Positions 1-64,000 of a DNA stretch of 64,000 nt are shown here, piece by piece (position 1 is the first letter of the stretch; each line of letters starts with the position of its first letter). The notes beneath the pieces are model-generated. The model saw only the letters and a program-made list of their open reading frames with translations, had not been told where the DNA came from and searched no databases. Made by a program: the position numbers and the translations under genes. The DNA comes from an uncultured Verrucomicrobiota bacterium. Its GTDB lineage: Bacteria > Verrucomicrobiota > Verrucomicrobiia > Limisphaerales > UBA9464. The stretch covers positions 62,001-126,000 of the forward strand of contig CAIVQB010000077.1 in NCBI GenBank assembly GCA_903907925.1, read 5' to 3'.

Positions 1-305
1 AAATGGGCCACCATGGTGGACAGGGATCCGTCAAAAACCCGCTCCAAAAAGGATGAACTTGCTGCGTTAACGCAATCTCGCTCGCGCACCAAGGCGCGAT
101 AGACGTAGGCGCGTCCGTCCAAGTCGTACCCCAGGGCACCCTTTTTCACCAAGCGGTTCAGAAGGGTCTTGGCCGTCACCGGATGCCAGGTCGGGTCGGC
201 CTTCGACAGTTCGTCAATGATTTCGGCGGCGGTGACCGGGTTGCGGGCCCAGACGACCCGCATGATTTCCCATTCCGTTTCAGAGATTCGAGGAAGATTG
301 GCCAT
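1..305 (-). CDS. BlaI/MecI/CopY-family transcriptional repressor (partial, 3' end off window)
   Basis: About 101 N-terminal residues are visible and form the winged-helix half of a BlaI/MecI/CopY repressor. The opening helix contains SETEWEIMRVVW, the DNA-binding region reads VTAKTLLNRLVKKG, and the wing is followed by YRALVRERDC. Family members repress as dimers and are cleaved or released by a membrane M56/BlaR1 protease usually encoded next. That partner would lie beyond the left edge and cannot be seen. The ATG at 305 is chosen because the family motif starts a few residues after it. The C-terminal dimerisation part is cut by the window. Target genes are unknown; an inverted repeat just upstream may be its own operator. 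Confidence 0.85.
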   Translation of the reverse strand, partial: MANLPRISETEWEIMRVVWARNPVTAAEIIDELSKADPTWHPVTAKTLLNRLVKKGALGYDLDGRAYVYRALVRERDCVNAASSSFLERVFDGSLSTMVAH

Positions 306-341
306 GGCAGGAGAAGAATGCGTTGCGCAGGTGACTGACTT

Positions 342-361
342 ACGTTTATGCACGTGAACGT
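342..361. promoter_or_regulatory. Inverted repeat upstream of the BlaI-type gene, possible operator
   Basis: ACGTT and AACGT face each other across 10 bases, 37 bases upstream of the repressor start codon. BlaI-family repressors usually bind short inverted repeats in their own promoter. This one does not match the classical TACA-TGTA core, so the assignment rests on position and symmetry only. Confidence 0.3.
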
Positions 362-434
362 TACCTGTCAACTCACAATCGTAAGAAGCCGGAAAGTCAG
401 TCCCCAAACGATCCGGTTGCCACTAGGAGCGCGT

Positions 435-1319
435 CTAAAGAAGCCCCTGATAGGCCAGCCAAAGCCCCCGGAAATAGCGCATGACCCGCACCGGGTCCGC
501 ACTCTCGGGAATCTCGGCCATGGTGTATCCATGGAACCCGGACGCCACCAGGCGGTTGAGCAGCGTTCGGAACGGATACTCCTCCAGGTAGAGGTCCCGC
601 ATGTGGACCGAAAAGATCTTCGCCCGGAGCCGCTCGAAATTGTTGTCGAACCCCGACCCTTCCAGATCGGTTTGGTTCGAGTTCCAACACACACCCACCG
701 CCGGATGATCGGCCACGTCCATGATGGTTCCGATGTGCGGCACCAGCGAGGTGCCCGGACCGTGCACCTCCAGACGGATTTGTTGTCCGTGATCGGCGGC
801 AAACCGCCCCAACTCGCGCAGCGACCGCCCGATCTGTTCCAGGGTTTTCTCGACCGGCACGTCCTTCGGCAATCCGTTCGGTCGAACCTTGACCCCGGTG
901 GCCCCGACATCCTGCGCAAGGAGGATGTAGTCCTGTGTCGCGACAATGTCGGCCCGCAGCTTGGATTGATCGGGTGTGTGGTAATCGAAGGCGCTGCCCA
1001 ACCCCATCAGTTGGACCGGGGAATCCGCAAACCGCCGCTTCACTTCCGCCCTTTCGTCCGCGCTCAAGGAAACCTCCACCCGATGCGCATGACTGGTCCG
1101 CAATTCCACCCCGTCAAACCGGGCCTCGGTGCAATTCTTGAGAATCGTCGCGATGTCCCAATCCTTCGCCAGGTTGTAGGTCACCAATCCGAGTTTCAGC
1201 GGGGATCGCCGGGCCGTCGGGGCCACCTCAGGCGCCGCCGTCGCGGATGGGGCAATGGAAACCGACCCGGCGACCAACAGGGGAACGGTCGCGATAAACT
1301 CCCGTCGGGTGGATTGCAT
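435..1319 (-). CDS. Tat-exported sugar phosphate isomerase/epimerase (xylose isomerase-like TIM barrel)
   Basis: The 294-residue product starts at the ATG at 1319, because the next residues (STRREFIATVPLLVAGSV) form a twin-arginine-type signal peptide; the ORF track start at 1391 adds an implausible leader. The mature part (KLGLVTYNLAKDWD, then FDGVELRTSHAHRVEVS, later VGVCWNSNQTD and FSVHMRDLY) follows the xylose isomerase-like TIM-barrel pattern (COG1082), with metal-binding Glu/His residues at strand ends. It is probably an isomerase or epimerase acting on a free sugar outside the cytoplasm; the substrate cannot be read. It lies 91 bases downstream of the GntP permease on the same strand, which suggests a shared sugar-acid role. 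Confidence 0.82.
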   Translation of the reverse strand: MQSTRREFIATVPLLVAGSVSIAPSATAAPEVAPTARRSPLKLGLVTYNLAKDWDIATILKNCTEARFDGVELRTSHAHRVEVSLSADERAEVKRRFADSPVQLMGLGSAFDYHTPDQSKLRADIVATQDYILLAQDVGATGVKVRPNGLPKDVPVEKTLEQIGRSLRELGRFAADHGQQIRLEVHGPGTSLVPHIGTIMDVADHPAVGVCWNSNQTDLEGSGFDNNFERLRAKIFSVHMRDLYLEEYPFRTLLNRLVASGFHGYTMAEIPESADPVRVMRYFRGLWLAYQGLL

Positions 1320-1410
1320 TCCCTTCCCATGCGCCAACCCGGCCCGACTGGAAAGCAAAACCCTCCGCGAACCTCCGCGGGATTCCTCCATTCCGCCCTT
1401 CCGACCGAGC

Positions 1411-2817
1411 TTATCGGAACGGGATCAGCTTGTACGCCACCAGCGACAACAGCATCCCGGCGATGCCCACGATCGTCTCGCAGATTGTCCAGGTGCGCAG
1501 GGTCTGGCCGACGCTCAATCCGAGGCAATCCTTCACGATCCAGAACCCGGCGTCATTGAGATGGCTCAGGAAGAGCGATCCGCACCCGATGGCCACGATG
1601 ATCAACGCGACATGCGACGGGGTCAGCTCGGGATGTTGCAGCACCACCGGCACCAGCAGCGCGGAAGCCGTCGTGATCGCCACCGTCGCGGAACCGGTCG
1701 CCACGCGAATGAAGGACGACACCAGCCATCCGTAGAGCAACGGAGGCAGATGCGCCTCGGTCCCGGCGCGCCCGATCGAATCCGCCACCCCACTGTCCCG
1801 CAGCACCCGCGCGAATCCGCCGCCACCCCCAATGACCAGCAACGTCATGCCCACCGTGGCGATGCAGCTCTCCGTGAATTTCCAAACCTCCGCCGCAGTA
1901 TAGCCGCAATGGGTTCCCAGCGACCACGAAGCCACCAGCACTGCGATAAGCAATGCCATCGTGGGATTGCCGATGAAGGTGGCCGTTTCCCGCACCGGAT
2001 TTCCCTTGGGCAACACCAATTCAGCCAATGTTGCCATGAGCATCAACACCACCGGCAACAGGATGGAAAGCAGGGTCAGCCAGAATCCGGGGGGCTGGAA
2101 GCCCGACTGCGCCGAACGAATCCGGACCGGCATCGGCGGCGGATTCGCCACCACGCGCCGGATGGCAAACCGGGCGAACAACGGACCCGCAATGGCCGCC
2201 GTCGGAATGCCGATGGCGAAGCCCCAGAACAGGACCAACCCCATGTTCGCGTGAAGGGCTTCCACTGCCACCACCGGACCGGGATGCGGCGGCATCACGC
2301 CGTGCATCACCGACAAACAGGACAACAACGGCAGAAACAAGCGGAGAAACGGCTGCTTGGTTTCGTGGGTCAAGGTGAGGAGGATCGGCAGCAGGAGCAC
2401 CAACCCGACCGCAAACCAGGTGGTCAATCCCACCGCGAGGGCGAGCGCCATGATGCACCACTGGATACGTTTCGGGCCGAAGAACGCCGCGAATCGTCGC
2501 GCCAGAACTTCGGCTCCACCAGATTCGGCCAACAACCGGCCCACCATCGTTCCCAGGCCGATCACTGCCGCGATGCCGCCCAAGGTCGCCCCGACGCCGT
2601 CGGCAAACGACTTGGCCACCGCCAGCATGGTGTAACCCGATTCGTGGCCCGCCGCATCCTTCACCAGACGGCCCATCGCCACCGCGCCGGCTCCCACCAT
2701 CAACGACGCCAGCAACAGCGCGACGAAGGCGTTGAACTTGTAGCGGGTGATCAGCAGTACCAGCGCACCGATTGCGGCGAGCGCCAAAACGATGAGTTTC
2801 CAGTCGACGGAGGTCAT
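1411..2817 (-). CDS. GntP-family gluconate/sugar-acid:H+ symporter
   Basis: The 468-residue integral membrane protein has about 12 hydrophobic segments. Typical GntP features are visible: VIGLGTMVGRLLAESGGAEVLA near residue 90, a VGLVLLLPI segment near 140, the VMHGVMPPHPGPV loop near 170 and a C-terminal LSHLNDAGFWIVKD. The family imports gluconate or related hydroxy acids with protons. The start is ATG 2817 (TSVDWKLIVLALAAIGA), since the upstream extension to 2991 is hydrophilic and overlaps a dispersed repeat. It heads a two-gene minus-strand unit with the sugar isomerase. Substrate is inferred from the family; gluconate, glycerate or another sugar acid are all possible. Confidence 0.9.
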   Translation of the reverse strand: MTSVDWKLIVLALAAIGALVLLITRYKFNAFVALLLASLMVGAGAVAMGRLVKDAAGHESGYTMLAVAKSFADGVGATLGGIAAVIGLGTMVGRLLAESGGAEVLARRFAAFFGPKRIQWCIMALALAVGLTTWFAVGLVLLLPILLTLTHETKQPFLRLFLPLLSCLSVMHGVMPPHPGPVVAVEALHANMGLVLFWGFAIGIPTAAIAGPLFARFAIRRVVANPPPMPVRIRSAQSGFQPPGFWLTLLSILLPVVLMLMATLAELVLPKGNPVRETATFIGNPTMALLIAVLVASWSLGTHCGYTAAEVWKFTESCIATVGMTLLVIGGGGGFARVLRDSGVADSIGRAGTEAHLPPLLYGWLVSSFIRVATGSATVAITTASALLVPVVLQHPELTPSHVALIIVAIGCGSLFLSHLNDAGFWIVKDCLGLSVGQTLRTWTICETIVGIAGMLLSLVAYKLIPFR

Positions 2818-2883
2818 GGAGATCGGGAGCGAGCCTGACACGAACGTCGACCGGGTGGGAAGCTCCTCCGCGTGGAATGTCGA

Positions 2884-2945
2884 GGCACCTCCCTGAGCCG
2901 CGTGAACGCGGAACTCCCGGTGGGAAACTCCTCGTCGCGAGAGTC
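2884..2945 (+). repeat. Partial copy of intergenic repeat module B
   Basis: The stretch GAGCCGCGTGAACGCGGAAC followed by TCCCGGTGGGA matches the first third of module B, which is seen whole near 4728, 27536 and 41330. The remainder is degenerate. It fills the gap between rmuC and the GntP gene. Confidence 0.7.
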
Positions 2946-2987
2946 CGCTCACCTCAGGAGACACCCGACGCACGAGCCGCAGCCAGG

Positions 2988-4502
2988 TCACGTCGTCGGA
3001 GGCAAGCGCAGGGTCACATCAAGCGGGGTCCCCTCACCCAGCGCTTTCGATTCGGTGCCGCCACCCAACTTCAACAGCTTCTCGCCACCGGGCCGCACCC
3101 GGCTCTCAAAACTCCCGACCGCCTCGTTGTAGGATTTCACCGCCCGTTCGAGTCCGCCCCGGATATGAACGAAATGGCCGCTGAAGGTGACCACCCGTTC
3201 GTACAACTCGCGCGCCGCCGCCGCGATTTCACGGGCGTTCTGGGATTGCTCATACTGCTGCCAGCTCACAGAAACGCTGCGCAACAGGGCGATCAACGAC
3301 GCCGGCGTGGTCAGCAGAATCCGGCGCTCCGCCGCCCACATCAACAATTCGGAATCCCCCTCCAGCGCCGCGCTGAACAACGAGTCCGCCGGCAGGAACA
3401 GGACCACGTGATCCAACGCGTCGGGGAATTGACGCGGATAATCCCGGTCCGCCAGTGCCTTCACTGTGTCGCGCAGTTTCCGCGCGTGTTGCGCCAGCGC
3501 CTCCGCCCGACGCCCGGCATCGGCCTCGCCCAGCGCACTCAGGAAGTCGAGGTCCGGCACCTTGGAATCGACGATGATCATCCGCTCGCCCGGCAGCCGG
3601 ACGATCATGTCCGGCTTGCTCTCCCCTTCCCGAACCTGCTCGACGAAATCGCAATGCGCGCTGAGTCCGGCCGCCTCCACCACCCGGCGGAGGGTCTCTT
3701 CACCCCAACGTCCACGGGCCTGGTTGCTCGACAGCACCATCCGCAGCCGCTGGGTCTCGCTGGACAGGCTCTGGCTCTGGGTTGCGAGTTCCTGCAACTG
3801 CTGCTTCACCTTGCCCAGCGTGTCGACCTGTTGAGCTTCGGCCTGCTGCAAACGCTGTTGGTAGGCCTTCAACTGTTCCTCCAGCGGACGCACCAGCGCC
3901 GCCACACCTTCTTGGCGTTGGGTCAGATCGCCAGCGGCGGCCGTCTGGAACTTGGCGAAGGTCTCATTCGCCAGCCGTAGAAAATCAGGAGTGTTGGCGC
4001 TCAACGCCTCGGCCGCGAGTGCCTTGAACTGATCCCTCAAAGTAAGAAGCGCCCGATCGCTGGTGACCCGTAGTTCGACCAATGCGGCATCCTGCTTCTC
4101 GCGGAGTGCACGCTCGTTGTCGGCGTGAAACCGGCGCTGTTCCTCGAGCAGAACCCGGCCCATCTCCACCTCCTGGCGCGCCGCCGCCAATGCCGTTTCC
4201 GCCAATCCCACCCGCTCCCGCATCGCGGCCAAATCCTGACCGGAAGCCGCGGCCTCCGCGGTTCGGGCCAGCGACAGCGACTCAGCCGCCGCCCGACTCG
4301 CCTCCGCCCCGGCCGCCCGTGCCGCTGCCGCCGAGGCTTCCTCACGAGCCTTGGCGAGATCCGCATCGCGGGTCGCCAACTGGTTTCTCAGCTCGAATTC
4401 AACGCCGGCATCGGCCGGTGTCCGGCGTTGCCCGCGCAACACCCATCCCACCAGGAGCCCCAAAACCAGGCCGACCACTAACGCAACAATTCTCTCAACC
4501 AT
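2988..4502 (-). CDS. rmuC: DNA recombination protein RmuC
   Basis: The 504-residue protein has the RmuC layout: an N-terminal membrane anchor (VERIVALVVGLVLGLLVGWVL, residues 2-22), a long Ala/Glu/Arg-rich coiled coil to about residue 190, then the nuclease-like RmuC domain with GRWGEETLRRVVEAAGL, CDFVEQ, KPDMIVRLPG and IIVDSKVPDLDF. The C-terminal ILLTTPASLIALLRSV is also characteristic. RmuC limits recombination at inverted repeats in Escherichia coli; the mechanism is not settled. The start is set at ATG 4502 just before the anchor; the track start at 4529 adds nine residues. It stands alone on the minus strand between two repeat-bearing gaps. Confidence 0.93.
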   Translation of the reverse strand: MVERIVALVVGLVLGLLVGWVLRGQRRTPADAGVEFELRNQLATRDADLAKAREEASAAAARAAGAEASRAAAESLSLARTAEAAASGQDLAAMRERVGLAETALAAARQEVEMGRVLLEEQRRFHADNERALREKQDAALVELRVTSDRALLTLRDQFKALAAEALSANTPDFLRLANETFAKFQTAAAGDLTQRQEGVAALVRPLEEQLKAYQQRLQQAEAQQVDTLGKVKQQLQELATQSQSLSSETQRLRMVLSSNQARGRWGEETLRRVVEAAGLSAHCDFVEQVREGESKPDMIVRLPGERMIIVDSKVPDLDFLSALGEADAGRRAEALAQHARKLRDTVKALADRDYPRQFPDALDHVVLFLPADSLFSAALEGDSELLMWAAERRILLTTPASLIALLRSVSVSWQQYEQSQNAREIAAAARELYERVVTFSGHFVHIRGGLERAVKSYNEAVGSFESRVRPGGEKLLKLGGGTESKALGEGTPLDVTLRLPPTT

Positions 4503-4584
4503 TGGCACCCCGCGAGAGACGCCACACACGGCCCCTCACGCAACGACAAAGTGCAGCGCAGCTCCTTGCACCTGAAGAGAGGAC

Positions 4585-4940
4585 ACCGATTGCACGAATT
4601 GACACGGATTTAGAAAGAATGAAATCGAATGGATCGGCACTTCGGGAATCGTTGAGAATTCGTGAATCAATATCCCGATTTCCGCCGCTTCCGGTGGAGC
4701 AAATCTCGCGACAAGCCGAATCGACGTGACTCCCCGAACCGCGTAAACGCGGAACTCCGGTCGCAGTAGGGCGAACCTCCCGGTGAGCCGAGTGAACGGA
4801 CGAATTTAACCCCGCCCGGCGGCGTTCCATGCTCTGCCACGCACCCGGCTCGGCGGGAGTCTCGACCCTGTCGATCGCATTCGCCTCTTCAACTCTTCAC
4901 CATTTCAACCCTTCATCCCGTCCTCCCAATCCGTGTCTCT
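4585..4940 (+). repeat. Composite intergenic repeat, copy 1 (modules A-B-C-A')
   Basis: This gap of about 470 bases between the AAA ATPase and rmuC holds no gene. It contains module A (GCACGAATTGACACGGATTT, with a diverged GAATTCGTGAA nearby), module B (4728-4875, from GACTCCCCGAACCGCG to CTCGACCCTG), module C (4881-4920, CTCTTCAACTCTTCACC repeating a TTCAACY unit) and A' (CCCAATCCGTGTC). Within B, CTCCCGGTGAGCCG (4777-4790) and CGGCTCGGCGGGAG (4846-4859) are imperfect inverted arms. The same modules recur in the same relative order at 41262-41555 and, reversed, at 27500-27815. Confidence 0.8.
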
Positions 4941-4970
4941 CCGCTACGAAATCCCCGTTCAAAGGATTGG

Positions 4971-5726
4971 TCACAGGAGCGGACCTTCGTCGGTCGGTTC
5001 ACCGAGGAGTTGTTCCAAGCGCCTGGGGAAGTTGTTCAGGAAATCACGGGTCACCGTGTAGTGTTCCGTGTCCTCAAATCGAACCTCCGCGACTCCGGAA
5101 TCGCCAAACTGCAGGATCCTCGCCCGCGGATAGGCGAGGAGGATGGGCGAGTGGGTCGCGATGATGAATTGGGAACCTTCGAGTACCAGTTGGTGGATCG
5201 CCGCCAGTGCAGCGAGTTGACGGTTCGGCGACAAAGCCGCTTCCGGCTCGTCCATGAGGTACAATCCATCGCCCCTGAACTTGTGGGTCAAAAGGGTCAT
5301 GAACGCCTCGCCATGTGAACGGGCATGCAACGACCGATTGTCGTAGCCGCCGAGGTACCCGACTTGGTCCATGTAGGTTGCGACGTTGAAGAAACTTTCG
5401 GCGCGCAGAAAATAGCCGTCGGCAGGCTTCTTGAAACTTCGGGCGAGGCGCAACGATTGATGCAGTGAGGAGACCGATTCGACGGTCTTCAGTTGAACGT
5501 TTTTGGTTCCACCTTCCGGACTGTAGCCCAGCGCGACGGCGATGGCCTCAAGCACTGTTGATTTTCCGACCCCGTTTTCGCCGACGAAGAAAGTCACGTC
5601 CGGATGAAACCTGAGGGTCCCCATTCCGCGAATGGAAGGGATGTTGAACGGGTAGACGTTCGGGTCACCCGCTGCATCCGAACGGACAGAAACCGCCTGC
5701 AGGTAGGGCTTGGCGTCGAGAGTCAT
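4971..5726 (-). CDS. AAA-type predicted ATPase (SMC/RecF-like ABC ATPase fold)
   Basis: The 251-residue soluble ATPase has Walker A GENGVGKST (residues 49-57), a signature-like ARSHGEAFM (135-143), Walker B GLYLMDEPEAALSP (154-167) and a switch region IIATHSPI (188-195). This is the compact COG3910-type AAA family, in which no coiled coil separates the two halves. Such proteins are widely found alone and their role is not established; some relatives act in phage defence, but no partner nuclease or methylase is adjacent. The gene is bracketed by nearly identical non-coding segments (4881-4937 and 5726-5773), the right one beginning inside its start codon. This suggests it may have moved or been duplicated with its flanks. 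Confidence 0.85.
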   Translation of the reverse strand: MTLDAKPYLQAVSVRSDAAGDPNVYPFNIPSIRGMGTLRFHPDVTFFVGENGVGKSTVLEAIAVALGYSPEGGTKNVQLKTVESVSSLHQSLRLARSFKKPADGYFLRAESFFNVATYMDQVGYLGGYDNRSLHARSHGEAFMTLLTHKFRGDGLYLMDEPEAALSPNRQLAALAAIHQLVLEGSQFIIATHSPILLAYPRARILQFGDSGVAEVRFEDTEHYTVTRDFLNNFPRRLEQLLGEPTDEGPLL

Positions 5727-5800
5727 CGCCTCTTCAACTCATTTCCCTTCATCCCGTCCTCCCAATCCGTGTCAATTGGTGCAATCCGTGTCTCCCACCG
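5726..5800 (+). repeat. Modules C and A', direct repeat of the segment at 4881-4937
   Basis: TCGCCTCTTCAACTC, then CCTTCATCCCGTCCTCCC and AATCCGTGTC, is shared with 4881-4937 apart from an internal length difference in the TTCAAC part. It continues into a second AATCCGTGTC, giving a pair of A motifs. The AAA ATPase gene lies exactly between the two copies. Confidence 0.75.
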
Positions 5801-5804
5801 GGCA

Positions 5805-7028
5805 TCAAGGCTTGAACACAATCCGACTCACCACGTCGTTGGTGGTGGCCTGAAACCAGCCACCGTATTCGACGAGGTACAAAGCACCGTCCGGTCCGCG
5901 ACGAAGCGAGATGGGGCCGCCGGGCAGGCCCTGGGCAAACGGTTCAGTGGCCCCGGGCTGCAGGGTCTTCGCGTCGACCGGCGCGAACCGGACTGTCTTG
6001 CGGTTGTAGTCGGAATAAAACAGGCCGCCCCGGTAGCGTTCCGGAAACGCGGCACCCGACTTCGGGGCGCGATAGATCAGGGCTCCGGTGCAGGAACCGC
6101 CACCGTTCCGCTTGTACATCAGCCAGGGTGCCGTGAATCCGTCGACGTGATTGGTCCGCGTCAACGTCGCGAGGCCATCTGCGAAAACCCGCGGCCATCC
6201 GAAGTTCGCGCCGGGCGTGATGCGGTTAATCTCCTCGTGATCGTCCAGTTCGTCGCCGCCGTTTTCTGCGAGAAGAAGAAGCCCGGACACCGAATCCCAG
6301 TTCAGCAACCACGGCTGACGATGCCCGCGGGTGAACACTTCGCCACGCGCTCCGGGCGTCTTGGTGTGGGGATTCCCGGGCGGAACCGTTCCGTCCAGAT
6401 TCAAGCGGAGCACCTTGCCCCGCAGATCGCCGATCGACTGCGCCTGATTCGCCGGATCATCACAGTATTCCTTGAGCTTCCAGATGACGTTGTTGTCCCC
6501 AGTCGTCACGTAGAGCAGGCGCTCTTTCGGGTGCATCAGGAGACCGCCACCGACGTGTTGCGCGCCTTCATCCCCGTCGAATTCAATCAGCGTCTTGTCA
6601 CTGCCGGCCACGAGCATCGCGGCGGCACCGGTCCCACGGATCTCCCAGCGACTGACCCGGCTCCGATACTTTCCCGCCGGACGTTCGAGGGCGTGCGAGA
6701 AGAGAAACAGCGTGTTGTTTTTGGGGAAGTCCGGATGAAACGCGATGCCATGAAGACCGCGGTCGCCGTTGGTATCGGTCGGAATGGTCCCGACCAGATG
6801 CCGTTGCAGCGTGGTCAGGTCCACGCGCCAGATCTGTCCGGCGCGGCCGGTGATCCAAACGGCGTTGTCGGGGGCGAACGCGAGGTCCATCGGCTCGCGA
6901 ACCTCCGGGCCGGCCACCGCCTCGCGGACAAATCCCACCGGCAGTTTCACCTCCGCCCGCGCCGAAACGATGGAACCAGCGACGACGACGAAAAGGATCC
7001 GCAGCGCGACGGGCAGACTGGATTTCAC
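5805..7028 (-). CDS. Exported PQQ-dependent sugar dehydrogenase-like beta-propeller
   Basis: The 407-residue product has a signal peptide (KSSLPVALRILFVVVAGSIVSARA) when read from the GTG at 7028. The longer track ORF adds 56 residues without export logic. The mature chain is a soluble glucose dehydrogenase-type propeller (GSDH, COG2133): EPMDLAFAPDNAVWITGRAGQIWRVDL, GDRGLHGIAFHPDF, GGGLLMHPKERLLYVTTGDNN, ENGGDELDDHEEINRITPGANFGWP and a final GPDGALYLVEY. The His of LHGIAFHP and the DDHEEIN loop correspond to the catalytic/calcium region of the family. It probably oxidises an aldose in the periplasm using PQQ. Several relatives lack proven activity, so the substrate is uncertain. Confidence 0.87.
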   Translation of the reverse strand: MKSSLPVALRILFVVVAGSIVSARAEVKLPVGFVREAVAGPEVREPMDLAFAPDNAVWITGRAGQIWRVDLTTLQRHLVGTIPTDTNGDRGLHGIAFHPDFPKNNTLFLFSHALERPAGKYRSRVSRWEIRGTGAAAMLVAGSDKTLIEFDGDEGAQHVGGGLLMHPKERLLYVTTGDNNVIWKLKEYCDDPANQAQSIGDLRGKVLRLNLDGTVPPGNPHTKTPGARGEVFTRGHRQPWLLNWDSVSGLLLLAENGGDELDDHEEINRITPGANFGWPRVFADGLATLTRTNHVDGFTAPWLMYKRNGGGSCTGALIYRAPKSGAAFPERYRGGLFYSDYNRKTVRFAPVDAKTLQPGATEPFAQGLPGGPISLRRGPDGALYLVEYGGWFQATTNDVVSRIVFKP

Positions 7029-7276
7029 GCGGTGGCAAATCGAAGGCGGGATGAACGGCACACGCCAAGGGTGGTCGGACCAGCGTCGAAGGCAAGTTTG
7101 GACCCCGCCGATCCTCCGATGTGCCGCCACAAAAAGATGGCGACACCAAAGCGCCATGAACGCGGTCGCGAGGCAATGCGGCCCTGCGTTCAGCACCTTT
7201 TTAAAACCTACTCGACCGACCGGGTTTGGAAAACGAGCCGGTCAAAACCAACACCGGCCCAAAACCGCAAACGCGG

Positions 7277-7372
7277 TCAGGTTCCCCGACGCGACGCCGG
7301 AGGTGCCGGCTTGGGCACGACCTTCTTGGGCTTCTTCACTTCTTTTTTGTGACTGTTGCTTCCTTTGGCCAT
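7277..7372 (-). CDS. 31-residue basic Lys/Pro-rich small protein
   Basis: A short gene below the ORF-track cutoff encodes 31 residues beginning MAKGSNSHKKEVKKPKKV and ending PPASRRGT. It is rich in Lys and Pro with no hydrophobic segment. An AGGA Shine-Dalgarno sequence sits seven bases before the ATG, better than at most genes in this window. The composition suggests a disordered nucleic-acid- or ribosome-associated peptide, but no function is known to me. It lies between the sugar dehydrogenase and tRNA-Ser with its own upstream space, so it is probably transcribed independently. Confidence 0.6.
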   Translation of the reverse strand: MAKGSNSHKKEVKKPKKVVPKPAPPASRRGT

Positions 7373-7583
7373 AAAGAATTCCTGTGTGTTGCTGACCCCG
7401 AGTAACGCGGCTTTGCCGCCACATTACAACCGAAGAGAACGTCTATTTGAACGTGGAAGCCGTTTCCACACGAGTTCCCATCCCCGCCATCTCGGCCTCG
7501 ACGAGATCCATCGATTCAAACGGATTTCAGGGGAATCTTTCCGCCCGTCGAACCAAACCAGATCCAACGCGGAGTTCCACGCA

Positions 7584-7672
7584 TGGAGGAGAGGGGGGGA
7601 TTCGAACCCCCGATAGTGTTTAGCTATTCACGCTTTCCAGGCGTGCGCCTTAAGCCACTCAGCCACCTCTCC
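7584..7672 (-). tRNA. tRNA-Ser (GGA)
   Basis: On the minus strand the sequence folds as a class II tRNA. The acceptor GGAGAGG pairs with CCTCTCC, the anticodon arm is CACGC-CTGGAAA-GCGTG with anticodon GGA, there is a long variable arm (TAGCTAAACACTA), and the T arm is GGGGG-TTCGAAT-CCCCC. CCA appears to be encoded (TGG at 7584-7586 on the plus strand), which makes the discriminator base U rather than the usual G of bacterial tRNA-Ser. Reads UCC/UCU codons. Confidence 0.96.
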
Positions 7673-7800
7673 ACCGCGAGACGACAAGGTGCGAAAGCAG
7701 CAGTCCGCGTGCAACAAGTTTTCGGTCGCCTCATTTCGCCGGCACTCGCGAGTGCGCCGGTTGCAACTCCGAATCGACCCTCCGAAACTTCACCACGGCT

Positions 7801-8271
7801 CTACAAAAACGCCGGAAGATTCCGTAGCACGCCGAAACCGAAGACGGTCCCCAGCAGGCAGGCGATGACGTAGCGGTTGTTGAGTGGATTCGGCCACCAA
7901 CGGCCTGTCCAGACGCCCCGAACCTGGCGAATCGCAAAAGCTCCACACAACGGCAACGCCAGCACCGCCAACGGATTGAACCGCCACGCTGCCCGAAATT
8001 CCCCGTTCAACAAGGCATGCAGGGCCCGCGTGGAACCGCAACCGGGACACAGCAGTCCGGTGGTTTCGTGCAGCCAACAGCGCGGAAAAAAGAACTGGCC
8101 GCGGGGTTCAATCCGCCAGATCAGCGCTCCGACGGCGACGGCAGCAACCCCACCCACCATCAGCCACCGGCGCCCGAAGCTCCGGTCGACGCCCACCGCG
8201 CCCGGCGCATCCGGTAGAAACGGGGGAATGGCAGAAGGATCGACCTCCAACATGAAAACGGAAGGCGGCAT
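7801..8271 (-). CDS. DUF2752 membrane protein
   Basis: The 156-residue protein has the DUF2752 signature: a Cys-containing loop LLCPGCGSTRALHALLNGE followed by AAWRFNPLAVLALP. Three hydrophobic segments (about residues 37-54, 108-125 and 140-155) place it in the cytoplasmic membrane. The function is unknown; the CPxCGxTR motif is the only strongly conserved feature. It is the last gene of a tight minus-strand unit with the GYF_2 protein (23 bases upstream) and the POT transporter. GYF_2 and DUF2752 proteins are often neighbours, which suggests a joint membrane role. A start at the internal ATG 8253 is also possible. Confidence 0.85.
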   Translation of the reverse strand: MPPSVFMLEVDPSAIPPFLPDAPGAVGVDRSFGRRWLMVGGVAAVAVGALIWRIEPRGQFFFPRCWLHETTGLLCPGCGSTRALHALLNGEFRAAWRFNPLAVLALPLCGAFAIRQVRGVWTGRWWPNPLNNRYVIACLLGTVFGFGVLRNLPAFL

Positions 8272-8294
8272 GGTTCAAAGGTCAAACCAGATCC

Positions 8295-8966
8295 TCAGCG
8301 GAAGGCCCCTTTGATCTCCGGTTTGTTCAACAAGATGATCGCCCATATTCCGATGCCAATCCCGATGCAGCAGCAGCAACTGCCGCAGGGCAGCATCACC
8401 AGGATTGCAGCGGTGAGGGCCAGTCCCCACGACTGGAGTTTCATCATCTTCAACGCGCCGAACAGCATCACGGCGTTGCTCACCAGACCAATCGCCATTC
8501 CGAAACCGTCCTTGAGAGTGAATCCCTCGTCACGCGTATTCTCCATCTGCTTGAGCGCGTCCGGTGGCAGTTGAGCGCCGGATTGCTCGATGATCCGGAT
8601 GAACCCATCCATCATCGGTTTCTTGGTGAACGGACTGCCGATTCCCAGCAGCATGCCGAGGACGGCGAAGACTATCAGAACGATGGCGGGAGCCTTGAGT
8701 TGCGCCGCCGCTGCAATCGGATCGGCAACCGCCGCTGTGGACGCGCCCGGGGGAACCGAAGACTGGAACTGACCGGATCCGGGCACGGCGGCCGCCGGGA
8801 AGGCATCGGCAAACTCCGGGAACTCACCCAGCGTCTTCCAGCCCGGGTTGTCCACCGACTCGGCCAGCGAGGCGCGATTGAGGCGGTTCTCGCGGATCCA
8901 CTGCCGGATCTGTTCCGCGGTGATGGGACCGTATTCTTTTTGATCGGCTCCTTTGATTTTATACAT
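8295..8966 (-). CDS. GYF_2 (DUF4339) domain membrane protein
   Basis: The 223-residue protein starts with a GYF_2/DUF4339 domain (residues 1-55: KGADQKEYGPITAEQIRQWI and NPGWKTLGEFPEF). A Pro/Ala/Ser linker follows, then transmembrane segments near 95-115, 155-170 and 180-212. The last membrane stretch carries a Cys cluster, CGSCCCC, before the typical ending LLNKPEIKGAF. GYF-type domains usually bind proline-rich or membrane partners; the true role is unknown. It begins six bases after the POT transporter stop and precedes the DUF2752 gene, so the three are probably one transcript. Confidence 0.85.
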   Translation of the reverse strand: MYKIKGADQKEYGPITAEQIRQWIRENRLNRASLAESVDNPGWKTLGEFPEFADAFPAAAVPGSGQFQSSVPPGASTAAVADPIAAAAQLKAPAIVLIVFAVLGMLLGIGSPFTKKPMMDGFIRIIEQSGAQLPPDALKQMENTRDEGFTLKDGFGMAIGLVSNAVMLFGALKMMKLQSWGLALTAAILVMLPCGSCCCCIGIGIGIWAIILLNKPEIKGAFR

Positions 8967-8972
8967 GGCGGG

Positions 8973-10658
8973 TCAGGGCGTGAGGGGTTCGAAAGATGAA
9001 TCGTGGGGAAGTTCGACGTAGTTTTTTCCACGAAACCGCATGGCGACGAAGACAAAAACCACGGAAACCACGAAGGTGAGGAAGGCGTACCGGAAGAATT
9101 GTCCCGCGGAGGCGGCATGGGAATCGGATGCCGCACCGGTGGACGAGCCGAAATGACGCGCAAGCCAGGTGAAAAACGCCACCAGCAGGTTGCCGACGGA
9201 AATGGTCAGCAGCCAGAGGCTCGTCATGGTGCTTTTCATCGTCTTTGGCGCATGCGTAAAGGCGAATTCGTTTCCCGTGGCGGAGACCAGCACTTCACCC
9301 GCCGTAAGAACAATGTAGGGAAGGGTCTGCCACAGGACGCTGAGCTTTTGTCCCTGGGCTGCCAGCACGTCCATCCTCTGCTGCATCAGGCCGACGATGA
9401 CAAATGAAAAGGCGGTGATGAACAACCCGATCATCATCCGCCGGACCGGGGTCGCCTTCCATCCGGTCCGATCCATCGCGGGATACACGCCGAGCGTGAA
9501 CAGCGGCACCAACACCATCACGATCAGCGCATTCATCGACTGCATCTGCTCGGCGCCAATCTGCAGGGAGAAGCGTCCGAGGCTCAGTGAATACTCCGCC
9601 ATCTGGGTGCCCTGGACGACCCAGGTGGAACTCGTCTGGTCCCAAAGCGCCCAAAAGAAAGGGATCAGCGCCAGCACCTTGAGCACCCGGAGAAACGCAC
9701 CGGCATCCTCAAGTGAAGTCGCGGTCAGGAATGGGCGTCCGGCCTCGTAGAAACCGGCCCCCTTTGAATTCAGGCGGCGGGTGATCAAATACCAGGCCGT
9801 GGCGAAGGGACCCACCGGTTGCGGCGAACCCGTGTCTTGAATCCGCCGGTGCAGGCTCACGGTCGCCGGGACCACCCCGAGCAATACAACGAGACCATAG
9901 ACTGCGGCGGTGGAGAAGGCACCCAGCCCGGCATGGGAACAGCCCCAGCCAACACCAACGAGGGCGGCGAGGATGAGCAGCGTGATTCCCGACGCCTTGA
10001 GGAACTGTCCAGGCGGGTCACCGGCCGGCGGCACGCGGTCGTAGTTCGGCGTGCCCAGCCAGAAGATGAGGGTGGCCAGACCCATAAAGATTCCCGGGAT
10101 GCCGAACGCCCAGGAATAGCCATGCACCGTCGTCGTCGCCGGATCGCGTCCCACCACCCATGGGATTATGATGAACGAGAAGAAGGACCCGAAATTGATG
10201 CTCCAGTAAAACCAGCCGTAAACCTTCCGCACCAGATGGGATTGGTGCGGACGAAACTGGTCGCCGACGAAGGCCGACACACTCGGCTTGATGCCGCCCG
10301 AGCCGAGCGCGATCAGGCCGAGGCCGGCGTACAAGCCCCAATAGGTCCCCTCGCCGACCGCCATCATCGCATGCCCGGCGCAGTAGAACAGTGAGAGGTA
10401 AAGAATCGAGCGATAGCGGCCCAGGTAGCGATCAGCAATCCACGCCCCGAGCAGTGGCATGAAGTAATTGGCCGATTTGAAGAGGTGCTGGATTTCCGTG
10501 GCATGGTCCTGACCGGCTCCCAATCGGTTGGCGATGTAGAGCTGCAGGATGCTGATCATCCCGTAGAAACTAAAGCGCTCGCAGGCCTCGTTGCCGACGA
10601 TGAATTTGATCTGCGGTGGGAAACTATCCCGGTCGGCGGCGGTCGGTGCGGGGCTCAC
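8973..10658 (-). CDS. POT-family (PTR2) proton-dependent oligopeptide transporter
   Basis: The 561-residue MFS protein has the POT hallmarks. The N-terminal ERFSFYGM is the ExxERFxYYG motif, and GAWIADRYLGRYRSI follows in the loop after helix 2. ALGSGGIKPSVSAFVGDQF and VYGWFYWSINFGSF cover helices 4-5, and ALWDQTSSTWVVQG lies in the C-terminal half. It should import di- and tripeptides with protons, although an Ala/Gly-rich loop near residues 215-255 hints at 14 membrane helices as in bacterial Dtp proteins. It leads an operon with the GYF_2 and DUF2752 genes. Confidence 0.92.
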   Translation of the reverse strand: MSPAPTAADRDSFPPQIKFIVGNEACERFSFYGMISILQLYIANRLGAGQDHATEIQHLFKSANYFMPLLGAWIADRYLGRYRSILYLSLFYCAGHAMMAVGEGTYWGLYAGLGLIALGSGGIKPSVSAFVGDQFRPHQSHLVRKVYGWFYWSINFGSFFSFIIIPWVVGRDPATTTVHGYSWAFGIPGIFMGLATLIFWLGTPNYDRVPPAGDPPGQFLKASGITLLILAALVGVGWGCSHAGLGAFSTAAVYGLVVLLGVVPATVSLHRRIQDTGSPQPVGPFATAWYLITRRLNSKGAGFYEAGRPFLTATSLEDAGAFLRVLKVLALIPFFWALWDQTSSTWVVQGTQMAEYSLSLGRFSLQIGAEQMQSMNALIVMVLVPLFTLGVYPAMDRTGWKATPVRRMMIGLFITAFSFVIVGLMQQRMDVLAAQGQKLSVLWQTLPYIVLTAGEVLVSATGNEFAFTHAPKTMKSTMTSLWLLTISVGNLLVAFFTWLARHFGSSTGAASDSHAASAGQFFRYAFLTFVVSVVFVFVAMRFRGKNYVELPHDSSFEPLTP

Positions 10659-10755
10659 GAGCGAAGCGATTACCGGTCCCGGGGCCCGCCCGCAAGCCTG
10701 CGGTTCACAGAGACAACGGATTCGAGCACCCGCGTCGGCAGGAAGTTGGGCCGTT

Positions 10756-11532
10756 TCAGCGGACTCCCAACCGCGCCAACTGGTCCCGGTGGCTGCGGCT
10801 TAACGTCAGTCGGGTCCCGTTCTTGAGGGTGACGGCGTATTCGCCATGGAACAGCGGTTGGAGTTCCCGTACCCGGTCCGCATGGACGATGGTGGTCCGG
10901 CTGATACGGACAAACCGGTCGGCCGGAAGCCGTTGTTCCATCGCCGCGAGAGTTTCTCTCAGCAGATGGGTGTGTTCCCCAACGTGCAGCTCGACGTAGT
11001 TGTCGGCCGACCCGACCCAATCAATGTCGACCACGTTCACAAACACAACACGACCCGAGGACTTCACCGAGATCCGGTCCGGAAGCTTTGCCGTCGGACC
11101 CGGTTGCATCTGCGCCAGCATGGCCGTCAACCGGGCGGACAGGTCATCCGGCTGTGTGGATTTGAGGCGATCCATCGCCCGTTGCAGCGCAAGCTTGAAC
11201 CGGTCGCGATCGAACGGCTTGAGGAGATAATCCACCGCATGCACCTCGAAGGCCTTGAGTGCAAATTGATCGTGCGCGGTCACGAAGATTACCACCGGGA
11301 TGTGGGAGGGATCCAGTCGTTCCAACACGCCGAAACCGGTCAATCCCGGCATCTGGACGTCCAGAAACACGAGGTCAGGGCGCACCTGGGAAATCAGATC
11401 CACCGCTTCGTCGCCGCTCGACGCCTCGCCGATCACCGCGACGCCGGTCTCGCGCGCCAGGAGAGAACGGATGCGTTCGCGACCGAGCGGCTCATCGTCC
11501 ACCAGCACCACACGGAGCTCTGACGATTTCAT
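10756..11532 (-). CDS. LytTR-family response regulator
   Basis: The 258-residue protein combines a receiver domain (acidic pocket DDE at 12-14, phosphoacceptor Asp58 in VFLDVQMPG, VTAH, and Lys in YLLKPFD) with a C-terminal LytTR DNA-binding domain (ISVKSSGRVVFVNVVDIDWV, ADNYVELHV, FVRISRTTIVH, LSRSHRDQL). Such AlgR/LytR-type regulators bind pairs of short direct repeats upstream of target genes. The start is ATG 11532; the track start seven residues earlier is less typical. No histidine kinase of the LytS type is adjacent in this window, so the partner must be elsewhere. Upstream is the asparagine-synthetase-like gene, 82 bases away on the same strand. Confidence 0.93.
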   Translation of the reverse strand: MKSSELRVVLVDDEPLGRERIRSLLARETGVAVIGEASSGDEAVDLISQVRPDLVFLDVQMPGLTGFGVLERLDPSHIPVVIFVTAHDQFALKAFEVHAVDYLLKPFDRDRFKLALQRAMDRLKSTQPDDLSARLTAMLAQMQPGPTAKLPDRISVKSSGRVVFVNVVDIDWVGSADNYVELHVGEHTHLLRETLAAMEQRLPADRFVRISRTTIVHADRVRELQPLFHGEYAVTLKNGTRLTLSRSHRDQLARLGVR

Positions 11533-11614
11533 GGTTGGTGGCTCCAGCAGCACCCCGCCACCCGCGATCCGAGCGGCGTACCCGTTGAGCGGGCGAAACT
11601 AAATGGCAACAGGC

Positions 11615-12943
11615 TCATGGGTACATCGCGAGAAACCGGCGTCGGTAGGCCGTTTCCTGCTGGGGCAATCGCGAACGCAGGGTCTCCTGCCGCACCGCGC
11701 CATGTTGGAATCGGCGTTTCTCGAACACCGGCATCTCGACACCGAAACAGGACCGCAGTCCCCGGGAAATCACCTCGCCCTTCAACGAATACAGGGTCGG
11801 AACGTCATAGCGGGTCAGTTCGATGAAGGGGATTCCCTCGGACACCGCGATCACCTGCGGCCGCATGAAGGGACTGAACCCCTCAAACCCGTACTGCCGC
11901 CCGGGCGCGTAGGTCCGAACGTAGCCACGACTCAATCCACCGCTGTAGGTCAGGGAATGTTTGATCCGGCCCACACCCCAGCCTTCGTGGTAGAGCATCA
12001 GATTGTGGACGACGCTGCGAATGGTCAGTTCGGGATTCTCCTCAATCGGATAGTCCTTCAGGTTTTCGTCCCCGCCGTCGCCGTCCCACAAATGCCGCCA
12101 GTCCGGATACCGTCGACGAATGCCCCGGCACAATGCCAGTCCCATCGTCGCGCATTCCACATCCAGCGGTTTGTAGTCTTCGATCACACGAATCGACTGC
12201 TCAGCATCGAGTTCATCGGGATCCGCCTCGATCGCCTCCAGAAACAGGCCGAGATCCAGACGCGCCAGGAATTCCCGGGCCTGGGCGAGGTCGGGTCCGT
12301 CCCCGAAGCTCAGCGTGAACGCCTTCAACCGGGCCGGATTCATCCCCAGCCGGAGCATCATGTGATAGGTCACCAGGAACACCGCCCCGGAATCGCCACC
12401 GCCCGAAAACGCAATGCCCACCGGTTCCGCTTCAGGCAGGGCCTTCAATTGTTTTCCAATTTCATCAGCGAGGGCGCCGATGTAGCGCCGGCCGATTTCG
12501 TCCAGGTCCGCCGGAAGTGATTCGCGTTCCGGTGTGAAAAAACGGGTGTAGGTCGGATCGGGATCCGGGCAGCCGATCAATTGAATGCCAGTGAGGTAAT
12601 GCGCCGGAACCATCCGCGTGTAGCTCGGATGAAACTGGTCATCGAGGCCCTCCTTGCAAAGCTGTTCGTGAATCCGATCGATCCGGTCGGCGACGATCAG
12701 CGCCGGCCCTTCCTGGCGCTTGGCGAGGAAGTAACGCATCGGACGATCGAGCGAACGGGCCATGTTCACCGTCTTGCCCGACCGCGCCAGCAGAGCGAAC
12801 GATCCATCAATCTCGGCCACCTTCGCCGCATCACCGGAGAGCACCCGGGCGCGGGCCTCCCCGACGGACATGTTCAGGATCCGGTTGGCCGCCGGATCGA
12901 GAAGATCCACCACCCGCTCGACATACACATCGTTGGGATGCAT
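11615..12943 (-). CDS. Asparagine synthetase-like protein lacking the N-terminal catalytic Cys
   Basis: The 442-residue protein contains the asparagine-synthetase ATP-pyrophosphatase domain: PP-loop SGGGDSG near residue 180, LKAFTLSFG, and LWDGDGGDENLKDYP, the usual acidic loop. Before it lies a shortened region resembling part of the glutaminase domain (AEIDGSFALLARSG, then HPSYTRMVPAHYL). The Met-Cys start that gives the nucleophile of AsnB is absent; the chain begins MHPNDVYVERVVDL. The ATG at 12943 is the natural start, as the extension to 13039 reads as noncoding. It may use free ammonia or another amine, or amidate a substrate other than aspartate. It is divergent from rsgA. Confidence 0.75.
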   Translation of the reverse strand: MHPNDVYVERVVDLLDPAANRILNMSVGEARARVLSGDAAKVAEIDGSFALLARSGKTVNMARSLDRPMRYFLAKRQEGPALIVADRIDRIHEQLCKEGLDDQFHPSYTRMVPAHYLTGIQLIGCPDPDPTYTRFFTPERESLPADLDEIGRRYIGALADEIGKQLKALPEAEPVGIAFSGGGDSGAVFLVTYHMMLRLGMNPARLKAFTLSFGDGPDLAQAREFLARLDLGLFLEAIEADPDELDAEQSIRVIEDYKPLDVECATMGLALCRGIRRRYPDWRHLWDGDGGDENLKDYPIEENPELTIRSVVHNLMLYHEGWGVGRIKHSLTYSGGLSRGYVRTYAPGRQYGFEGFSPFMRPQVIAVSEGIPFIELTRYDVPTLYSLKGEVISRGLRSCFGVEMPVFEKRRFQHGAVRQETLRSRLPQQETAYRRRFLAMYP

Positions 12944-13088
12944 CTGGCGACTCTGCGCGAGGCCGGGGCCGGCGGCAAGCGGGGCGGGGTGGTCGGCCCG
13001 CCGGCGGTGGCGACCTGCCGGAGAGCCGCCGCCGGACACAGTTTACTTGCAGCCCGGGAGGGATTCGGCCAGACAGCGGGCCTGCTGC

Positions 13089-14153
13089 ATGCCGACCGTT
13101 GATCTCGCCACGTTGGGTTGGAACCCGTTTTTCGAGGATGCCTTCGTCAAACATCGGGCGACCGGACTGGTCCCGGCCCGGGTGGCGACGGAGGACAAAA
13201 ACTTCTACACCATCGTCGGCGAAACCGGCGAAACGATCGCCGTCATCACCGGACGGCTGCACTTGAAAAAGGGAAACCGAACCGCTCTGCCGAAGGTGGG
13301 CGACTGGGTCGCGGTGAGCCAGCCGGGAACCGGGGAACAGACCCACATCCACGCGGTGCTTCCCCGTCGGACCACGCTGAGCCGCAAGCTTCCGGGACGC
13401 GAAGCCGAGGAGCAGGTGATCGCCACCAACCTTGACGTCGTGTTCGTGGTGCAGGCGATGGATTCCACCTTCAATCTGCGCCGTCTCGAACGATTCCTGG
13501 TGATGGTCCATGAAGGCGGCGCGCAACCGGTGGTGCTCCTGAACAAGACCGACCTTTGCGACGATCCGGAGGCCCAGGTCGCCGCGGTCCAGGCGGCGGC
13601 GGGAACGACGCCCGTAATCCCGGTCTGCGCCAAGACTGGCAAGGGCACCGGCAAAATGCGGGCGTTTGTGACGGCCGGAACGACGGTGGCCTTCATCGGC
13701 ACGTCGGGTGTTGGCAAATCCAGCCTGATCAATCGCCTGCTCGGCGAGGCCACCCAGGCCACGCTGGAAGTTCGAAGTGAAGATTCCAAGGGCCGCCACA
13801 CCACCACCTGGCGGGAACTGATTCCCCTGCCCTCGGGCGGACTGGTCGTGGATACCCCGGGCATGCGGGAGTTTCACATGTGGGTCGCCGGCGACGGATT
13901 GGAGAGCGCGTTTCCGGACGTTTTCCAGTTCGCCTCACAATGTCGGTTCCGCGATTGCCAGCATCAGAAGGAACCCGATTGCGCCGTCCGCGCGGCGCTG
14001 GCCGAGGGCAAGATCACCGCCGAACGCTACGACAGCTTCAGCAAACTCCAGCGCGAACTCGGCCGCGTCCGCGAGGAACGCAAACAACACGCCTACTTCG
14101 TCAACAAACGGCGCTCCACCCTCGGCACCAAGGCGTGGTTGAGGAATGATTGA
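13089..14153 (+). CDS. rsgA: Ribosome small subunit-dependent GTPase A
   Basis: The 354-residue protein is a circularly permuted GTPase with the RsgA architecture. It has an N-terminal OB-fold (GETGETIAVITGRLHLK, PKVGDWVAVS), then G4 NKTD near residue 152, G5 CAKTG, G1 GTSGVGKSS near 204, G2 and G3 DTPGMRE. The C-terminal zinc knuckle is CRFRDCQHQKEPDC. It acts in late maturation of the 30S ribosomal subunit. ATG 13089 is selected because the preceding extension of the ORF overlaps the promoter region of the divergent gene. The neighbouring genes do not suggest an operon. Confidence 0.95.
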   Translation: MPTVDLATLGWNPFFEDAFVKHRATGLVPARVATEDKNFYTIVGETGETIAVITGRLHLKKGNRTALPKVGDWVAVSQPGTGEQTHIHAVLPRRTTLSRKLPGREAEEQVIATNLDVVFVVQAMDSTFNLRRLERFLVMVHEGGAQPVVLLNKTDLCDDPEAQVAAVQAAAGTTPVIPVCAKTGKGTGKMRAFVTAGTTVAFIGTSGVGKSSLINRLLGEATQATLEVRSEDSKGRHTTTWRELIPLPSGGLVVDTPGMREFHMWVAGDGLESAFPDVFQFASQCRFRDCQHQKEPDCAVRAALAEGKITAERYDSFSKLQRELGRVREERKQHAYFVNKRRSTLGTKAWLRND

Positions 14154-14245
14154 GTTGGGGAGGTTGAAGGGTTGGGAGATGAAGAGTTGAAAGGGGACTC
14201 AAAAAGTCGTTTGCGAGTTCATGTAAGACGGGTAAGCCTGTTCAC
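14154..14245 (+). repeat. Module C repeat after rsgA
   Basis: GGTTGAAGGGTTGGGAGATGAAGAGTTGAAAGG (read in two parts) is a GTTGAAG-type array directly after the rsgA stop. It matches the reverse orientation of the TTCAAC arrays at 4881, 5726 and 21985. The rest of the gap is the likely promoter region of the antitoxin gene that follows. Confidence 0.55.
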
Positions 14246-14497
14246 ATGAGTACGGCAATCCTTTCAACAAAGGGGCAGTTGGTGATTCCGAGCGAAATCC
14301 GGAAGGCGTTGCACCTTCAGCCCGGTGACCGGGTCGCGTTCAATATTGAGGGGGAGCGGCTGATCATGAGACGGGACGAGACGAAGCGGGCGCGATTGAT
14401 TCGCGGGAAATTTGGCCGTCCAGTCCTTTCGGCACCAAAAAACGCGCCCGCGATGACACCCGAACGAGTGAAGACCCTTTTGGAGGATCTCGCATGA
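14246..14497 (+). CDS. AbrB/MazE/SpoVT-type antitoxin
   Basis: The 83-residue protein has a swapped-hairpin AbrB fold at its N-terminus: STKGQLVIPSEIRKALHLQPGDRVAF followed by ERLIMRR. The C-terminal tail (GRPVLSAPKNAPAMTPERVKTLLED) is probably the toxin-binding part. Its stop codon overlaps the start of the next gene (ATGA), the usual arrangement for a VapBC-type pair. It should bind its own promoter and neutralise the PIN toxin. The pair lies between rsgA and a decayed coding stretch, consistent with an accessory insertion. Confidence 0.88.
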   Translation: MSTAILSTKGQLVIPSEIRKALHLQPGDRVAFNIEGERLIMRRDETKRARLIRGKFGRPVLSAPKNAPAMTPERVKTLLEDLA

Positions 14498-14889
14498 GTC
14501 ACCTACTGGACGTGAACCTGTTGCTGGCCTGCGGATGGGACTCCCACTCCAAACACCTGGCGGCAAATCGGTGGCTCGGTTCTCTCACCTCTTTTGCGAC
14601 CTGCCCGACAACCCAAATGGGATTCATCCGCGTGAGCATGAGCCCGGGCTACTCTGCCACTTTTGAGAATGCACAAAGCGTCCTGCAGGCGATTACAAAA
14701 CTTCGGAGTCACCGATTCCTTCCGGACGAGACGATGGCAATCTCTTTACCCAACGTCCTCAACCATCGCGATATCTCAGATGGTCACCTGGTACGGCTTG
14801 CCATGACGGCTGGACTCCGGTTGGCGACGCTCGATGAAACCCTTTGCCAGCGGACTTGGGCCAAAGGCCTGGCGGAGAATCCGGTTTGA
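14494..14889 (+). CDS. VapC-type PIN-domain toxin
   Basis: The 131-residue PIN-domain protein has the expected acidic residues: Asp near the start (SHLLDVNLLLACGWD), a middle conserved TQMGFIRVS, Asp in NVLNHRDISDGHLVRLA, and the late Asp in LATLDETL. Members are ribonucleases, often cutting tRNA or rRNA. The start overlaps the antitoxin stop by four bases, implying translational coupling. The internal region LNHRDISDGHLVRLAMTAG is the subtype common with AbrB-like antitoxins. All catalytic residues seem present, so the module is likely active. Confidence 0.85.
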   Translation: MSHLLDVNLLLACGWDSHSKHLAANRWLGSLTSFATCPTTQMGFIRVSMSPGYSATFENAQSVLQAITKLRSHRFLPDETMAISLPNVLNHRDISDGHLVRLAMTAGLRLATLDETLCQRTWAKGLAENPV

Positions 14890-15129
14890 TACCATCCACT
14901 ACTGTTCCCGGAGACCTCCGCGCCGCCTGTAAATGATCATTGGCACGAACTCTTCTTACTCGCGCTTGAAACACCGGAAGAGTTTCGCGGCGGTCACTTG
15001 GGACCATTCGCCGCACGGGCTCTGATGACGGGCCTCGAAACCGCCTTCGACGCACGACGGCGTGGCGATGGTTTGGTGCCATTCACGGCCACCGGCTTCC
15101 TGCTCGGCAACACTCCTGAAAATCGATAA
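14890..15129 (+). pseudogene. Headless coding remnant (no start codon)
   Basis: A plus-strand frame is open from the PIN gene stop to the TAA at 15127 and reads like protein: PPVNDHWHELFLLALETPEE, then GGHLGPFAARALMTGLETAFDARR and VPFTATGFLLGNTPENR. It lacks an upstream ATG or GTG; the only ATG is near its middle. It could be the C-terminal end of a gene whose start was removed when the toxin-antitoxin pair arrived. I do not recognise the family. No gene is seen from 15130 to 15193. Confidence 0.35.
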
Positions 15130-15193
15130 CCAATCAGCAGGTGGCTGTCGTCCAGATCGAAGGGGTCTGGCTGGGGTGTTTTTATCACCTTAG

Positions 15194-15829
15194 TCATGAG
15201 GGTAATTGGAATCGTTCCGGATCCGCTGGCAAGCCCGTTTCCGCCCATCGGTTCAAATACTTAACCCGAAAGGCCCGATAAACCGGGGCTTGGATTTGAA
15301 AAACATCACCCACGATGGGGAGATCAAACCATTGACGGTAGTATTCTGCAGAAGATTCCGTCGCCTCGCCCCAGAGCAGGCCCGCATCGATTGCCTCAGC
15401 CACAGATGCAACCCAGAATAGGATGCCGACACCAATCCGTCCCGTTCCGGTAGGGGCGGCAGGATTCGTAGCCAGAAGGTCCAAGACGATGTGGTTGCAC
15501 CAAGTCCGTCTGAACAGGCAAAAGCCCAGTGGATCCGAAGCTTCGGGTGCGACGACGAGCACCATCATGGCAACCTCCGTACGCGACTCTTCGGCAATAC
15601 GGGTACGTAGTTCGGAAAGAGTGGTCGCCGTGCGATCCAAGCTGGAATACGACCGCCAACGCTTTCGAGCCAATGCACAAAACTCAAGCGCGTCTTCCGC
15701 CCGGGAATCACTGACTTTCCCGCCCGTACGTGGCAACTTCCACCGGCCCAGCGTGCCGACCGCCCGACTGTCCGCGAACTTGCAATTCGCAAGTACGAAC
15801 GCGCCACCCAGGCGTATCGGCATCTTCAC
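15194..15829 (-). CDS. Putative GNAT-like acetyltransferase
   Basis: The 211-residue protein has a weak GNAT-like pattern. A strand-turn-strand runs through MVLVVAPEASDPLGFCLFRR and IVLDLLATNP, then a glycine-rich turn TGTGRIGVGILFWVASVAEAI could bind acyl-CoA. Later EATESSAEYYRQWFDL is similar to the end of N-acetyltransferase domains. The substrate is unknown. It begins five bases after the stop of the rhaD fusion on the same strand, so it is probably cotranscribed, but no functional link to rhamnose is obvious. The first 40 residues look unusual and the true start may be downstream. Confidence 0.6.
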   Translation of the reverse strand: MKMPIRLGGAFVLANCKFADSRAVGTLGRWKLPRTGGKVSDSRAEDALEFCALARKRWRSYSSLDRTATTLSELRTRIAEESRTEVAMMVLVVAPEASDPLGFCLFRRTWCNHIVLDLLATNPAAPTGTGRIGVGILFWVASVAEAIDAGLLWGEATESSAEYYRQWFDLPIVGDVFQIQAPVYRAFRVKYLNRWAETGLPADPERFQLPS

Positions 15830-15833
15830 AAGC

Positions 15834-18032
15834 CTACCTCAGGAACGCCTCGTACAGGCCGCCGTCGACGGTGATGACCTGGCCGGTGGTCTTGCTCAAC
15901 CGCTGGCTGACCAGCAGGAAATAGGCTTCGGCCTGGTCGGCTGGCGTGATCGGTGCCTTGGTCAGGGTCCGGTCGGCGTAGAACTGCGCCAGCTTCTTCA
16001 CCAGGGATTCGGTCGCCTCGTCGTCGGTGTAGGGAATGTTATACTTGGCGAGCGATCCAATGACGCGGTCGCGCGGGAACATCGCTGAACCCTGCACCAC
16101 GGTCGCCGGCGCCACGCCATTGACCCGCACCAGCGGGCTCAGTTCGATCGACAGCTCGCGGACCAGGTGATTCGCCGCCGCCTTCGAACAGTCGTAGGCC
16201 ACACTGCCCTTCTTGGCGACCACGGCATTGGCGGAGGTCGTCAGGACCATCTGCCCCTTCAATCCCTGTTCCTTCCAGGTTTTGCCCGCCTCGTCGCCCA
16301 CCAGGTAACTGCCGGTGACATTGATGCCAAAGGTCAGCGCCCACTTGTCGTCGGGGATGTGGCCGGTGGTATCGCTGGCCACGAAAATGCCAGCCGTGAC
16401 GCAGATGGAATCGAATCCGCCATACGCCAGCGCCACCTGGTCGAGCATGCGGCGGATGCTGGGACGATCGGTGATATTGGCCGCGAATCCGATTGCCGGA
16501 CCGCAATTGGAAACACCACTGCCCGCAACGCCGATCCCGACGCCATACTTGTCGGTGATCTCCTTGGCCGTCGCCTGGGCCGAGGCTTCATTCAGATCGA
16601 CCGTCACGATGTGGGCGCCCTCGCGGACGAGGCGATGGGCGGTCTCTTTGCCGATTCCGGAGCCGGCGCCGATGACCACGATCACCTGGCGGGCGAGTTC
16701 CTTTTCCGCCGGCATGCGCTTGAGCTTGGCCTCCTCCAGCAGCCAGTACTCGATGTCAAAGGCCTCCTGCTGCGGCAATGCGATATAACGATCGATCGCT
16801 TCGGCACCGCGCATGACCTCAACGGCGCAATTGTAGAATTCGGCCGTGACGCGGGACTCCGACTTGTCCTTGCCCCAGGCAATCATTCCGACGCCCGGAA
16901 TGAGGACGACCGTCGGATTGGCATCGCGCATCGCCGGCGAGTTCGCGTGTTTGCAACGCTGATAATAGGCGGCGTAGTCCTTGCGATACTGTTCGATCCC
17001 CGCCTTGAGCTTGGTCTTGAGCGCGGCGAGATCCTCGGTCTGCGGATTCCAATCCACGTACAGCGGCTTGATCTTGGTGCGGAGGAAATGATCGGGGCAA
17101 CTGGTGCCGAGTTCGGCAAGGCGCGGGGCATCCTTGGAATTGACGAAGCGCAGGATCTTGGCGTCGTCCTGAACCGTGCCGATGAACCGCTTCTGCTGGC
17201 TGACCTGTCCACGCAACCACGGCAGGATCGCGGCCAGCACTTCGGACCGTTTCTCCGGCGCGAGCGATTCGCAACGCGCCCCGCCAAACGCCGCGGCATC
17301 CCCGCCCTTGGCTTGATATTTTGCCTCAATGTACGCGGCCGCCGTTTCAATGAAATCAAGCGTGGCGAGATAGCATTCCTTGTCGTCATCCGCCCAGGAA
17401 ATGAACCCGTGCTGACCCATCATGATGGCGCGGGCCTTGGGGTTCCCTCGGACGATCTCCTGCATGGCGAGGCCCAGTTCGAAGCCGGGCCGCATCCACG
17501 GCACGTAGGCCATCGCGTCGCCGAAGATCTCGCGGGTCAATTCCTCGCAGCGGGCGGAAGCGGCGATGGCAATGATCGCGTTCGGGTGCATGTGGTCCAC
17601 GAACTTCGCCGGGATGAAGCTGTGGAGCGGGGTGTCAATCGACGAGGCCCGCGGGTTCAGATTGAAGGTGGTGTGATTGTAGGCGCCGACCATGTCGTCC
17701 TCGGCCTGGGACTTCAGGCCCTTGTCGGCGCGGGCGGCGTAGGATTTCTGAAGGCCGATCAACTTCGCCTGGTAGAGCGACGAGAAATTCTCCCGCAGGC
17801 TGGTGCGCAAATCGCCGCCGGAACCCTTGACCCACAACACCTCCACCGATTCACCGGTCAACGGATCCTTCTCCGCGAGTTTGGAGGACGTGTTACCGCC
17901 GCCGGTGTTGGTGATGCGCTGATCGGCACCCAGTTTGTTGGAACGATAGACCAGGCGGTCCATGCCCGAGAGGGCGCCGGCTTCCGCGTCGTTCCACAGG
18001 TTACTGACGTGCTGATAGGATTTCGTAGCCAT
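15834..18032 (-). CDS. rhaD: Bifunctional rhamnulose-1-phosphate aldolase / short-chain dehydrogenase
   Basis: The 732-residue protein fuses two enzymes. Residues 1 to about 400 are a class II aldolase/adducin domain (GADQRITNTGGGNTSSK, VLWVKGSGGDL, and DHMHPNAIIAIA with zinc-ligand His residues). Residues about 450-732 are an SDR domain with the nucleotide loop VIGAGSGIGKE and catalytic YDCSK. This RhaD/YuxG-type fusion splits rhamnulose-1-phosphate into DHAP and lactaldehyde and then oxidises lactaldehyde. The ATG at 18032 is chosen because the track start at 18209 reads through the divergent promoter. No other rha gene is adjacent. Upstream inverted repeats may be an operator. Confidence 0.93.
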   Translation of the reverse strand: MATKSYQHVSNLWNDAEAGALSGMDRLVYRSNKLGADQRITNTGGGNTSSKLAEKDPLTGESVEVLWVKGSGGDLRTSLRENFSSLYQAKLIGLQKSYAARADKGLKSQAEDDMVGAYNHTTFNLNPRASSIDTPLHSFIPAKFVDHMHPNAIIAIAASARCEELTREIFGDAMAYVPWMRPGFELGLAMQEIVRGNPKARAIMMGQHGFISWADDDKECYLATLDFIETAAAYIEAKYQAKGGDAAAFGGARCESLAPEKRSEVLAAILPWLRGQVSQQKRFIGTVQDDAKILRFVNSKDAPRLAELGTSCPDHFLRTKIKPLYVDWNPQTEDLAALKTKLKAGIEQYRKDYAAYYQRCKHANSPAMRDANPTVVLIPGVGMIAWGKDKSESRVTAEFYNCAVEVMRGAEAIDRYIALPQQEAFDIEYWLLEEAKLKRMPAEKELARQVIVVIGAGSGIGKETAHRLVREGAHIVTVDLNEASAQATAKEITDKYGVGIGVAGSGVSNCGPAIGFAANITDRPSIRRMLDQVALAYGGFDSICVTAGIFVASDTTGHIPDDKWALTFGINVTGSYLVGDEAGKTWKEQGLKGQMVLTTSANAVVAKKGSVAYDCSKAAANHLVRELSIELSPLVRVNGVAPATVVQGSAMFPRDRVIGSLAKYNIPYTDDEATESLVKKLAQFYADRTLTKAPITPADQAEAYFLLVSQRLSKTTGQVITVDGGLYEAFLR

Positions 18033-18067
18033 AAAGATGTTCGAGGACGACCGGCAACCCGCGGTAC

Positions 18068-18127
18068 GGGGACGATTGAGGCGATGAAGCCCGCAGGCGA
18101 TGCCGGTTCGAGAGCCGGCATCGTCCC
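18068..18127. promoter_or_regulatory. Nested inverted repeats in the rhaD/SRPBCC divergent region
   Basis: GATGCCGG (18099-18106) and CCGGCATC (18115-18122) are perfect 8-base inverted arms with an 8-base gap. A second perfect pair, GGGACGAT (18069-18076) and ATCGTCCC (18120-18127), shares bases with the first. They lie in the probable 5' leader of rhaD and could be an operator or switching hairpins. Confidence 0.4.
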
Positions 18128-18274
18128 AAACCGCGCCCAACCGGTGCAATGGTTTTTGAGAGGCCCCAGGATTCAATTCCGGGTTGCCTGAATCCCGCCG
18201 GTTCGGCACAAACCGTCCTCGCTAGCCGCCGCTGGCTGCCTCTTCCCACGCGCAATCCTCTTCCACCCCATCCC

Positions 18275-18808
18275 ATGAAACTCATCAAGCGTCTGTTGAT
18301 CCTCGTGGTCGTGCTGATCCTGGGGGTGATCGCCGCCGGCTGGTTGCTGCCGAGCCATTATTCCGTGGAACGGGCGATTGTCAGCCAGGCCAAGCCCGAA
18401 AAGCTCTACGACATCGTCGCCGATCTGAAGACCTGGGAGGACTGGACGGCCTGGAACAAACAGTTGGATCCCACCATCACTCGAACCTTTGCGGGACCCG
18501 CCAGCGGAGCCGGTTCCTCGATGGCTTGGGACGGAAAGAAGACCGGTCAGGGTGAATTCAAGTTCACCGACGCCACTCCGCCGGGGAAAATCGTCTACGC
18601 ACTATCCTTTGAACACGGCAAATACCTGTCGACTGGCGTGTTCACATTTGAAACCAATCCGAAGGGCACGGTTGTTCGGTGGACCAATGAGGGCGATCTC
18701 GGGTTGAACCCGATCAGTCGATGGATGGGCCTCTTCATGGACCGTCTGATGGGGGATGATTTCGCCAAGGGCCTGACCGAACTGAAAGCCCGCGCCGAAG
18801 CCAAGTGA
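18275..18808 (+). CDS. Membrane-anchored SRPBCC (START/polyketide cyclase-like) protein
   Basis: The 177-residue protein has an N-terminal membrane segment (LLILVVVLILGVIAAGWLL) and an SRPBCC fold: HYSVERAIVSQAKPEKLYDIVADLKTWEDWTAWNKQ, GAGSSMAWDGKKTGQGEFKF, and a C-terminal helix FMDRLMGDDFAKGLTELKARAEA. The SRPBCC fold makes a hydrophobic ligand pocket. Proteins of this particular type (polyketide_cyc2-like with a membrane anchor) are common and uncharacterised. ATG 18275 begins directly before the basic/hydrophobic anchor. It precedes dtd by 27 bases on the same strand and may share its transcript. Confidence 0.85.
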   Translation: MKLIKRLLILVVVLILGVIAAGWLLPSHYSVERAIVSQAKPEKLYDIVADLKTWEDWTAWNKQLDPTITRTFAGPASGAGSSMAWDGKKTGQGEFKFTDATPPGKIVYALSFEHGKYLSTGVFTFETNPKGTVVRWTNEGDLGLNPISRWMGLFMDRLMGDDFAKGLTELKARAEAK

Positions 18809-18835
18809 GCCGCGATACAGCCGTCGAGGCCTTGC

Positions 18836-19288
18836 ATGCGGATCGTCCTTCAGCGCGTTTCCAAGGCCTCGGTCACGGTGGCGGGGCTTGAAACCGGATC
18901 CATCGACCGCGGATTGCTCGTACTGGTCGGCTGCGAACCCTCCGATGGTCCCAACGACATCGAGTGGCTGGCCTCCAAGCTGATCGGCCTGCGAATCTTC
19001 GATGATTCCGAAGGTGCGATGAATCACTCCGTAATGGAGAGCGGCGGCGACATTCTGCTCGTCAGCCAATTCACGCTCTTCGCCAGCACCCGGAAGGGAA
19101 CCCGTCCCTCCTGGCACCGTGCCGCGAAACCTGACATCGCCCGGCCGCTGTACGAGGCGTTTCACAAACGCGTCGAAGCCCTTCTCGGCCGACCGGTTCC
19201 GACCGGCGAATTCGGCGCCGACATGCAGGTCAGCTTGGTCAACGAGGGTCCAGTCACACTCGTCATCGATTCGAAAGCGAGGGAATGA
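18836..19288 (+). CDS. dtd: D-aminoacyl-tRNA deacylase
   Basis: The 150-residue protein is canonical Dtd. It starts MRIVLQRVSKASVTV, has GLLVLVG, the active-site SQFTL motif in ILLVSQFTLFAS, and the cross-subunit NEGPVT near the C-terminus (the NxGPVT motif), with GEFGADMQVSLVN before it. It hydrolyses D-amino acids, and glycine from mischarged tRNA, in the cytoplasm. Length is normal. The next gene starts five bases after its stop. Confidence 0.96.
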   Translation: MRIVLQRVSKASVTVAGLETGSIDRGLLVLVGCEPSDGPNDIEWLASKLIGLRIFDDSEGAMNHSVMESGGDILLVSQFTLFASTRKGTRPSWHRAAKPDIARPLYEAFHKRVEALLGRPVPTGEFGADMQVSLVNEGPVTLVIDSKARE

Positions 19289-19292
19289 TCCG

Positions 19293-20111
19293 GTGACGGC
19301 CGACACACCTCAACCTTCCGGGACGCCAACGACGCCCGCCGCGGAGAGTCCGCCGATACTGGACGGCCCACCCCCCGCGATTGCACCGCAACATCCATGG
19401 GGAACTTGGCCGACCCTGGGATTTACGGTGGCGGCGATCGTCCTGTTGATGGGGGTCCAAACGGTTGTCTATGTCGCGATGTGGGTGGCCACTGCGGTCC
19501 ACCGAAATTCGAAACCGAACCTTAGCAATCTCATTACGGGTGACTCTGTGAGTGTCGCCAGCCTGCTATCCGCTCCCGTCGTATTCGGATTCATCTGGAA
19601 AATGGCCGCCCTCCGACGGCCGTATCCAGTCCGCGACTACCTTGGGTTGCGTCCATTCACCGTTCGGCAGGCCGCCGAGGGTGTGGGTGCCTTGGGTCTC
19701 TTGCTGGCTCTGTTAACCGTGATCAATCACTGGGTCCACCAGCCTCCGAATGCCATCATGCTGGACATCTTTCGGACCGCGACTGTTGCGCCGCTGCTCT
19801 GGCTGGTGATCGTGGTCGTGGTCCCGATTTACGAGGAACTCGTGTTCCGCGGATTCTTAGTTCAAGGCTTGAGCCGGTCGCGCATCGGGCCATGGGGCGC
19901 GGTGATCGCCGCCTCGGCGGGATGGACTGCGATTCATTCCCAATACGGTATCTTCGAATGCTCCGAGCTTTTTGTTCTGGGCCTCATCCTGGGCTGGCTC
20001 CGCGTTCGGACGGGCTCGATCTGGCCGGCGGTCATCGTTCATGCTGTGAACAACGGACTTGCGAGCCTGATGATCGTCCTTCTGCTCGAGGGAAAAATCC
20101 GCGTCGAGTAA
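19293..20111 (+). CDS. CPBP-family (CAAX/Rce1-like) intramembrane metalloprotease
   Basis: The 272-residue membrane protein carries the CPBP motifs: EELVFRGFLVQGL (EExxxR motif) near residue 180, a His in WTAIHSQYG, and a third motif HAVNNGLASL near the C-terminus. Hydrophobic segments lie before and between the motifs, and the N-terminal 35 residues are Pro/Thr-rich. The likely start is the GTG at 19293, five bases after the dtd stop; the longer track ORF runs through dtd in another frame. Substrates of bacterial CPBP proteases are mostly unknown. Confidence 0.85.
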   Translation: MTADTPQPSGTPTTPAAESPPILDGPPPAIAPQHPWGTWPTLGFTVAAIVLLMGVQTVVYVAMWVATAVHRNSKPNLSNLITGDSVSVASLLSAPVVFGFIWKMAALRRPYPVRDYLGLRPFTVRQAAEGVGALGLLLALLTVINHWVHQPPNAIMLDIFRTATVAPLLWLVIVVVVPIYEELVFRGFLVQGLSRSRIGPWGAVIAASAGWTAIHSQYGIFECSELFVLGLILGWLRVRTGSIWPAVIVHAVNNGLASLMIVLLLEGKIRVE

Positions 20112-20226
20112 CCCTCGCAGGCGGGATGGAATCCTCTGCCGGTTTTCCAACCAGCCCAATCCGCATTGACACCGCCGCCCGCTGGTCGTATTCGCCATCC
20201 GTCTGAAGTAGCAGCCTAAGCTCATT

Positions 20227-20364
20227 CGCCTTCCTGCGAGTGAGTGCGGGGGAACCAAGTTCCCGGTGAAAGCCGGGATGGGGCGAACGGGGCCGGGTAA
20301 CCGGTTCCAAGTCCACTTCCAGGGACAAGCCCGTCAGCTAACCCCGTCGGCATTTGGAAGGGCG
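20227..20364 (+). ncRNA. Cyclic di-AMP riboswitch (ydaO-yuaA type)
   Basis: The 3' part contains CCCGTCAGCTAACCCCGTCG, a close match to the conserved ydaO-yuaA element (CCCGUCAGCUAACCUCG). Upstream are the other hallmarks: GGGGGAACCA (20249-20258) and GGTGAAAGCC (20265-20274). The terminal helix P1 can form between CGCCTTCC (20227-20234) and GGAAGGGCG (20356-20364) with one bulge. This riboswitch class binds c-di-AMP and usually turns expression off when the ligand is abundant. It stands on the plus strand about 150 bases before an SPFH-domain gene. The preceding 115 bases after the CPBP gene hold no gene. Confidence 0.88.
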
Positions 20365-20367
20365 ATC

Positions 20368-20454
20368 CTCTAGGGCCGCAGGTCGCGGCACCATCTGGTC
20401 TCCTCGTTTGTAACAACGCGCGCACGTCGTCGTGCCGCGGACTCCGCCCTAGAG
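20368..20454 (+). promoter_or_regulatory. Long hairpin between riboswitch and SPFH gene (possible expression platform)
   Basis: CTCTAGGGC (20368-20376) and GCCCTAGAG (20446-20454) are perfect arms. Inside them GTCGCGGCAC (20382-20391) pairs with GTGCCGCGGAC (20432-20442) with one bulged base. The hairpin starts directly after the riboswitch P1 helix. No T-run follows, so it is not a classical terminator; Rho-dependent or RNase-based control is possible. Confidence 0.5.
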
Positions 20455-20515
20455 AAAGTGTCTTTCGGGATTCGGTCCGCCACGAAGTCGCACGCGCAAC
20501 GGGATCGGGTTTCTT

Positions 20516-21874
20516 ATGAAACGCATCGTGATAGTGATGATGGTGGCCGCGGCCGTGTGGACCGCGGAAAACGGGTGGTTGAATCTGCAGCGCGCCGACG
20601 CCGCCCGATCGCTCGCCCTGGCACAACTCAACGGCGGCAACGCGGCCTCCACCGCGCTCCGCCAGTTTGAATCCGTTCAGGATGCCCCGCTGATGATCGG
20701 AGGATTCTTCCTCGGGATCACCGCCCTGCTCCTGCTCGGTTCGGGCCTCCGCGACTGGATCAGCCGTCAGAATTCCGCACTTTGGAAAAACCGCGCGCAG
20801 GAGACCGGAAGCCGGGTGGCAGTCCTGGCGGCGCTGCTCGTACTTCCGTGGTTGACGGGCTGCAAACAGTATGACCGGCCGGAATATGTCGAGATCGACA
20901 CCAGCGAAACCGGTTTCCTCATCCCGCTGGAAGGCGACACCAGTCAGCAGGCGAAGTTCCAGAGTGAGGATTATCTCCGTCAGCGCAAGGTGGCGGCCAA
21001 GCGGGTTCAAATCACCCATCGCTGGTCGCAACAAGGCCGCATGGTCTATGACGGTCAGTGGATCCCCACGGTCCGGCTGGTAAAGGTGAACCGTTCGCCC
21101 CTCACCCGCGAATGGGTGCCCACCGGGCATCGCAACAACGACGGCCAGCACCGGCCGGAGGCGCACGACCAGGCGATCTGGATCGAAAGCGCCGACAGCG
21201 TCGGATTCAGCATGGGCTTTACCTGCACCGCCTTCATCGCCGAGGAAAACGCGGCCAAATTCCTCTACTGGTATCCCAGCGGCACTCTGGCCGACGTGAT
21301 GGATCGAGAGGTGCGCGGACGCATCCAGCAGACTTCGGCTGAAGTGGCGGCGCGTTATCCGCTGGATCAATTGCGGTCCAAGAAACAGGAGATCAGCGAC
21401 GCGGTGAAACTGGACCTGACGAACTTCTTCCTCGGGCGAGGCATCACGGTCACCACCGTCGGCATGTTTGGCGGCATGACCTATGAGAATCCGGCGATCC
21501 AGAAATCCATCGACGAAACCTTCATCGCCCAGCAGTTAAAGGTCGTGTCTGCCGCCAAGTTTGAGGCGCAACAGAAGGAGAACGACCGCGTCCAACTGGA
21601 AGCCGAAGGACTCGCCGCGAAGGCTCGGCAGGAAGCCCGCGGCCTGGCGGACGCGCGGACCCTGGCGGCCCAGGCGGAGGCGGGTGCGATTCGTGAAATC
21701 AGTCGCGCCGCGCTTGAAGCCCAATCCAATCCGTTGCTGCTCCAGTTGAAGTCGCTGGAAGTGGAGAAAGCCCGCGTGGAGCGTTGGGATGGCAAGTATC
21801 CGCAATGGTGGATGGGTGGTGCCGGCTCCACGCCCAACCTCCTGGTCCAGGCCCCCGCCCTGACTCCACGATAA
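20516..21874 (+). CDS. SPFH/band 7 domain membrane protein under a c-di-AMP riboswitch
   Basis: The 452-residue protein has hydrophobic segments at about 3-16, 58-77 and 100-115, the last ending WLTGCKQY like a lipobox. An SPFH (stomatin/prohibitin/flotillin) domain spans about 125-330: YVEIDTSETGFLIPLEGD, then SVGFSMGFTCTAFI and YPLDQLRSKKQEISDAVKLDL. A Glu/Ala/Arg-rich coiled coil of about 75 residues follows (QQKENDRVQLEAEGLAAKARQ). SPFH proteins form ring-like membrane cages that organise lipids and proteases. The start ATG at 20516 has no clear Shine-Dalgarno. The c-di-AMP riboswitch upstream points to cell-envelope or turgor stress control. Confidence 0.85.
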   Translation: MKRIVIVMMVAAAVWTAENGWLNLQRADAARSLALAQLNGGNAASTALRQFESVQDAPLMIGGFFLGITALLLLGSGLRDWISRQNSALWKNRAQETGSRVAVLAALLVLPWLTGCKQYDRPEYVEIDTSETGFLIPLEGDTSQQAKFQSEDYLRQRKVAAKRVQITHRWSQQGRMVYDGQWIPTVRLVKVNRSPLTREWVPTGHRNNDGQHRPEAHDQAIWIESADSVGFSMGFTCTAFIAEENAAKFLYWYPSGTLADVMDREVRGRIQQTSAEVAARYPLDQLRSKKQEISDAVKLDLTNFFLGRGITVTTVGMFGGMTYENPAIQKSIDETFIAQQLKVVSAAKFEAQQKENDRVQLEAEGLAAKARQEARGLADARTLAAQAEAGAIREISRAALEAQSNPLLLQLKSLEVEKARVERWDGKYPQWWMGGAGSTPNLLVQAPALTPR

Positions 21875-21899
21875 AGCCCAAAGACATCGCCTCATTCAC

Positions 21900-21929
21900 G
21901 CGCCGCGGTTCCAAACGGGACCGCGGCGC
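21900..21929 (+). terminator. Hairpin after the SPFH gene, weak terminator
   Basis: CGCCGCGGTTCC (21901-21912) pairs with GGGACCGCGGCG (21917-21928) around an AAAC loop, with one G-T wobble and one extra closing pair. No T-run follows. It could stabilise the mRNA end or act with Rho. Confidence 0.45.
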
Positions 21930-21984
21930 ACCGGGAGCGGCGGCATCCTGCCGACCGAAACGCCAACGGCGCGAACGCACGTTG

Positions 21985-22025
21985 CCCCCTCTTCAACCCT
22001 TCACCTCTTCAACCCTTCAACTTAC
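21985..22025 (+). repeat. Module C repeat before the NUDIX gene
   Basis: CCTCTTCAACCCTTCACC followed by TCTTCAACCCTTCAACTTA is a clean TTCAACCC array lying 10 bases before the NUDIX start codon. It is the same family as the arrays at 4881, 5726, 14154, 27500, 35167 and 41487. Confidence 0.65.
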
Positions 22026-22034
22026 GCTCCCCCC

Positions 22035-22541
22035 ATGAACGACGAGATCTTCGACGTGGTGGACGAACACGACCAGGTGATCGGCACCGCGCCCCGCCGC
22101 GAGGTCCATCGCCTCGGTCTGCGTCATCGCGCCGTCCACGTCCTCCTTTTCAACGTCCGCGGTGAACTATTCCTGCAACAGCGTTCACTTCAGAAGGACA
22201 ACTGGCCCGGGGTCTGGGATTCCTCTTCCTCCGGTCACGTCGACAGCGGCGAGGCGTACGACGACTGCACCCTGCGCGAAGTGCGCGAGGAACTCGGGGT
22301 GAAGCTCAACGAGGTTCCACTGCGCCTGTTTCAACTCGCCGCCTGTCCCGACACTGGCATGGAATTCTGCTGGGTCTACACCGCGAACCACGAAGGCCCG
22401 TTCATCCTCCAGGAATCAGAAGTGCGCGGCGGCGGATGGTTCTCACCCGAAGCGATCGACGCCTGGATCGACCGCCGCCCCGAAGACCTCTCCAGCGGAT
22501 TCCGCGCCATCTGGAAACGGTTTCGATCCAGCACCCGTTGA
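22035..22541 (+). CDS. NUDIX hydrolase (IPP isomerase-like subgroup)
   Basis: The 168-residue protein has a complete Nudix box, GHVDSGEAYDDCTLREVREELGV, with the REVREE catalytic Glu residues binding Mg2+. The N-terminal part (FDVVDEHDQVIGTAPRREVH, then LRHRAVHVLLFN and LFLQQRS) resembles the NUDIX proteins annotated as isopentenyl-diphosphate isomerase-like (COG1443). True type I IPP isomerases keep extra catalytic Cys and Tyr motifs that I do not see, so a hydrolase is more likely. It stands alone between the SPFH gene and argJ. Confidence 0.85.
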   Translation: MNDEIFDVVDEHDQVIGTAPRREVHRLGLRHRAVHVLLFNVRGELFLQQRSLQKDNWPGVWDSSSSGHVDSGEAYDDCTLREVREELGVKLNEVPLRLFQLAACPDTGMEFCWVYTANHEGPFILQESEVRGGGWFSPEAIDAWIDRRPEDLSSGFRAIWKRFRSSTR

Positions 22542-22590
22542 ACTCCCGGCCGACGCCAGCCCGATTTCTGCATTGCATCAGCCGCAGCGT

Positions 22591-23943
22591 GTGAGTTCAT
22601 CCGCGGCCGTGAAAGTGAAGTTGAAACACATCGACGGTGCCGTCGTTGCCGCGCAGGGATTCCGCGCGTCGGGCATCTTTTGCGACATCAAACGGCTCGG
22701 GACCGGCAAGGGATCGAACAAGGGACGCAAGCGCGACCTGACCCTCATCGTTTCTGAGGTACCCGCCAGCGTCGCGGGCATGTTCACCACCAACCAGATT
22801 TGCGCCGCACCGGTGAAGGTCTGCGTTCCCCGCGTCGCCAAGGGCGTCGCGCAGGCCGTGGTGGTCAATTCCGGAAACGCCAACGCCTGCACCGGCCGCC
22901 AGGGCATGAAGGACGCCCTCGCCATGGTGCGTCTTGCGGAAAAATCCCTCGGCATCCGCGACGGTTACGCGCTGGTCGGATCGACAGGCCGGATCGGCGT
23001 CGAACTCCCCATGGAACAGGTCCGCGCGGGCATCGCCGCCGCGATCGCACCCTTGGGATCCACCGTCGAACACGCCGCCCATTCCGCGGAGGCGATCATG
23101 ACCAGCGACACCAAGCCCAAACAGGTCGCGGTGGAGTTCAAGCTGGGCGGCAAGACGGTTCGACTCGGCGGCATGTGCAAAGGCGCCGGAATGATTCAGC
23201 CCGGGATGAGTTCCAACGGTGCGCGACCCGCCGCGCTGCCGCAGGGACTCCACGCGACCATGCTCTGCTTTCTCACTACCGACGCTGCCATCGAGGCGAA
23301 GGTGCTTCAATCCGCGTTGCGCGAGGCGGTCGCCCACAGTTTTAACCGCATCACGGTGGACGGCGACATGAGCACCAACGACACGGTACTGGTCCTCGCC
23401 AACGGCCTCGCAGGAAACAAAATTCTCCGTTCCGCGAAGAACCCGGACTACGCCGCGTTTTCTGACGCCCTTCAACACGTCTGCCTGACCCTCGCCAAGA
23501 TGATCGTCCGCGACGGCGAAGGCGTTCATCGGGTGGTGACGGTGCGGGTGAGCGGCGCTCGCTCGCTCGGGGAAGCCGATGCCGCCGCACGCGCTGTCGC
23601 CAACAGTGCCTTGGTCAAAACCAGTTGGCACGGCGGCGATCCCAACTGGGGCCGTATCATCGATGCCCTGGGCTACAGCGCCGCCACGATTGTGGAGAAC
23701 AAGGTGGACATCGGCTACAGCGCACCGGGCGCTCGGAAGATTCTGTGGAGTCTCAAGCGCGGCCAGCCAACGAAGGCCACCTTCAAGGAACTTTGCGCGG
23801 CGGCCGCGCCGACCGAATTCGATCTCCACATCCGGCTCAATCTCGGCAAGGCGTCAGCACTCATGTACGCGGCCGACCTCACTGAACACTACGTCGAATT
23901 TAACAAGGGCGACGTGACGGATCCGACGACGCTGGGAGGGTGA
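22591..23943 (+). CDS. argJ: Bifunctional glutamate N-acetyltransferase / ornithine acetyltransferase
   Basis: The protein of about 450 residues is ArgJ, which moves the acetyl group from N-acetylornithine to glutamate in the cyclic arginine pathway. Seen are [37 protein letters not shown] and the self-cleavage site HATMLCF, with the catalytic Thr at about residue 223. Later motifs are [16 protein letters not shown] and [11 protein letters not shown]. No ATG precedes the conserved region: the candidates are TTG 22573, GTG 22591 (used here) and GTG 22609. The next chromosomal arg gene, argB, is separated from it by a toxin-antitoxin module. Confidence 0.94.
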
Positions 23944-23956
23944 GGTGAGCACACTC

Positions 23957-23990
23957 TTGACAGCAACCGATCGTGATACATCATGTATCA
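23957..23990 (+). promoter_or_regulatory. Promoter -35 box and autoregulatory palindrome of the Phd-type antitoxin
   Basis: A consensus TTGACA (23957-23962) is followed by TGATACAT-C-ATGTATCA (23974-23990), a perfect 8-base palindrome ending two bases before the antitoxin ATG. It sits where a -10 box and transcription start would be, so bound antitoxin would block transcription. Phd/YefM repressors typically bind such palindromes. Confidence 0.65.
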
Positions 23991-23992
23991 CC

Positions 23993-24214
23993 ATGAAGAC
24001 TGCCACAGTTCGGGATCTGCGGAATAACTTCGGCCAGCTCTCACAGTGGTTGGCGGAGGGTGAAACCGTTCAAATTCTCAAGCGAGGTCAGCCGTTTGCC
24101 CGTGTAGTTCCCGAAGCCGGATCTCGCAGCTTTCTCGGAGCTGGTGCGGGAACAATGTCGCTTCCATCTGACTTGGACGAACCGGTCGGAGTGGAGTGGG
24201 AGGCAAACCAATGA
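23993..24214 (+). CDS. Phd/YefM-family antitoxin
   Basis: The 73-residue protein has the Phd/YefM N-terminal fold: KTATVRDLRNNFGQLSQWLAEGE, then VQILKRGQPFARVVPE. The C-terminal part is the toxin-binding tail. ATG 23993 is chosen because it directly follows the operator palindrome and begins the conserved region; the track start at 23945 would read through the promoter. Its stop overlaps the PIN start (ATGA). The pair sits between argJ and argB, interrupting the arginine cluster, and the toxin is damaged. The antitoxin therefore may now only repress its own promoter. Confidence 0.88.
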   Translation: MKTATVRDLRNNFGQLSQWLAEGETVQILKRGQPFARVVPEAGSRSFLGAGAGTMSLPSDLDEPVGVEWEANQ

Positions 24215-24624
24215 CCTGGCTGCTGGACACCAACGTCTGGCTCCGGGCGTATGCCGAACCCGGCTCACTTCCCCTGGCGGAACTCAAGCTTCTCCGAAAG
24301 GAAGGCGGCCGTTTCGGATTAAGTGCCATCAGTCTGTGGGAGGTCGGCAAGAAGCACCAACTGGGCAAGTTGCCGCTGCCGCTCCCTCTCGGTGAGTGGT
24401 TTCAGTTTGCGTTAGGGAATGATGTGGAGGTTCTACCTCTCACACATGAAGTGGTCACCGAGGCCATGTCTCTGCCGGACTTTCCAAACCGGGATCCGGG
24501 TGATGAATTGATTGTGGCGACCGCGTGAGTTCACGGGCTCACGTTGATGACCACGGACACCCAGTTGAAGAAGTACCGCCACGCGCGGATCCATTACTTC
24601 ACACCGGTTTTGAAACGCTCCTAA
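24211..24624 (+). pseudogene. VapC-type PIN toxin interrupted by an in-frame TGA
   Basis: The frame encodes a PIN domain, TWLLDTNVWLRAYAEPG, then LSAISLWEVGKKHQLGKL and PNRDPGDELIVATA, but stops at TGA 24526-24528. In the same frame the expected ending continues: VHGLTLMTTDTQLKKYRHARIHYF and a natural TAA at 24622. Here GLTLMTTD carries the fourth acidic residue of the PIN active site. The stop replaces what is typically Arg in the ATAR motif, so a single CGA to TGA change explains it. The 105-residue product lacks the last catalytic Asp and is probably inactive. Confidence 0.8.
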
Positions 24625-24670
24625 CTCGCCTTTGCACTTTCCCGGTTGAATTCACCGTACCGTACCCCTG

Positions 24671-25546
24671 ATGCAAGACCTCATCTCCAAGGCTGCCGCC
24701 CTCCTGGAGGCGTTGCCCTACATCCAGCGCTTCGCCGGCACCGTCTTCGTCGTGAAATACGGCGGATCGTTCATGGATTCGCCCGATGCGTCAGTCCGCG
24801 ACGGCGTGGCCCGCGACATCGTTTTCCTGGAGGCTGTGGAGATCAATCCGGTGGTGGTTCACGGCGGCGGCAAGGCCATCACCCGGGCGATGGAAGCCGC
24901 CGGCTTGAAGGCCGCCTTCATCCAAGGCCAGCGAGTCACCGACGCGGCTACGGTCGATGTGGTGGAACGGGTCCTCTCCCGCGAAATCAATCCGGAGGTC
25001 ACCGCCACCATCAACCGGCTGGGCGGACTCGCGCAGGGCTTCGCTGGTTCGGACATCTTCACCTGCCGCAAGCTCTGGCTCGACGGACCCGACGGCGCGA
25101 AACTCGATATCGGGTTCGTCGGCGAAGTCACCGGGGTCCGGACCGAACCCTTGCTCGAATGCATCGCGCGCGGGTGTACGCCGGTGATCAGTCCGACCGC
25201 CCGGGGAGAGGACGGCCACATCTACAACTGCAACGCCGACGTCGCCGCCGCGATGGCCGCCGCGGCGTTGAAGGCCCGCCGGCTGGTGTTCATGAGCGAT
25301 GTTCCTGGTCTCATGCGCGACCCTCGCGATACGGCAACGGTGATCCCGCATCTCAAGGCCGATGAAGTGCCGGGATTGAAGCGGGCTGGCATCGTGGACA
25401 AGGGGATGATTCCCAAGGTCGACAGCGCCGTCGCCGCGCTTCGGGCCGGTGTGGACAAGGTCTCCTTTGTCGACGGACAGGTGCCGCACTCGGTCCTGCT
25501 GGAGATCTTCACCGACGAGGGCGTTGGCACGGAAGTGGTGCTGTGA
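24671..25546 (+). CDS. argB: Acetylglutamate kinase
   Basis: The 291-residue protein is ArgB, the second enzyme of arginine biosynthesis. Visible motifs are VVKYGGSFM (Lys and Gly-rich phosphate loop), [57 protein letters not shown] in two conserved pieces, and [10 protein letters not shown]. The Lys in GMIPKV binds the ATP phosphates. The ATG at 24671 gives the usual length. Its stop codon overlaps the rnhA GTG start, so the two are coupled. Arginine feedback through an N-terminal helix is possible, since residues 1-18 form an amphipathic helix. Confidence 0.97.
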
Positions 25547-26094
25547 ACACGGCCGCGGCACCAAAACCACCGCCGACGGTTGTCATCCACACCGACGGCG
25601 GGTGCCAGGGCAATCCGGGCATTGGCGCGTGGGCTTGGGTTGCCGAATACAAGGGCCAGGTATGGGAAGGCAGCGGCGCGATGGCCGCCACGACCAACAA
25701 CCGGATGGAACTCCAGGCTGCGATCGAGTCGTTGAACCGCCTGAATCAGCCGTGCCAGGTGGAACTTCACACCGACTCCAACTATCTCCGCGACGGCATC
25801 ACGAAATGGATTGCTGGGTGGAAGCGCAACGGGTGGAAGACCGCCGCCAGGGAGCCGGTGAAGAATCGCGATCTCTGGCAGGCGCTCGATGCCGCCACCC
25901 AGCGCCATCAGGTCTCCTGGAAATGGTTGAAGGGCCACGCCGGGCATCCGCTCAACGAACGCTGCGATGTCCTGGCAGGTCACGCCATGGAACAACTCCG
26001 TCGTGAGACCTCGCCGAAAGCCCTCAAGGAAGCCCTTCACGCGTTTGAATCGGAGCGTTCCGGAGAGCCCCCAAGCCTGCCCACGCTGATCTGA
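25543..26094 (+). CDS. rnhA: Ribonuclease HI
   Basis: The 183-residue protein is RNase HI. It has the four catalytic acidic residues: Asp in [12 protein letters not shown], Glu in [10 protein letters not shown], Asp in HTDSNYL and Asp in NERCDVLAG, with the His of GHAGHPLNE. It degrades the RNA of RNA-DNA hybrids. The GTG start at 25543 overlaps the argB stop (GTGA), so it is translationally coupled to an arginine gene, an unusual partner. A short C-terminal tail of about 25 residues ([19 protein letters not shown]) extends past the core domain. Confidence 0.95.
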
Positions 26095-26180
26095 TCCATC
26101 GCACCTCCGGCGGCCGCCCGCCTGGAAATCCGCGCGATGGACGCAGAAATCTTTTGCATCGCCGGCCGGATTTTGCGGCG

Positions 26181-27500
26181 ATGCGCACCGTCACGATGAG
26201 AGAGATTGTTCCGCCACTGCCGCCGATCGTTCACAACCAGTTCGCCGAGGTCCGGGAGCTGTTCAACCGCTTTGTTGTTCCCAGCTACGGGCGTTTCGAC
26301 CTGGCCTTCAGTCATGGCGCCGGTCACCACGTCTGGGATGTCAGTGGCAAACGCTACCTCGACCTGGGCGGCGGCATCGCGGTCTGCGCGCTCGGCCATG
26401 CGAATCCCGAGATCACCGAGACGCTGATCGAGCAGTCGCGCCGCCTGGTCCATGTTTCCAATCTCTACTACCACGAACCGCAGGGACGCCTGGCCCAACG
26501 GCTCGTCGGACACCTGGCTCCGGGCAAGATCTTCTTCTGCAATTCCGGCGCTGAGGCGAATGAAGGTCTCTACAAACTGGCCCGGAAATTCGGCCATGAT
26601 GAGGGCCGGTTCGAAGTCCTGACCGCCGTGAATTCCTTCCACGGCCGCACGCTGGCGGGCATCGCTGCGACCGGTCAGGAGAAGGTGAAGAAGGGTTTCG
26701 AACCCGCCGTACCCGGGTTTCGCCACATTCCGTTCAACGACCTCGACGCCGCTCGCGACGCCCTGTCCCCGGCGACTGCGGCCATCTTGATCGAAGGCAT
26801 CCAGGGCGAGGGCGGCATCACCCCCGCAACGCCGGAATACCTGCTCGGTCTGCGCGAATTGTGCGATGAACAGGGCGTCCTCCTGCTGGTCGACGGTGTT
26901 CAATGCGGACATTTTCGCAGCGGACGGTTTCAGAGTTTTCAGCGGATCCTCGAAGGTATCCCCGGTGCGGAATCGTTCCTTCCCGATGGTCTGTCGATGG
27001 CCAAGTCGCTCGGTGGCGGCTTTCCCATCGCCGCGTTTTGGGTGCGCGAGGAATCCATGGGGGTCCGGCTCTGCGATCTGCTCGGTGCCGGTAGTCACGG
27101 CACCACCTTCGGCGGCACGCCACTGGGTTGCGCCGTCGCCCTCAAGGTGCTCGACGTCATCGAACGGGACCGGCTCGCCGATCACGTGCGAACCACCGGC
27201 GACTTTATCAAGCGCCGCATCGCCGGCCTGGCCGAAAAATATCCCAGCGTCGTGCGGAGCGCGCGGGGCCTGGGCTTCATGCTGGGGTTCGAACTTCAGG
27301 ATCGTGACCGGATTCCCGGGCTTTCCGGCAGCGACAAACCCGCCAGCCTGCAGGTGGTCAACCGCCTCCACGAGGCTGGAATCCTGACCATTCCCAGCGG
27401 CAACCAGATCGTCCGACTCCTCCCCGCACTCAGCTTGCCACGGTCCCTCGCCGAGGAGGGACTCGGTGTGATCGAAGACGTTGTCCGCTCGATCGCGTGA
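26181..27500 (+). CDS. argD: Acetylornithine/succinylornithine-type aminotransferase (ArgD-like)
   Basis: The 439-residue class III PLP aminotransferase contains LGGGIAVCALGHANPEI, FFCNSGAEANEGLYKLARK, NSFHGRTLAG, EGIQGEGGI and the Schiff-base Lys in SMAKSLGGGFPIAAF. TTFGGTPLGCAVAL closes the site. Position after argJ-argB-rnhA supports the acetylornithine step. One deviation is seen: the conserved DEVQ segment reads DGVQCGHF, so the Glu next to the PLP-binding Asp is Gly. ATG 26181 or 26196 are both reasonable starts; the track start at 26154 is TTG. A related omega-aminotransferase cannot be excluded. Confidence 0.85.
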   Translation: MRTVTMREIVPPLPPIVHNQFAEVRELFNRFVVPSYGRFDLAFSHGAGHHVWDVSGKRYLDLGGGIAVCALGHANPEITETLIEQSRRLVHVSNLYYHEPQGRLAQRLVGHLAPGKIFFCNSGAEANEGLYKLARKFGHDEGRFEVLTAVNSFHGRTLAGIAATGQEKVKKGFEPAVPGFRHIPFNDLDAARDALSPATAAILIEGIQGEGGITPATPEYLLGLRELCDEQGVLLLVDGVQCGHFRSGRFQSFQRILEGIPGAESFLPDGLSMAKSLGGGFPIAAFWVREESMGVRLCDLLGAGSHGTTFGGTPLGCAVALKVLDVIERDRLADHVRTTGDFIKRRIAGLAEKYPSVVRSARGLGFMLGFELQDRDRIPGLSGSDKPASLQVVNRLHEAGILTIPSGNQIVRLLPALSLPRSLAEEGLGVIEDVVRSIA

Positions 27501-27815
27501 AGGGTTGAAGGGTTGAAGAGAGGAAGACGATCCACGGGTAGGGTCGAGGCTCCCGCCGAGCCGAGCGTGTGGTACTACGCGGGACGCAATTCGGCGTGGT
27601 AGAATCCGTCCGTTCACTCGGCTCACCAGGAGGTTCGCCCTACCGGGCGGGAGTTCCGCATTCACGCGGCTCGGGGAGCCATGAATGGCGACACCGATTT
27701 CACGGATGAACACGGATTCCTGAAACACCGATCGAATTCCGTTCATTCTGTCCATCCCGTTTCCTTCTCATTCTGTCTCATTCCGTGCGAATTCGTGAAA
27801 TCCGTGTCTCGCCTC
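27500..27815 (-). repeat. Composite intergenic repeat, copy 2 (modules C-B-A, reversed)
   Basis: This gene-less gap of 343 bases after argD holds, in order, module C reversed (GAAGGGTTGAAGGGTTGAAG, starting in the argD stop), module B reversed (27536-27680) and module A (GATTTCACGGATGAACACGG, later GCGAATTCGTGAAATCCGTG). B is bounded by imperfect inverted arms at 27538-27563 and 27619-27643. Read on the minus strand the order is A-B-C, as at 4585-4940 and 41262-41555. Confidence 0.82.
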
Positions 27816-27843
27816 GATTCCGGGACGCTGCTCCCATTGGCCC

Positions 27844-29031
27844 ATGTCCACGCCCCTTCCCCTTCACTCGCTGCGCGCCGGCATCATCGGAACCGGGTTC
27901 ATCGGACCGGTCCACATCGAGGCGCTCAAACGGCTCGGCGTTCAGGTGACGGCGATTTGCGGATCGACCCGCTCCGCCTGCGCCTGCGCCGAGCAGTGGG
28001 GCATCCCCGAGGTCTACGGCGACTACGACTACGCGGCGATGGTCCGCTCACCGAACGTCGATGTCGTTCACATCACTTCGCCCAACAAAGTCCACGTCGA
28101 ACAATCCCTGGCCGCACTCCAGGCCGGGAAACATGTCATCTGCGAGAAACCCCTCGGCATGACTTCGGCCGAAACCGCATGCGTCGTGAAGGCGGTCCGG
28201 CGAAAATCATCACCGGTGTTTGCGGTGAACTACATGTGCCGCTTCTTTCCAGCGGTGCTCCAGATGCGGGCTTTGGTTCAGCGCGGCGATCTCGGGCAGA
28301 TCATTCACGTGCAGGGCCATTTCTTTCAGGACTGGTTGCTGCATCAGACGGATTACAACTGGCGGGTGCTGGCCTCCGAGGGTGGCAAACTTCGGGCGGT
28401 AGGCGACATCGGCACCCACTGGATTGATGCCGTGTCCTTCATCCTCGGTGCCAGGGCGGAGCGCGTGTTTGCCCATTTGGAAACGTTTCACAAAACCCGG
28501 CTGCGGCCCCGGGGCGAGGTTCAGACCTTTGCCAGGGTCGATCCGTCGACCATGGTGCCGTTCACCGTCGACACCGAGGATTTCGGGAGCGTCCTGCTGA
28601 AATTTGGAAAGTCGAAGCACGGATTTGCCAACGGCGTTCACGCGAATGCCTCGGTCTCGCAGGTGGCCGCCGGATGGAAATGCAGTCTGGCGTTGGGCAT
28701 CTACGGCACGAAGGGCAGCGTTCGCTGGGATCTCCAGCAACCGAACGAAATCCAGGTCGGACGACGCGACGAACCGAACCAAGTCTTGCAGCGCGGCACA
28801 GCCGGATTCAGCGAGGATGTCGCGGGATTCACCGATTATCCGGGCGGACATCCGGAGGGATTTCCGGACAGCCACAAGATGCACTATCGCGCCGTGTACC
28901 AGCACATCGCCAGCGGACGAACCACCGAGCCCCTGTTCGCCACCGCCGACGACGGACACCACGAAGTCCGCCTCTGCGAAGCAATCCTGAAAAGCAGCCG
29001 GAGCCGCGGTTGGGTGAACCTCGCGAAATGA
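27844..29031 (+). CDS. Gfo/Idh/MocA-family oxidoreductase (cytoplasmic)
   Basis: The 395-residue protein has the family's Rossmann fold: GIIGTGFIGPVHIEALKRLG near the start, VHITSPNKVHVEQSLAALQAGKHVICEKPLG with the conserved EKP Lys, then a C-terminal substrate domain (GDIGTHWIDAVSFILG). There is no signal peptide. It should be an NAD(P)-dependent dehydrogenase of a sugar or cyclitol. The substrate cannot be told from sequence. It follows the composite repeat and is not tightly linked to its neighbours. Confidence 0.9.
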   Translation: MSTPLPLHSLRAGIIGTGFIGPVHIEALKRLGVQVTAICGSTRSACACAEQWGIPEVYGDYDYAAMVRSPNVDVVHITSPNKVHVEQSLAALQAGKHVICEKPLGMTSAETACVVKAVRRKSSPVFAVNYMCRFFPAVLQMRALVQRGDLGQIIHVQGHFFQDWLLHQTDYNWRVLASEGGKLRAVGDIGTHWIDAVSFILGARAERVFAHLETFHKTRLRPRGEVQTFARVDPSTMVPFTVDTEDFGSVLLKFGKSKHGFANGVHANASVSQVAAGWKCSLALGIYGTKGSVRWDLQQPNEIQVGRRDEPNQVLQRGTAGFSEDVAGFTDYPGGHPEGFPDSHKMHYRAVYQHIASGRTTEPLFATADDGHHEVRLCEAILKSSRSRGWVNLAK

Positions 29032-29098
29032 AACGCCCGAGCCATCAACGGTAACCAAAAGCAGCCAGCGCACAGATTGACGGTCAGGCCGGTGTGTC

Positions 29099-29362
29099 AT
29101 GCTTCATACCGTCGTGAAGGTGACCCTCCCTATCGACGAAACCCTCCTCGCTCACGTCATGAAAACCACCGAAACGACGAACAAATCGCGGGCAATTGCG
29201 GTGGCATTGCGCGAGTGGGAACGGAGGTCCCGGCTGGTCGAAATCGCCACTGCAGGTTTGGGATTGAGCCCGGATGAACTGAGGGACGCGCTCAATCCTA
29301 ACTATGACTTGGATGCACTTCGCGCTGCGGAAACACCGGTGCCCAGTGACCGCAGGTTTTAA
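29099..29362 (+). CDS. VapB-like (ribbon-helix-helix, DUF2191-type) antitoxin without a toxin
   Basis: The 87-residue protein has a short RHH-like N-terminus (KVTLPIDETLLAHVMKTTETTNKSRAIAVALREW) of the kind seen in VapB/DUF2191 antitoxins that pair with PIN toxins. The end is the disordered tail DALRAAETPVPSDRRF. No PIN gene follows; the next 100 bases contain only T-rich sequence. It may be an orphan antitoxin left by loss of its toxin, or a solitary regulator. Confidence 0.65.
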   Translation: MLHTVVKVTLPIDETLLAHVMKTTETTNKSRAIAVALREWERRSRLVEIATAGLGLSPDELRDALNPNYDLDALRAAETPVPSDRRF

Positions 29363-29465
29363 CCGGGCTTCATTCCCACTTTTGCATTTTTCCTTTTTCA
29401 TTTTGTCTTCCCTCCCCCGATCCCCCGCCTTTGTTCGTTGACACTCTCACAGCCAACCCGGGTGA

Positions 29466-30398
29466 ATGGGTCGTCCGCTGACTCTGATGAAACTTGCCAA
29501 ACCCACCCTTCCCCCTGGCGAAGCGCCAACCACCCTTGGTGGAAAGATCCTGACCTCGACCCCGGTGATCATGACGGTGGTGGCCACCCTGCTCGCCGGC
29601 TTGGCCAACAGCGAAATGACGCGAGCGCAGTATGACCGTTCACTGGCGGCGCAGTTGCAATCGAAGGTCGGGGATCAGTGGAGCTTCTTCCAAGCCAAGA
29701 AATTGCGCGGAGCGACTCTCAAAGCCAGTCTGGAGCTGCTCCAGGCCACCAGCGACGCCGGTCCCTTGGATCCCGCGGCATTGCAACGGTTCGTGGACCT
29801 GCCGCCAGCAGCAATGAGTGTACTGACGACCGGGAGGTTTCCGAGGACGACGAATCTCCCCCAACCGACAGCATCGGTGGCGGCCGGCTTGTCGGCCGCG
29901 GCGGAAAACCTGCCGGAGGCGCTACTCATCAACGCCCTTCACGCAGTCAAATTGGAGGATCTCGATGCGGGCCTGGCTGAATTGCAGGCGTTCGCCAAGA
30001 CCGAGGACGTCGCGGTCAGCGCAATCACCGCGGCGGTGGACAAAGCTGAAACAGCGCTTCTCGTCGCCGCCGGGAAACGCGATGGAGCCCGCCAGGCATT
30101 GCGCGATTTCACCGCGGCGCGTTTCCGCCTCGACGCCGCCCGCTATGACAACGAGGCCCGATCCAACCGGGCGATCGCCGAGCTGACCGAACTGAAGGTC
30201 CGCCTGACCAATCTCTCCGCCGAGCGTCACCACAAGCGCAGCCAGCGATTCTTCTTCGGCATGCTGGCCGCCCAGCTCGCGGTCATCCTCGCGACCCTCG
30301 GCATGGCGGTGAAACACCGCAATCTGATGTGGAGCTTCGCCGCGGGCATCGGACTGCTGGCCGTCGCCTTCGGAATCTACGTGTATCTCTGGCTCTGA
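29466..30398 (+). CDS. DUF4337-like membrane protein
   Basis: The 310-residue protein has one N-terminal hydrophobic segment (STPVIMTVVATLLAGLA) and two at the C-terminus (FFFGMLAAQLAVILATLGMAV and MWSFAAGIGLLAVAFGIYVYL), with a mostly helical middle of about 200 residues. DQWSFFQAKKLRGATLKASLELLQ and the HHKRSQRFFFG turn resemble DUF4337. Function unknown. A second possible start, ATG 29487, lies seven codons in. It precedes the PQQ-propeller gene by 19 bases and may share its transcript. Confidence 0.7.
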   Translation: MGRPLTLMKLAKPTLPPGEAPTTLGGKILTSTPVIMTVVATLLAGLANSEMTRAQYDRSLAAQLQSKVGDQWSFFQAKKLRGATLKASLELLQATSDAGPLDPAALQRFVDLPPAAMSVLTTGRFPRTTNLPQPTASVAAGLSAAAENLPEALLINALHAVKLEDLDAGLAELQAFAKTEDVAVSAITAAVDKAETALLVAAGKRDGARQALRDFTAARFRLDAARYDNEARSNRAIAELTELKVRLTNLSAERHHKRSQRFFFGMLAAQLAVILATLGMAVKHRNLMWSFAAGIGLLAVAFGIYVYLWL

Positions 30399-30417
30399 TT
30401 CAAATCGCCATACCCGC

Positions 30418-31638
30418 ATGAGCACACGCATCGGAACGTTGGGAGCGCTGCTCGCAGCGATTGGGGGATCGGCCTTTTTTCTTCAAGCGGAGGATTGGCC
30501 TTGCTGGCGCGGTCCGCGGCACGACGGCATTTCGCGGGAGACGAACTGGGTTTCCCAATGGCCCGCCGACGGTCCGCCCATCGCGTGGAAGACCAAGGTC
30601 GGACTCGGGTTTTCCACGTTCGTTGTCAGTGGCGGCCATGCCGTTACCACCGGCCATGCCGACGATCAGGATACCGTCTGGTGCCTCGATGCTGAAACCG
30701 GCAAACCGATCTGGAAACATTCCTTCGCCGCCGACCTCGGTGATAAATTCTTCGAGGGCGGCACCACTGGGACCCCCACGCTCGACGGCGATCGCGTCTA
30801 TTCCCTGAATCGTTGGGGTGAGGTGTTCTGTTTCGAATCGGCCACTGGAAAGGTCGTTTGGACCAAGAACATAGCCACCGAAACCGGCATTCGAGTCCCG
30901 GGCTGGGGCTTTGGGGGTGCCCCGTTGGTTCATGAAAACATCGTCCTTCTGAATGTCGGGGAGGCCGGCGTTGCACTGGACAAATCCACCGGGGCGCTGC
31001 TCTGGAAATCCGCCAACAAGGATGCCGGCTATTCCACCCCCCTGCCCTTTCGGAAACAGGGTGAATGGTTTGCGGCGTTTGGCTCCGAGAAGTCCTACCT
31101 GGCCGTCAATCTGAAGACCGGCAAGGAAGCCTGGCGCATCCGCTGGTTAACCCAGTACGGCGTCAACGCCACTGATCCCATCCTCGACGGCGACGACGTC
31201 TTCGTCTCCACCGGCTACGGCAAGGGCAGCGGCCGATTCCATCTCGGCGAAGGGGAACCACAGCCGGTGTGGAAAAGCCGCACCTTTCACACCCAGATGA
31301 ATTCAGCCGTGCGGATCGGTGGATTCCTTTATGGCGTGGACGGTGATTCCACCGAGCGTGGTTCGCTCAAATGCCTGGATTGGGCGACCGGCGAGGAGAA
31401 ATGGGCCTTCCCCGACATCGGTCCCGGCTCGGTGACAGCGGCCGGCGACCGCCTGCTCGTGATGAACGACCGCGGCGAACTCATGACCGGGCCGGCCTCA
31501 TCGGACGGATTCAAACCGACCGCTCGAGCCCAAGTGCTGGGCGGAAAATGCTGGATCGTTCCCGTCCTCGCCAACGGCCGCCTCTACTGCCGCAACGCCC
31601 GCGGCGATGTGGTGGTTCTCGATCTCCGTTCGAGGTAA
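30418..31638 (+). CDS. Exported PQQ-like beta-propeller repeat protein
   Basis: The 406-residue protein starts with a signal peptide (STRIGTLGALLAAIGGSAFFLQA) and then shows the tandem seven-stranded WD/PQQ-type repeats common in PVC bacteria. The first is DWPCWRGPRHDGIS, and the blades show the pattern VWCLDAETGKPIWKHSF, VYSLNRWGEVFCFESATGKVVW and YLAVNLKTGKEAWRIRW. These BamB-like proteins often stand beside oxidoreductases. The catalytic PQQ enzyme motifs are not evident, so it may be structural or a binding protein. It is followed by a module A repeat and a Tat-exported dehydrogenase. Confidence 0.85.
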   Translation: MSTRIGTLGALLAAIGGSAFFLQAEDWPCWRGPRHDGISRETNWVSQWPADGPPIAWKTKVGLGFSTFVVSGGHAVTTGHADDQDTVWCLDAETGKPIWKHSFAADLGDKFFEGGTTGTPTLDGDRVYSLNRWGEVFCFESATGKVVWTKNIATETGIRVPGWGFGGAPLVHENIVLLNVGEAGVALDKSTGALLWKSANKDAGYSTPLPFRKQGEWFAAFGSEKSYLAVNLKTGKEAWRIRWLTQYGVNATDPILDGDDVFVSTGYGKGSGRFHLGEGEPQPVWKSRTFHTQMNSAVRIGGFLYGVDGDSTERGSLKCLDWATGEEKWAFPDIGPGSVTAAGDRLLVMNDRGELMTGPASSDGFKPTARAQVLGGKCWIVPVLANGRLYCRNARGDVVVLDLRSR

Positions 31639-31644
31639 CCGCGT

Positions 31645-31757
31645 TGGAATATCGACACGAATTCACGAATGAACACGGATTGTGATGCGAAAAAAACGCC
31701 CCATTCAGGTTCATTCCTCCGAAATTCGTGAAAATCGGTGAAATCCGTGTCGAACAA
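31645..31757 (+). repeat. Module A repeat before the Tat-exported dehydrogenase
   Basis: CACGAATTCACGAATGAACA followed by CGGATTGTG, and later CGAAATTCGTGAAAATCGG and TGAAATCCGTGTC, are paired A motifs facing each other. They occupy the whole gap between the PQQ-propeller gene and the dehydrogenase. Confidence 0.65.
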
Positions 31758-31773
31758 TTCCGTCCAGTCTCCC

Positions 31774-33096
31774 ATGCCACTTCCCCGACGTCAGTTCATC
31801 CGGAACGCCGCCCTGACCGGCGCCGCCTTCGCCGCCGCACCCTGGGTTCGATCCGACGACGCCGGCCGCAAATACAGGACCGCCCTGATCGGGTCCGGAT
31901 GGTGGGGCAAAAATATTCTCAAGGAGGCGATGGCCAGCGGTCGGATCAAGGTGATCGCGCTCGGCGACGTCGACGCCAACACGCTGGAAATCGCCGCCGA
32001 CCAGGTGAACGACCTCAGCGGCGACCGGCCCAAGACCTACAAGGATTACCGCGAATTGCTCGAACGCGAGAAGCCAGAGATCGTGATCATCGCCACACCC
32101 GATCACTGGCATGCGTTGCAAACCATCGCCGCGGTGAAGGCCGGGGCGCATGTGTTCGTGGAGAAGCCGACCGGCCACACGGTCAACGAAAGCAAGGCGA
32201 TGCTGAACGCCGGACGCAATTCCGACCGGATCATCCAGGTCGGCCTGCACCGGCGGATTGGACCGCATCACGTCAGCGGCATGGAGTTTCTAAAATCGGG
32301 AAAGGTTGGCGAGGTGGGCATGGTGCGGCTCTTCGCCCACGGCGGAGGCGGCGCGGAGAAACCCTCCCCCAACAGCGAGCCCCCGGAAGGCATGGATTGG
32401 AATTTCTGGTGCGGACCGGCCCCGATGCGTCCCTTCAATTCGCGGATTCACCCCGGTGGATGGCGCCAATTCCTGGACTACGGCAACGGTCAACTCGGCG
32501 ACTGGGGCGTGCATTGGCTCGACCAGGTGATGTGGTGGAACGGCGGTGTTCACCCGAAGCGGATCTTCTCCAGTGGCGGACGCCCCATCGCCGGTGCCGC
32601 GGTCCTCAACGACAAGGAGCAGACCACCGACGCGCCGGATCATCAGGTGGTCGTGTATGATTTCGAGAAGTTCACCTGCGTGTGGGAACACCGCCGATTC
32701 GCCGAGAACGGTGCGGAAAAACACCGTATCGGCGCCTACTTCTACGGCACCAAGGGAACCCTCCACATCGGCTGGCAGGACGGCTGGACCTTCTATCCCA
32801 CCGACTCTCGGAACCCGGTCGTTCACCAGGATTCCCAATTACAGCAACCGGATGGACACAACCTGAAACTCCTGTGGGCGGATTTCATCAGCTCCATCGA
32901 GGAGAAACGGAAACCGGTGGCCAACATCGAGGTCGCGCATCGATCCTCGGTGCTTCCGCTTCTGGGAATGATTTCGCAGCGGACCGGTCGCAGCATCGAA
33001 TGGGACGGCACCCGGGAACTGATCGTCGGTGACGCCGAGGCCACGAAGCTGATGAGCCGCCCGTATCGCGGCCCCTGGGTGTATCCGACGGTTTGA
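31774..33096 (+). CDS. Tat-exported Gfo/Idh/MocA-family oxidoreductase
   Basis: The 440-residue protein begins with a twin-arginine signal (PLPRRQFIRNAALTGAAFA). The mature enzyme has the GSGWWGKNIL nucleotide loop, IATPDHWHALQTIAAVKAG, HVFVEKPTGHTVNE with the conserved EKP Lys, and LGDWGVHWLDQVMWW in the substrate domain. In PVC bacteria many such paralogues are exported already loaded with cofactor. The substrate is unknown. ATG 31774 is chosen because the signal starts there; the track start at 31738 lies in a repeat. Confidence 0.9.
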   Translation: MPLPRRQFIRNAALTGAAFAAAPWVRSDDAGRKYRTALIGSGWWGKNILKEAMASGRIKVIALGDVDANTLEIAADQVNDLSGDRPKTYKDYRELLEREKPEIVIIATPDHWHALQTIAAVKAGAHVFVEKPTGHTVNESKAMLNAGRNSDRIIQVGLHRRIGPHHVSGMEFLKSGKVGEVGMVRLFAHGGGGAEKPSPNSEPPEGMDWNFWCGPAPMRPFNSRIHPGGWRQFLDYGNGQLGDWGVHWLDQVMWWNGGVHPKRIFSSGGRPIAGAAVLNDKEQTTDAPDHQVVVYDFEKFTCVWEHRRFAENGAEKHRIGAYFYGTKGTLHIGWQDGWTFYPTDSRNPVVHQDSQLQQPDGHNLKLLWADFISSIEEKRKPVANIEVAHRSSVLPLLGMISQRTGRSIEWDGTRELIVGDAEATKLMSRPYRGPWVYPTV

Positions 33097-33133
33097 GCCG
33101 AAGTGGGATTTGGAAAGCGGGACTGCAGGATGT

Positions 33134-33287
33134 GGAGTGCGGCGGGAAGCGGAGCGCCACGCCGCTTTGGTCTGGTTGTGGAACGTCGAATTGGCCTGAA
33201 GGGGTCCGCTTCGGCTGAGAGCGAGCGGTGCACCGGCGATGTTGATCAAAGCCCGGGATCGGCGCTTCGCTCTGCCCCCCGCACTCC
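33134..33287. repeat. MITE-like element with about 26-base terminal inverted repeats
   Basis: The left end GGAGTGCGGCGGGAAGCGGA (33134 on, to about 33158) and the right end, GGCGCTTCGCTCTGC then CCCCCGCACTCC (33261-33287), are imperfect inverted copies. The interior has no good coding frame. A matching single end occurs at 46385-46420. It fills most of the gap of 274 bases before the isomerase gene. Confidence 0.7.
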
Positions 33288-33370
33288 AAAGGACACAGCC
33301 TCAATCTCCGCCGCAATTCCCCGCTGGATTTTCCGGGACGAACCGATCGAGTCTGGGCTTCATCACACTC

Positions 33371-34291
33371 ATGAAACTCGGTTTCGTTTCCGCCATCCTT
33401 CCCGAACTGCGCCTCCATGAGGTTCTGACCTTCGCGCGACGCGAGGGGTTTTCCTGCGTGGAGGCGATGTGCTGGCCCTCGGGCAAGGCGGAGCGGCGGT
33501 TCGCGGGCGTCACCCACATCGATGTCAACGGCCTGACCGCGACCCGCGCCGACGACATCAACGCGCTCTGCCGCGGTCATGGAGTCGGGCTTTCCGCGCT
33601 GGGCTATTACCCAAATCCGCTCGATCCCGATCCCGAGGTCTCGAAGGCCAGCGTCCAGCATCTCAAGCGGGTCATCGTGGCAGCCAGCCATCTCGGATTG
33701 AGCACAGTGAACACGTTTGTCGGACGCGATTGGACCCGCAGCGTTGACGACAATTGGCCCCGATTCCTCAAGGTATGGCGACCGCTCATGGCCTTCGCCG
33801 ACGATCACGGTGTCCGGGTGGGCATTGAGAATTGTCCGATGCGATTCACCGGCGACGAATGGCCCGGCGGAAAGAACCTGATGACCACACCGGTCATCTG
33901 GCGCCGCGCCTTCAACGACATCAATTCGCCCAACCTCGGCCTGAACTACGATCCGTCGCATTTCGTGCTGCAACGGATGGATCCTGAGTCGCCGCTCCGC
34001 GAATTCCAGGACCGCCTGTTCCACGTCCATGCGAAGGACGTGAAGATCCGGCGGGATCGGATCAATGAGGTGGGTGTGTTCGCCGACCCTCTCGAATGGC
34101 ATCAGCCGCGCATTCCCGGATTTGGCGAAATGGATTGGGGACATTTTATCGGGGCACTGATGGAAACCACCTACCGCGGACCCGTTTGCATTGAGGTCGA
34201 AGACGATACCTTCGGGCGCGAACTCGACGGCCGGAAGCGAGCACTGCGAGTGGCCGGAAACGTATTGCGACCGTTCTTGCCCGCCTGCTGA
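33371..34291 (+). CDS. Sugar phosphate isomerase/epimerase (TIM barrel)
   Basis: The 306-residue protein is a cytoplasmic xylose isomerase-like TIM barrel: KLGFVSAILPELRLHEVLTFARREGFSCVEAMCW, VNTFVGRDW, RVGIENCPM, NLGLNYDPSHFVLQ with metal-ligand Asp and His, and RLFHVHAKD. CIEVEDD supplies a final acidic ligand. It begins at ATG 33371 (the track start at 33239 lies within the repeat). It is followed 80 bases later by deoC, and together with the upstream dehydrogenase suggests a sugar-catabolic cluster. Confidence 0.88.
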   Translation: MKLGFVSAILPELRLHEVLTFARREGFSCVEAMCWPSGKAERRFAGVTHIDVNGLTATRADDINALCRGHGVGLSALGYYPNPLDPDPEVSKASVQHLKRVIVAASHLGLSTVNTFVGRDWTRSVDDNWPRFLKVWRPLMAFADDHGVRVGIENCPMRFTGDEWPGGKNLMTTPVIWRRAFNDINSPNLGLNYDPSHFVLQRMDPESPLREFQDRLFHVHAKDVKIRRDRINEVGVFADPLEWHQPRIPGFGEMDWGHFIGALMETTYRGPVCIEVEDDTFGRELDGRKRALRVAGNVLRPFLPAC

Positions 34292-34371
34292 AGTTTGAAT
34301 TGAGATTCCCGCGCCGAACAGCCACCTCATCCGGGCGTCAACTCACTCGTGAGACTACCGGTCCCTTTTTC

Positions 34372-35166
34372 ATGAAATACAGCTACGACGAACTGGCGAA
34401 GATGATCGATCACTCGCTCCTGCATCCCACGATGACGGATCAGGACCTGGACGACGGCTGCCGTCTGGCGGCCAAGTACGGTGCCGCATCGGTTTGCATC
34501 AAACCGTACGCGGTGAAACGGGCGGCCGAATTGTTGAACGGGACCGGCGTGCTGGTCGGAGCAGTCATTGGATTTCCCCACGGCAACGGCACGACGGAAT
34601 CCAAGCGTTACGAAACCGAACTTGCCTGCCGCGACGGTGCCGCCGAGATCGACATGGTGATCAACATCGGCAAGGCGCTGTCCGGCGATTGGGCCTATGT
34701 CGAAACCGATGTCCGGGCCGTCTGCGACGAAGCCCGGCGGCACGGTGCGAAGGTCAAAGTGATCTTCGAAAACGATTATCTGACGAAGGGTGGTGCCGGA
34801 CTGGATTCGGACGCCTTCAAGCGAAAGCTCTGCGAACTCTGCGAGCGGGCGGGTGCGGCCTGGGTCAAGACCTCGTCAGGCTATGGCTTCGTGAAACAGG
34901 CCGACGGCAGCTACAATTACAAGGGCGCAACCGAACACGACCTGGCGTTGATGCGGGCCAGTGTCTCCGAGGCAGTACAAGTGAAGGCAGCCGGCGGCGT
35001 TCGCGATCTCGACGGGTTGATCCGCGTCCGTGAGTTGGGCGGATCCCGCTGCGGCGCGACCGCCACCGCCGCGATGATGGACGAATATCGAAAGCGCGAA
35101 GCGGCGGAGAAGGCGGGCGTCACGGTCGACGGTGGCAAGGGCGGAATCGGCGCGGGCGGGTATTGA
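34372..35166 (+). CDS. deoC: Deoxyribose-phosphate aldolase
   Basis: The 264-residue protein is a class I DeoC aldolase, which splits 2-deoxyribose-5-phosphate into glyceraldehyde-3-phosphate and acetaldehyde. Catalytic residues are visible: Asp in AAEIDMVIN, the Schiff-base Lys in AKVKVIFEND, and the proton-relay Lys in AWVKTSSGY. The N-terminal MIDHSLLHPTMTD is typical. The C-terminal tail is Gly/Lys-rich (DGGKGGIGAGGY). ATG 34372 is preferred to the track start because the extension has no family similarity. Confidence 0.95.
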   Translation: MKYSYDELAKMIDHSLLHPTMTDQDLDDGCRLAAKYGAASVCIKPYAVKRAAELLNGTGVLVGAVIGFPHGNGTTESKRYETELACRDGAAEIDMVINIGKALSGDWAYVETDVRAVCDEARRHGAKVKVIFENDYLTKGGAGLDSDAFKRKLCELCERAGAAWVKTSSGYGFVKQADGSYNYKGATEHDLALMRASVSEAVQVKAAGGVRDLDGLIRVRELGGSRCGATATAAMMDEYRKREAAEKAGVTVDGGKGGIGAGGY

Positions 35167-35205
35167 GAAGCGGGTTGAAGTGTTGAAATGCTGAAGATTT
35201 AAAGA
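35167..35205 (+). repeat. Module C repeat after deoC
   Basis: GGGTTGAAGTGTTGAAATGC and TGAAGATTTAAAGAGGAAG form a diverged GTTGAAG array starting directly after the deoC stop. Confidence 0.5.
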
Positions 35206-35292
35206 GGAAGATGCGCGAACGGTAGAGCGAGGCTTCGCATCCATTCCGTTTCCTGCCTTCATGCTTTCCAGATTCGTCACCCATCACCCGAC

Positions 35293-35832
35293 ATGCATCC
35301 CAGCCGATTCTTTCATCATTGCCCGCGGTGCGGGTTGAAACAGGCGCCGCCCGAGGGCAAGGCACCGTTCCAATGCACGGCATGCGGCTTCAGGTATTAC
35401 TTCAACGCCGGCTCCGCGGTCGCGACGTTCGTGACCCGCGCGGACGGCCGGTGGTTGTTCATTCGTCGGGCCAGGGATCCGGGCCAGGGAAAGCTCGCTC
35501 CGCCCGGAGGCTTCGTCGACCTCGGCGAAACCGCGGAGAACGCCGTCCGACGCGAGTTGCGCGAGGAAGTGGGCATCGAACTGGAGCAGGTCGAATTCCT
35601 TTGTTCGCACCCGAACGCTTATCTTTACGGCGGGATCACCTATCCGACGCTCGACCTGTTCTTCACCGCGACGCTGGCGGACGGATCGTCGCCCCAGGCA
35701 CTGGACGAAGTGACCAGTGTCGGATGGCATGACGCCGCCCAAATCCACACGGAGGATCTCGCCTTCGATTCCATGCGGGCCGCATGGGAGAGGTTGATGA
35801 GACGCCCTGGATCCGGCGGGTTCCCAAGCTGA
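35293..35832 (+). CDS. NUDIX hydrolase with N-terminal zinc ribbon
   Basis: The 179-residue protein has a four-cysteine zinc ribbon at the N-terminus (HCPRCG and FQCTACGFR) followed by a Nudix domain. The complete Nudix box is GGFVDLGETAENAVRRELREEVGIE. The arrangement is the same as in NADH pyrophosphatase-type and related NUDIX proteins, but the short length and missing C-terminal motif suggest a general NDP-sugar or ADP-ribose hydrolase. It is on the opposite strand from the cytochrome gene that follows it. Confidence 0.88.
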   Translation: MHPSRFFHHCPRCGLKQAPPEGKAPFQCTACGFRYYFNAGSAVATFVTRADGRWLFIRRARDPGQGKLAPPGGFVDLGETAENAVRRELREEVGIELEQVEFLCSHPNAYLYGGITYPTLDLFFTATLADGSSPQALDEVTSVGWHDAAQIHTEDLAFDSMRAAWERLMRRPGSGGFPS

Positions 35833-35879
35833 TCCCAAGCGCCGCACGACAAAGACCGGCCTCCTCGCAATGGCGTCTG

Positions 35880-36920
35880 CTACTTTTTCGCCTCGTCTTT
35901 TTTCTCGGACTTGGCGGCGGGGGCGTTGGTGGTGACCGGGATCAATTCCCAACCGGTGTTGATGTTGAGCCCCGGCAGGGCAGCCTGCAGACGGTCGACT
36001 CCGTTCGTGGTCACCTTCGTTTGCCACAGGTAGAGATTGTGGAGGTGCTTCATTCCCGCGAGCGCATCCAGCGCGGCGTCGGTCACCTTGGTTCCGTACA
36101 AGTTCAGATAGGTCAGGTTCTGCAGGCTCTTCAGCTCACCGACGCCGGCATCGGTCACGCCGGTCAATTCGAGTCCGAGCACTTCGAGATGGGGGAGATT
36201 CTTCAGCACGCCCATCGCCTTGTCCGAAATCTTGGTCGTGCCCAACCGGACTTCGATCAGGCTCGGGATGTCCTTCAACGGGGCGATGGTCGCGTCAGTG
36301 ACGTTGGTGCCGAGGAGGCGGAGATTGACCTCGTGCCACGGCACGTTGAGGGCGACCGGGCGAACGTCGATGCCGGTCTTGGCGAGGGCTTCGATGGCGG
36401 CCGCCTCACCGGCCGGGGCCTTGAAATCCTTGGGCAACTCGGGCGCCGGGACCGGAGGCTTCACCTTGCCGGACGGCTTCCAACCGTCATCCACCGGCGC
36501 AGCGGCGGCCGTCGCGGGAGCAGCGGGTGCGGCGGCGGGCGCCGGAACCACCACACCCTCGGGCCACTTGGCGCCTTCATTGACCCAATTCTTGATCAGC
36601 TCGATCTGCGGGGCGGTCAGCGAATCCCCCTTTGGCGGCATGCGATCGTCGTTGTCCTTGGGCAGGATCACGCGCTTGTAGACTTCGCTGTCGGCGGCGG
36701 CGCCGGCCTTGACGATCTCGCCATCCTTGCCGCCCTTGAAGAAATCGGCGCGGGTGTCGAGGCGCAGCTTGCCCTTCTGCTTGTCCGGCCCGTGGCATTC
36801 CACGCACCGCTGTTGCAGGATCGGCACGATCTCCTTGTTGAAATCGACCGCCGCAACGACGGGGGTGGCGGTGAGAATCGCAACGGACCAGAGGCGGGCG
36901 ACGGCGGCGGAAGTCTTCAT
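35880..36920 (-). CDS. Planctomycete-type cytochrome c domain fused to leucine-rich repeats
   Basis: The 346-residue exported protein has a signal peptide (VARLWSVAILTATPVVA), a PSCyt1-type domain near residues 25-100 with the heme motif CVECH, GKLRLDTRADFF and RMPPKGDSLT, a Pro/Ala-rich linker, and then six or so leucine-rich repeats of the LRR_6 type (SLIEVRLGTTKISDKAM, HLEVLGLELTGVTDAG, NLTYLNLYGTKVTDAA). The cytochrome part would bind one heme c; the LRR part could dock a partner. Start at ATG 36920 puts the signal at the N-terminus. It is divergent from argF, with 194 bases between. Confidence 0.9.
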   Translation of the reverse strand: MKTSAAVARLWSVAILTATPVVAAVDFNKEIVPILQQRCVECHGPDKQKGKLRLDTRADFFKGGKDGEIVKAGAAADSEVYKRVILPKDNDDRMPPKGDSLTAPQIELIKNWVNEGAKWPEGVVVPAPAAAPAAPATAAAAPVDDGWKPSGKVKPPVPAPELPKDFKAPAGEAAAIEALAKTGIDVRPVALNVPWHEVNLRLLGTNVTDATIAPLKDIPSLIEVRLGTTKISDKAMGVLKNLPHLEVLGLELTGVTDAGVGELKSLQNLTYLNLYGTKVTDAALDALAGMKHLHNLYLWQTKVTTNGVDRLQAALPGLNINTGWELIPVTTNAPAAKSEKKDEAKK

Positions 36921-37114
36921 GGCTGGGTGTTCTGACGCCGCCATTCCGGGTGTGTTCAGACGAATTTTCCGGGGAGCAGCGGGCTGTTTATACGCAACGA
37001 CCGGCGCGATTTCAAATGGGATGTCCGGCGCGAATCGCAAGTTAGGGCGTGACGTGACCCGGGGGGGTGTATTAACAGAATCGCTTTCCGGCGTCGGCCG
37101 GAGCCGTCCGTGTC

Positions 37115-38077
37115 ATGAAAAATCTGCTCAGTCTCGAAACTCTGGCTGCTTCCGACATGCGATCCATCCTGGACCGCGTGGCGGGGTTCAAATCCGCCCG
37201 GACCACCCACGCCCGCCCGCTGACGGGCCAGACTTGGGCTCTGATTTTCAGCAAATCGTCGACGCGCACCCGGGTCAGTTTCGAGGTCGGGCTCCGCGAA
37301 CTCGGCGCCGAAGTGCTCTTCCTCAACGCCAACGACATCCAGCTCGGACGCGGCGAACCCATCAAGGACACCGCCCGCGTCATGGGCCGGATGATCCACG
37401 GCGCGGTGATCCGGACCTTCGCCCAGAAGGATGTCGCGGACTTCGCCCAATTCAGCGGCATTCCCACGATCAACGCCCTGACCGACGACGAACACCCATG
37501 CCAGATCCTGACCGATATCTTCACCTTCGAAGAAAAGACCGGACGCCGGATCGAGGGTTCGGTGGTGACGTTCGTGGGCGACGCCGCCTGCAATGTTCCC
37601 GCCAGTTGGATCTTCGCCGCCGCCAAGCTCGGGTTTGAGCTGCGACTCGCCGCGCCGCGCGCCTATTGGCCCTCGCCGGAGATCCTCGCGCGCGCCGGTG
37701 CGGGTGCGACGGCGGATTGGACGAAACGCCCCGACAGCACGACGGAGCGGATGACCGCCGGGATCGGGACGATCGTCTTGATGACCGACCTGAAACTCGC
37801 CGCGAAACAGGCCGACCTGCTGTACACCGACGTCTGGGTCTCGATGGGCAAGGAGGCCGAAGCCGCCCAACGGATCGCGGAATTGACCGGCTATCAGATC
37901 AACGCCGGGTTGATCCAATGCGCCAAGCCCGGCGTGGCGGTGATGCACTGCCTGCCGGCATATCGCGGGAAGGAAATCGACGATGCCACCTTCGAAGCCC
38001 ACGCCGACCTGATCTTTACCCAGGCCGAGAACCGCCTCCACACCCAGAAGGCGATCGTGGATTGGATGGTTGCGTGA
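37115..38077 (+). CDS. argF: Ornithine carbamoyltransferase
   Basis: The 320-residue protein is OTCase, which makes citrulline from ornithine and carbamoyl phosphate. The carbamoyl phosphate site is SKSSTRTR near residue 48, with DEHPCQ near 128 and the ornithine-binding SMGKE and HCLPAYRG (Cys, Pro, Arg) near the C-terminus. Length is normal. It is about 10 kb from argD and 20 kb before argH, so the pathway is only partly clustered. A small unknown gene overlaps its stop (GTGA). Confidence 0.96.
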   Translation: MKNLLSLETLAASDMRSILDRVAGFKSARTTHARPLTGQTWALIFSKSSTRTRVSFEVGLRELGAEVLFLNANDIQLGRGEPIKDTARVMGRMIHGAVIRTFAQKDVADFAQFSGIPTINALTDDEHPCQILTDIFTFEEKTGRRIEGSVVTFVGDAACNVPASWIFAAAKLGFELRLAAPRAYWPSPEILARAGAGATADWTKRPDSTTERMTAGIGTIVLMTDLKLAAKQADLLYTDVWVSMGKEAEAAQRIAELTGYQINAGLIQCAKPGVAVMHCLPAYRGKEIDDATFEAHADLIFTQAENRLHTQKAIVDWMVA

Positions 38078-38622
38078 AGCCACCGACCAATCGTCGCCGG
38101 CGCATCTTGCGGATCGGTGTCGCGCTCGTTCTGCTCACGTGCGTGTCGGTTGGGCTGGTTCACGCAATCCTCGGGAGTCGCGAAGCGCCAAATATCCAGG
38201 TTCGGTTCGAGAATATTGAACCGAACAACTTCGGTTTTGGAGGTGAGTTTGTCGTCCAAAACCTGGGAAAGAAGATTGTGGTACTGGGTTCGCTTCAAGC
38301 GACGGTTTCTTCCCGATCGGGTTCTATTTCAAATCTCAACGTGTACCGACTACCAGGGGTGAACGGCCAAATGGTTCCGACCATCGATCCCGGCGGCTCG
38401 AATGTATTTGTGGTAAATGGGCTCCAGAATCCGAGCCAGTGGACTGCGGAGGTTAAATATTTTGAGAATTCGTGGGTGTCGGAAAAGACGGAAGAACTTG
38501 TTGTTTGGTCGGACGGAAGAATCGCGAGGTGGATTCCCTGGCGTCTGTTGACTTGGGTCCGAGGAATGAAACCCCACCATTTCTCCATCGAGCCTCAGGA
38601 AATCCCACCGCCCCACCCCTGA
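38074..38622 (+). CDS. Small membrane-anchored hypothetical protein overlapping argF
   Basis: The 182-residue protein starts at a GTG that overlaps the argF TGA stop by four bases. It begins basic (KPPTNRRRRILR), has a single membrane segment (IGVALVLLTCVSVGLVHAIL) and then an exported beta-rich domain (GFGGEFVVQNLGKKIVVL, VNGLQNPSQWTAEVKYF). No known family is recognised. Codon use is slightly less GC-rich than in argF, for example several TTT, AAT and AAA codons in a row. Coupling to argF may be positional only. Confidence 0.65.
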   Translation: MKPPTNRRRRILRIGVALVLLTCVSVGLVHAILGSREAPNIQVRFENIEPNNFGFGGEFVVQNLGKKIVVLGSLQATVSSRSGSISNLNVYRLPGVNGQMVPTIDPGGSNVFVVNGLQNPSQWTAEVKYFENSWVSEKTEELVVWSDGRIARWIPWRLLTWVRGMKPHHFSIEPQEIPPPHP

Positions 38623-38667
38623 CATCCCCCTCGACGCTCGCCGGTAGCCCGCTAAACTCCCCACCGC

Positions 38668-39927
38668 ATGTCAACCGCTGTGCCCCTCGCAACCCCGGCC
38701 ACCGACGACTCCAGTCCGAAGCCGAAGAAGATCAATCTCCGGACGCCCGACGTCATGGAGGCGGTCCAGGCGCAGGTGGTGCTGCATTACCGCAGTGAAC
38801 TGGTGGAGCGCATACGGGCCAACGGCGGCGTCCTCAGCGCCAGCGGTCTCACCATCAAACTGGCCAAGGAATTCGGTTTTTGTTACGGCGTCGAACGGGC
38901 CATCGACCTGGCCTACGCCGCCCGCAAGGTTTTCCCGGCGCCCAAACGCATCTTCCTGCTCGGCGAAATCATCCATAACCCGGAGGTCAACGACCAGATC
39001 CGCGGCATGGGCATCGTCAGTCTCAAGCCCAAGCCCACCACCGACGACATCGCCCACATCACCGCCGACGACGTGGTAATCATCCCCGCCTTCGGCACCG
39101 AGGTGGCAACCCGCCGGAAGCTGGAATCCAAGGGCTGCCAGTTGGTGGACACCACCTGCGGCGACGTGATGAGCGTGTGGAAACGCGTCCGGCAGTACTC
39201 CAAGGAAAACGTCACCAGCATCATCCACGGCAAGGCCAAGCACGAGGAAACCAAGGCCACCACCAGCCAGGCCACCGCCTACGGATCGGGACATTATCTC
39301 GTCGTCTACAACCTCGAGGAGACCGATTACGTCTGCGACTACATCCTGAACGGCGGGAACAAGGACGACTTCCTCACCCGCTTCAAGGGCGCCTATTCCC
39401 AGGGATTCGATCCCGATCTCCATTTGAACGCCGTGGGTGTCGCCAACCAGACGACGATGCTGCGTGGCGAAACCGAGGAGGTGCAGCGCCGGTTCAAGGC
39501 GGCGATGGAAAAGAAGAACGGGCCGGTCAAACTGCCCGATCATTTCCGCTTCTTCGACACCATCTGCGGTGCCACCCAGGAGCGTCAGGACGCGTTGGAA
39601 AAGATGCTGCGCGAGCCGATGGACCTGTTGCTGGTGGTCGGCGGATACAATTCCTCCAACACCTCACATCTGGCGGAAATGGGCGAAAAAGTCCTGCCCA
39701 CCTTCTTCATCAAGAACGCGGCCAAGATGGAATCGGCCGGCATGATCCGTCATTGGAACCAGCACGTGTCTCAGGAGGAGGAGACGCTGAACTGGCTGAC
39801 CGCCGACCGCCCCCTGACGGTGGGCATCACGGCCGGCGCCTCGTGCCCGAACAATCTCATCGAAGACACGATCAAGCGCCTCTTTGAGCTGCGCGGCCTC
39901 AGCGTTCAGGATGTCCTGAAGCAATAG
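38668..39927 (+). CDS. ispH: 4-Hydroxy-3-methylbut-2-enyl diphosphate reductase (long form)
   Basis: The 419-residue protein is IspH/LytB, the last step of the MEP isoprenoid route, with a [4Fe-4S] cluster bound by three Cys: GFCYGVERA, DTTCGD and ASCPNN. It has the catalytic Glu region HEETKATTSQA and TMLRGETEEV. It is longer than the roughly 310-residue E. coli type and has the extra N-terminal 55 residues and insertions typical of the plant/cyanobacterial-like form. The start ATG at 38668 is the only good one. It stands alone between the argF pair and uxaE. Confidence 0.93.
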   Translation: MSTAVPLATPATDDSSPKPKKINLRTPDVMEAVQAQVVLHYRSELVERIRANGGVLSASGLTIKLAKEFGFCYGVERAIDLAYAARKVFPAPKRIFLLGEIIHNPEVNDQIRGMGIVSLKPKPTTDDIAHITADDVVIIPAFGTEVATRRKLESKGCQLVDTTCGDVMSVWKRVRQYSKENVTSIIHGKAKHEETKATTSQATAYGSGHYLVVYNLEETDYVCDYILNGGNKDDFLTRFKGAYSQGFDPDLHLNAVGVANQTTMLRGETEEVQRRFKAAMEKKNGPVKLPDHFRFFDTICGATQERQDALEKMLREPMDLLLVVGGYNSSNTSHLAEMGEKVLPTFFIKNAAKMESAGMIRHWNQHVSQEEETLNWLTADRPLTVGITAGASCPNNLIEDTIKRLFELRGLSVQDVLKQ

Positions 39928-40000
39928 GCATTGATCCGGCAATCGTGCTGGTGTTCGCTGGGCGCACCGCCCCATCTCCTGCACCCAACCCCGCACCTCC

Positions 40001-41257
40001 ATGTCTCATCCCACACCATTGGGTCTGAAAAAATCGTTCGGCTACGGCGACCGTCTCGGCCTGGCCACGCCGGGGCATCTGGCCGCCGCCCGGAAGTTCC
40101 CTGATTTCGCACCCATTCTCGCCCAGCAATCGATCCGGGAAATGACCCGGACCCGCCGCACGGCGAAGGAAGTCATGGCCGCCGCCAAGCGTGGCGTGGA
40201 ATCGACTGGCTACGCAGGAATCTGGGGGGCGGATGGCGATCACTTGAAAACGCCGGAGGACGTCCGGGTGGTTTCCGATGCCGGATTCCGTTTCTTTACC
40301 ATCGATCCCAGCGCGTTCGTCAACAATGACGCCGATCATCTGGACGCCGCCGCGCTGGAAGCGGGAGTCGCTGGGTTGGAAGCCGATGGGACCCTCGCTG
40401 GTTTCGACTGGCGCGGCGCGTATCTCGACCGTTCGTTCGACATCGGCACCGACGCGCCGCTGCGGTTCGATCGTGAGTCGTTGTTCCGCGCCCTCGTCAA
40501 ATACGGCCGTGCGACCGCTCATTGCCAGGTGATGGGCCGGGCCATTTCCGGGGTCAGTGCCGACCGCGGATTCGACATCGAGGTCTCGGTGGATGAAACT
40601 GATTCACCGACGAGCCCGCTGGAACATCTGTTCTTCGCGCTGGAATTGAAACGCCGTGAGGTTCCGAACGTGGTGAGCCTGGCGCCGCGATTCATTGGGG
40701 AGTTCGAGAAGGGCATCGACTACAAGGGCGACCTGAAGGCGTTCGAGGCGCAGTTGCGGTTGCACGCCGCCATCGCCCGCAGCACCGGTCCGTACAAGAT
40801 CAGCGTCCACAGCGGTTCCGACAAATTCACCGCGTACCCAGTGGTGGGCCGCGTTTGTGGCAATCTCCTTCACGTGAAGACGGCGGGAACCAGCTACTTG
40901 GAGGCGCTTCGGGTGATTGCCCGGATTCGTCCCGGATTGTTCGCCGAGATCGCCGAATACTCCCGGGGCCGTTTCGAGACCGACCGCGCCAGTTACCACA
41001 TCAGCACCACGGCGGCGCAGGTGGCCGCGCTGCCGGCCTTCTCCGGACCCGCGGACGAAGCGGTCTACCTGGACGAGATTCCCGGGCGGCAATTGCTGCA
41101 CGTCACCTTCGGCAGCGTTCTGACGGTCGGAGTCGATGCCAAGGGACGGCCGTTCAAGGACGGAATTCTCGAAGTCCTCCAGGAACGGCCCGATCTACAC
41201 CTTGAATTCCTCGAACGCCATTTCGTGAAGCACCTCTCCCTGCTGAACGCGGGTTGA
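40001..41257 (+). CDS. uxaE: Tagaturonate/fructuronate epimerase
   Basis: The 418-residue protein matches the UxaE family, which interconverts D-tagaturonate and D-fructuronate in galacturonate use. Recognised parts are FGYGDRLGLATPGHL, GIWGADGDHLKTPEDV with metal-ligand His and Asp, and YKISVHSGSDKFTAYP. The C-terminal LDEIPGRQLLHVTFGSV is also typical. It stands apart from uxaA, which is at 61.6-63.2 kb. The metal is probably Ni/Zn as in the Thermotoga enzyme. No uronate transporter is next to it. Confidence 0.82.
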   Translation: MSHPTPLGLKKSFGYGDRLGLATPGHLAAARKFPDFAPILAQQSIREMTRTRRTAKEVMAAAKRGVESTGYAGIWGADGDHLKTPEDVRVVSDAGFRFFTIDPSAFVNNDADHLDAAALEAGVAGLEADGTLAGFDWRGAYLDRSFDIGTDAPLRFDRESLFRALVKYGRATAHCQVMGRAISGVSADRGFDIEVSVDETDSPTSPLEHLFFALELKRREVPNVVSLAPRFIGEFEKGIDYKGDLKAFEAQLRLHAAIARSTGPYKISVHSGSDKFTAYPVVGRVCGNLLHVKTAGTSYLEALRVIARIRPGLFAEIAEYSRGRFETDRASYHISTTAAQVAALPAFSGPADEAVYLDEIPGRQLLHVTFGSVLTVGVDAKGRPFKDGILEVLQERPDLHLEFLERHFVKHLSLLNAG

Positions 41258-41261
41258 GTTC

Positions 41262-41555
41262 CCTTCCGTGAGAATGGGTGGAATCGGTGTCTGGATTCGT
41301 TTCGATCCCTGGACGATCCGAGTGAACGTGGCTCCCCGAATCGCGTGAACGCGGAACTCCCCCGGTAGGGCGAACCTCCCGGTGAGCTCGGTGGACGGAC
41401 GGATTCAATAACGCACCGCTGCGTCCCACATCCTACCACGTTCCGGCTTGGCAGGAGCCGCGCCCTACCGATGGACCGCGTCCCTCTTAAACTCTGCAAC
41501 TCTTAAACCTTTCAACCGACTCGCTTCCTTCCGTGAAAATCCGTGCCCTCCACGT
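41262..41555 (+). repeat. Composite intergenic repeat, copy 3 (modules A-B-C-A')
   Basis: The gene-less gap of 387 bases between uxaE and the ABC-F gene begins with a diverged A (GTGAGAATGGGTGGAATCGG), then B (41330-41470, with CTCCCGGTGAGCTCGG and GGCTTGGCAGGAG arms), C (41487-41520, CTTAAACTCTGCAACTC) and A' (CTTCCGTGAAAATCCGTGCC). The module order matches copy 1 exactly. The last 90 bases before the ABC-F ATG show nothing recognisable. Confidence 0.82.
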
Positions 41556-41644
41556 CGCCCCGGGAGCGCGAATTTCACCCATCCAATCGTCACCGCCACG
41601 ACGCTTGTCGGCCGGCCCGTCGTCTGCCATGGTTCCCGGCTTCG

Positions 41645-43543
41645 ATGCTGACGATTTCCAACATTGCCAAGGCCTACGCCGGCCGGACCCTGTTCGAGGA
41701 CCTGACCCTGCAGGTCAATGCCGGCGACCGGCTCGGTCTGGTGGGTCCCAACGGCGCCGGTAAATCCACCCTGTTCAAGATCATCTTGCGCGAGGAGGAA
41801 GCCGATGACGGCCAGATCTCCTTCCAGCGCGGATTCACCGTCGGGTTCCTGCCCCAGGAAAGCGCACCGGTGGGCGAGGAAACCGTCCTCGAAGTGGCCA
41901 CCGGGCAGATGCATCACGAGGATGGCCGTGGCGGAATGGGTGACTCCAGCGACACGCCGAAGGCCAAGCGCATCCTCAAAGGGCTGGCCTTCCGCGAATC
42001 CGACTTCGACCGACCCGCCCGGGAACTCTCCGGCGGCTGGGTGATGCGCGCGCATCTGGCGCGGTTGCTGGTGCAGGAGCCCGACCTCCTGATGCTCGAC
42101 GAACCGACCAACCATCTCGACCTGGAAACGCTGCTGTGGTTTCAGGAGTATCTGCAGGAGTATTCCGGCGGGATCATGCTAATTTCCCACGACCGCGAAT
42201 TCCTCAACCAGCTCGTGACCGGCATCGTCGAGATCCGGAACCAGCGGCTGTGGAACTACACCGGAAACTACGACAACTTCCTCGCCCAGCGCGCCGCCCT
42301 GCAGCAGCAGCAGTCGGCCGCGTACAAGAACCAGCAGAAGGAAATCGCCCGGCTGCAGGAATTCGCCGACCGCTTCCGCGCCAAGGCCAGCAAGGCATCG
42401 CAGGCCCAGTCCAAGCTCAAGCAGATCGAGCGCATGGAGAAGATTGACGCGCCCGAAGCTGAGGCTGCGACGGTCAATTTCAGTTTCCCGCAACCCGAAT
42501 CCAGCGGTCAGCGGGCCATCACCCTGCGCTCGGTGGAGTTCTCCTACGGGACGCATCGCGTTTACGAAAACCTCGATTATCAGGCCGAGCGTGGCGATCG
42601 AACGGTCCTCGTCGGCCCCAACGGCGCCGGCAAATCGACGTTGCTCAAGCTGCTCGCAGGTGTCCTGCAACCACAGGCGGGCGAGCGCGATCTCGGTCTG
42701 CGCACCAAGGTCGGTTACTTCGCCCAGTACCGCGGCGAAATGCTGAAATCGGGTCGGACCGTCCTCGAAGAGGCGTTCGACACCCCGCGGTTGATGAAGG
42801 AAACCGATGTTCGTTCGCTCCTCGGCTGCTTCCTGTTCCGCGGCGATGACGTGTTCAAGAAGGTGGATGTCCTCAGCGGTGGTGAAAAAAGCCGGCTGGC
42901 GCTGGTCAAGATTCTCCTCGATCCACCGAACCTGCTGCTGATGGACGAGCCGACCACTCACCTCGACATGTCGAGCATCGACGCGTTGGTGGGTGCGCTC
43001 AAGAGCTACACAGGCACTCTCGTTTTCATCAGCCATGATGTGTACTTCATCCGGGCCCTCGCGACCCGCGTGGTACATGTCCATGCGGGCCGCCTGATCG
43101 CCTATTCCGGCGGCTACGATTACTTCCTGGAGAAGACCAAATCCTCCTCTGCGCGAGCCGCGCTCACCGCAGCCCTGACCAACAGCAGCCCGGTTCAATT
43201 GCCCAAAGTGGTCAAACCGGCCCCCGCTCCGGTGGCCCCGGTGGTCAACGGAAACACCAAGGAACGCCGTCAGGAAGCCGCCGAGGCCCGCCGCCAGATC
43301 GCGGATTTGCGCCGGCGCGTCGGAACGCTCGAGCGCGAGATCGCCACATTGGAAGCGCGCCAGGTCAACCTGACCACCGAAATGGAAAAGCCCGAGACCT
43401 ACGCCAAGGGGGGTGCCGTGATGCAGTTGAACCGCGAGTTGATGGCGGTCCAGGATGAGCTGTCCACGAAGACGGCCGAGTGGGAATCCGCCGCGTCGAA
43501 GATTTCCGTTCTGGAAGAGACTGCGAACGGAGTGCCCGCCTGA
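41645..43543 (+). CDS. ABC-F family ATPase (Uup/EttA-like)
   Basis: The 632-residue soluble protein has two ABC domains. The first has GPNGAGKST (residues 36-44), LSGGWVMRAHLARLL and LLMLDEPTNHLDLE. The second has GPNGAGKST, LSGGEKSRLALVKIL and LLMDEPTTHLDM. Between them is the helical linker rich in Gln, Arg and Lys (YKNQQKEIARLQEFADRFRAKASKASQAQ). The last 75 residues are a C-terminal coiled coil, as in Uup. ABC-F proteins act on ribosomes during translation; antibiotic-resistance members exist but this one has no sign of being one. ATG 41645 is preferred to the GTG extension at 41543. Confidence 0.93.
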   Translation: MLTISNIAKAYAGRTLFEDLTLQVNAGDRLGLVGPNGAGKSTLFKIILREEEADDGQISFQRGFTVGFLPQESAPVGEETVLEVATGQMHHEDGRGGMGDSSDTPKAKRILKGLAFRESDFDRPARELSGGWVMRAHLARLLVQEPDLLMLDEPTNHLDLETLLWFQEYLQEYSGGIMLISHDREFLNQLVTGIVEIRNQRLWNYTGNYDNFLAQRAALQQQQSAAYKNQQKEIARLQEFADRFRAKASKASQAQSKLKQIERMEKIDAPEAEAATVNFSFPQPESSGQRAITLRSVEFSYGTHRVYENLDYQAERGDRTVLVGPNGAGKSTLLKLLAGVLQPQAGERDLGLRTKVGYFAQYRGEMLKSGRTVLEEAFDTPRLMKETDVRSLLGCFLFRGDDVFKKVDVLSGGEKSRLALVKILLDPPNLLLMDEPTTHLDMSSIDALVGALKSYTGTLVFISHDVYFIRALATRVVHVHAGRLIAYSGGYDYFLEKTKSSSARAALTAALTNSSPVQLPKVVKPAPAPVAPVVNGNTKERRQEAAEARRQIADLRRRVGTLEREIATLEARQVNLTTEMEKPETYAKGGAVMQLNRELMAVQDELSTKTAEWESAASKISVLEETANGVPA

Positions 43544-43588
43544 ACCGGGCCGATTGAATTGAGTGCAGTCAGAAAAACTGGATCAGAT

Positions 43589-43617
43589 TCCGTGAAAATC
43601 AGTGGAATCCGTGTCGT
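43589..43617 (+). repeat. Module A motif
   Basis: CCGTGAAAATCAGTGGAATC followed by CGTGTCGTCC is an A-type unit between the ABC-F stop and the convergent pseudopilin-like gene. Confidence 0.5.
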
Positions 43618-43625
43618 CCCTCTCC

Positions 43626-44366
43626 TCAGTTCGCCAGAGCACGACTGTTGCGGAATTTGTCAGTCACCGCCCAGAGGTTCAGCGGATACAGAACGCCGCG
43701 GTATTTGAGATACTCGGCGTGACCATCGGCAAAGGTGTAGTTGGAACCCCCGTCCTTGGCCAGGGGGCCGCTGCTCATGTGGCGGTTGCGAATGATCTCG
43801 GTGACGTCGTTCCCACCGTTCTCGAGGAAATCCATGTAGAAATTGCCCGAGTTGGTTTTCACCTCGCCCATAATGATGGTCTGTGACGGTGAGGAGATCG
43901 CACTTTCAGGGACATACTTCCCGACCATTTGATCGACCGAGGTGTAGCCGAAGGCCTCGTTGAAGTAGTCATTCCAACCATTGATGATGTAGCTGATCGC
44001 CGCCACGTCGGGATTCTTCTCGGCGGCCGCGATCTGGGCGGTCGTCAACCGGCGCCGGTCCTCGGTGCACTGGAGGACGGACAGGGTTCGATAACCCGGA
44101 CGCAGTTGGGTCGGCCAGCGCCGGTCATCGCGACGCTCCGGGAATCGTCCCCGATTCTCATCGGTGTAGAAAACGTGTGCGAGCCCGAGTTGATGAAGCT
44201 GGTTGAGGCATTGGGTCGCCTTGGCCCGCATCTTGGCGCGGCCCAGGGCCGGCAAAAGCATCCCGGCGAGAATGGCGATGATGGCGATGACCACCAGCAA
44301 TTCGATGAGCGTGAACGCGCGCCGACCGGGTCGGAGAGGTGCCGAAGGGAAAAGGATCCAGGCCAT
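43626..44366 (-). CDS. Type II secretion-like pseudopilin (DUF1559-type, prepilin N-terminus)
   Basis: The 246-residue protein has a prepilin leader and helix ([27 protein letters not shown]), with the G-less cleavage site before FTLIELL. It ends with the family-typical [15 protein letters not shown] (H-X9-DG-like element). The central domain has [18 protein letters not shown]. Hundreds of such pseudopilin-like proteins occur in PVC genomes, most without a known role. It would be processed by prepilin peptidase and sit in the membrane. ATG 44366 is the natural start. Confidence 0.92.
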
Positions 44367-44518
44367 GGCGGAAAATGCGTCGGGGGTTCACTCGCGGTGG
44401 TAGCAGCCCGAACCACCGCCGGAAAGAAGATTGGAGGTGTTCTTGAAAACCCCGGGCTCACCCGCGGGCTCGCGTCCCGACGCCCAAAGGTCCAACGGCT
44501 CGCGCAAGTCGTGGTTGC

Positions 44519-44665
44519 TGCGTTTTCCAAGGGCCGAAGGCCAGCCCTGTGACGATCACTCCATTTCTCAAGGGCCAAAGGCCCACCCCATACCAGCCTT
44601 GGGCATCGCCCAAGGATCTGAGTTCGAACCTCCCCAAGCTCTGAAGGAGCGTTCCATTCCCACCG
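44519..44665. repeat. Palindrome-rich PVC-type intergenic repeat
   Basis: The gene-free gap of 417 bases (44367-44783) contains repeated near-palindromes: CAAGGGCCGAAGGCC, CAAGGGCCAAAGGCCC, AGCCTTGGGCATCGCCCAAGG (in two parts) and GCTCTGAAGGAGCG. I recall similar arrays near mobile or accessory genes in PVC genomes, but no transposase is present. No gene is seen on either side within the gap. Confidence 0.6.
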
Positions 44666-44783
44666 GAAACCCGACGGGAACTTGAACGATTGTTTCGATA
44701 GTGAGGACCCGGCGTTTTGATGGGTGACCCGTTTTCCCGGGTTCAGCGACGGGACAGGCTTTTAGGCCTTGAAAAAAGGTCTG

Positions 44784-45047
44784 TCAGTATTGCATGTCGG
44801 CCCATACGCAGAACGCCATGACGACTGCGAAGTAACCACAAAAGGAACTGAATCGGAATGAGCGGAGCACAATGCTCGCAACGAGGCGCACGGTCACCAG
44901 GAGAACCAAGGCGAGCTTGAATTGAGATGCGATCTCACCGCCAGGACACAGGCATGGCAACGTGAGCAAGCCATTGACGGCCACGAACAGCAAAACGAGG
45001 AAAACCTCCCTCGGCACGCTTCTACTATTGGCAATCGAACGCTTCAT
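44784..45047 (-). CDS. Small membrane protein of unknown function
   Basis: The 87-residue protein has three hydrophobic stretches (VFLVLLFVAVNGLLTLPCL, FKLALVLLVTVRLVASIVL and FFCGYFAVVMAF-like end) after a basic N-terminus (KRSIANSRSVPRE). No family is recognised. It starts at ATG 45047, inside a longer track ORF whose upstream part runs through the zinc-ribbon gene's opposite frame. It is separated from that gene by an attC-like imperfect palindrome, and a palindromic repeat region lies on the other side. Confidence 0.55.
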   Translation of the reverse strand: MKRSIANSRSVPREVFLVLLFVAVNGLLTLPCLCPGGEIASQFKLALVLLVTVRLVASIVLRSFRFSSFCGYFAVVMAFCVWADMQY

Positions 45048-45081
45048 CTCACGTCGTGGTTGAACTCTCCTTTCGACCCCC

Positions 45082-45181
45082 AGCTTAGCGACAGGCGGAG
45101 CGGGCGCGGCACCTGCCGGTGGGCGGAAAGGTGGCGGTGGTCTGCCGCAGCTGGCGTGACCGCGGAACCTGTTCGCTGCAG
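45082..45181. repeat. Long imperfect inverted repeat between two small genes (attC-like)
   Basis: AGCTTAGCGACAGG (45082-45095) pairs with CCTGTTCGCTGCAGC at the right end, and pairing continues inward (GCGGGCGCGGCACCTGCCGG against CAGCTGGCGTGACCGCGG) with single unpaired bases. The structure resembles integron attC hairpins, but a clear GTTRRRY core is missing. Confidence 0.4.
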
Positions 45182-45207
45182 CGCTTGGTTCGCCGTTGCG
45201 GTCATTG

Positions 45208-45651
45208 TCATTTGAGCTTCGCCAGTCTGAGGCGTCGTGCCTGTTGATTCTTGCGTCGTTGCGCCAGACGCCTCCGCTCCTCAATTTGGCGTTCCTCGTC
45301 TTGGTGAGCTTTGGAGCGGGCGTGCTCCGCGCGGAATTGCCGGGCGGTGAGTGTTTCTTGGTTGCGTTGGAGGAACGCTCGCGCCTCCTGCAGCGTGTCG
45401 GGAAACTGCCCGAGCTCGCCGGACTGAGTGCCGGAGAAACGAATGCCAGCCTGATACAGCATCTCGACCTTGCGCCATTGTTTGGTCGCGCGGACGGAAG
45501 GTGCTCGAAAGGTGCGTCCCATGAGGTGCGTGGTTGAGCCACAGTCGGGGCACTTCGGACCGGCCTCCCACGTCGCAATGCTTCGCTTGAAACTCTTGCG
45601 GCAGTGAAAGCACGCGCACTGGATTAAGTAGCCGAGCTTCTTGGTTTTCAT
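45208..45651 (-). CDS. Zinc-ribbon hypothetical protein
   Basis: The 147-residue protein has a four-Cys zinc ribbon (CACFHCRKSF and CPDCGSTTHLMG), then GRTFRAPSVRATKQWRKVEMLYQAG. The last 60 residues are a charged Arg/Gln helix (EERQIEERRRLAQRRKNQQ). It resembles conserved hypothetical proteins found as single genes in diverse bacteria, sometimes as gene cassettes. Function unknown; the basic helix may bind nucleic acid. Its downstream neighbour across the palindrome is the small membrane protein. Confidence 0.75.
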   Translation of the reverse strand: MKTKKLGYLIQCACFHCRKSFKRSIATWEAGPKCPDCGSTTHLMGRTFRAPSVRATKQWRKVEMLYQAGIRFSGTQSGELGQFPDTLQEARAFLQRNQETLTARQFRAEHARSKAHQDEERQIEERRRLAQRRKNQQARRLRLAKLK

Positions 45652-45731
45652 TCTCGGGATGCGCGAGCGACGGCTAACAGTTTAGTGAGCCGTCTCGAAT
45701 TGGACTACCTGCGGCAATCTTTAATCTGGCC

Positions 45732-46127
45732 TCAACCTCCCTTTGGCGGCTCCCAGAGTTCGATGCGGTTGCCTTCGCCGTCCTTGATCCACGCGAACTT
45801 TCCATATTCGGAGGCCTGAATCCCCTTCGGGTCGATCCAGACGCCTTCCTTCTTCAAGGCCGTGAGCACCCTCTTCAGGCTTGCGACGCGGTAGTTGATC
45901 ATGTGGCCCTGTTTCCCGCGGCCGAAATATTTGGTGTCGGCATCGAACGGACTCCACAAGGTCGAACCCTTCTCCTCCGGGTTTTCGGCATCGCGCCAAG
46001 GAAAGGCGGCACCGCCCCATGCCTCGACCGGCAGGCCGAGATGTTCCTGATACCAGACGCCCAGCTTGGATGGGTTTCTGGCCTTGAAGAAGATCCCGCC
46101 CAGCCCGGTGACGCGTGATTTTTTCAT
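45732..46127 (-). CDS. VOC-family (glyoxalase-like) protein
   Basis: The 131-residue protein has the vicinal oxygen chelate fold: TGLGGIFFKARNPSKLGVWYQEHLGLPV, then GHMINYRVASLKRVLTALKKEGVWI and AWIKDGEGNRIELWEPP. Metal-ligand His/Glu residues appear at the expected places. The family includes glyoxalase I and bleomycin-resistance proteins; the reaction here is not known. ATG 46127 is chosen since the track start at 46466 covers the repeat region upstream. Confidence 0.88.
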   Translation of the reverse strand: MKKSRVTGLGGIFFKARNPSKLGVWYQEHLGLPVEAWGGAAFPWRDAENPEEKGSTLWSPFDADTKYFGRGKQGHMINYRVASLKRVLTALKKEGVWIDPKGIQASEYGKFAWIKDGEGNRIELWEPPKGG

Positions 46128-46330
46128 GTGACTGAAGCAACCACAAGGCACCCGGAAAAACAAGTTTGTCGGGGAGGCACCCGGCGTGGATCTAAAGGCA
46201 GACAATCTCTGGACGGCGATCTTGTGGCCTCGGGAGGCACAGATTGTGGGGATCGGAATTCTTGATCGGCATGGTTTTATGCTGGGAGTGCCAGGGAGGA
46301 TCCGATGATTCGCTCCCTGCAGCCGAATTC

Positions 46331-46420
46331 TGGAGCGGGGCTGGGTGGAAGGATCCACGGCTTGCAAGCCGAAGTCCCGCTCCATAGCGCCGTCGCCGCT
46401 TCGCTTTGCCGGCGCACTCC
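46331..46420. repeat. Hairpin plus half-element in the 46.1-46.7 kb gap
   Basis: TGGAGCGGG (46331-46339) and CCCGCTCCA (46376-46384) are perfect arms around the palindrome GGCTTGCAAGCC. Immediately after is GCCGTCGCCGCTTCGC then TTTGCCGGCGCACTCC, matching one end of the MITE-like element at 33134-33287. The rest of this gap of nearly 590 bases shows only poor coding frames. Confidence 0.55.
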
Positions 46421-46714
46421 ATGACGACAAGCGTGCTCCAACACCTCGCGGCGGAGACAACGCCACCCGCGTGTCCAGGCGGACCGGACTTGACTTCCGG
46501 CCGGAGAACGGCCAACAGGTTGCCTCGAAATGAAACGCGCGTTTATTGCCTCCGCCGCCCCAGCCCGTGCCGCCATGGCCGGGGCAGCCGCCGTTTCGCG
46601 TCTGCGTCGGGCCTAACTCTTCCAGGCATCACGCAGGCGAAGTCCGGGGTTTCCCCTTTCCCGGGCCTCCATCCTTTGTTGAGCTTTCCCAGCGACCCTT
46701 ATCCCCACGTTCCC

Positions 46715-47890
46715 ATGTTCGAGCCCCGCCGTTTCATCGCGAGCCACGTCTCCGGAATTCCACGATCCGGAATCCGCGACTTCTTTGACATCGTCCAAAA
46801 CACCCCTGGCGTGATTTCGCTGGGAGTGGGTGAACCCGACTTCGCCACGCCCTGGCACATCCGCGAGGCCGCCATCTACGCGTTGGAGCGCGGCCGGACG
46901 CAGTACACCTCCAATCTCGGCCTCCTACGCCTGCGCGAGGCTATCGCCACCTACGTCGGCCGGACGTTTCAGGTGGACTACGATCCGAAGACGCAGGTGC
47001 TGGTCACCGTCGGCGTCAGCGAAGCACTCGATCTCGCCCTGCGTGCGTTCATCAATCCCGGTGACGAGGTAATCTACCACGAACCCTGCTACGTCAGCTA
47101 TTCGCCCAGCATCGTTCTGGCCCACGGGAAACCGGTCGCGGTGGCCTGCCGTGCCGAGGATGGATTCGCGGTCACCGCCGCCGCGCTGGAGGCGGCCGTC
47201 ACGCCGCGGAGCAAGGTGTTGATGCTGAACTTCCCCACCAATCCAACCGGTGGAACGATGACCCGCCCCCAGTTGGAGGAGATCGCCGCGGTGGTTCGGA
47301 AACACAATCTCCTGGTCATCACTGATGAAATCTACAGCGAACTCACGTTCGAAGGAGAGCACGTCTCGATCGCCAGCCTTCCCGGGATGGCCGAGCGCAC
47401 GATTTTCCTCCACGGATTCTCGAAGGCTTACGCGATGACCGGTTTCCGGATCGGTTACGCCTGCGGACCGGCGGAGCTCATCGACGCGATGATGAAGATC
47501 CATCAGTACTCGATGCTTTGCGCGAGCATCATCGCCCAGGAGGCGGCGATCGAGGCGTTGGAACACGGCGCGACCGCCACAGCCGAGATGCGCGAGCAAT
47601 ACCGGCTCCGGCGGAATTTCATCGTGGGTGCGTTGAACAACATGGGGCTCAAATGTCACCTGCCACGGGGTTCGTTCTACGCCTTTCCCAGCATCGAAAG
47701 CGTCGGCATCCCCGCGCGTGATTTTGCGCTGGGTCTTCTTCGTGAGGAAAAGGTGGCCTGTGTTCCCGGCGGTGCCTTCGGCGAGAGCGGCCAGCTCTTT
47801 GTCCGCTGCTGCTTCGCCACGGCCTTCGATCAGATCCGCATCGCCATGGAACGGATGGAGCGGTTCGTCGAACGCACCCGTAGGAAGTAG
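46715..47890 (+). CDS. Class I/II pyridoxal-phosphate aminotransferase
   Basis: The 391-residue protein is a fold-type I aminotransferase of the aspartate/aromatic family: ISLGVGEPDFATPWHIREAA, YTSNLGLLRLREAIA, VTVGVSEALDLALRAF, NFPTNPTGGTM, DEIYSELTF and the Schiff-base Lys in HGFSKAYAMTGFRIGY. FVRCCFATAFDQIRIAMERM closes the fold. It probably transaminates aspartate, alanine or an aromatic amino acid. The ATG at 46715 is well placed just upstream of FIASHVSGIPRSGIRDFFD. Neighbours are a repeat-rich gap and the LamG gene. Confidence 0.92.
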   Translation: MFEPRRFIASHVSGIPRSGIRDFFDIVQNTPGVISLGVGEPDFATPWHIREAAIYALERGRTQYTSNLGLLRLREAIATYVGRTFQVDYDPKTQVLVTVGVSEALDLALRAFINPGDEVIYHEPCYVSYSPSIVLAHGKPVAVACRAEDGFAVTAAALEAAVTPRSKVLMLNFPTNPTGGTMTRPQLEEIAAVVRKHNLLVITDEIYSELTFEGEHVSIASLPGMAERTIFLHGFSKAYAMTGFRIGYACGPAELIDAMMKIHQYSMLCASIIAQEAAIEALEHGATATAEMREQYRLRRNFIVGALNNMGLKCHLPRGSFYAFPSIESVGIPARDFALGLLREEKVACVPGGAFGESGQLFVRCCFATAFDQIRIAMERMERFVERTRRK

Positions 47891-48001
47891 AACCGGGATC
47901 CGCAGGCCGGCATCTGGTGGCGGAAAAAATCTCATAAACAATGCGCGTCATCTCATGGCGCGCCGACACGGGGCAGTTCAGGGTGTGTCCGTTCCACCCG
48001 C

Positions 48002-50860
48002 ATGAAACCACGCCCTCATTCCCTTCCCGTGGCCGCATTGCTGCTTTTTGGCAGCGTCCAGGCTCTCACCCCCGCGGCCCAGGCCGCACTCATCCACCGG
48101 TACCCGTTGAACACCGACGCCAAGGATGTCGTCGGCACCGCCAACGGCTCCGCGGTCGGCGGCGTCACCTTTGATGGCAGTTCGGCCATTCTGGACGGCG
48201 TCGACGGCTACATCGATCTTCCCAACGGCCTGATCTCCAGTCTGTCGAACGCCACCTTCGAAGCGTGGGTCAACTGGACCCAACCGGACGGCGGAACCTG
48301 GCAGCGCATCTTCGATTTCGGTTCCAACAGCAACGGCGAGGATGCCCAGGGCACCGGCACGACATACCTTTTCCTGTCACCGCTGGGCGGCAGTGGTCAG
48401 ATGCGATTCGCCATCACCGACGGCGGTGGCGGCGCGGAACGCCCGGTGCTCAACGCCGGGGCCGAACTGCCGCGGAACCAACTCTCGCACGTGGCCGTCG
48501 TCTATGATCAGGCCAACGCCGTCGCCCGCCTCTACCTCAACGGGCGGCTGGTTTCGTCGGGGGCGGTGGACATTCCGCTTTCCGGCATCACGGATGTGAA
48601 CAACTGGTTGGGCCGCTCCAACTGGCCCGACCCGTATTTTGCCGGTTCCCTCAGCGAGTTCCGGATCTACAACTCCGCACTGAACGACCTCGAAATCGCC
48701 GCCAGTGCGGCCGGCGGTCCTGATGCGCCAACCACCGACCCCGGCACGCTGCAATCGCTGGCCTTGAACGTGGATGCCAACATGATTCTCGGCGGCGTCC
48801 AGGTTCCGGACGCGGTCGCGACCTATTCCAAGGTCCCCGCCTACCATCTGCCGGCCAAGTCGGCGGTCGTTACCTCCGGATCGCCAACGATTGTGGCCGT
48901 CGATGCCGACGGAAACCTGAATGCGTTGCTGGCCGGCACGGCGGTCATCACCGCCACCTTCCAGGGCCAGACCGCGACCCAGACGATCACCGTCAAACTC
49001 GCGCCGCCGGTACTCAAGCACCGCTATTCCTTCAAGGAGGCGGCGGGTGCCACGCTGGTGGTGGATTCGGTCAGTGGATCCAACGGAGTGCCCGTCGGCG
49101 GCATTACTTTTGACGGGAAACAGGCGACCTTCGACGGCAGCACGGGCTACATTGACCTGCCCAACGGGATGATCTCGGCGCGGACCAATGTCACCATTGA
49201 GACCTGGGTCACCTGGGCCGGACCGGCGGCCTCCAACTGGCAGCGGATCTTTGACATCGGCAGCAACAGCGCCGGCGAAGATCAGCAGGGCACCGGACAA
49301 ACCTACCTGTTCCTCTCGCCGCGAAACGGTGCCAATGGCCGGGTCCGCTTCACCATCACCAAGGCTTCCGGCGGCGGCGAAGCGCCGGTCCTGGACAGCC
49401 CTGCAGCCCTGCCCGTCGGCATTGCCCAACATGTTGCCGTGGTCTACGCGCCGCAGAGCCGATCCGCCCGGTTGTTCGTGAACGGCGTGTTCGTGGCCAG
49501 TGGCACCGCCACCATCCCGTTGACCAGCATCAAGGACGTCAATGTCTGGCTCGGTCGATCGAACTACAACGATCCCTATTTCGCGGGATCGATGGATGAA
49601 TTCCGCATCTGGGAAGGTGCCCTCGCCGACGAGGATGTCGCGTTCAGCTTCGCCAGCGGTCCGGACAAGACCGCACCCATCGCCGGCGACCTCAAGAGCA
49701 TCCGCCTCGCCACAGCCAACCCGGTGGTGACCATTGGCGCGCCCGACCCCAACGCCAGCCTGTTGGCGACCTACCAGAATCTCACCGACGTCGACATCAG
49801 CGGATTCAAGGGTGTCACCTTCACATCGAGCGACACCACGATCGTCCGCGTCTCCGCCACCGGCGCCTTGCGTGCCTGGCTTCCCGGTTCGGCGGTAATC
49901 ACCGCCTCCTACAAAGGCATCACCGCCACCCTGCCGGTGACCACGGCCCTGCCGGCGGCCCGTCCGGCCCCGACCCTGATCCATCGCTACAGCTTCACCG
50001 ACGCGGTGGGCTCTGCGACCGCCAAGGACAGTGCCGGTACGGCGGACGGATTCGTCCTCGGCGGGGCGACGTTTGACGGCACCGGCCATCTCACGCTCAA
50101 CGGGACGGATGGCTATGTCTCACTGCCCTCGGGTCTGATCTCCGACAAGATCGCGCTCACAGTGGAAGGCTGGGCGACCTGGAATGGCACCAGCGTCTGG
50201 CAACGCCTGTTTGATTTCGGCAACAATTCGAACGGTGCCGACCAGTCCGGCACCGGCGACAACTACATCTTCCTGAGCCCGGCCAACGGAGCCACCGGCA
50301 ACCTGCGGTTCGGTTTGAAGAATGACACCGCCGAGACGCTGGACGTCGATGCCGCCACACCGTTCCCGAAGGGCCGCGCGTCGCACTTCGCGGTCGCGTT
50401 CGATCCCATCGCCGGTGCCTGCCGGTTGTACGTCAATGGCGTTCGGGTCGGCATCCAACCCACCGGTGATCCGCTCAGCGTCGTCCAGGATGTGAACATG
50501 TACATCGGGCGTTCGAACTGGCCTGATCCCTTCTTCAAGGGCATCTACGACGAGTTCCGGATTTACAACGGCGGGCTCACCGACGCGGAGATCGATGCGT
50601 CGTTCAAGGCCGGACCCGACTCACTCCCCGCTCCGCCCACCACACCGCCGGCGCTGACGGCGAGTTGGAAGACGGGGACGTTGACCCTGACCTGGCCGTC
50701 CACCGCGACCGATGCCGGCTACTACGTGGAATCGACCGGGGACATTTCATCAACCGGAACGTGGCTTCGGCCGACTCAACCGGTAATCACCGCCAACGGA
50801 ATCTCTTCCATGACGCTCACTCCGGCCGGTGCGGCGGCGTTTTACCGGCTGCGCAACTAG
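48002..50860 (+). CDS. Secreted protein with three tandem LamG/concanavalin-like modules
   Basis: The 952-residue protein has a signal peptide (SLPVAALLLFGSVQALTPAAQA) and three similar LamG modules at about 30-240, 338-555 and 659-870. Each has a YIDLPNGxIS-type strand (YVSLPSGLIS in the third), WQRxFDxGSNSNG-like core and a VNxWLGRSNWPDPxFAG turn. Bacterial Ig-like linkers (GTAVITATFQGQTATQT and GSAVITASYKGI) lie between them. The last 75 residues (LTLTWPSTATDAGYYVES) are an Ig-like C-terminal domain. LamG modules bind sugars, so a polysaccharide-binding or surface role is likely. No catalytic domain is seen. Confidence 0.9.
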   Translation: MKPRPHSLPVAALLLFGSVQALTPAAQAALIHRYPLNTDAKDVVGTANGSAVGGVTFDGSSAILDGVDGYIDLPNGLISSLSNATFEAWVNWTQPDGGTWQRIFDFGSNSNGEDAQGTGTTYLFLSPLGGSGQMRFAITDGGGGAERPVLNAGAELPRNQLSHVAVVYDQANAVARLYLNGRLVSSGAVDIPLSGITDVNNWLGRSNWPDPYFAGSLSEFRIYNSALNDLEIAASAAGGPDAPTTDPGTLQSLALNVDANMILGGVQVPDAVATYSKVPAYHLPAKSAVVTSGSPTIVAVDADGNLNALLAGTAVITATFQGQTATQTITVKLAPPVLKHRYSFKEAAGATLVVDSVSGSNGVPVGGITFDGKQATFDGSTGYIDLPNGMISARTNVTIETWVTWAGPAASNWQRIFDIGSNSAGEDQQGTGQTYLFLSPRNGANGRVRFTITKASGGGEAPVLDSPAALPVGIAQHVAVVYAPQSRSARLFVNGVFVASGTATIPLTSIKDVNVWLGRSNYNDPYFAGSMDEFRIWEGALADEDVAFSFASGPDKTAPIAGDLKSIRLATANPVVTIGAPDPNASLLATYQNLTDVDISGFKGVTFTSSDTTIVRVSATGALRAWLPGSAVITASYKGITATLPVTTALPAARPAPTLIHRYSFTDAVGSATAKDSAGTADGFVLGGATFDGTGHLTLNGTDGYVSLPSGLISDKIALTVEGWATWNGTSVWQRLFDFGNNSNGADQSGTGDNYIFLSPANGATGNLRFGLKNDTAETLDVDAATPFPKGRASHFAVAFDPIAGACRLYVNGVRVGIQPTGDPLSVVQDVNMYIGRSNWPDPFFKGIYDEFRIYNGGLTDAEIDASFKAGPDSLPAPPTTPPALTASWKTGTLTLTWPSTATDAGYYVESTGDISSTGTWLRPTQPVITANGISSMTLTPAGAAAFYRLRN

Positions 50861-50887
50861 AAGTTCACGGACTCCAGTTAGTCCCGG

Positions 50888-50925
50888 CGCGGCTCCAGGT
50901 TTTCATCCTGGAGCCGCGTTTTTTT
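50888..50925 (+). terminator. Rho-independent terminator of the LamG gene
   Basis: CGCGGCTCCAGG (50888-50899) and CCTGGAGCCGCG (50907-50918) form a perfect 12-pair stem with a TTTTCAT loop, followed by seven T residues. Confidence 0.95.
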
Positions 50926-50954
50926 GAGCGGACTCGTCAGAGCCCGTCCGCGGT

Positions 50955-51431
50955 TCAACGCCGGATCCGTCGCAACACCGCTGCCATTTCGAGGGCGGTG
51001 GCGGCGGCCTCGGTGCCCCGGTTCGTTTTCGGTTCGAGGCACCGAACGCGTGCCTGTTCGGTGGTTGAAACGGTCAGAACTTCGTGAATCACCGGCACCC
51101 CCGTTTCCATGGCCAGCGTCATCAGCGCACCGGTAACCGCTTCGCCGATGTGCTGCGCATGGGTGGTTTCCCCCTGCCAGATCACGCCGAGACAGAGAAT
51201 GGCATCGGGCCGATCCGCGGTCCGGCGGGCGAGGGCCGCGGCGGCCATCGGGATCTCGAACGAACCCGGCACGCGAACGACTTCGACCGCATCCGGTCGC
51301 GCCTTCGCGAGCGCGGCGCGCGCGGCGGCGACCATTCCGTCGACATAGCGACGGTTGTAAAGCGAGGCAACGATGGCATAACGGCCGCCCGGGGTCGGGG
51401 GCCGCGAGGATTTCCGATGAACGCGCAACAT
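50955..51431 (-). CDS. ribH: 6,7-Dimethyl-8-ribityllumazine synthase
   Basis: The 158-residue protein is RibH, the penultimate enzyme of riboflavin synthesis. It has IVASLYNRRYVDGMVAAA, VRVPGSFEIPMAAAALA, ILCLGVIWQGETTHAQHI with the catalytic His region, and PVIHEVLTVSTTEQA. These proteins form pentamers or 60-mers. ATG 51431 gives the usual length; the larger track frames are shadows. It is divergent from folA, about 100 bases away. Confidence 0.96.
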   Translation of the reverse strand: MLRVHRKSSRPPTPGGRYAIVASLYNRRYVDGMVAAARAALAKARPDAVEVVRVPGSFEIPMAAAALARRTADRPDAILCLGVIWQGETTHAQHIGEAVTGALMTLAMETGVPVIHEVLTVSTTEQARVRCLEPKTNRGTEAAATALEMAAVLRRIRR

Positions 51432-51531
51432 GACCTCCCACTGTGTCGACGACGACCCTACCGAGGGCAAGAAAACAAGGCCGGACGAGCCCGGGCTGTC
51501 TTTCTCCCCAAAAACCGCTACCACTCGCCCC

Positions 51532-52011
51532 GTGAAGGCATTCAAAGCCATCGCCGCGATGGCGGAGAACCGGGTGATCGGGAACCGTGGTTCCATTCCG
51601 TGGCATCTCCCCGAGGACTTCAAATGGTTCAAGCAATCCACTCTGGGAGGCATCCTGGTGATGGGACGCCGCACTTTTGAATCGATCGGCCGTCCGCTGC
51701 CGGGTCGGGAGACGGTGATTTTGTCGCGATCGGGATTCACCGCTCCGGGCACCCGGACCGTGGCCACGCTCGCCCAACTCGACGCAGAAGTTGGCAATGA
51801 TCCGCGGGAGGTGTGGATCGCCGGTGGGGCCGAGATTTATGCGCTGTTGCTGCCGCGATGCAGCGATTTGTTCCTGACCCGGGTCCGCAGCAATCCGGTC
51901 GGCGACGCCTTTTTCCCGGAGTTCGAATCCGGTTTCGCTCCCGGACAGCCGGTGTTGGAACGGGAGGGATTCACCGTGCTGCATTTCGCGCGGCGGACCG
52001 CTGCACCATGA
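51532..52011 (+). CDS. folA: Dihydrofolate reductase
   Basis: The 159-residue protein is DHFR, making tetrahydrofolate. Typical parts are KAIAAMAENRVIGNRGSIPWHLPEDF with the substrate-binding Asp/Glu region, VMGRRTFESIGRPLPGRETVILSR, and VWIAGGAEIYALLLPRCSDLFLTRV with the NADPH-binding GG. The GTG start at 51532 fits the family N-terminus; the track start at 51430 extends into the divergent promoter. Its stop overlaps the start of the C39-like gene by four bases. Confidence 0.95.
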   Translation: MKAFKAIAAMAENRVIGNRGSIPWHLPEDFKWFKQSTLGGILVMGRRTFESIGRPLPGRETVILSRSGFTAPGTRTVATLAQLDAEVGNDPREVWIAGGAEIYALLLPRCSDLFLTRVRSNPVGDAFFPEFESGFAPGQPVLEREGFTVLHFARRTAAP

Positions 52012-53147
52012 ACCCCTTTGCGTTGCGGTCTCGAACACTCGCCTGTTTTGGACAAGTGCTGCTGGCCGCCGCGGCATTCGCAATCCGCGTGCCGGCCGCG
52101 GATCCACCGCCGACGATTCCGGCTTCCGAATCCAAACCGGCCACTGCGTTGATCCTTGTCGAACACTTTGAATCCGCCGTGAAATCCACCAATGCCCAGG
52201 GCATCGAATGGATTCTGCCCTTGGTCGACCCGGGAATTCCCTGGTCTGAGCTGGTGGTGTCGTGGAACACCGAACCCGCGACCCGACTCGAAATTTCCGC
52301 CCGTTCCGTTTCGGAAACACACACCTCGGAATGGTTCATCCTTGGCCGATGGTCCGCCGATCCGTCGCGGGGTCCACGAACCAGCGTCAACGGACAGGAC
52401 ACACCGGACGCGCGGGTGGCCACCGATACCTTGATTCTGCGCCGCCGCAGTCCGCGGGCGCAGGTTCGACTGGTGTTTCCAACGGGGGGAGATGCCGCGG
52501 GATTGCGATTGGTGGTCTACTCGTTCTCCGATCCGACGCGGAACCCACCACCCAATCCTCCAGACCGGCGCGCGTGGGGCCGTGAACTCGCCGTCCCCAT
52601 CCGATCGCAGGCCGACTATCCCGAAGGCGTCCAGAACTGGTGCAGTCCGACCAGCCTCAGCATGGTACTGGCGCATTGGGCGAAACGACTGGCGCGACCG
52701 GAACTGGATGTGAACGTCCCCACGACGGCCGCCGCTGTTCTCGATCCGGGATGGCCCGGGACCGGGAATTGGCCCTTCAACACTGCCTTCGCGGGGTCAC
52801 TTCCCGGCCTGCGCGCGTGCGTTGCCCGGCTGGACGATTTACGCGAGGTGGAAGGATGGATCGCCGCGGGCAGCCCGGTCGTTGCATCGGTCAGCGGAAG
52901 CCTCCTGCGGGGACTCGGTGAAATCCGGGCAGGCGAGGGCCACCTGGTGGTGATCCGCGGATTCAGTGCGGACAGCGATGTGATGATCAACGATCCGGGA
53001 GTCGCACCGGCACGAGGCCAGCGCACGATTCCCCGGGCGCTGTTCCTCCGGGCATGGGCGGCATCGCACCGGACGGTCTATTTCGTCTGGCCGGCGACAG
53101 GAGCCGGAGCGCGGCCGGCGGAACTCAACCTTTCCCGATCTTTTTGA
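52008..53147 (+). CDS. Exported C39-like (papain-fold) peptidase
   Basis: The 379-residue protein starts ATG 52008, overlapping the folA stop, with a signal peptide (SRTLACFGQVLLAAAAFAIRVPAA). The C39_2-type domain contains catalytic Cys near residue 212 (GVQNWCSPTSLSMVLAHW), His near 312 (EGHLVVIRGFS) and Asp near 329 (VMINDPG). The middle part, before the Cys, is an Ig-like or beta-rich domain. Such proteins may cleave cell-wall peptides or process peptides outside the cytoplasm. Its last 23 bases overlap the convergent TPR gene. Confidence 0.85.
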   Translation: MNPFALRSRTLACFGQVLLAAAAFAIRVPAADPPPTIPASESKPATALILVEHFESAVKSTNAQGIEWILPLVDPGIPWSELVVSWNTEPATRLEISARSVSETHTSEWFILGRWSADPSRGPRTSVNGQDTPDARVATDTLILRRRSPRAQVRLVFPTGGDAAGLRLVVYSFSDPTRNPPPNPPDRRAWGRELAVPIRSQADYPEGVQNWCSPTSLSMVLAHWAKRLARPELDVNVPTTAAAVLDPGWPGTGNWPFNTAFAGSLPGLRACVARLDDLREVEGWIAAGSPVVASVSGSLLRGLGEIRAGEGHLVVIRGFSADSDVMINDPGVAPARGQRTIPRALFLRAWAASHRTVYFVWPATGAGARPAELNLSRSF

Positions 53148-54993
53148 ACTGCGCCGCCATCCACAGGGTCTGGGATTCCATCAACCGCGAACCATCGATC
53201 TGCGAATAGATCTCGCGGGCGCGATCCAGGTTGCCACGCTGCAGGTGAAGCTCAAACCATCCCAGGTTCACTGAAGCCGCCTCGACGGCATTCAGGGCGG
53301 CGGGATTGAACCCCTTCAGCAACGCCTCCGCCTCGTCCAGCCGGCCGTTCTGGATCAGGGCGAGGCAGTGATTGATGCGGTAGGAACGATTCTGCGGGAA
53401 CTTGGAGACGAGACGGAATGTCAGCTTGATCGCCTCATCCGGCCGCTCCCGGAGGGCGAGGAGGACTGCGGAATAGTTGTTGATGTAGACCGGCACATTG
53501 GGGCCGAGCTCCCAGGTTTTCCGCGCGGCGGTGAGCATCAGGTCCATCTGGCGGCTTCCATACGCAGCGGTCGTGAGCTGGTACCAAAACGTGACGTTGG
53601 TGGCGAAGGTGGTCTCCACCGACTTGAGAAGTTTTGACGCGGACTCCGGATAGCCCAGTTGGAGGATTTCCCCTGCGACGTGATAGGCATCCATCGGCCG
53701 TGGATAATTGCCGGTGCTGGCCACCTCGAAGAACGTCTTTGCCGCGGCGGAATCGCCGGTGCGAAGGCTGACCACTCCCTCGATGAAACTGCTGACGCCG
53801 GTCATCTTGCCCTGCAATGCCGGTTCGTTGCGCATGTTCATCGCGGACTGGCGAAGCTCGGTCCAGGTCTTGATTTGGATGCGTTGCTCCACGAGCAGCA
53901 TCCACAGGTCCGAACTGAACGGATAATCCTTGAGCTGCGCGGACGCGAATTCCACCGCGAGCTGGGGCAGACCCAGTTCGGCAAAAGTGGACGCAACCCC
54001 GAGCGCGTCCAGAATTGTCTCCGGCGGCCTCGAGAAACGGCGAGCCAGCTCCTGCGCCTCCGACCGGCGACCGGAACGCACAAGCAGTCTCCAGTAGTTG
54101 ACGTGTTCGTTCACCTTGTCGACGTGGTGATCGATCAGCCAGTCGAGCGCCGTGCGAAATTGGGCGGCGTCGTTCAACTGAAAGGCCAGATACAATTGCA
54201 ACCGGTGCACGACCTCCGCGGCCTCACCCGTCGCGGTCGACTGCAGCTCCATCAGACGCCGGCGATTCGCCTGCATGCCCGCGGGCGGACCCCAGCCCGC
54301 CTCCCACGCCATGTGGAAAAGAGGCAGCATTTGATTCGTCGACTGGGCGGCCTGTTGCGACTCCCAAAGCTGTCCAAAACGCACCATTTGTCCGCGGTTG
54401 AAGCAGGCAACAAGAACGTCGGCCGCGAGGGTGGCCGGCATGCGATTGGTCACCGAATCCGTCAACTGAAGGAGCCAGTCGTCGATCTCATACTTGCGAA
54501 GGAAACGCCCCGCAATGGCCAGATCGTCCAGGTTGGTGCGGGTCAATTTCAGCAACCACACCGAGCGGTCATAGCCGATGGCGGTGAAACGCCGGTCGGG
54601 CTTGGGCAGCGCAGTGATCGCCCGCAGCATCGCGCGGGCAATTTCCGGCTGGCCCGGATTGTGGTAGCTGGCCGAACGCCAGGTGATGACCGCCTCGGTC
54701 ATGTTGCCCTGACGCGCCAGTTCATCGGCGCGACGTCCCAGCGACCAGGCCTGCGCCTTGTCGAGTCCGCTGATTTTGATGGTCGGCAGGAGCCAATCCG
54801 GGGTCGCCGTCCAGATCTTGGTGAGGAACAGGCCGAGAAAAATGAGGAAGCAAAAGAACAGCAGCGTGGCCACTCCAAACCAGTGGTCGAACAGGAAGAC
54901 ACGGAGCCATCCATCGCCCAACCGGTCGCGCCAACCGCCACCGGGTGGCAGTTCGTCTCCGGGCGGCGTAACGTGGGTATCAGAAGATTCCAT
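53125..54993 (-). CDS. Tetratricopeptide repeat membrane protein
   Basis: The 622-residue protein has a short cytoplasmic N-terminus, one membrane segment (VATLLFFCFLIFLGLFLT, residues 42-59) and a long helical TPR-like region (GRRADELARQGNMTEAVITWRSASYHNPGQPE, INHCLALIQNGRLDEAEALLKGF, NLGWFELHLQRGNLDRAREIYSQ). The middle 400 residues are degenerate repeats. These proteins usually scaffold complexes. Function unknown. It converges on the C39-like peptidase with a 23-base overlap of coding ends. Confidence 0.85.
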   Translation of the reverse strand: MESSDTHVTPPGDELPPGGGWRDRLGDGWLRVFLFDHWFGVATLLFFCFLIFLGLFLTKIWTATPDWLLPTIKISGLDKAQAWSLGRRADELARQGNMTEAVITWRSASYHNPGQPEIARAMLRAITALPKPDRRFTAIGYDRSVWLLKLTRTNLDDLAIAGRFLRKYEIDDWLLQLTDSVTNRMPATLAADVLVACFNRGQMVRFGQLWESQQAAQSTNQMLPLFHMAWEAGWGPPAGMQANRRRLMELQSTATGEAAEVVHRLQLYLAFQLNDAAQFRTALDWLIDHHVDKVNEHVNYWRLLVRSGRRSEAQELARRFSRPPETILDALGVASTFAELGLPQLAVEFASAQLKDYPFSSDLWMLLVEQRIQIKTWTELRQSAMNMRNEPALQGKMTGVSSFIEGVVSLRTGDSAAAKTFFEVASTGNYPRPMDAYHVAGEILQLGYPESASKLLKSVETTFATNVTFWYQLTTAAYGSRQMDLMLTAARKTWELGPNVPVYINNYSAVLLALRERPDEAIKLTFRLVSKFPQNRSYRINHCLALIQNGRLDEAEALLKGFNPAALNAVEAASVNLGWFELHLQRGNLDRAREIYSQIDGSRLMESQTLWMAAQFKKIGKG

Positions 54994-55029
54994 GGCGATA
55001 GTTTGAACGAAACAACGGTTAAGGCAGCA

Positions 55030-56040
55030 TCAAACCAATCCGCCGGGGCTGACCAGCAGACATTCGACACCCAATTCAGAAACCACCGCGGCACCCTTCA
55101 GCGCCGCCGGAAGCACCGCCACCCCGCCGGCGGGAAGGTCGATTGCAACGCCGCCGCCGGACAGACGCGCGGAGCCGGCCACCACGGCGATGACGGCGAG
55201 CGTGGCAGGTTCGGGACGCAGGACGGCACCGGGCGCGATCGTCCAGTGGTCCACGGAAAACAGCGGATCCCGCACCAATTGGCGTCGATGCAACCCCGTC
55301 CCCATCGATTCCGTCTTCGCGGAAACCAGCGACGGCTCGCAGTCGAAATAGTCGATGGAGGCAAACGACGGCTCCAGATGCAATTCACGCGGACGGCCGT
55401 CCGCACCAACCCGGTTCCAGTCGAAGACCCGGTATGTGGTGTCGGAATTCTGCTGGATCTCGAAGACCAGGTTGCCCGCACCCAGCGCATGCACGCGACC
55501 GCTGGGAAGGAACATCACGTCACCGGCCACCACGGAATGAACATGAAACAACGACGCCACCGTCCCGTCCCGGGTGCGGCGTTCAAATTCCGCCCGCGTC
55601 ACGCCTCGACGCAGACCGGTGTACAGGCGGGCTCCGGGTGCGGCGGCCACCACGTACCACATCTCAGTCTTCGGTTCGCCGGCCAGTTCCGCAGCGCAGC
55701 GGGCCGGTGGATGGACCTGCAGGGAAAGATCCTCCCGGGCATCCAGAAACTTGACCAGCCACGGGAAGCGACCTCCGGGTGTCGGGACCGTTCCCGTCAA
55801 CCAGTGCGGCCGCTCCTCCATCAAGGTGCGCAGGGTCCGGCCGCGGTCGGGGCCGTTCGCGATCACCGAGACGCCCTCCGGCCGGTCGGTCACCTCCCAC
55901 GATTCCCCGATGTTCACCCCCTCCGGCAACATCTTGCCAGGAAAGCCACCCAACCGGCATCCACCCCAAAGCCGTTCCTTGAAGAGCGGTTCGAAGGTCA
56001 GCGGATACGCAAGAGGCGCGCTGTCGGAGCCCGGCGTCAT
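55030..56040 (-). CDS. manA: Mannose-6-phosphate isomerase (type I)
   Basis: The 336-residue protein is a type I phosphomannose isomerase (cupin). It has PLFKERLWGGCRLGGF, GESWEVTDRPEG, PWLVKFLDAREDLSLQVHPP with zinc-ligand Gln and His, TEMWYVV with the Glu, and LPSGRVHALGAGNLVFEIQQNSDTTYRVFDW with the second His. It converts mannose-6-phosphate to fructose-6-phosphate. Start at ATG 56040 overlaps the accA stop (ATGA), so the two are cotranscribed. The partner is unexpected but such pairs occur in PVC bacteria. Confidence 0.92.
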   Translation of the reverse strand: MTPGSDSAPLAYPLTFEPLFKERLWGGCRLGGFPGKMLPEGVNIGESWEVTDRPEGVSVIANGPDRGRTLRTLMEERPHWLTGTVPTPGGRFPWLVKFLDAREDLSLQVHPPARCAAELAGEPKTEMWYVVAAAPGARLYTGLRRGVTRAEFERRTRDGTVASLFHVHSVVAGDVMFLPSGRVHALGAGNLVFEIQQNSDTTYRVFDWNRVGADGRPRELHLEPSFASIDYFDCEPSLVSAKTESMGTGLHRRQLVRDPLFSVDHWTIAPGAVLRPEPATLAVIAVVAGSARLSGGGVAIDLPAGGVAVLPAALKGAAVVSELGVECLLVSPGGLV

Positions 56041-57008
56041 GCCGCCTCCCGGACCTCCAGATACCGCCCAAAGGAGCGGAATTTCGCGTATCGCCCTTCC
56101 AGACGTGCCGCCGCAGTCCGGTCTTCCAAATCCGCGAGATGCCGCAAAAGCGTGTCCCGCACCGTCACCGCCGTCGCGACGTGGTCGTTGTGGGCCCCGC
56201 CCAGCGGCTCGGGAACAATCTCGTCGACCAATCCCAACTCTTTCAAATCCCCCGCCGTGATCTTCAGCGCCGCCGCCGCCTTGGGTGACGCCGCCCGATC
56301 CTTCCAAAGAATCGCCGCGCACCCTTCCGGGCTGATCACGGAATAGTAGGCGTTTTCGAGCATCAGGACGCGATCGGCGACGCCAATCCCCAGCGCACCG
56401 CCGGACCCGCCTTCACCAATCACCGCCGCGATGATCGGGACCTCCATCAGCATCATTTCGCGCAGGTTCACCGCGATCGCCTCACCGATGTGGCGCTCCT
56501 CGGATCCAATTCCTGGATAGGCTCCGGCGGTGTCGATGAGAGTGATGATCGGCAGACGAAACTTGTCCGCGAGGCGCATCAATCGGAGCGCTTTGCGGTA
56601 GCCCTCGGGATGGGCCGAACCGAAATTGCGGAGGATGTTTTCCTTGGTATCGCGTCCCTTTTGGGTGCCGATCACCATCACCCGGCGATGGCCCAGCTTG
56701 GCGAAACCGCCGACCATCGCCCGGTCGTCGGCGAACATCCGGTCGCCGTGCAACTCCTCAAACTCGGTGAAGGCCAGCTTGAGATAGTCCAGCGTGTAGG
56801 GCCGCTTCGGATGGCGGGCCAGTTGCACCCGCTGCCAAGGGGTCAGATTGGAAAAAACCTGCCGAAAGGCCTCATCCAGCTTCGCCTGAAGCCCGTCGTA
56901 CTCGGCCTGGAAATCGCCCACCGCGTGTTGGGCGGCATGCTGCTTCAGATCCTCCAACTTTCGCTGGAGTTCCACGATCGGTTTTTCGAAGTCGAGATAG
57001 TGTTTCAT
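56037..57008 (-). CDS. accA: Acetyl-CoA carboxylase carboxyltransferase subunit alpha
   Basis: The protein of about 323 residues is AccA, which with AccD transfers CO2 from biotin to acetyl-CoA to form malonyl-CoA. It starts KHYLDFEKPIVELQRKLEDLK, has LTPWQRVQLARHPKRPYTLDYL, FEELHGDRMFADD, and the catalytic crotonase-fold part IDTAGAYPGIGSEERHIGEAIA and IGEGGSGGALGIG. Possible starts are 57008, 57020 and 57032; ATG 57008 matches the usual N-terminus. The argH gene diverges from it, with about 150 bases between. Confidence 0.96.
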   Translation of the reverse strand: MKHYLDFEKPIVELQRKLEDLKQHAAQHAVGDFQAEYDGLQAKLDEAFRQVFSNLTPWQRVQLARHPKRPYTLDYLKLAFTEFEELHGDRMFADDRAMVGGFAKLGHRRVMVIGTQKGRDTKENILRNFGSAHPEGYRKALRLMRLADKFRLPIITLIDTAGAYPGIGSEERHIGEAIAVNLREMMLMEVPIIAAVIGEGGSGGALGIGVADRVLMLENAYYSVISPEGCAAILWKDRAASPKAAAALKITAGDLKELGLVDEIVPEPLGGAHNDHVATAVTVRDTLLRHLADLEDRTAAARLEGRYAKFRSFGRYLEVREAA

Positions 57009-57159
57009 TGCGGTCCGCATGCCCGGATCCAAACAGGTTGATCCTAGTTTCTCAGATTACCCGAGGCAATGGGTCATTTCCCCGGGGATAACCGCCCGAT
57101 CCCGCTCGTTTCGGACTTTCGCACCTGCCTCCGAGAGACCACAGTGCCGGCCGCTGATC

Positions 57160-58578
57160 ATGGCACGGACTCCTTCCATTCCCGCACCCGCTCCCGTCTC
57201 GCGCTCCGGCCGGTTCGCCACGGGTCCGGCGGCCGATGTCGCCGCGTTTTCCGAATCCATCAGTTTCGACTGGCGGCTCTGGCGTCAGGACATCCGTGGA
57301 TCCATCGCCCACGCCACCATGCTTCAGGCGGCGGGAATTCTCACTCCCGCGGAATTGGCGGCCATCCGGTCGGGTCTGGAGTTGATCGGCGCCGACATCG
57401 AGGCGGGACGGTTCGTTTGGAAACCTTCCCTCGAGGATGTCCACATGAACATCGAGTCGGAGCTCACCCGCCGCGTGCCGGCCGGTGCCAAGCTCCACAC
57501 CGGCCGCTCGCGCAACGATCAGGTCGCCCTCGATGTCCGGCTCTGGCTCCGCGACGAAATCGACGCCTTCGCCTCCGAAATCCGACTTCTCCAAAAGGCC
57601 CTGGTGAATCTCGGCACCCGCCACACCGAAGTCATCATCCCCGGCTACACCCATCTTCAACGGGCTCAACCGGTCTATTTCTCGCACCACCTGCTGGCCT
57701 ACGTGGAGATGTTGGAACGCGACCTCGGGCGGCTCGACGATTGCCGGAATCGGACCAACGTTTGCCCGCTGGGCTCCGGCGCCATCGCCGGAAGCACCCT
57801 GCCGCTCAACCGGAATCTCGTCGCGCGACTGCTCGGCTTCGTCGATCGCCGCGGGGCCCCTCGCATCACCCAGAACTCGATGGACGGCGTCAGCGACCGG
57901 GATTTCATGATCGAGTTTTGTGCGGCGGGCGCACTCATCGCCGTGCATCTCAGCCGGCTCAGCGAGGACCTCATCCTCTGGGTCAGCAGCGAATTCGGAT
58001 TCATCCGCATCGCCGATGCCTACACCACGGGTTCATCGCTGATGCCGCAGAAGAAGAATCCCGACGTGGCGGAACTGACCCGTGGCAAATCCGCCCGGGT
58101 GATCGGCAACCTGATGTCGCTCCTCACCCTGCTGAAGGGCCTGCCGATGACTTACAATCGGGATTTGCAGGAGGACAAGGAACGGCTCTTCGACACCGCC
58201 GACACGGTTCGTCGTTGCGTGCGCCTGACCGCGGCCATGCTCGATCACACAAGCGTCGTGCCCGGCACCTGCGCAGCGGCGGCCGCCGATCCACTGCTAC
58301 TCGCCACCGATCTGGCCGATTACCTCGTCCAAAAAGGAATGGCCTTCCGGACGGCCCATCATGTCGTCGGCGCTGTTGTTGCGTACGCCGAGTCGAAAAA
58401 GACCCCGTTGAATCGCATCACCGGGGCTGAATTCAAGGCCATCGATGCCACGTTCGAATCCGACGTCGCCGCGGTCTTTGATCTCAAGGAAGCCATGAAT
58501 CGCCGCACGCTCCCAGGTTCGCCCGGCACTCGCGAGGTCCGTCGACAACTTGCCCGCTGGACGAAAAAGCTCGGGTAA
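57160..58578 (+). CDS. argH: Argininosuccinate lyase
   Basis: The 472-residue protein is ArgH, the last arginine-synthesis step, which releases fumarate. It has RFATGPAADVAAFSESISFDWRLW, DVHMNIESELTRRVPAGAKLHTGRSRNDQVALD, HTEVIIPGYTHLQRAQP and the signature loop GSSLMPQKKNPD with the catalytic Ser and Lys. The start ATG at 57160 removes the overlong track N-terminus. It lies 30 bases before the convergent end of a Gfo/Idh/MocA gene and is unlinked to argF and argJBD. Confidence 0.96.
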   Translation: MARTPSIPAPAPVSRSGRFATGPAADVAAFSESISFDWRLWRQDIRGSIAHATMLQAAGILTPAELAAIRSGLELIGADIEAGRFVWKPSLEDVHMNIESELTRRVPAGAKLHTGRSRNDQVALDVRLWLRDEIDAFASEIRLLQKALVNLGTRHTEVIIPGYTHLQRAQPVYFSHHLLAYVEMLERDLGRLDDCRNRTNVCPLGSGAIAGSTLPLNRNLVARLLGFVDRRGAPRITQNSMDGVSDRDFMIEFCAAGALIAVHLSRLSEDLILWVSSEFGFIRIADAYTTGSSLMPQKKNPDVAELTRGKSARVIGNLMSLLTLLKGLPMTYNRDLQEDKERLFDTADTVRRCVRLTAAMLDHTSVVPGTCAAAAADPLLLATDLADYLVQKGMAFRTAHHVVGAVVAYAESKKTPLNRITGAEFKAIDATFESDVAAVFDLKEAMNRRTLPGSPGTREVRRQLARWTKKLG

Positions 58579-58611
58579 CGCGCGTCAAAACATCCGCGCG
58601 GTCACCCATTC

Positions 58612-59913
58612 TCACACCCGCGGTTCCCAGCCCTTCCGATATTCCCGGCCCCAGAGTTGGCGGGTCGCACTGCTGCCGTTGCGGATCTTTCCCGTTGCCG
58701 GATCGGTCTCCAGAACCGAATGCGTCCGGTAGGCGATATTGCCCAAGTGACAGAGCAGCGTGCTCTTCTGGGCTTCGCCGATCTCCGAGTTCAATGCCGT
58801 CCCGGAGCGGATGGCTTCGATGAAATTGGTGAAGTGCGGCACATCGCTGAATCGTCCGGTGACCTTCCGCACTTCCTTGCCCGCCAGATCGAACACCCGG
58901 TAACCCGCCCCGCTGTCGATCGAAAGACTGCCGGCATCGCCGTAGAAGGTCACAAACGGATGCGCCTCCTCCTTGCGCTGGAGGCAACTGCTGGAATCCC
59001 ACGTCGCACCACACGTACCAAAGTCGTAGCTGGCGATGGTGGTGTCCGGTGTTTCCTGGTCGTCATCGAAATGATAACGCCCACCGGAAACGGTGACGCT
59101 TCGCGGCAATTCCACCGCGAGACCCCAGCGAACCAAATCCAGCGCGTGGATGCCGTTGTTCGCCAGTTCGCCGCCGCCCCAATGCCAGCGCCAGTGCCAG
59201 TTGTAATGAACCAGGTTGTCGACGTACGGCCGCTCGGGAACGGGTCCCTGCCACAAGGCATAGTTCAACGAAGCGGGCACCGGGACGGGACGGCCGCGAC
59301 CGATCGTCGGCCGGTTGGCATCATACCAACTCCGCGCATACCGCACCGGTCCGATGTCACCGGCCCGCAGACGTTCCATCGCCTCCCGGATTTGCGGGAC
59401 GCTACGACGTTGGTTTCCCATCTGGACCTTCCGCCCGTGACGCCGCGCAGCTTCCACCATCCAACCCGATTCGCGGGCATTGTGGCTGCCGGGTTTTTCG
59501 ACATAGACGTGTTTGCCCGCCGCGCAGGCCAAGATCGTCATCGGCGCATGCCAGAAATTCGGAAGGGCAATGGACACCGCATCGATCGAGCGATCGTCGA
59601 GAATCCGGTGAAAATCCCCCACCGCGGCCGGCGTACGGCCGGTCTTCGCCTCCACCGCCTTTACTCCCGCCGCCACCCGGCGTTCATCCACATCACACAC
59701 CGCCGCCACCTCCACTCCCGGGATTTGCAGATAGGCGCTGACATGATCCATGCCGCGCCCCAGCCCCAGTACCGCCACGCGAACCCGTCCCGGCAGCGCG
59801 TCGGCACGCAACACCGCGGGAGCTTCGCCGGCGGCCAGCATCATCGCCAGGGCTCCCGAAGCCTGGAGGAATTGGCGTCGGTCAACGGAGGGAACCGGAT
59901 TCGGAGTGTTCAT
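58612..59913 (-). CDS. Tat-exported Gfo/Idh/MocA-family oxidoreductase
   Basis: The 433-residue protein has a twin-arginine-type signal ([20 protein letters not shown]) and the Rossmann loop [19 protein letters not shown]. Conserved parts are [32 protein letters not shown] with the EKP Lys, [11 protein letters not shown], and [28 protein letters not shown]. The last 100 residues are the second domain. It is the third family member here, with unknown substrate. ATG 59913 is chosen since it precedes the signal motif; the track start at 60063 overlaps the next gene. Confidence 0.9.
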
Positions 59914-60037
59914 GGGGTGGGTCCCAGAAAAGCCCAAGCGCCGTCCGCGCTCAACTGTTTCCGCCACCGTTTTCGCACGCGGTCGCGGCGGATTCGCAGG
60001 CTGAAGAATTCCGCCGATCCGCCCGACGACCCAGACA

Positions 60038-60880
60038 TCACCATTCGGAGCCGCGTCCACCAAAGTCCCGCCGGTAACGCCGGAGCAACTGCTGTGGGTC
60101 GTTGGGAACCCAATAGATCTTCTGCCGGATCCGCTTTACCTCGCCCGGCTTGAGTCCACCGATCAACGGATCGCTGTGAAGACACACATAAACCCCTTCG
60201 AAGACCTCATGCGTGCGGCTGCTGGCGGTGGCCAGAATCCAGCGATTGTCGGCGGAGAAACATCCGATCAGCCCATTGATCACCCGGTCTTCGCACAACG
60301 GTCTCGGGTTGGCATCGGCCGAGAGGGTCCACGGCGGAAGGTACACCTGACCGCCGCGATACAGGGCGTCCGTCGTGCGATGCACCCGGTCCAGCGTGGT
60401 CAAGCCGGCCCCGGTGAAGACGAAGCTTCGAGAAGTGTAGCCCGCCTGGTCATGCCCGGTAATTCCATCCACCCGAATGCACGCTGGCTGGAACCATTGA
60501 AGATCCGACGCGGTCGAACCCCGGTTCCTAAAGGTGAACGTGAAGTCCAGTTCATCGGCCCGTGCCCGAACTTCGTGCATCACTTCAATCTCCGAATCCA
60601 CCAGGGTCCGGAAGCGCAGTTCGGTCTGCTCACGATTGGTTCCGATCAAGGTTGTCTGGTGCGGCAGAACCGATTGCCGCCAATCCCGCTGCTGCGCGCC
60701 CGGCCGCAGGAAGGCTTCCAAATAGAGAACTTCAAGATGCCCCTGCGGCAGTCGTTCAGACCGAACCGTCAGGATCCGATTGGTCCAACTGACATGCATC
60801 GGTTCGGCGGCACCGACGTCGCCCGCCGCGAAGCCCACCAGAACCAATATCGCCAGCCGGCAAAACACTCGAGGGAACAT
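60038..60880 (-). CDS. Exported hypothetical protein
   Basis: The 280-residue protein has a signal peptide ([20 protein letters not shown]) and a beta-rich body: [59 protein letters not shown] and [26 protein letters not shown]. It has no known catalytic signature that I can name. It is upstream of the Tat oxidoreductase, 124 bases away on the same strand, and the pair may be functionally related in sugar handling. ATG 60880 is set at the signal peptide; the track start twelve residues earlier is possible. Confidence 0.75.
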
Positions 60881-61041
60881 GGCAGGACTCTGGCCTGAAA
60901 CCTTCGGAACCGGCAATCGTCGACAAACGCATCTCCGTTGCCCTCGCCGGGCGCTTTCCCGGAGCGCGGCTCAATTCGTGTCCAAATATCGAAGGACTAG
61001 ATACGACCTCATTACCCTTCGATTAGCACCAAGGTCAATGT

Positions 61042-61458
61042 TCACCTAGGCACATTATTTGTAACGCTTCCACTTTTTCGATACTCCACAAATGGAACAA
61101 GTGAACGTTTCGCAATAGAAAATCGGAACACATGCTCGGAGGCGGCTACATCTACCTTTCGATACTTTCTATCTAGCCATAGCACCTTGGAGTCGTACCT
61201 ATGAACCACTCGATTTTCAGATATCAACTCTGAAACGTCCCAAGGCAATCGCCCATGTTCCTTCTTGAATGCCTCAACAGCCTCAGTTGAATCCTTTATC
61301 TCGTCTTCCAATTCGACATCAATAAATCGCGCCTCCACGGAAGTCCACACCTTCAAAAAAATAGAAACCGCCGCGACAATGCACGTCGAAGCGACAGCCA
61401 CCAAAACAATCTGCCGTCGCTCCTTTCGCTTCCTTGCAGGCTTTTTTGAATTCCTCAA
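61042..61458 (-). CDS. Small membrane protein in an AT-richer patch
   Basis: The 138-residue protein starts at a TTG (61458) after a basic N-terminus (RNSKKPARKRKERR), with one membrane segment (QIVLVAVASTCIVAAVSIFL) and a soluble C-terminal domain (VEAFKKEHGRLPWDVSELISEN, VDVAASEHVFRFSIAKRSL). The EHGRLPWDVSEL piece recalls pseudopilin-like and similar small exported proteins. Codon use is clearly AT-richer than the neighbours. The TTG overlaps the TGA of a preceding 50-codon frame (TTGA), so both probably form one unit. No known family is certain. Confidence 0.65.
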   Translation of the reverse strand: MRNSKKPARKRKERRQIVLVAVASTCIVAAVSIFLKVWTSVEARFIDVELEDEIKDSTEAVEAFKKEHGRLPWDVSELISENRVVHRYDSKVLWLDRKYRKVDVAASEHVFRFSIAKRSLVPFVEYRKSGSVTNNVPR

Positions 61459-61607
61459 TTTGTTCTAACTCTTTTGATGAGAAAGTGGGGTGGTATCCAA
61501 TCATTCTCCATTCGATCTACTTCCCGACATTCCCATTCTAAAATCTCGTTAGATTTTTCAGCGGCAACGAGTTCTGCCGCGGTTTCATACGAACTTTTCC
61601 ATCTCAA
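61455..61607 (-). CDS. Putative 50-residue protein coupled to the next gene
   Basis: A minus-strand frame with a TTG start (61607) begins ten bases after the uxaA stop and reads RWKSSYETAAELVAAEKSN and ILEWECREVDRMENDWIPPHF, ending where the next gene's TTG begins. It is shorter than the ORF-track limit. Composition (many Glu, Trp, Lys and Asn) is protein-like and AT-richer than the surroundings. There is no clear Shine-Dalgarno. It may be real or a chance frame. Confidence 0.4.
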   Translation of the reverse strand: MRWKSSYETAAELVAAEKSNEILEWECREVDRMENDWIPPHFLIKRVRTN

Positions 61608-61616
61608 ACCGTCGGC

Positions 61617-63164
61617 TCAAAACACCGGTCCCAGCAGCCACGGGGCGAATTCTTCGTCGCCCAATCCCTGCGCCTCGCTGCGGGTCTTTTTTCCACCGGC
61701 GACGGCGATCATTTCTTCGAAGATGCGATGCCCGACCTGCTCGACCGACTCGGTGCCGTCCAGGATGGTGCCGGCGTTGATGTCCATGTCGTCGCGCATC
61801 CATTCGAAGAGCGTGGTGTTGGTGGCCACCTTGATGCACGGCGTCGGTTTGCAGCCGTACACGCTGCCACGACCGGTGGTGAAGACGCCGACGTTTGCAC
61901 CGCCGCAGACCAGGCCAGTCATGCTCACCGGGTCGAATCCCGGGGTGTCCATGAAGGCGAAACCCGGCCGCGTGACCGGCTCGGCATAATCGTACACGGC
62001 GGAGAGCGGTGCCTGACCGCCCTTGGCCACCGCGCCCAGACTTTTTTCGACGATCGTGGTGAGACCACCCGCCTTGTTGCCGAAGCTCGGATTGTTGTCG
62101 ATCGAAGCATTGTGCAGGCGGGCGTGATCCTCCCACCACCGGACCTGCGCGATCAGCTTCTCGCCCACTTCACGCGAGACCGCCCGGCGGGTCAGCAGAT
62201 GTTCCGCACCGTAGATTTCCGGCGTTTCCCCGAGCACGCTGGCACCTCCGTGTCGGACAAGTTGATCGCTGGCCACGCCGAGTGCGGGGTTGGCGGTGAT
62301 GCCGCTGGCACCATCGGAACCACCGCAATTCATGGCCAGCACCAGCCGGCTGAGGGGTTGTGGTGTCCGGCGCATCGCCGCCGAAACCGGCAGCAACCGC
62401 TCGACCGCTTTGGTGGCCGCCTCAATGGTCCGGGCAATCCCGCCCTGGGTCTGGATATTCATCACCGCGGGCGGAACCTCTCCCGGTTCCAATTGATCGA
62501 GGGAGAATTCGCGCACCAACCGGTCCGTTTGATTCACCTCGCATCCGAGGCCGATCAGCACGTAGCCGGTGATGTTCGGATGTCGCGCGATGCCCGCAAG
62601 CACCCGCTGCAGAAGCCGGGTCGGTTCGTTGTCCGGCATGGCGCAACCGCTCTTGTGGGTGAACGCCACCACGCCGTCCACGCCGGGGAAATCATGCGCG
62701 AACGACGGGCCCCGGAACCGTTCGGCGACGTATTTCGAAACCGACGCCGAACAATTCACGCTGGAAATCACGGCGATGTAGTTGCGCGTGCCGGCTCGGC
62801 CGCCGGGACGGGAATACCCGGGAAAGGTGCGCTCCGATCCGGGCGGAAGCGGCGACAACGGCCGAGCGTCGGTGCCGATGGCATGGTCCCGCACGAAATC
62901 GCGCAGCTCCAAATTGTGAAGGTGCACCAGATCACCGGGGCGGATTTCGCCGCGGGCAAACCCGATCACCTGTCCATACTTCCGGACCGTTGCTCCGTCG
63001 GCGAGATGGCGAACGGCGATTTTGTGGCCACGACCGATATCGGCCGAGAGCAGCACTTCGCCGTCGCGATCGGACAACAACAAGCCCGCCTTCAACGGAG
63101 CCTTGGCGACCGCCACGTCATCATCGGGGTGAAGCCTCAGGGCGATGGATTCGAGGGATTGCAT
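61617..63164 (-). CDS. uxaA: Altronate dehydratase
   Basis: The 515-residue protein is UxaA. An N-terminal SAF-like domain (residues about 5-95: LLSDRDGEVLLSADIGRGHKIAVRHL, GQVIGFARGEIRPGDLVHLHNLEL) precedes the dehydratase domain with GYSRPGGRAGTRNYIAVISSVNCSASVS, FTHKSGCAMPDNEPTRLLQRVL, NCGGSDGASGITANPALG and VFTTGRGSVYGC. The Cys and His residues bind the iron. It dehydrates altronate to 2-keto-3-deoxygluconate in galacturonate breakdown. uxaE is 20 kb away, so the uronate genes are scattered here. Confidence 0.92.
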   Translation of the reverse strand: MQSLESIALRLHPDDDVAVAKAPLKAGLLLSDRDGEVLLSADIGRGHKIAVRHLADGATVRKYGQVIGFARGEIRPGDLVHLHNLELRDFVRDHAIGTDARPLSPLPPGSERTFPGYSRPGGRAGTRNYIAVISSVNCSASVSKYVAERFRGPSFAHDFPGVDGVVAFTHKSGCAMPDNEPTRLLQRVLAGIARHPNITGYVLIGLGCEVNQTDRLVREFSLDQLEPGEVPPAVMNIQTQGGIARTIEAATKAVERLLPVSAAMRRTPQPLSRLVLAMNCGGSDGASGITANPALGVASDQLVRHGGASVLGETPEIYGAEHLLTRRAVSREVGEKLIAQVRWWEDHARLHNASIDNNPSFGNKAGGLTTIVEKSLGAVAKGGQAPLSAVYDYAEPVTRPGFAFMDTPGFDPVSMTGLVCGGANVGVFTTGRGSVYGCKPTPCIKVATNTTLFEWMRDDMDINAGTILDGTESVEQVGHRIFEEMIAVAGGKKTRSEAQGLGDEEFAPWLLGPVF

Positions 63165-63243
63165 GATTCAACCAGGGAGAGTGCCCCGGGGAGCAGACCT
63201 GTTCGGCGAACGACTGACAAGGGGTCGATCCACTTTCGGCAGA

Positions 63244-64000
63244 TCAACTCCGCACGAATTCAGCGTGCAACCGGGAATAGACGCCTCCCAGCGCGAGCAG
63301 TTCCGCATGCGTCCCCCGTTCCACAATCCGGCCGGCCGACAAGACCAGGATGAGATCTGCGTGCCGGACGGTGCTGAGCCGATGGGCGACGACAAAACTC
63401 GTCCGGCGGGCGAACAATTCCTGGAGCGCGTGCTGGAGGATCTGCTCGGTCTGCGGATCGACCGCGCTGGTGGCTTCGTCGAGGATGAGGATGCGCGGCT
63501 CGGCCACCATCGCTCGGGTGAAGGTGACCAGTTGTCGTTCACCCGCGCTGAGGTTGCCGCCGCGTTCTCCGATTTTGGTCTGATAGCCCTGAGGGAAACG
63601 GGCAATGACGGCATCTGCACCGAGTCGCCGGGCCGCCGCCATCACTTCGTCGTCGGTCGCCGAGGGCCGGCCGAATTTCAAATTCTCCATCACCGTGCCG
63701 GTAAACAGAAAGTTCTCCTGGGTCACGATCCCGAGTTGGCTGTGGAGGGATTCCAACGTGTGGGTTCCAATGTCCCCGCCGTCGATGCAGATGCAACCCG
63801 ACTGGGGTTCATAGAACCGCGCCAGCAGGCTCACGATGCTGGTCTTGCCGGATCCGGTGTGGCCGACCAGCGCGACGGTGGCTCCGGCGGGCACGGTGAA
63901 ATCGATGTCCTCCAGCACCCAGCGTTCCGCGGGTGTGGTGTCGTAGCGGAACGACACGTGTTCAAACCGGACTTCGCCCTCCAGCCGCGGCAGTGCGACC
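63244..64000 (-). CDS. ABC exporter (permease-ATPase fusion), C-terminal nucleotide-binding part only
   Basis: About 252 residues are visible and form the ATPase domain: FEHVSFRYD, Walker A VGHTGSGKTS, the Q-loop VTQENFLFTG, signature LSAGERQLVTFTRAM, Walker B ILILDEATSAVDPQTE and the switch His VAHRLSTVRHADLI. The start and membrane part lie beyond the right edge. The sequence ALPRLEGEVRFEHV joins in frame, so it is a type IV exporter of the MsbA/LmrA class. Its gene is separated by 79 bases from the uxaA start. The substrate cannot be told. Confidence 0.9.
   Translation of the reverse strand, partial: VALPRLEGEVRFEHVSFRYDTTPAERWVLEDIDFTVPAGATVALVGHTGSGKTSIVSLLARFYEPQSGCICIDGGDIGTHTLESLHSQLGIVTQENFLFTGTVMENLKFGRPSATDDEVMAAARRLGADAVIARFPQGYQTKIGERGGNLSAGERQLVTFTRAMVAEPRILILDEATSAVDPQTEQILQHALQELFARRTSFVVAHRLSTVRHADLILVLSAGRIVERGTHAELLALGGVYSRLHAEFVRS

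Follow-up and report, generated by a model that had tools for sequence, protein, structure and literature searches.

Our analysis indicates that the direct repeats flanking a solitary AAA ATPase gene in this uncultured Verrucomicrobiota bacterium are probably the scar of an insertion, in which a foreign gene entered the chromosome and a resident stretch came to be duplicated on both sides of it (R - gene - R). The gene is extra relative to congeneric genomes, has a foreign phylogeny and a lower GC content than its neighbours, and lies between near-identical copies that are private to the locus. The same layout recurs around toxin-antitoxin (TA) modules in sister genomes, which is why we read the repeats as a gene-insertion scar. 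There is little explanation so far for how single genes, and TA modules especially, enter chromosomes when they have neither a transposase nor an integrase of their own. If such a scar recurs, recognised by a long direct duplication, a small cargo and empty sites in sister genomes, it would be a countable and datable trace of these events. It would also help in judging whether cargo genes can be lost again via recombination.

A private pair of direct repeats encloses one gene

The window is the whole 64,000-nt stretch that was analysed; G000 is the genome it comes from, and G004, G007, G008, G009 and G010 are genomes compared with it. The region around the ATPase gene contains the following features:

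2988..4502, minus strand: rmuC-like gene (PF02646; Pfam RmuC E=1.4e-84), a conserved neighbour with orthologues in 6/7 congeners
4582..4674, minus strand: complete, partly decayed palindromic element (by-eye alignment to the 22-copy family; long hairpin, z = -2.9)
4726..4868, no strand assigned: second intergenic repeat, GTAGGGCGAACCTCCCGGTGAGCC ... CACCCGGCTCGGCGGGAG, limits approximate (related pieces in L087 and L254)
4881..4942, plus strand: left direct copy, CTTCAAC tract and truncated end of the palindromic element (alignment; private 24-mer)
4971..5726, minus strand: solitary AAA ATPase gene, COG3910-like, 251 aa, the putative acquired cargo (AAA_15/AAA_21 matches)
5726..5794, plus strand: right direct copy, CTTCAAC tract and full 29-nt arm, beginning at the ATPase start codon (alignment)
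5805..7196, minus strand: glucose/sorbosone (PQQ) dehydrogenase-like gene (PF07995), a conserved neighbour

The gene order is thus sugar dehydrogenase, ATPase, RmuC, with all three on the minus strand. The original prediction placed direct repeats at 4881-4937 and 5726-5773, with exactly one gene between them and the right copy starting in its start codon, and all three points were borne out. Both segments have the same orientation (+) and are identical at 48/48 gap-free bases, including the blocks TCGCCTCTTCAACTC (15/15) and CCCTTCATCCCGTCCTCCCAATCCGTGTC (29/29); the shared segment has no mismatches, and all 9 nt of gaps fall within the CTTCA-type tract. The gapped alignment scores 81, whereas 2000 dinucleotide-like shuffles reached 43 at most. 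A single convincing ORF, the ATPase gene, lies between the copies, and base 5726 is the A of its minus-strand ATG. This ORF start agrees with the starts of homologues, indicating that the repeat joins the gene exactly at its natural start.

Each direct copy has two parts: on the left a CTTCAAC tract, which is dispersed in the genome (34 matches), and on the right the end of a palindromic element. The right copy extends to 5794 with the full 29-nt element arm AATCCGTGTCAATTGGTGCAATCCGTGTC; the left copy retains just the final 10-13 nt of that arm. The two copies are far closer to each other than to any other site in the genome, and the 24-mer CATCCCGTCCTCCCAATCCGTGTC occurs at two genome sites only, the direct copies themselves, even when 3 mismatches are allowed. 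This mutual identity, together with the private 24-mer, points to a local duplication or a gene conversion and not to two independent draws from a dispersed family.

The copies carry the end of a clade-specific palindromic element

The palindromic element has approximately 154 arm sites in the 4.6-Mb genome at no more than 3 mismatches. At the same threshold there are 50 arms in G010, 38 in G004, 18 in G009 and none in the other four congeners, and a reversed control pattern gave 0 matches. These counts indicate a clade-specific family of ERIC/MITE-like character, and its many dispersed copies have the long terminal inverted repeats expected of such elements. The 22 full copies that could be aligned are 89-124 nt long, with the arm AATCCGTGTNAATTCGTGAAATCCGTGTC and the consensus GACACGGATTTCACGAATTCACACGGATT - CCTGAAGAGCCGATCGGATTCGGTTCATTCTGT...CTC - AATCCGTGTGAATTCGTGAAATCCGTGTC, and their two arms are complementary at 25/29 positions on average. 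This repeat of the clade appears not to have been described before. Two further copies lie in the window:

27690..27808, plus strand: well-preserved full palindromic element copy (family alignment)
31653..31751, no strand assigned: palindromic element copy with inverted arms approximately 100 nt apart

Element copies fold as long hairpins, and a structured RNA was considered on that basis and rejected. The arms within one copy match at 25.0/29 positions, compared with 24.96/29 between arms of different copies, which gives no hint of compensatory change. Without arm covariation, we think a DNA element that is mobile, or that spreads in some other way, more likely than a conserved RNA. The one copy tested against Rfam had no match above the gathering score, and the only Rfam matches within the window were a tRNA and a c-di-AMP riboswitch (RF00379, 20203-20367, 52.7 bits). 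Inspection of element copies by eye gave no consistent target-site duplication. In the part of the genome that was read, the wider-spaced arm pairs checked enclose ordinary genes or other repeats, and no transposase with these ends was recognised.

The intergenic region to the left of the ATPase gene is a mosaic of the decayed element at 4582-4674 (its arm is listed as G000:C77:66582-66610), the second repeat at approximately 4726-4868, and then the tract with its half-element. The order of second repeat, CTTCAAC tract and half-element is found again at G000:C133 (L083). Short near-repeats of several kinds, (CTTCAACT)n, aagtaagcaagtgagcgagtaggcgag and attttcatttttcattttgcc, stand side by side between genes at L042 (G000:C92, about 159640-159702) and L037, and a palindromic element at L085:52-452 (G000:C39) is interrupted by an unrelated insert with the ends GAGCCCGTCTGAAAATGAGG / CCTCATTTTCAGGCAGGCTC, apparently another small inverted-repeat element.

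Given such abundance of arms and tracts between genes, two independent dispersed-repeat copies could by chance flank a gene, and the flanks would then have nothing to do with its arrival. A third full element copy lies 200 nt away (4582-4674), and at L095 an ordinary gene pair sits between two full copies (5896-6976). We consider this explanation unlikely, because family members usually diverge from each other much more than the 4881/5726 pair, whose 48 aligned bases are identical and unique in the genome. In addition, non-coding direct pairs with a spacing of approximately 1 kb are uncommon, and the remaining ones that score at least 60 surround TA genes, as described below.

The ATPase gene is apparently acquired from unrelated bacteria

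The ATPase has a RecF/SMC-like P-loop with the Walker A motif GENGVGKST and the Walker B motif YLMDEPEAALS. Its closest homologues, at 72-77% identity, are in Hydrogenedentota, Rhodocyclales and Burkholderiales, and a maximum-likelihood tree places it among these homologues. A split with 99/96 support separates it from the homologues in G012 and G048, which belong to its own family, and from those in other Verrucomicrobiota; the homologues within the family cluster with records labelled 'Verrucomicrobia subdivision 3'. The GC content of the gene is 58%, compared with 64-65% in neighbouring genes. Together, these observations indicate that the gene was apparently acquired from unrelated bacteria. 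The G012 and G048 homologues lie in other surroundings, without the palindromic element.

The duplication does not appear to be a property of the ATPase family as such. Flanking direct repeats scoring at least 60 were found at 1/78 homologues and 1/137 controls, leaving that idea unsupported. A Roseateles depolymerans homologue (L110) has the perfect 25-nt direct repeat ACCGGAGTCATGACCAAGTGACCAG on either side. An origin as an integron cassette, suggested by a GTTAGGC core beside the homologue L112, was also rejected: across 19 homologue loci there was no pattern, L112 being the only one with a GTTRRRY core near the ORF, and no attC core was seen by eye at the ORF flanks in the window.

Congeneric genomes lack the gene

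The original prediction suggested looking in relatives for absence of the gene with one repeat copy left, and the first part was borne out in the genomes compared. All seven congeneric genomes (7/7) lack an ATPase homologue beyond weak P-loop matches. The opposite pattern, in which the gene is conserved without the repeats in all relatives, is therefore not what is seen. The dehydrogenase and rmuC genes are 1302 nt apart in G000, compared with 347 nt in G010 and approximately 15 nt in G004, so both relatives have an empty site without the cargo. The absence of the gene from congeners, with the flanking genes adjacent in G010 and G004, supports an insertion of the ATPase gene at this locus.

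The second part, a single remaining copy, is only suggestive. In G010, a single diverged tract of the GTTGAAG type immediately follows the dehydrogenase stop codon and scores 51 against the left copy, but such tracts are dispersed, and 11/3016 G010 segments score at least 51. In G004, the repeat is absent altogether from the empty site. These two sites count against the scar reading, and a single resident copy before insertion is thus unproven for the ATPase locus.

The same layout recurs around toxin-antitoxin modules

Approximately 1.3 Mb of sampled stretches, 0.82 Mb from G000 and 0.52 Mb from G010, were scanned for direct repeats around islands of approximately 1 kb. The scan mostly yielded paralogous coding repeats. 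The non-coding pairs that scored at least 60 were those around the window ATPase, around a VapBC module in G000 (L218; PIN toxin TIGR00028 E=4e-30), and around a gene pair in G010 (L190), one member of which weakly resembles a Phd-like antitoxin (below the TIGR01552 cut-off, E=0.003). A different palindromic family, TTGGAGGGCTCG...CGAGCCCCATCTACGTCC...GGGCGCGGGTGGAAGCGAGCCCTCCA, up to approximately 290 nt long, is found at L218:9604-10756 and approximately 20 more places in G000, and it is this family that flanks the L218 VapBC. The counterpart empty site of L218 in G010 lacks the repeat altogether, which counts against the scar reading, as does the fact that ATPase homologues elsewhere are not generally repeat-flanked.

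A third TA-like module with this layout, a VapBC in G010 (L179/L195) made up of a PIN toxin (PF01850) and a PrlF/MazE-like antitoxin, lies between repeats of 92% identity that also end in an arm of the palindromic element. Its empty sites in G004 (L229) and G009 (L231) have one tract, one arm and the same flanking genes. The single remaining repeat copy is thus much clearer for this module than for the ATPase locus.

L179:1927-2835 (G010:C1): VapBC-type TA module flanked by direct repeats (73 nt each, 836 nt apart)
L258:1040-2004 (G008): TA module with a duplicate of the 5' end of an ECF-like sigma-factor gene (105 nt, or 35 codons, counted from its ATG)
L274:318-1325 (G008): VapBC at the 3' end of a ubiD-like gene, the last approximately 137 nt of which are duplicated

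PIN-toxin loci were then considered as a class. From 30 loci of the genus (seven genomes), 28 were kept after omitting the tandem TA paralogues L257 and L266, and their flanks were aligned with stiff gap costs, as lenient ones produced extended, gap-rich matches in coding sequence. Compact flanking direct repeats were found at 6/28 PIN loci and in 8/1207 background windows (Fisher p = 2e-7). Since two genomes supplied the background and seven the PIN loci, we take this enrichment of flanking duplications as indicative. Two of the six repeat-flanked loci, both in G008 (L258 and L274), duplicate coding sequence, which shows that the duplication is not tied to one repeat family.

At L274, the second ubiD 3' end beyond the TA module is approximately 78% identical to the first. 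Both copies, differing at approximately 22% of positions, resemble real ubiD 3' ends, as if one were donor-derived. This would fit a homologous import, by single or double crossover with another strain, of a gene already beside the same repeat, making the repeat a vehicle and not a scar. The 29 nt of perfect homology at the ATPase locus, which is near the RecA minimum, would be available for such an exchange. We regard this as improbable: it presupposes that the donor already had this locus-specific repeat, which moves the question only one step back, and the repeats are different at every locus.

Discussion

Our data favour an insertion scar, and the following sequence of events would account for it. 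A foreign solitary AAA ATPase gene would have entered the intergenic region between the sugar-dehydrogenase gene and rmuC, leaving a resident stretch of approximately 57-70 nt, comprising the CTTCAAC tract and one end of the ERIC/MITE-like element, as direct copies on either side. The duplication probably arose together with the insertion, and candidate processes include single-crossover integration, templated insertion and staggered-break repair. Ku was not found in G000, G010, G008 or G004 and is present only in G007; its absence from G000 and G010 argues against classical end joining, and a Ku-dependent route was rejected. The GAAGAGG of the tract, just upstream of the ATG, may act as a ribosome-binding site for the new gene.

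Perfect repeats of 29 nt separated by under 1 kb are able to recombine or to undergo slippage, making a later loss of the ATPase gene through its flanks plausible. Such an exchange between the copies, whether by RecA or by slippage, could remove the gene and leave a single copy behind, and the excision or duplication suggested in the original prediction would follow from this known behaviour. It is tempting to speculate, as a tentative generalisation that we hold to be possible but doubtful, that small selfish or defence genes of this clade, such as TA modules and the solitary ATPase, enter the chromosome independently of sequence, duplicating approximately 60-140 bp of any target, whether intergenic repeat or coding sequence, and leave R-cargo-R scars from which the cargo may later be lost.

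The layout can be compared with several known systems. As in transposon target-site duplications, direct copies stand at both ends of the extra piece, and some empty sites have a single copy. Those duplications are usually 2-14 nt; the copies described here are 57-140 nt, and the cargo has neither a transposase nor inverted ends. The palindromic family resembles ERIC/MITE-type elements in its length of approximately 100 nt, its long imperfect terminal inverted repeats, its intergenic location without an ORF, and its clade-specific amplification to approximately 100 or more copies. It differs in sequence, which is unrelated as far as could be judged, in having no identified target-site duplication or transposase, and in that it often occurs as half-copies or in mosaics with other repeats.

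The ATPase shares its ABC/RecF-like AAA_15/AAA_21 core with the OLD, PtuA, GajA and AriA ATPases. Unlike these, it is only 251 aa long and has no adjacent partner nuclease or effector gene, its neighbours being RmuC and the sugar dehydrogenase. An anti-phage system of the PtuA, GajA, AriA or OLD type is not supported, as the scores against anti-phage models are 30-68 bits, far below curated cut-offs (500 for PtuA), and no partner gene accompanies the ATPase.

Finally, the arrangement recalls units flanked by miniature elements, such as the integrons or resistance genes found between MITEs in Acinetobacter (PMC10969869), in that copies of a small palindromic element enclose a gene. That a transposase acting on the ends of two such elements moved the ATPase unit is very improbable: the element has MITE-like anatomy, and inverted arms at 4582-4610 and 5764-5792, 93% complementary, enclose the gene, but both direct copies are truncated half-elements where a composite transposon has two complete ones, no transposase with these ends came to light in the part of the genome that was read, and the G012 and G048 homologues are in surroundings without the element. 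The 4582-4674 copy is complete by itself, although its second arm has decayed; the enclosing inverted pair therefore probably arose by chance and was dropped as the ends of one composite. In contrast to the Acinetobacter units, the flanking copies here are truncated and in direct orientation, and quite different repeats, including coding sequence, are found in the same layout.
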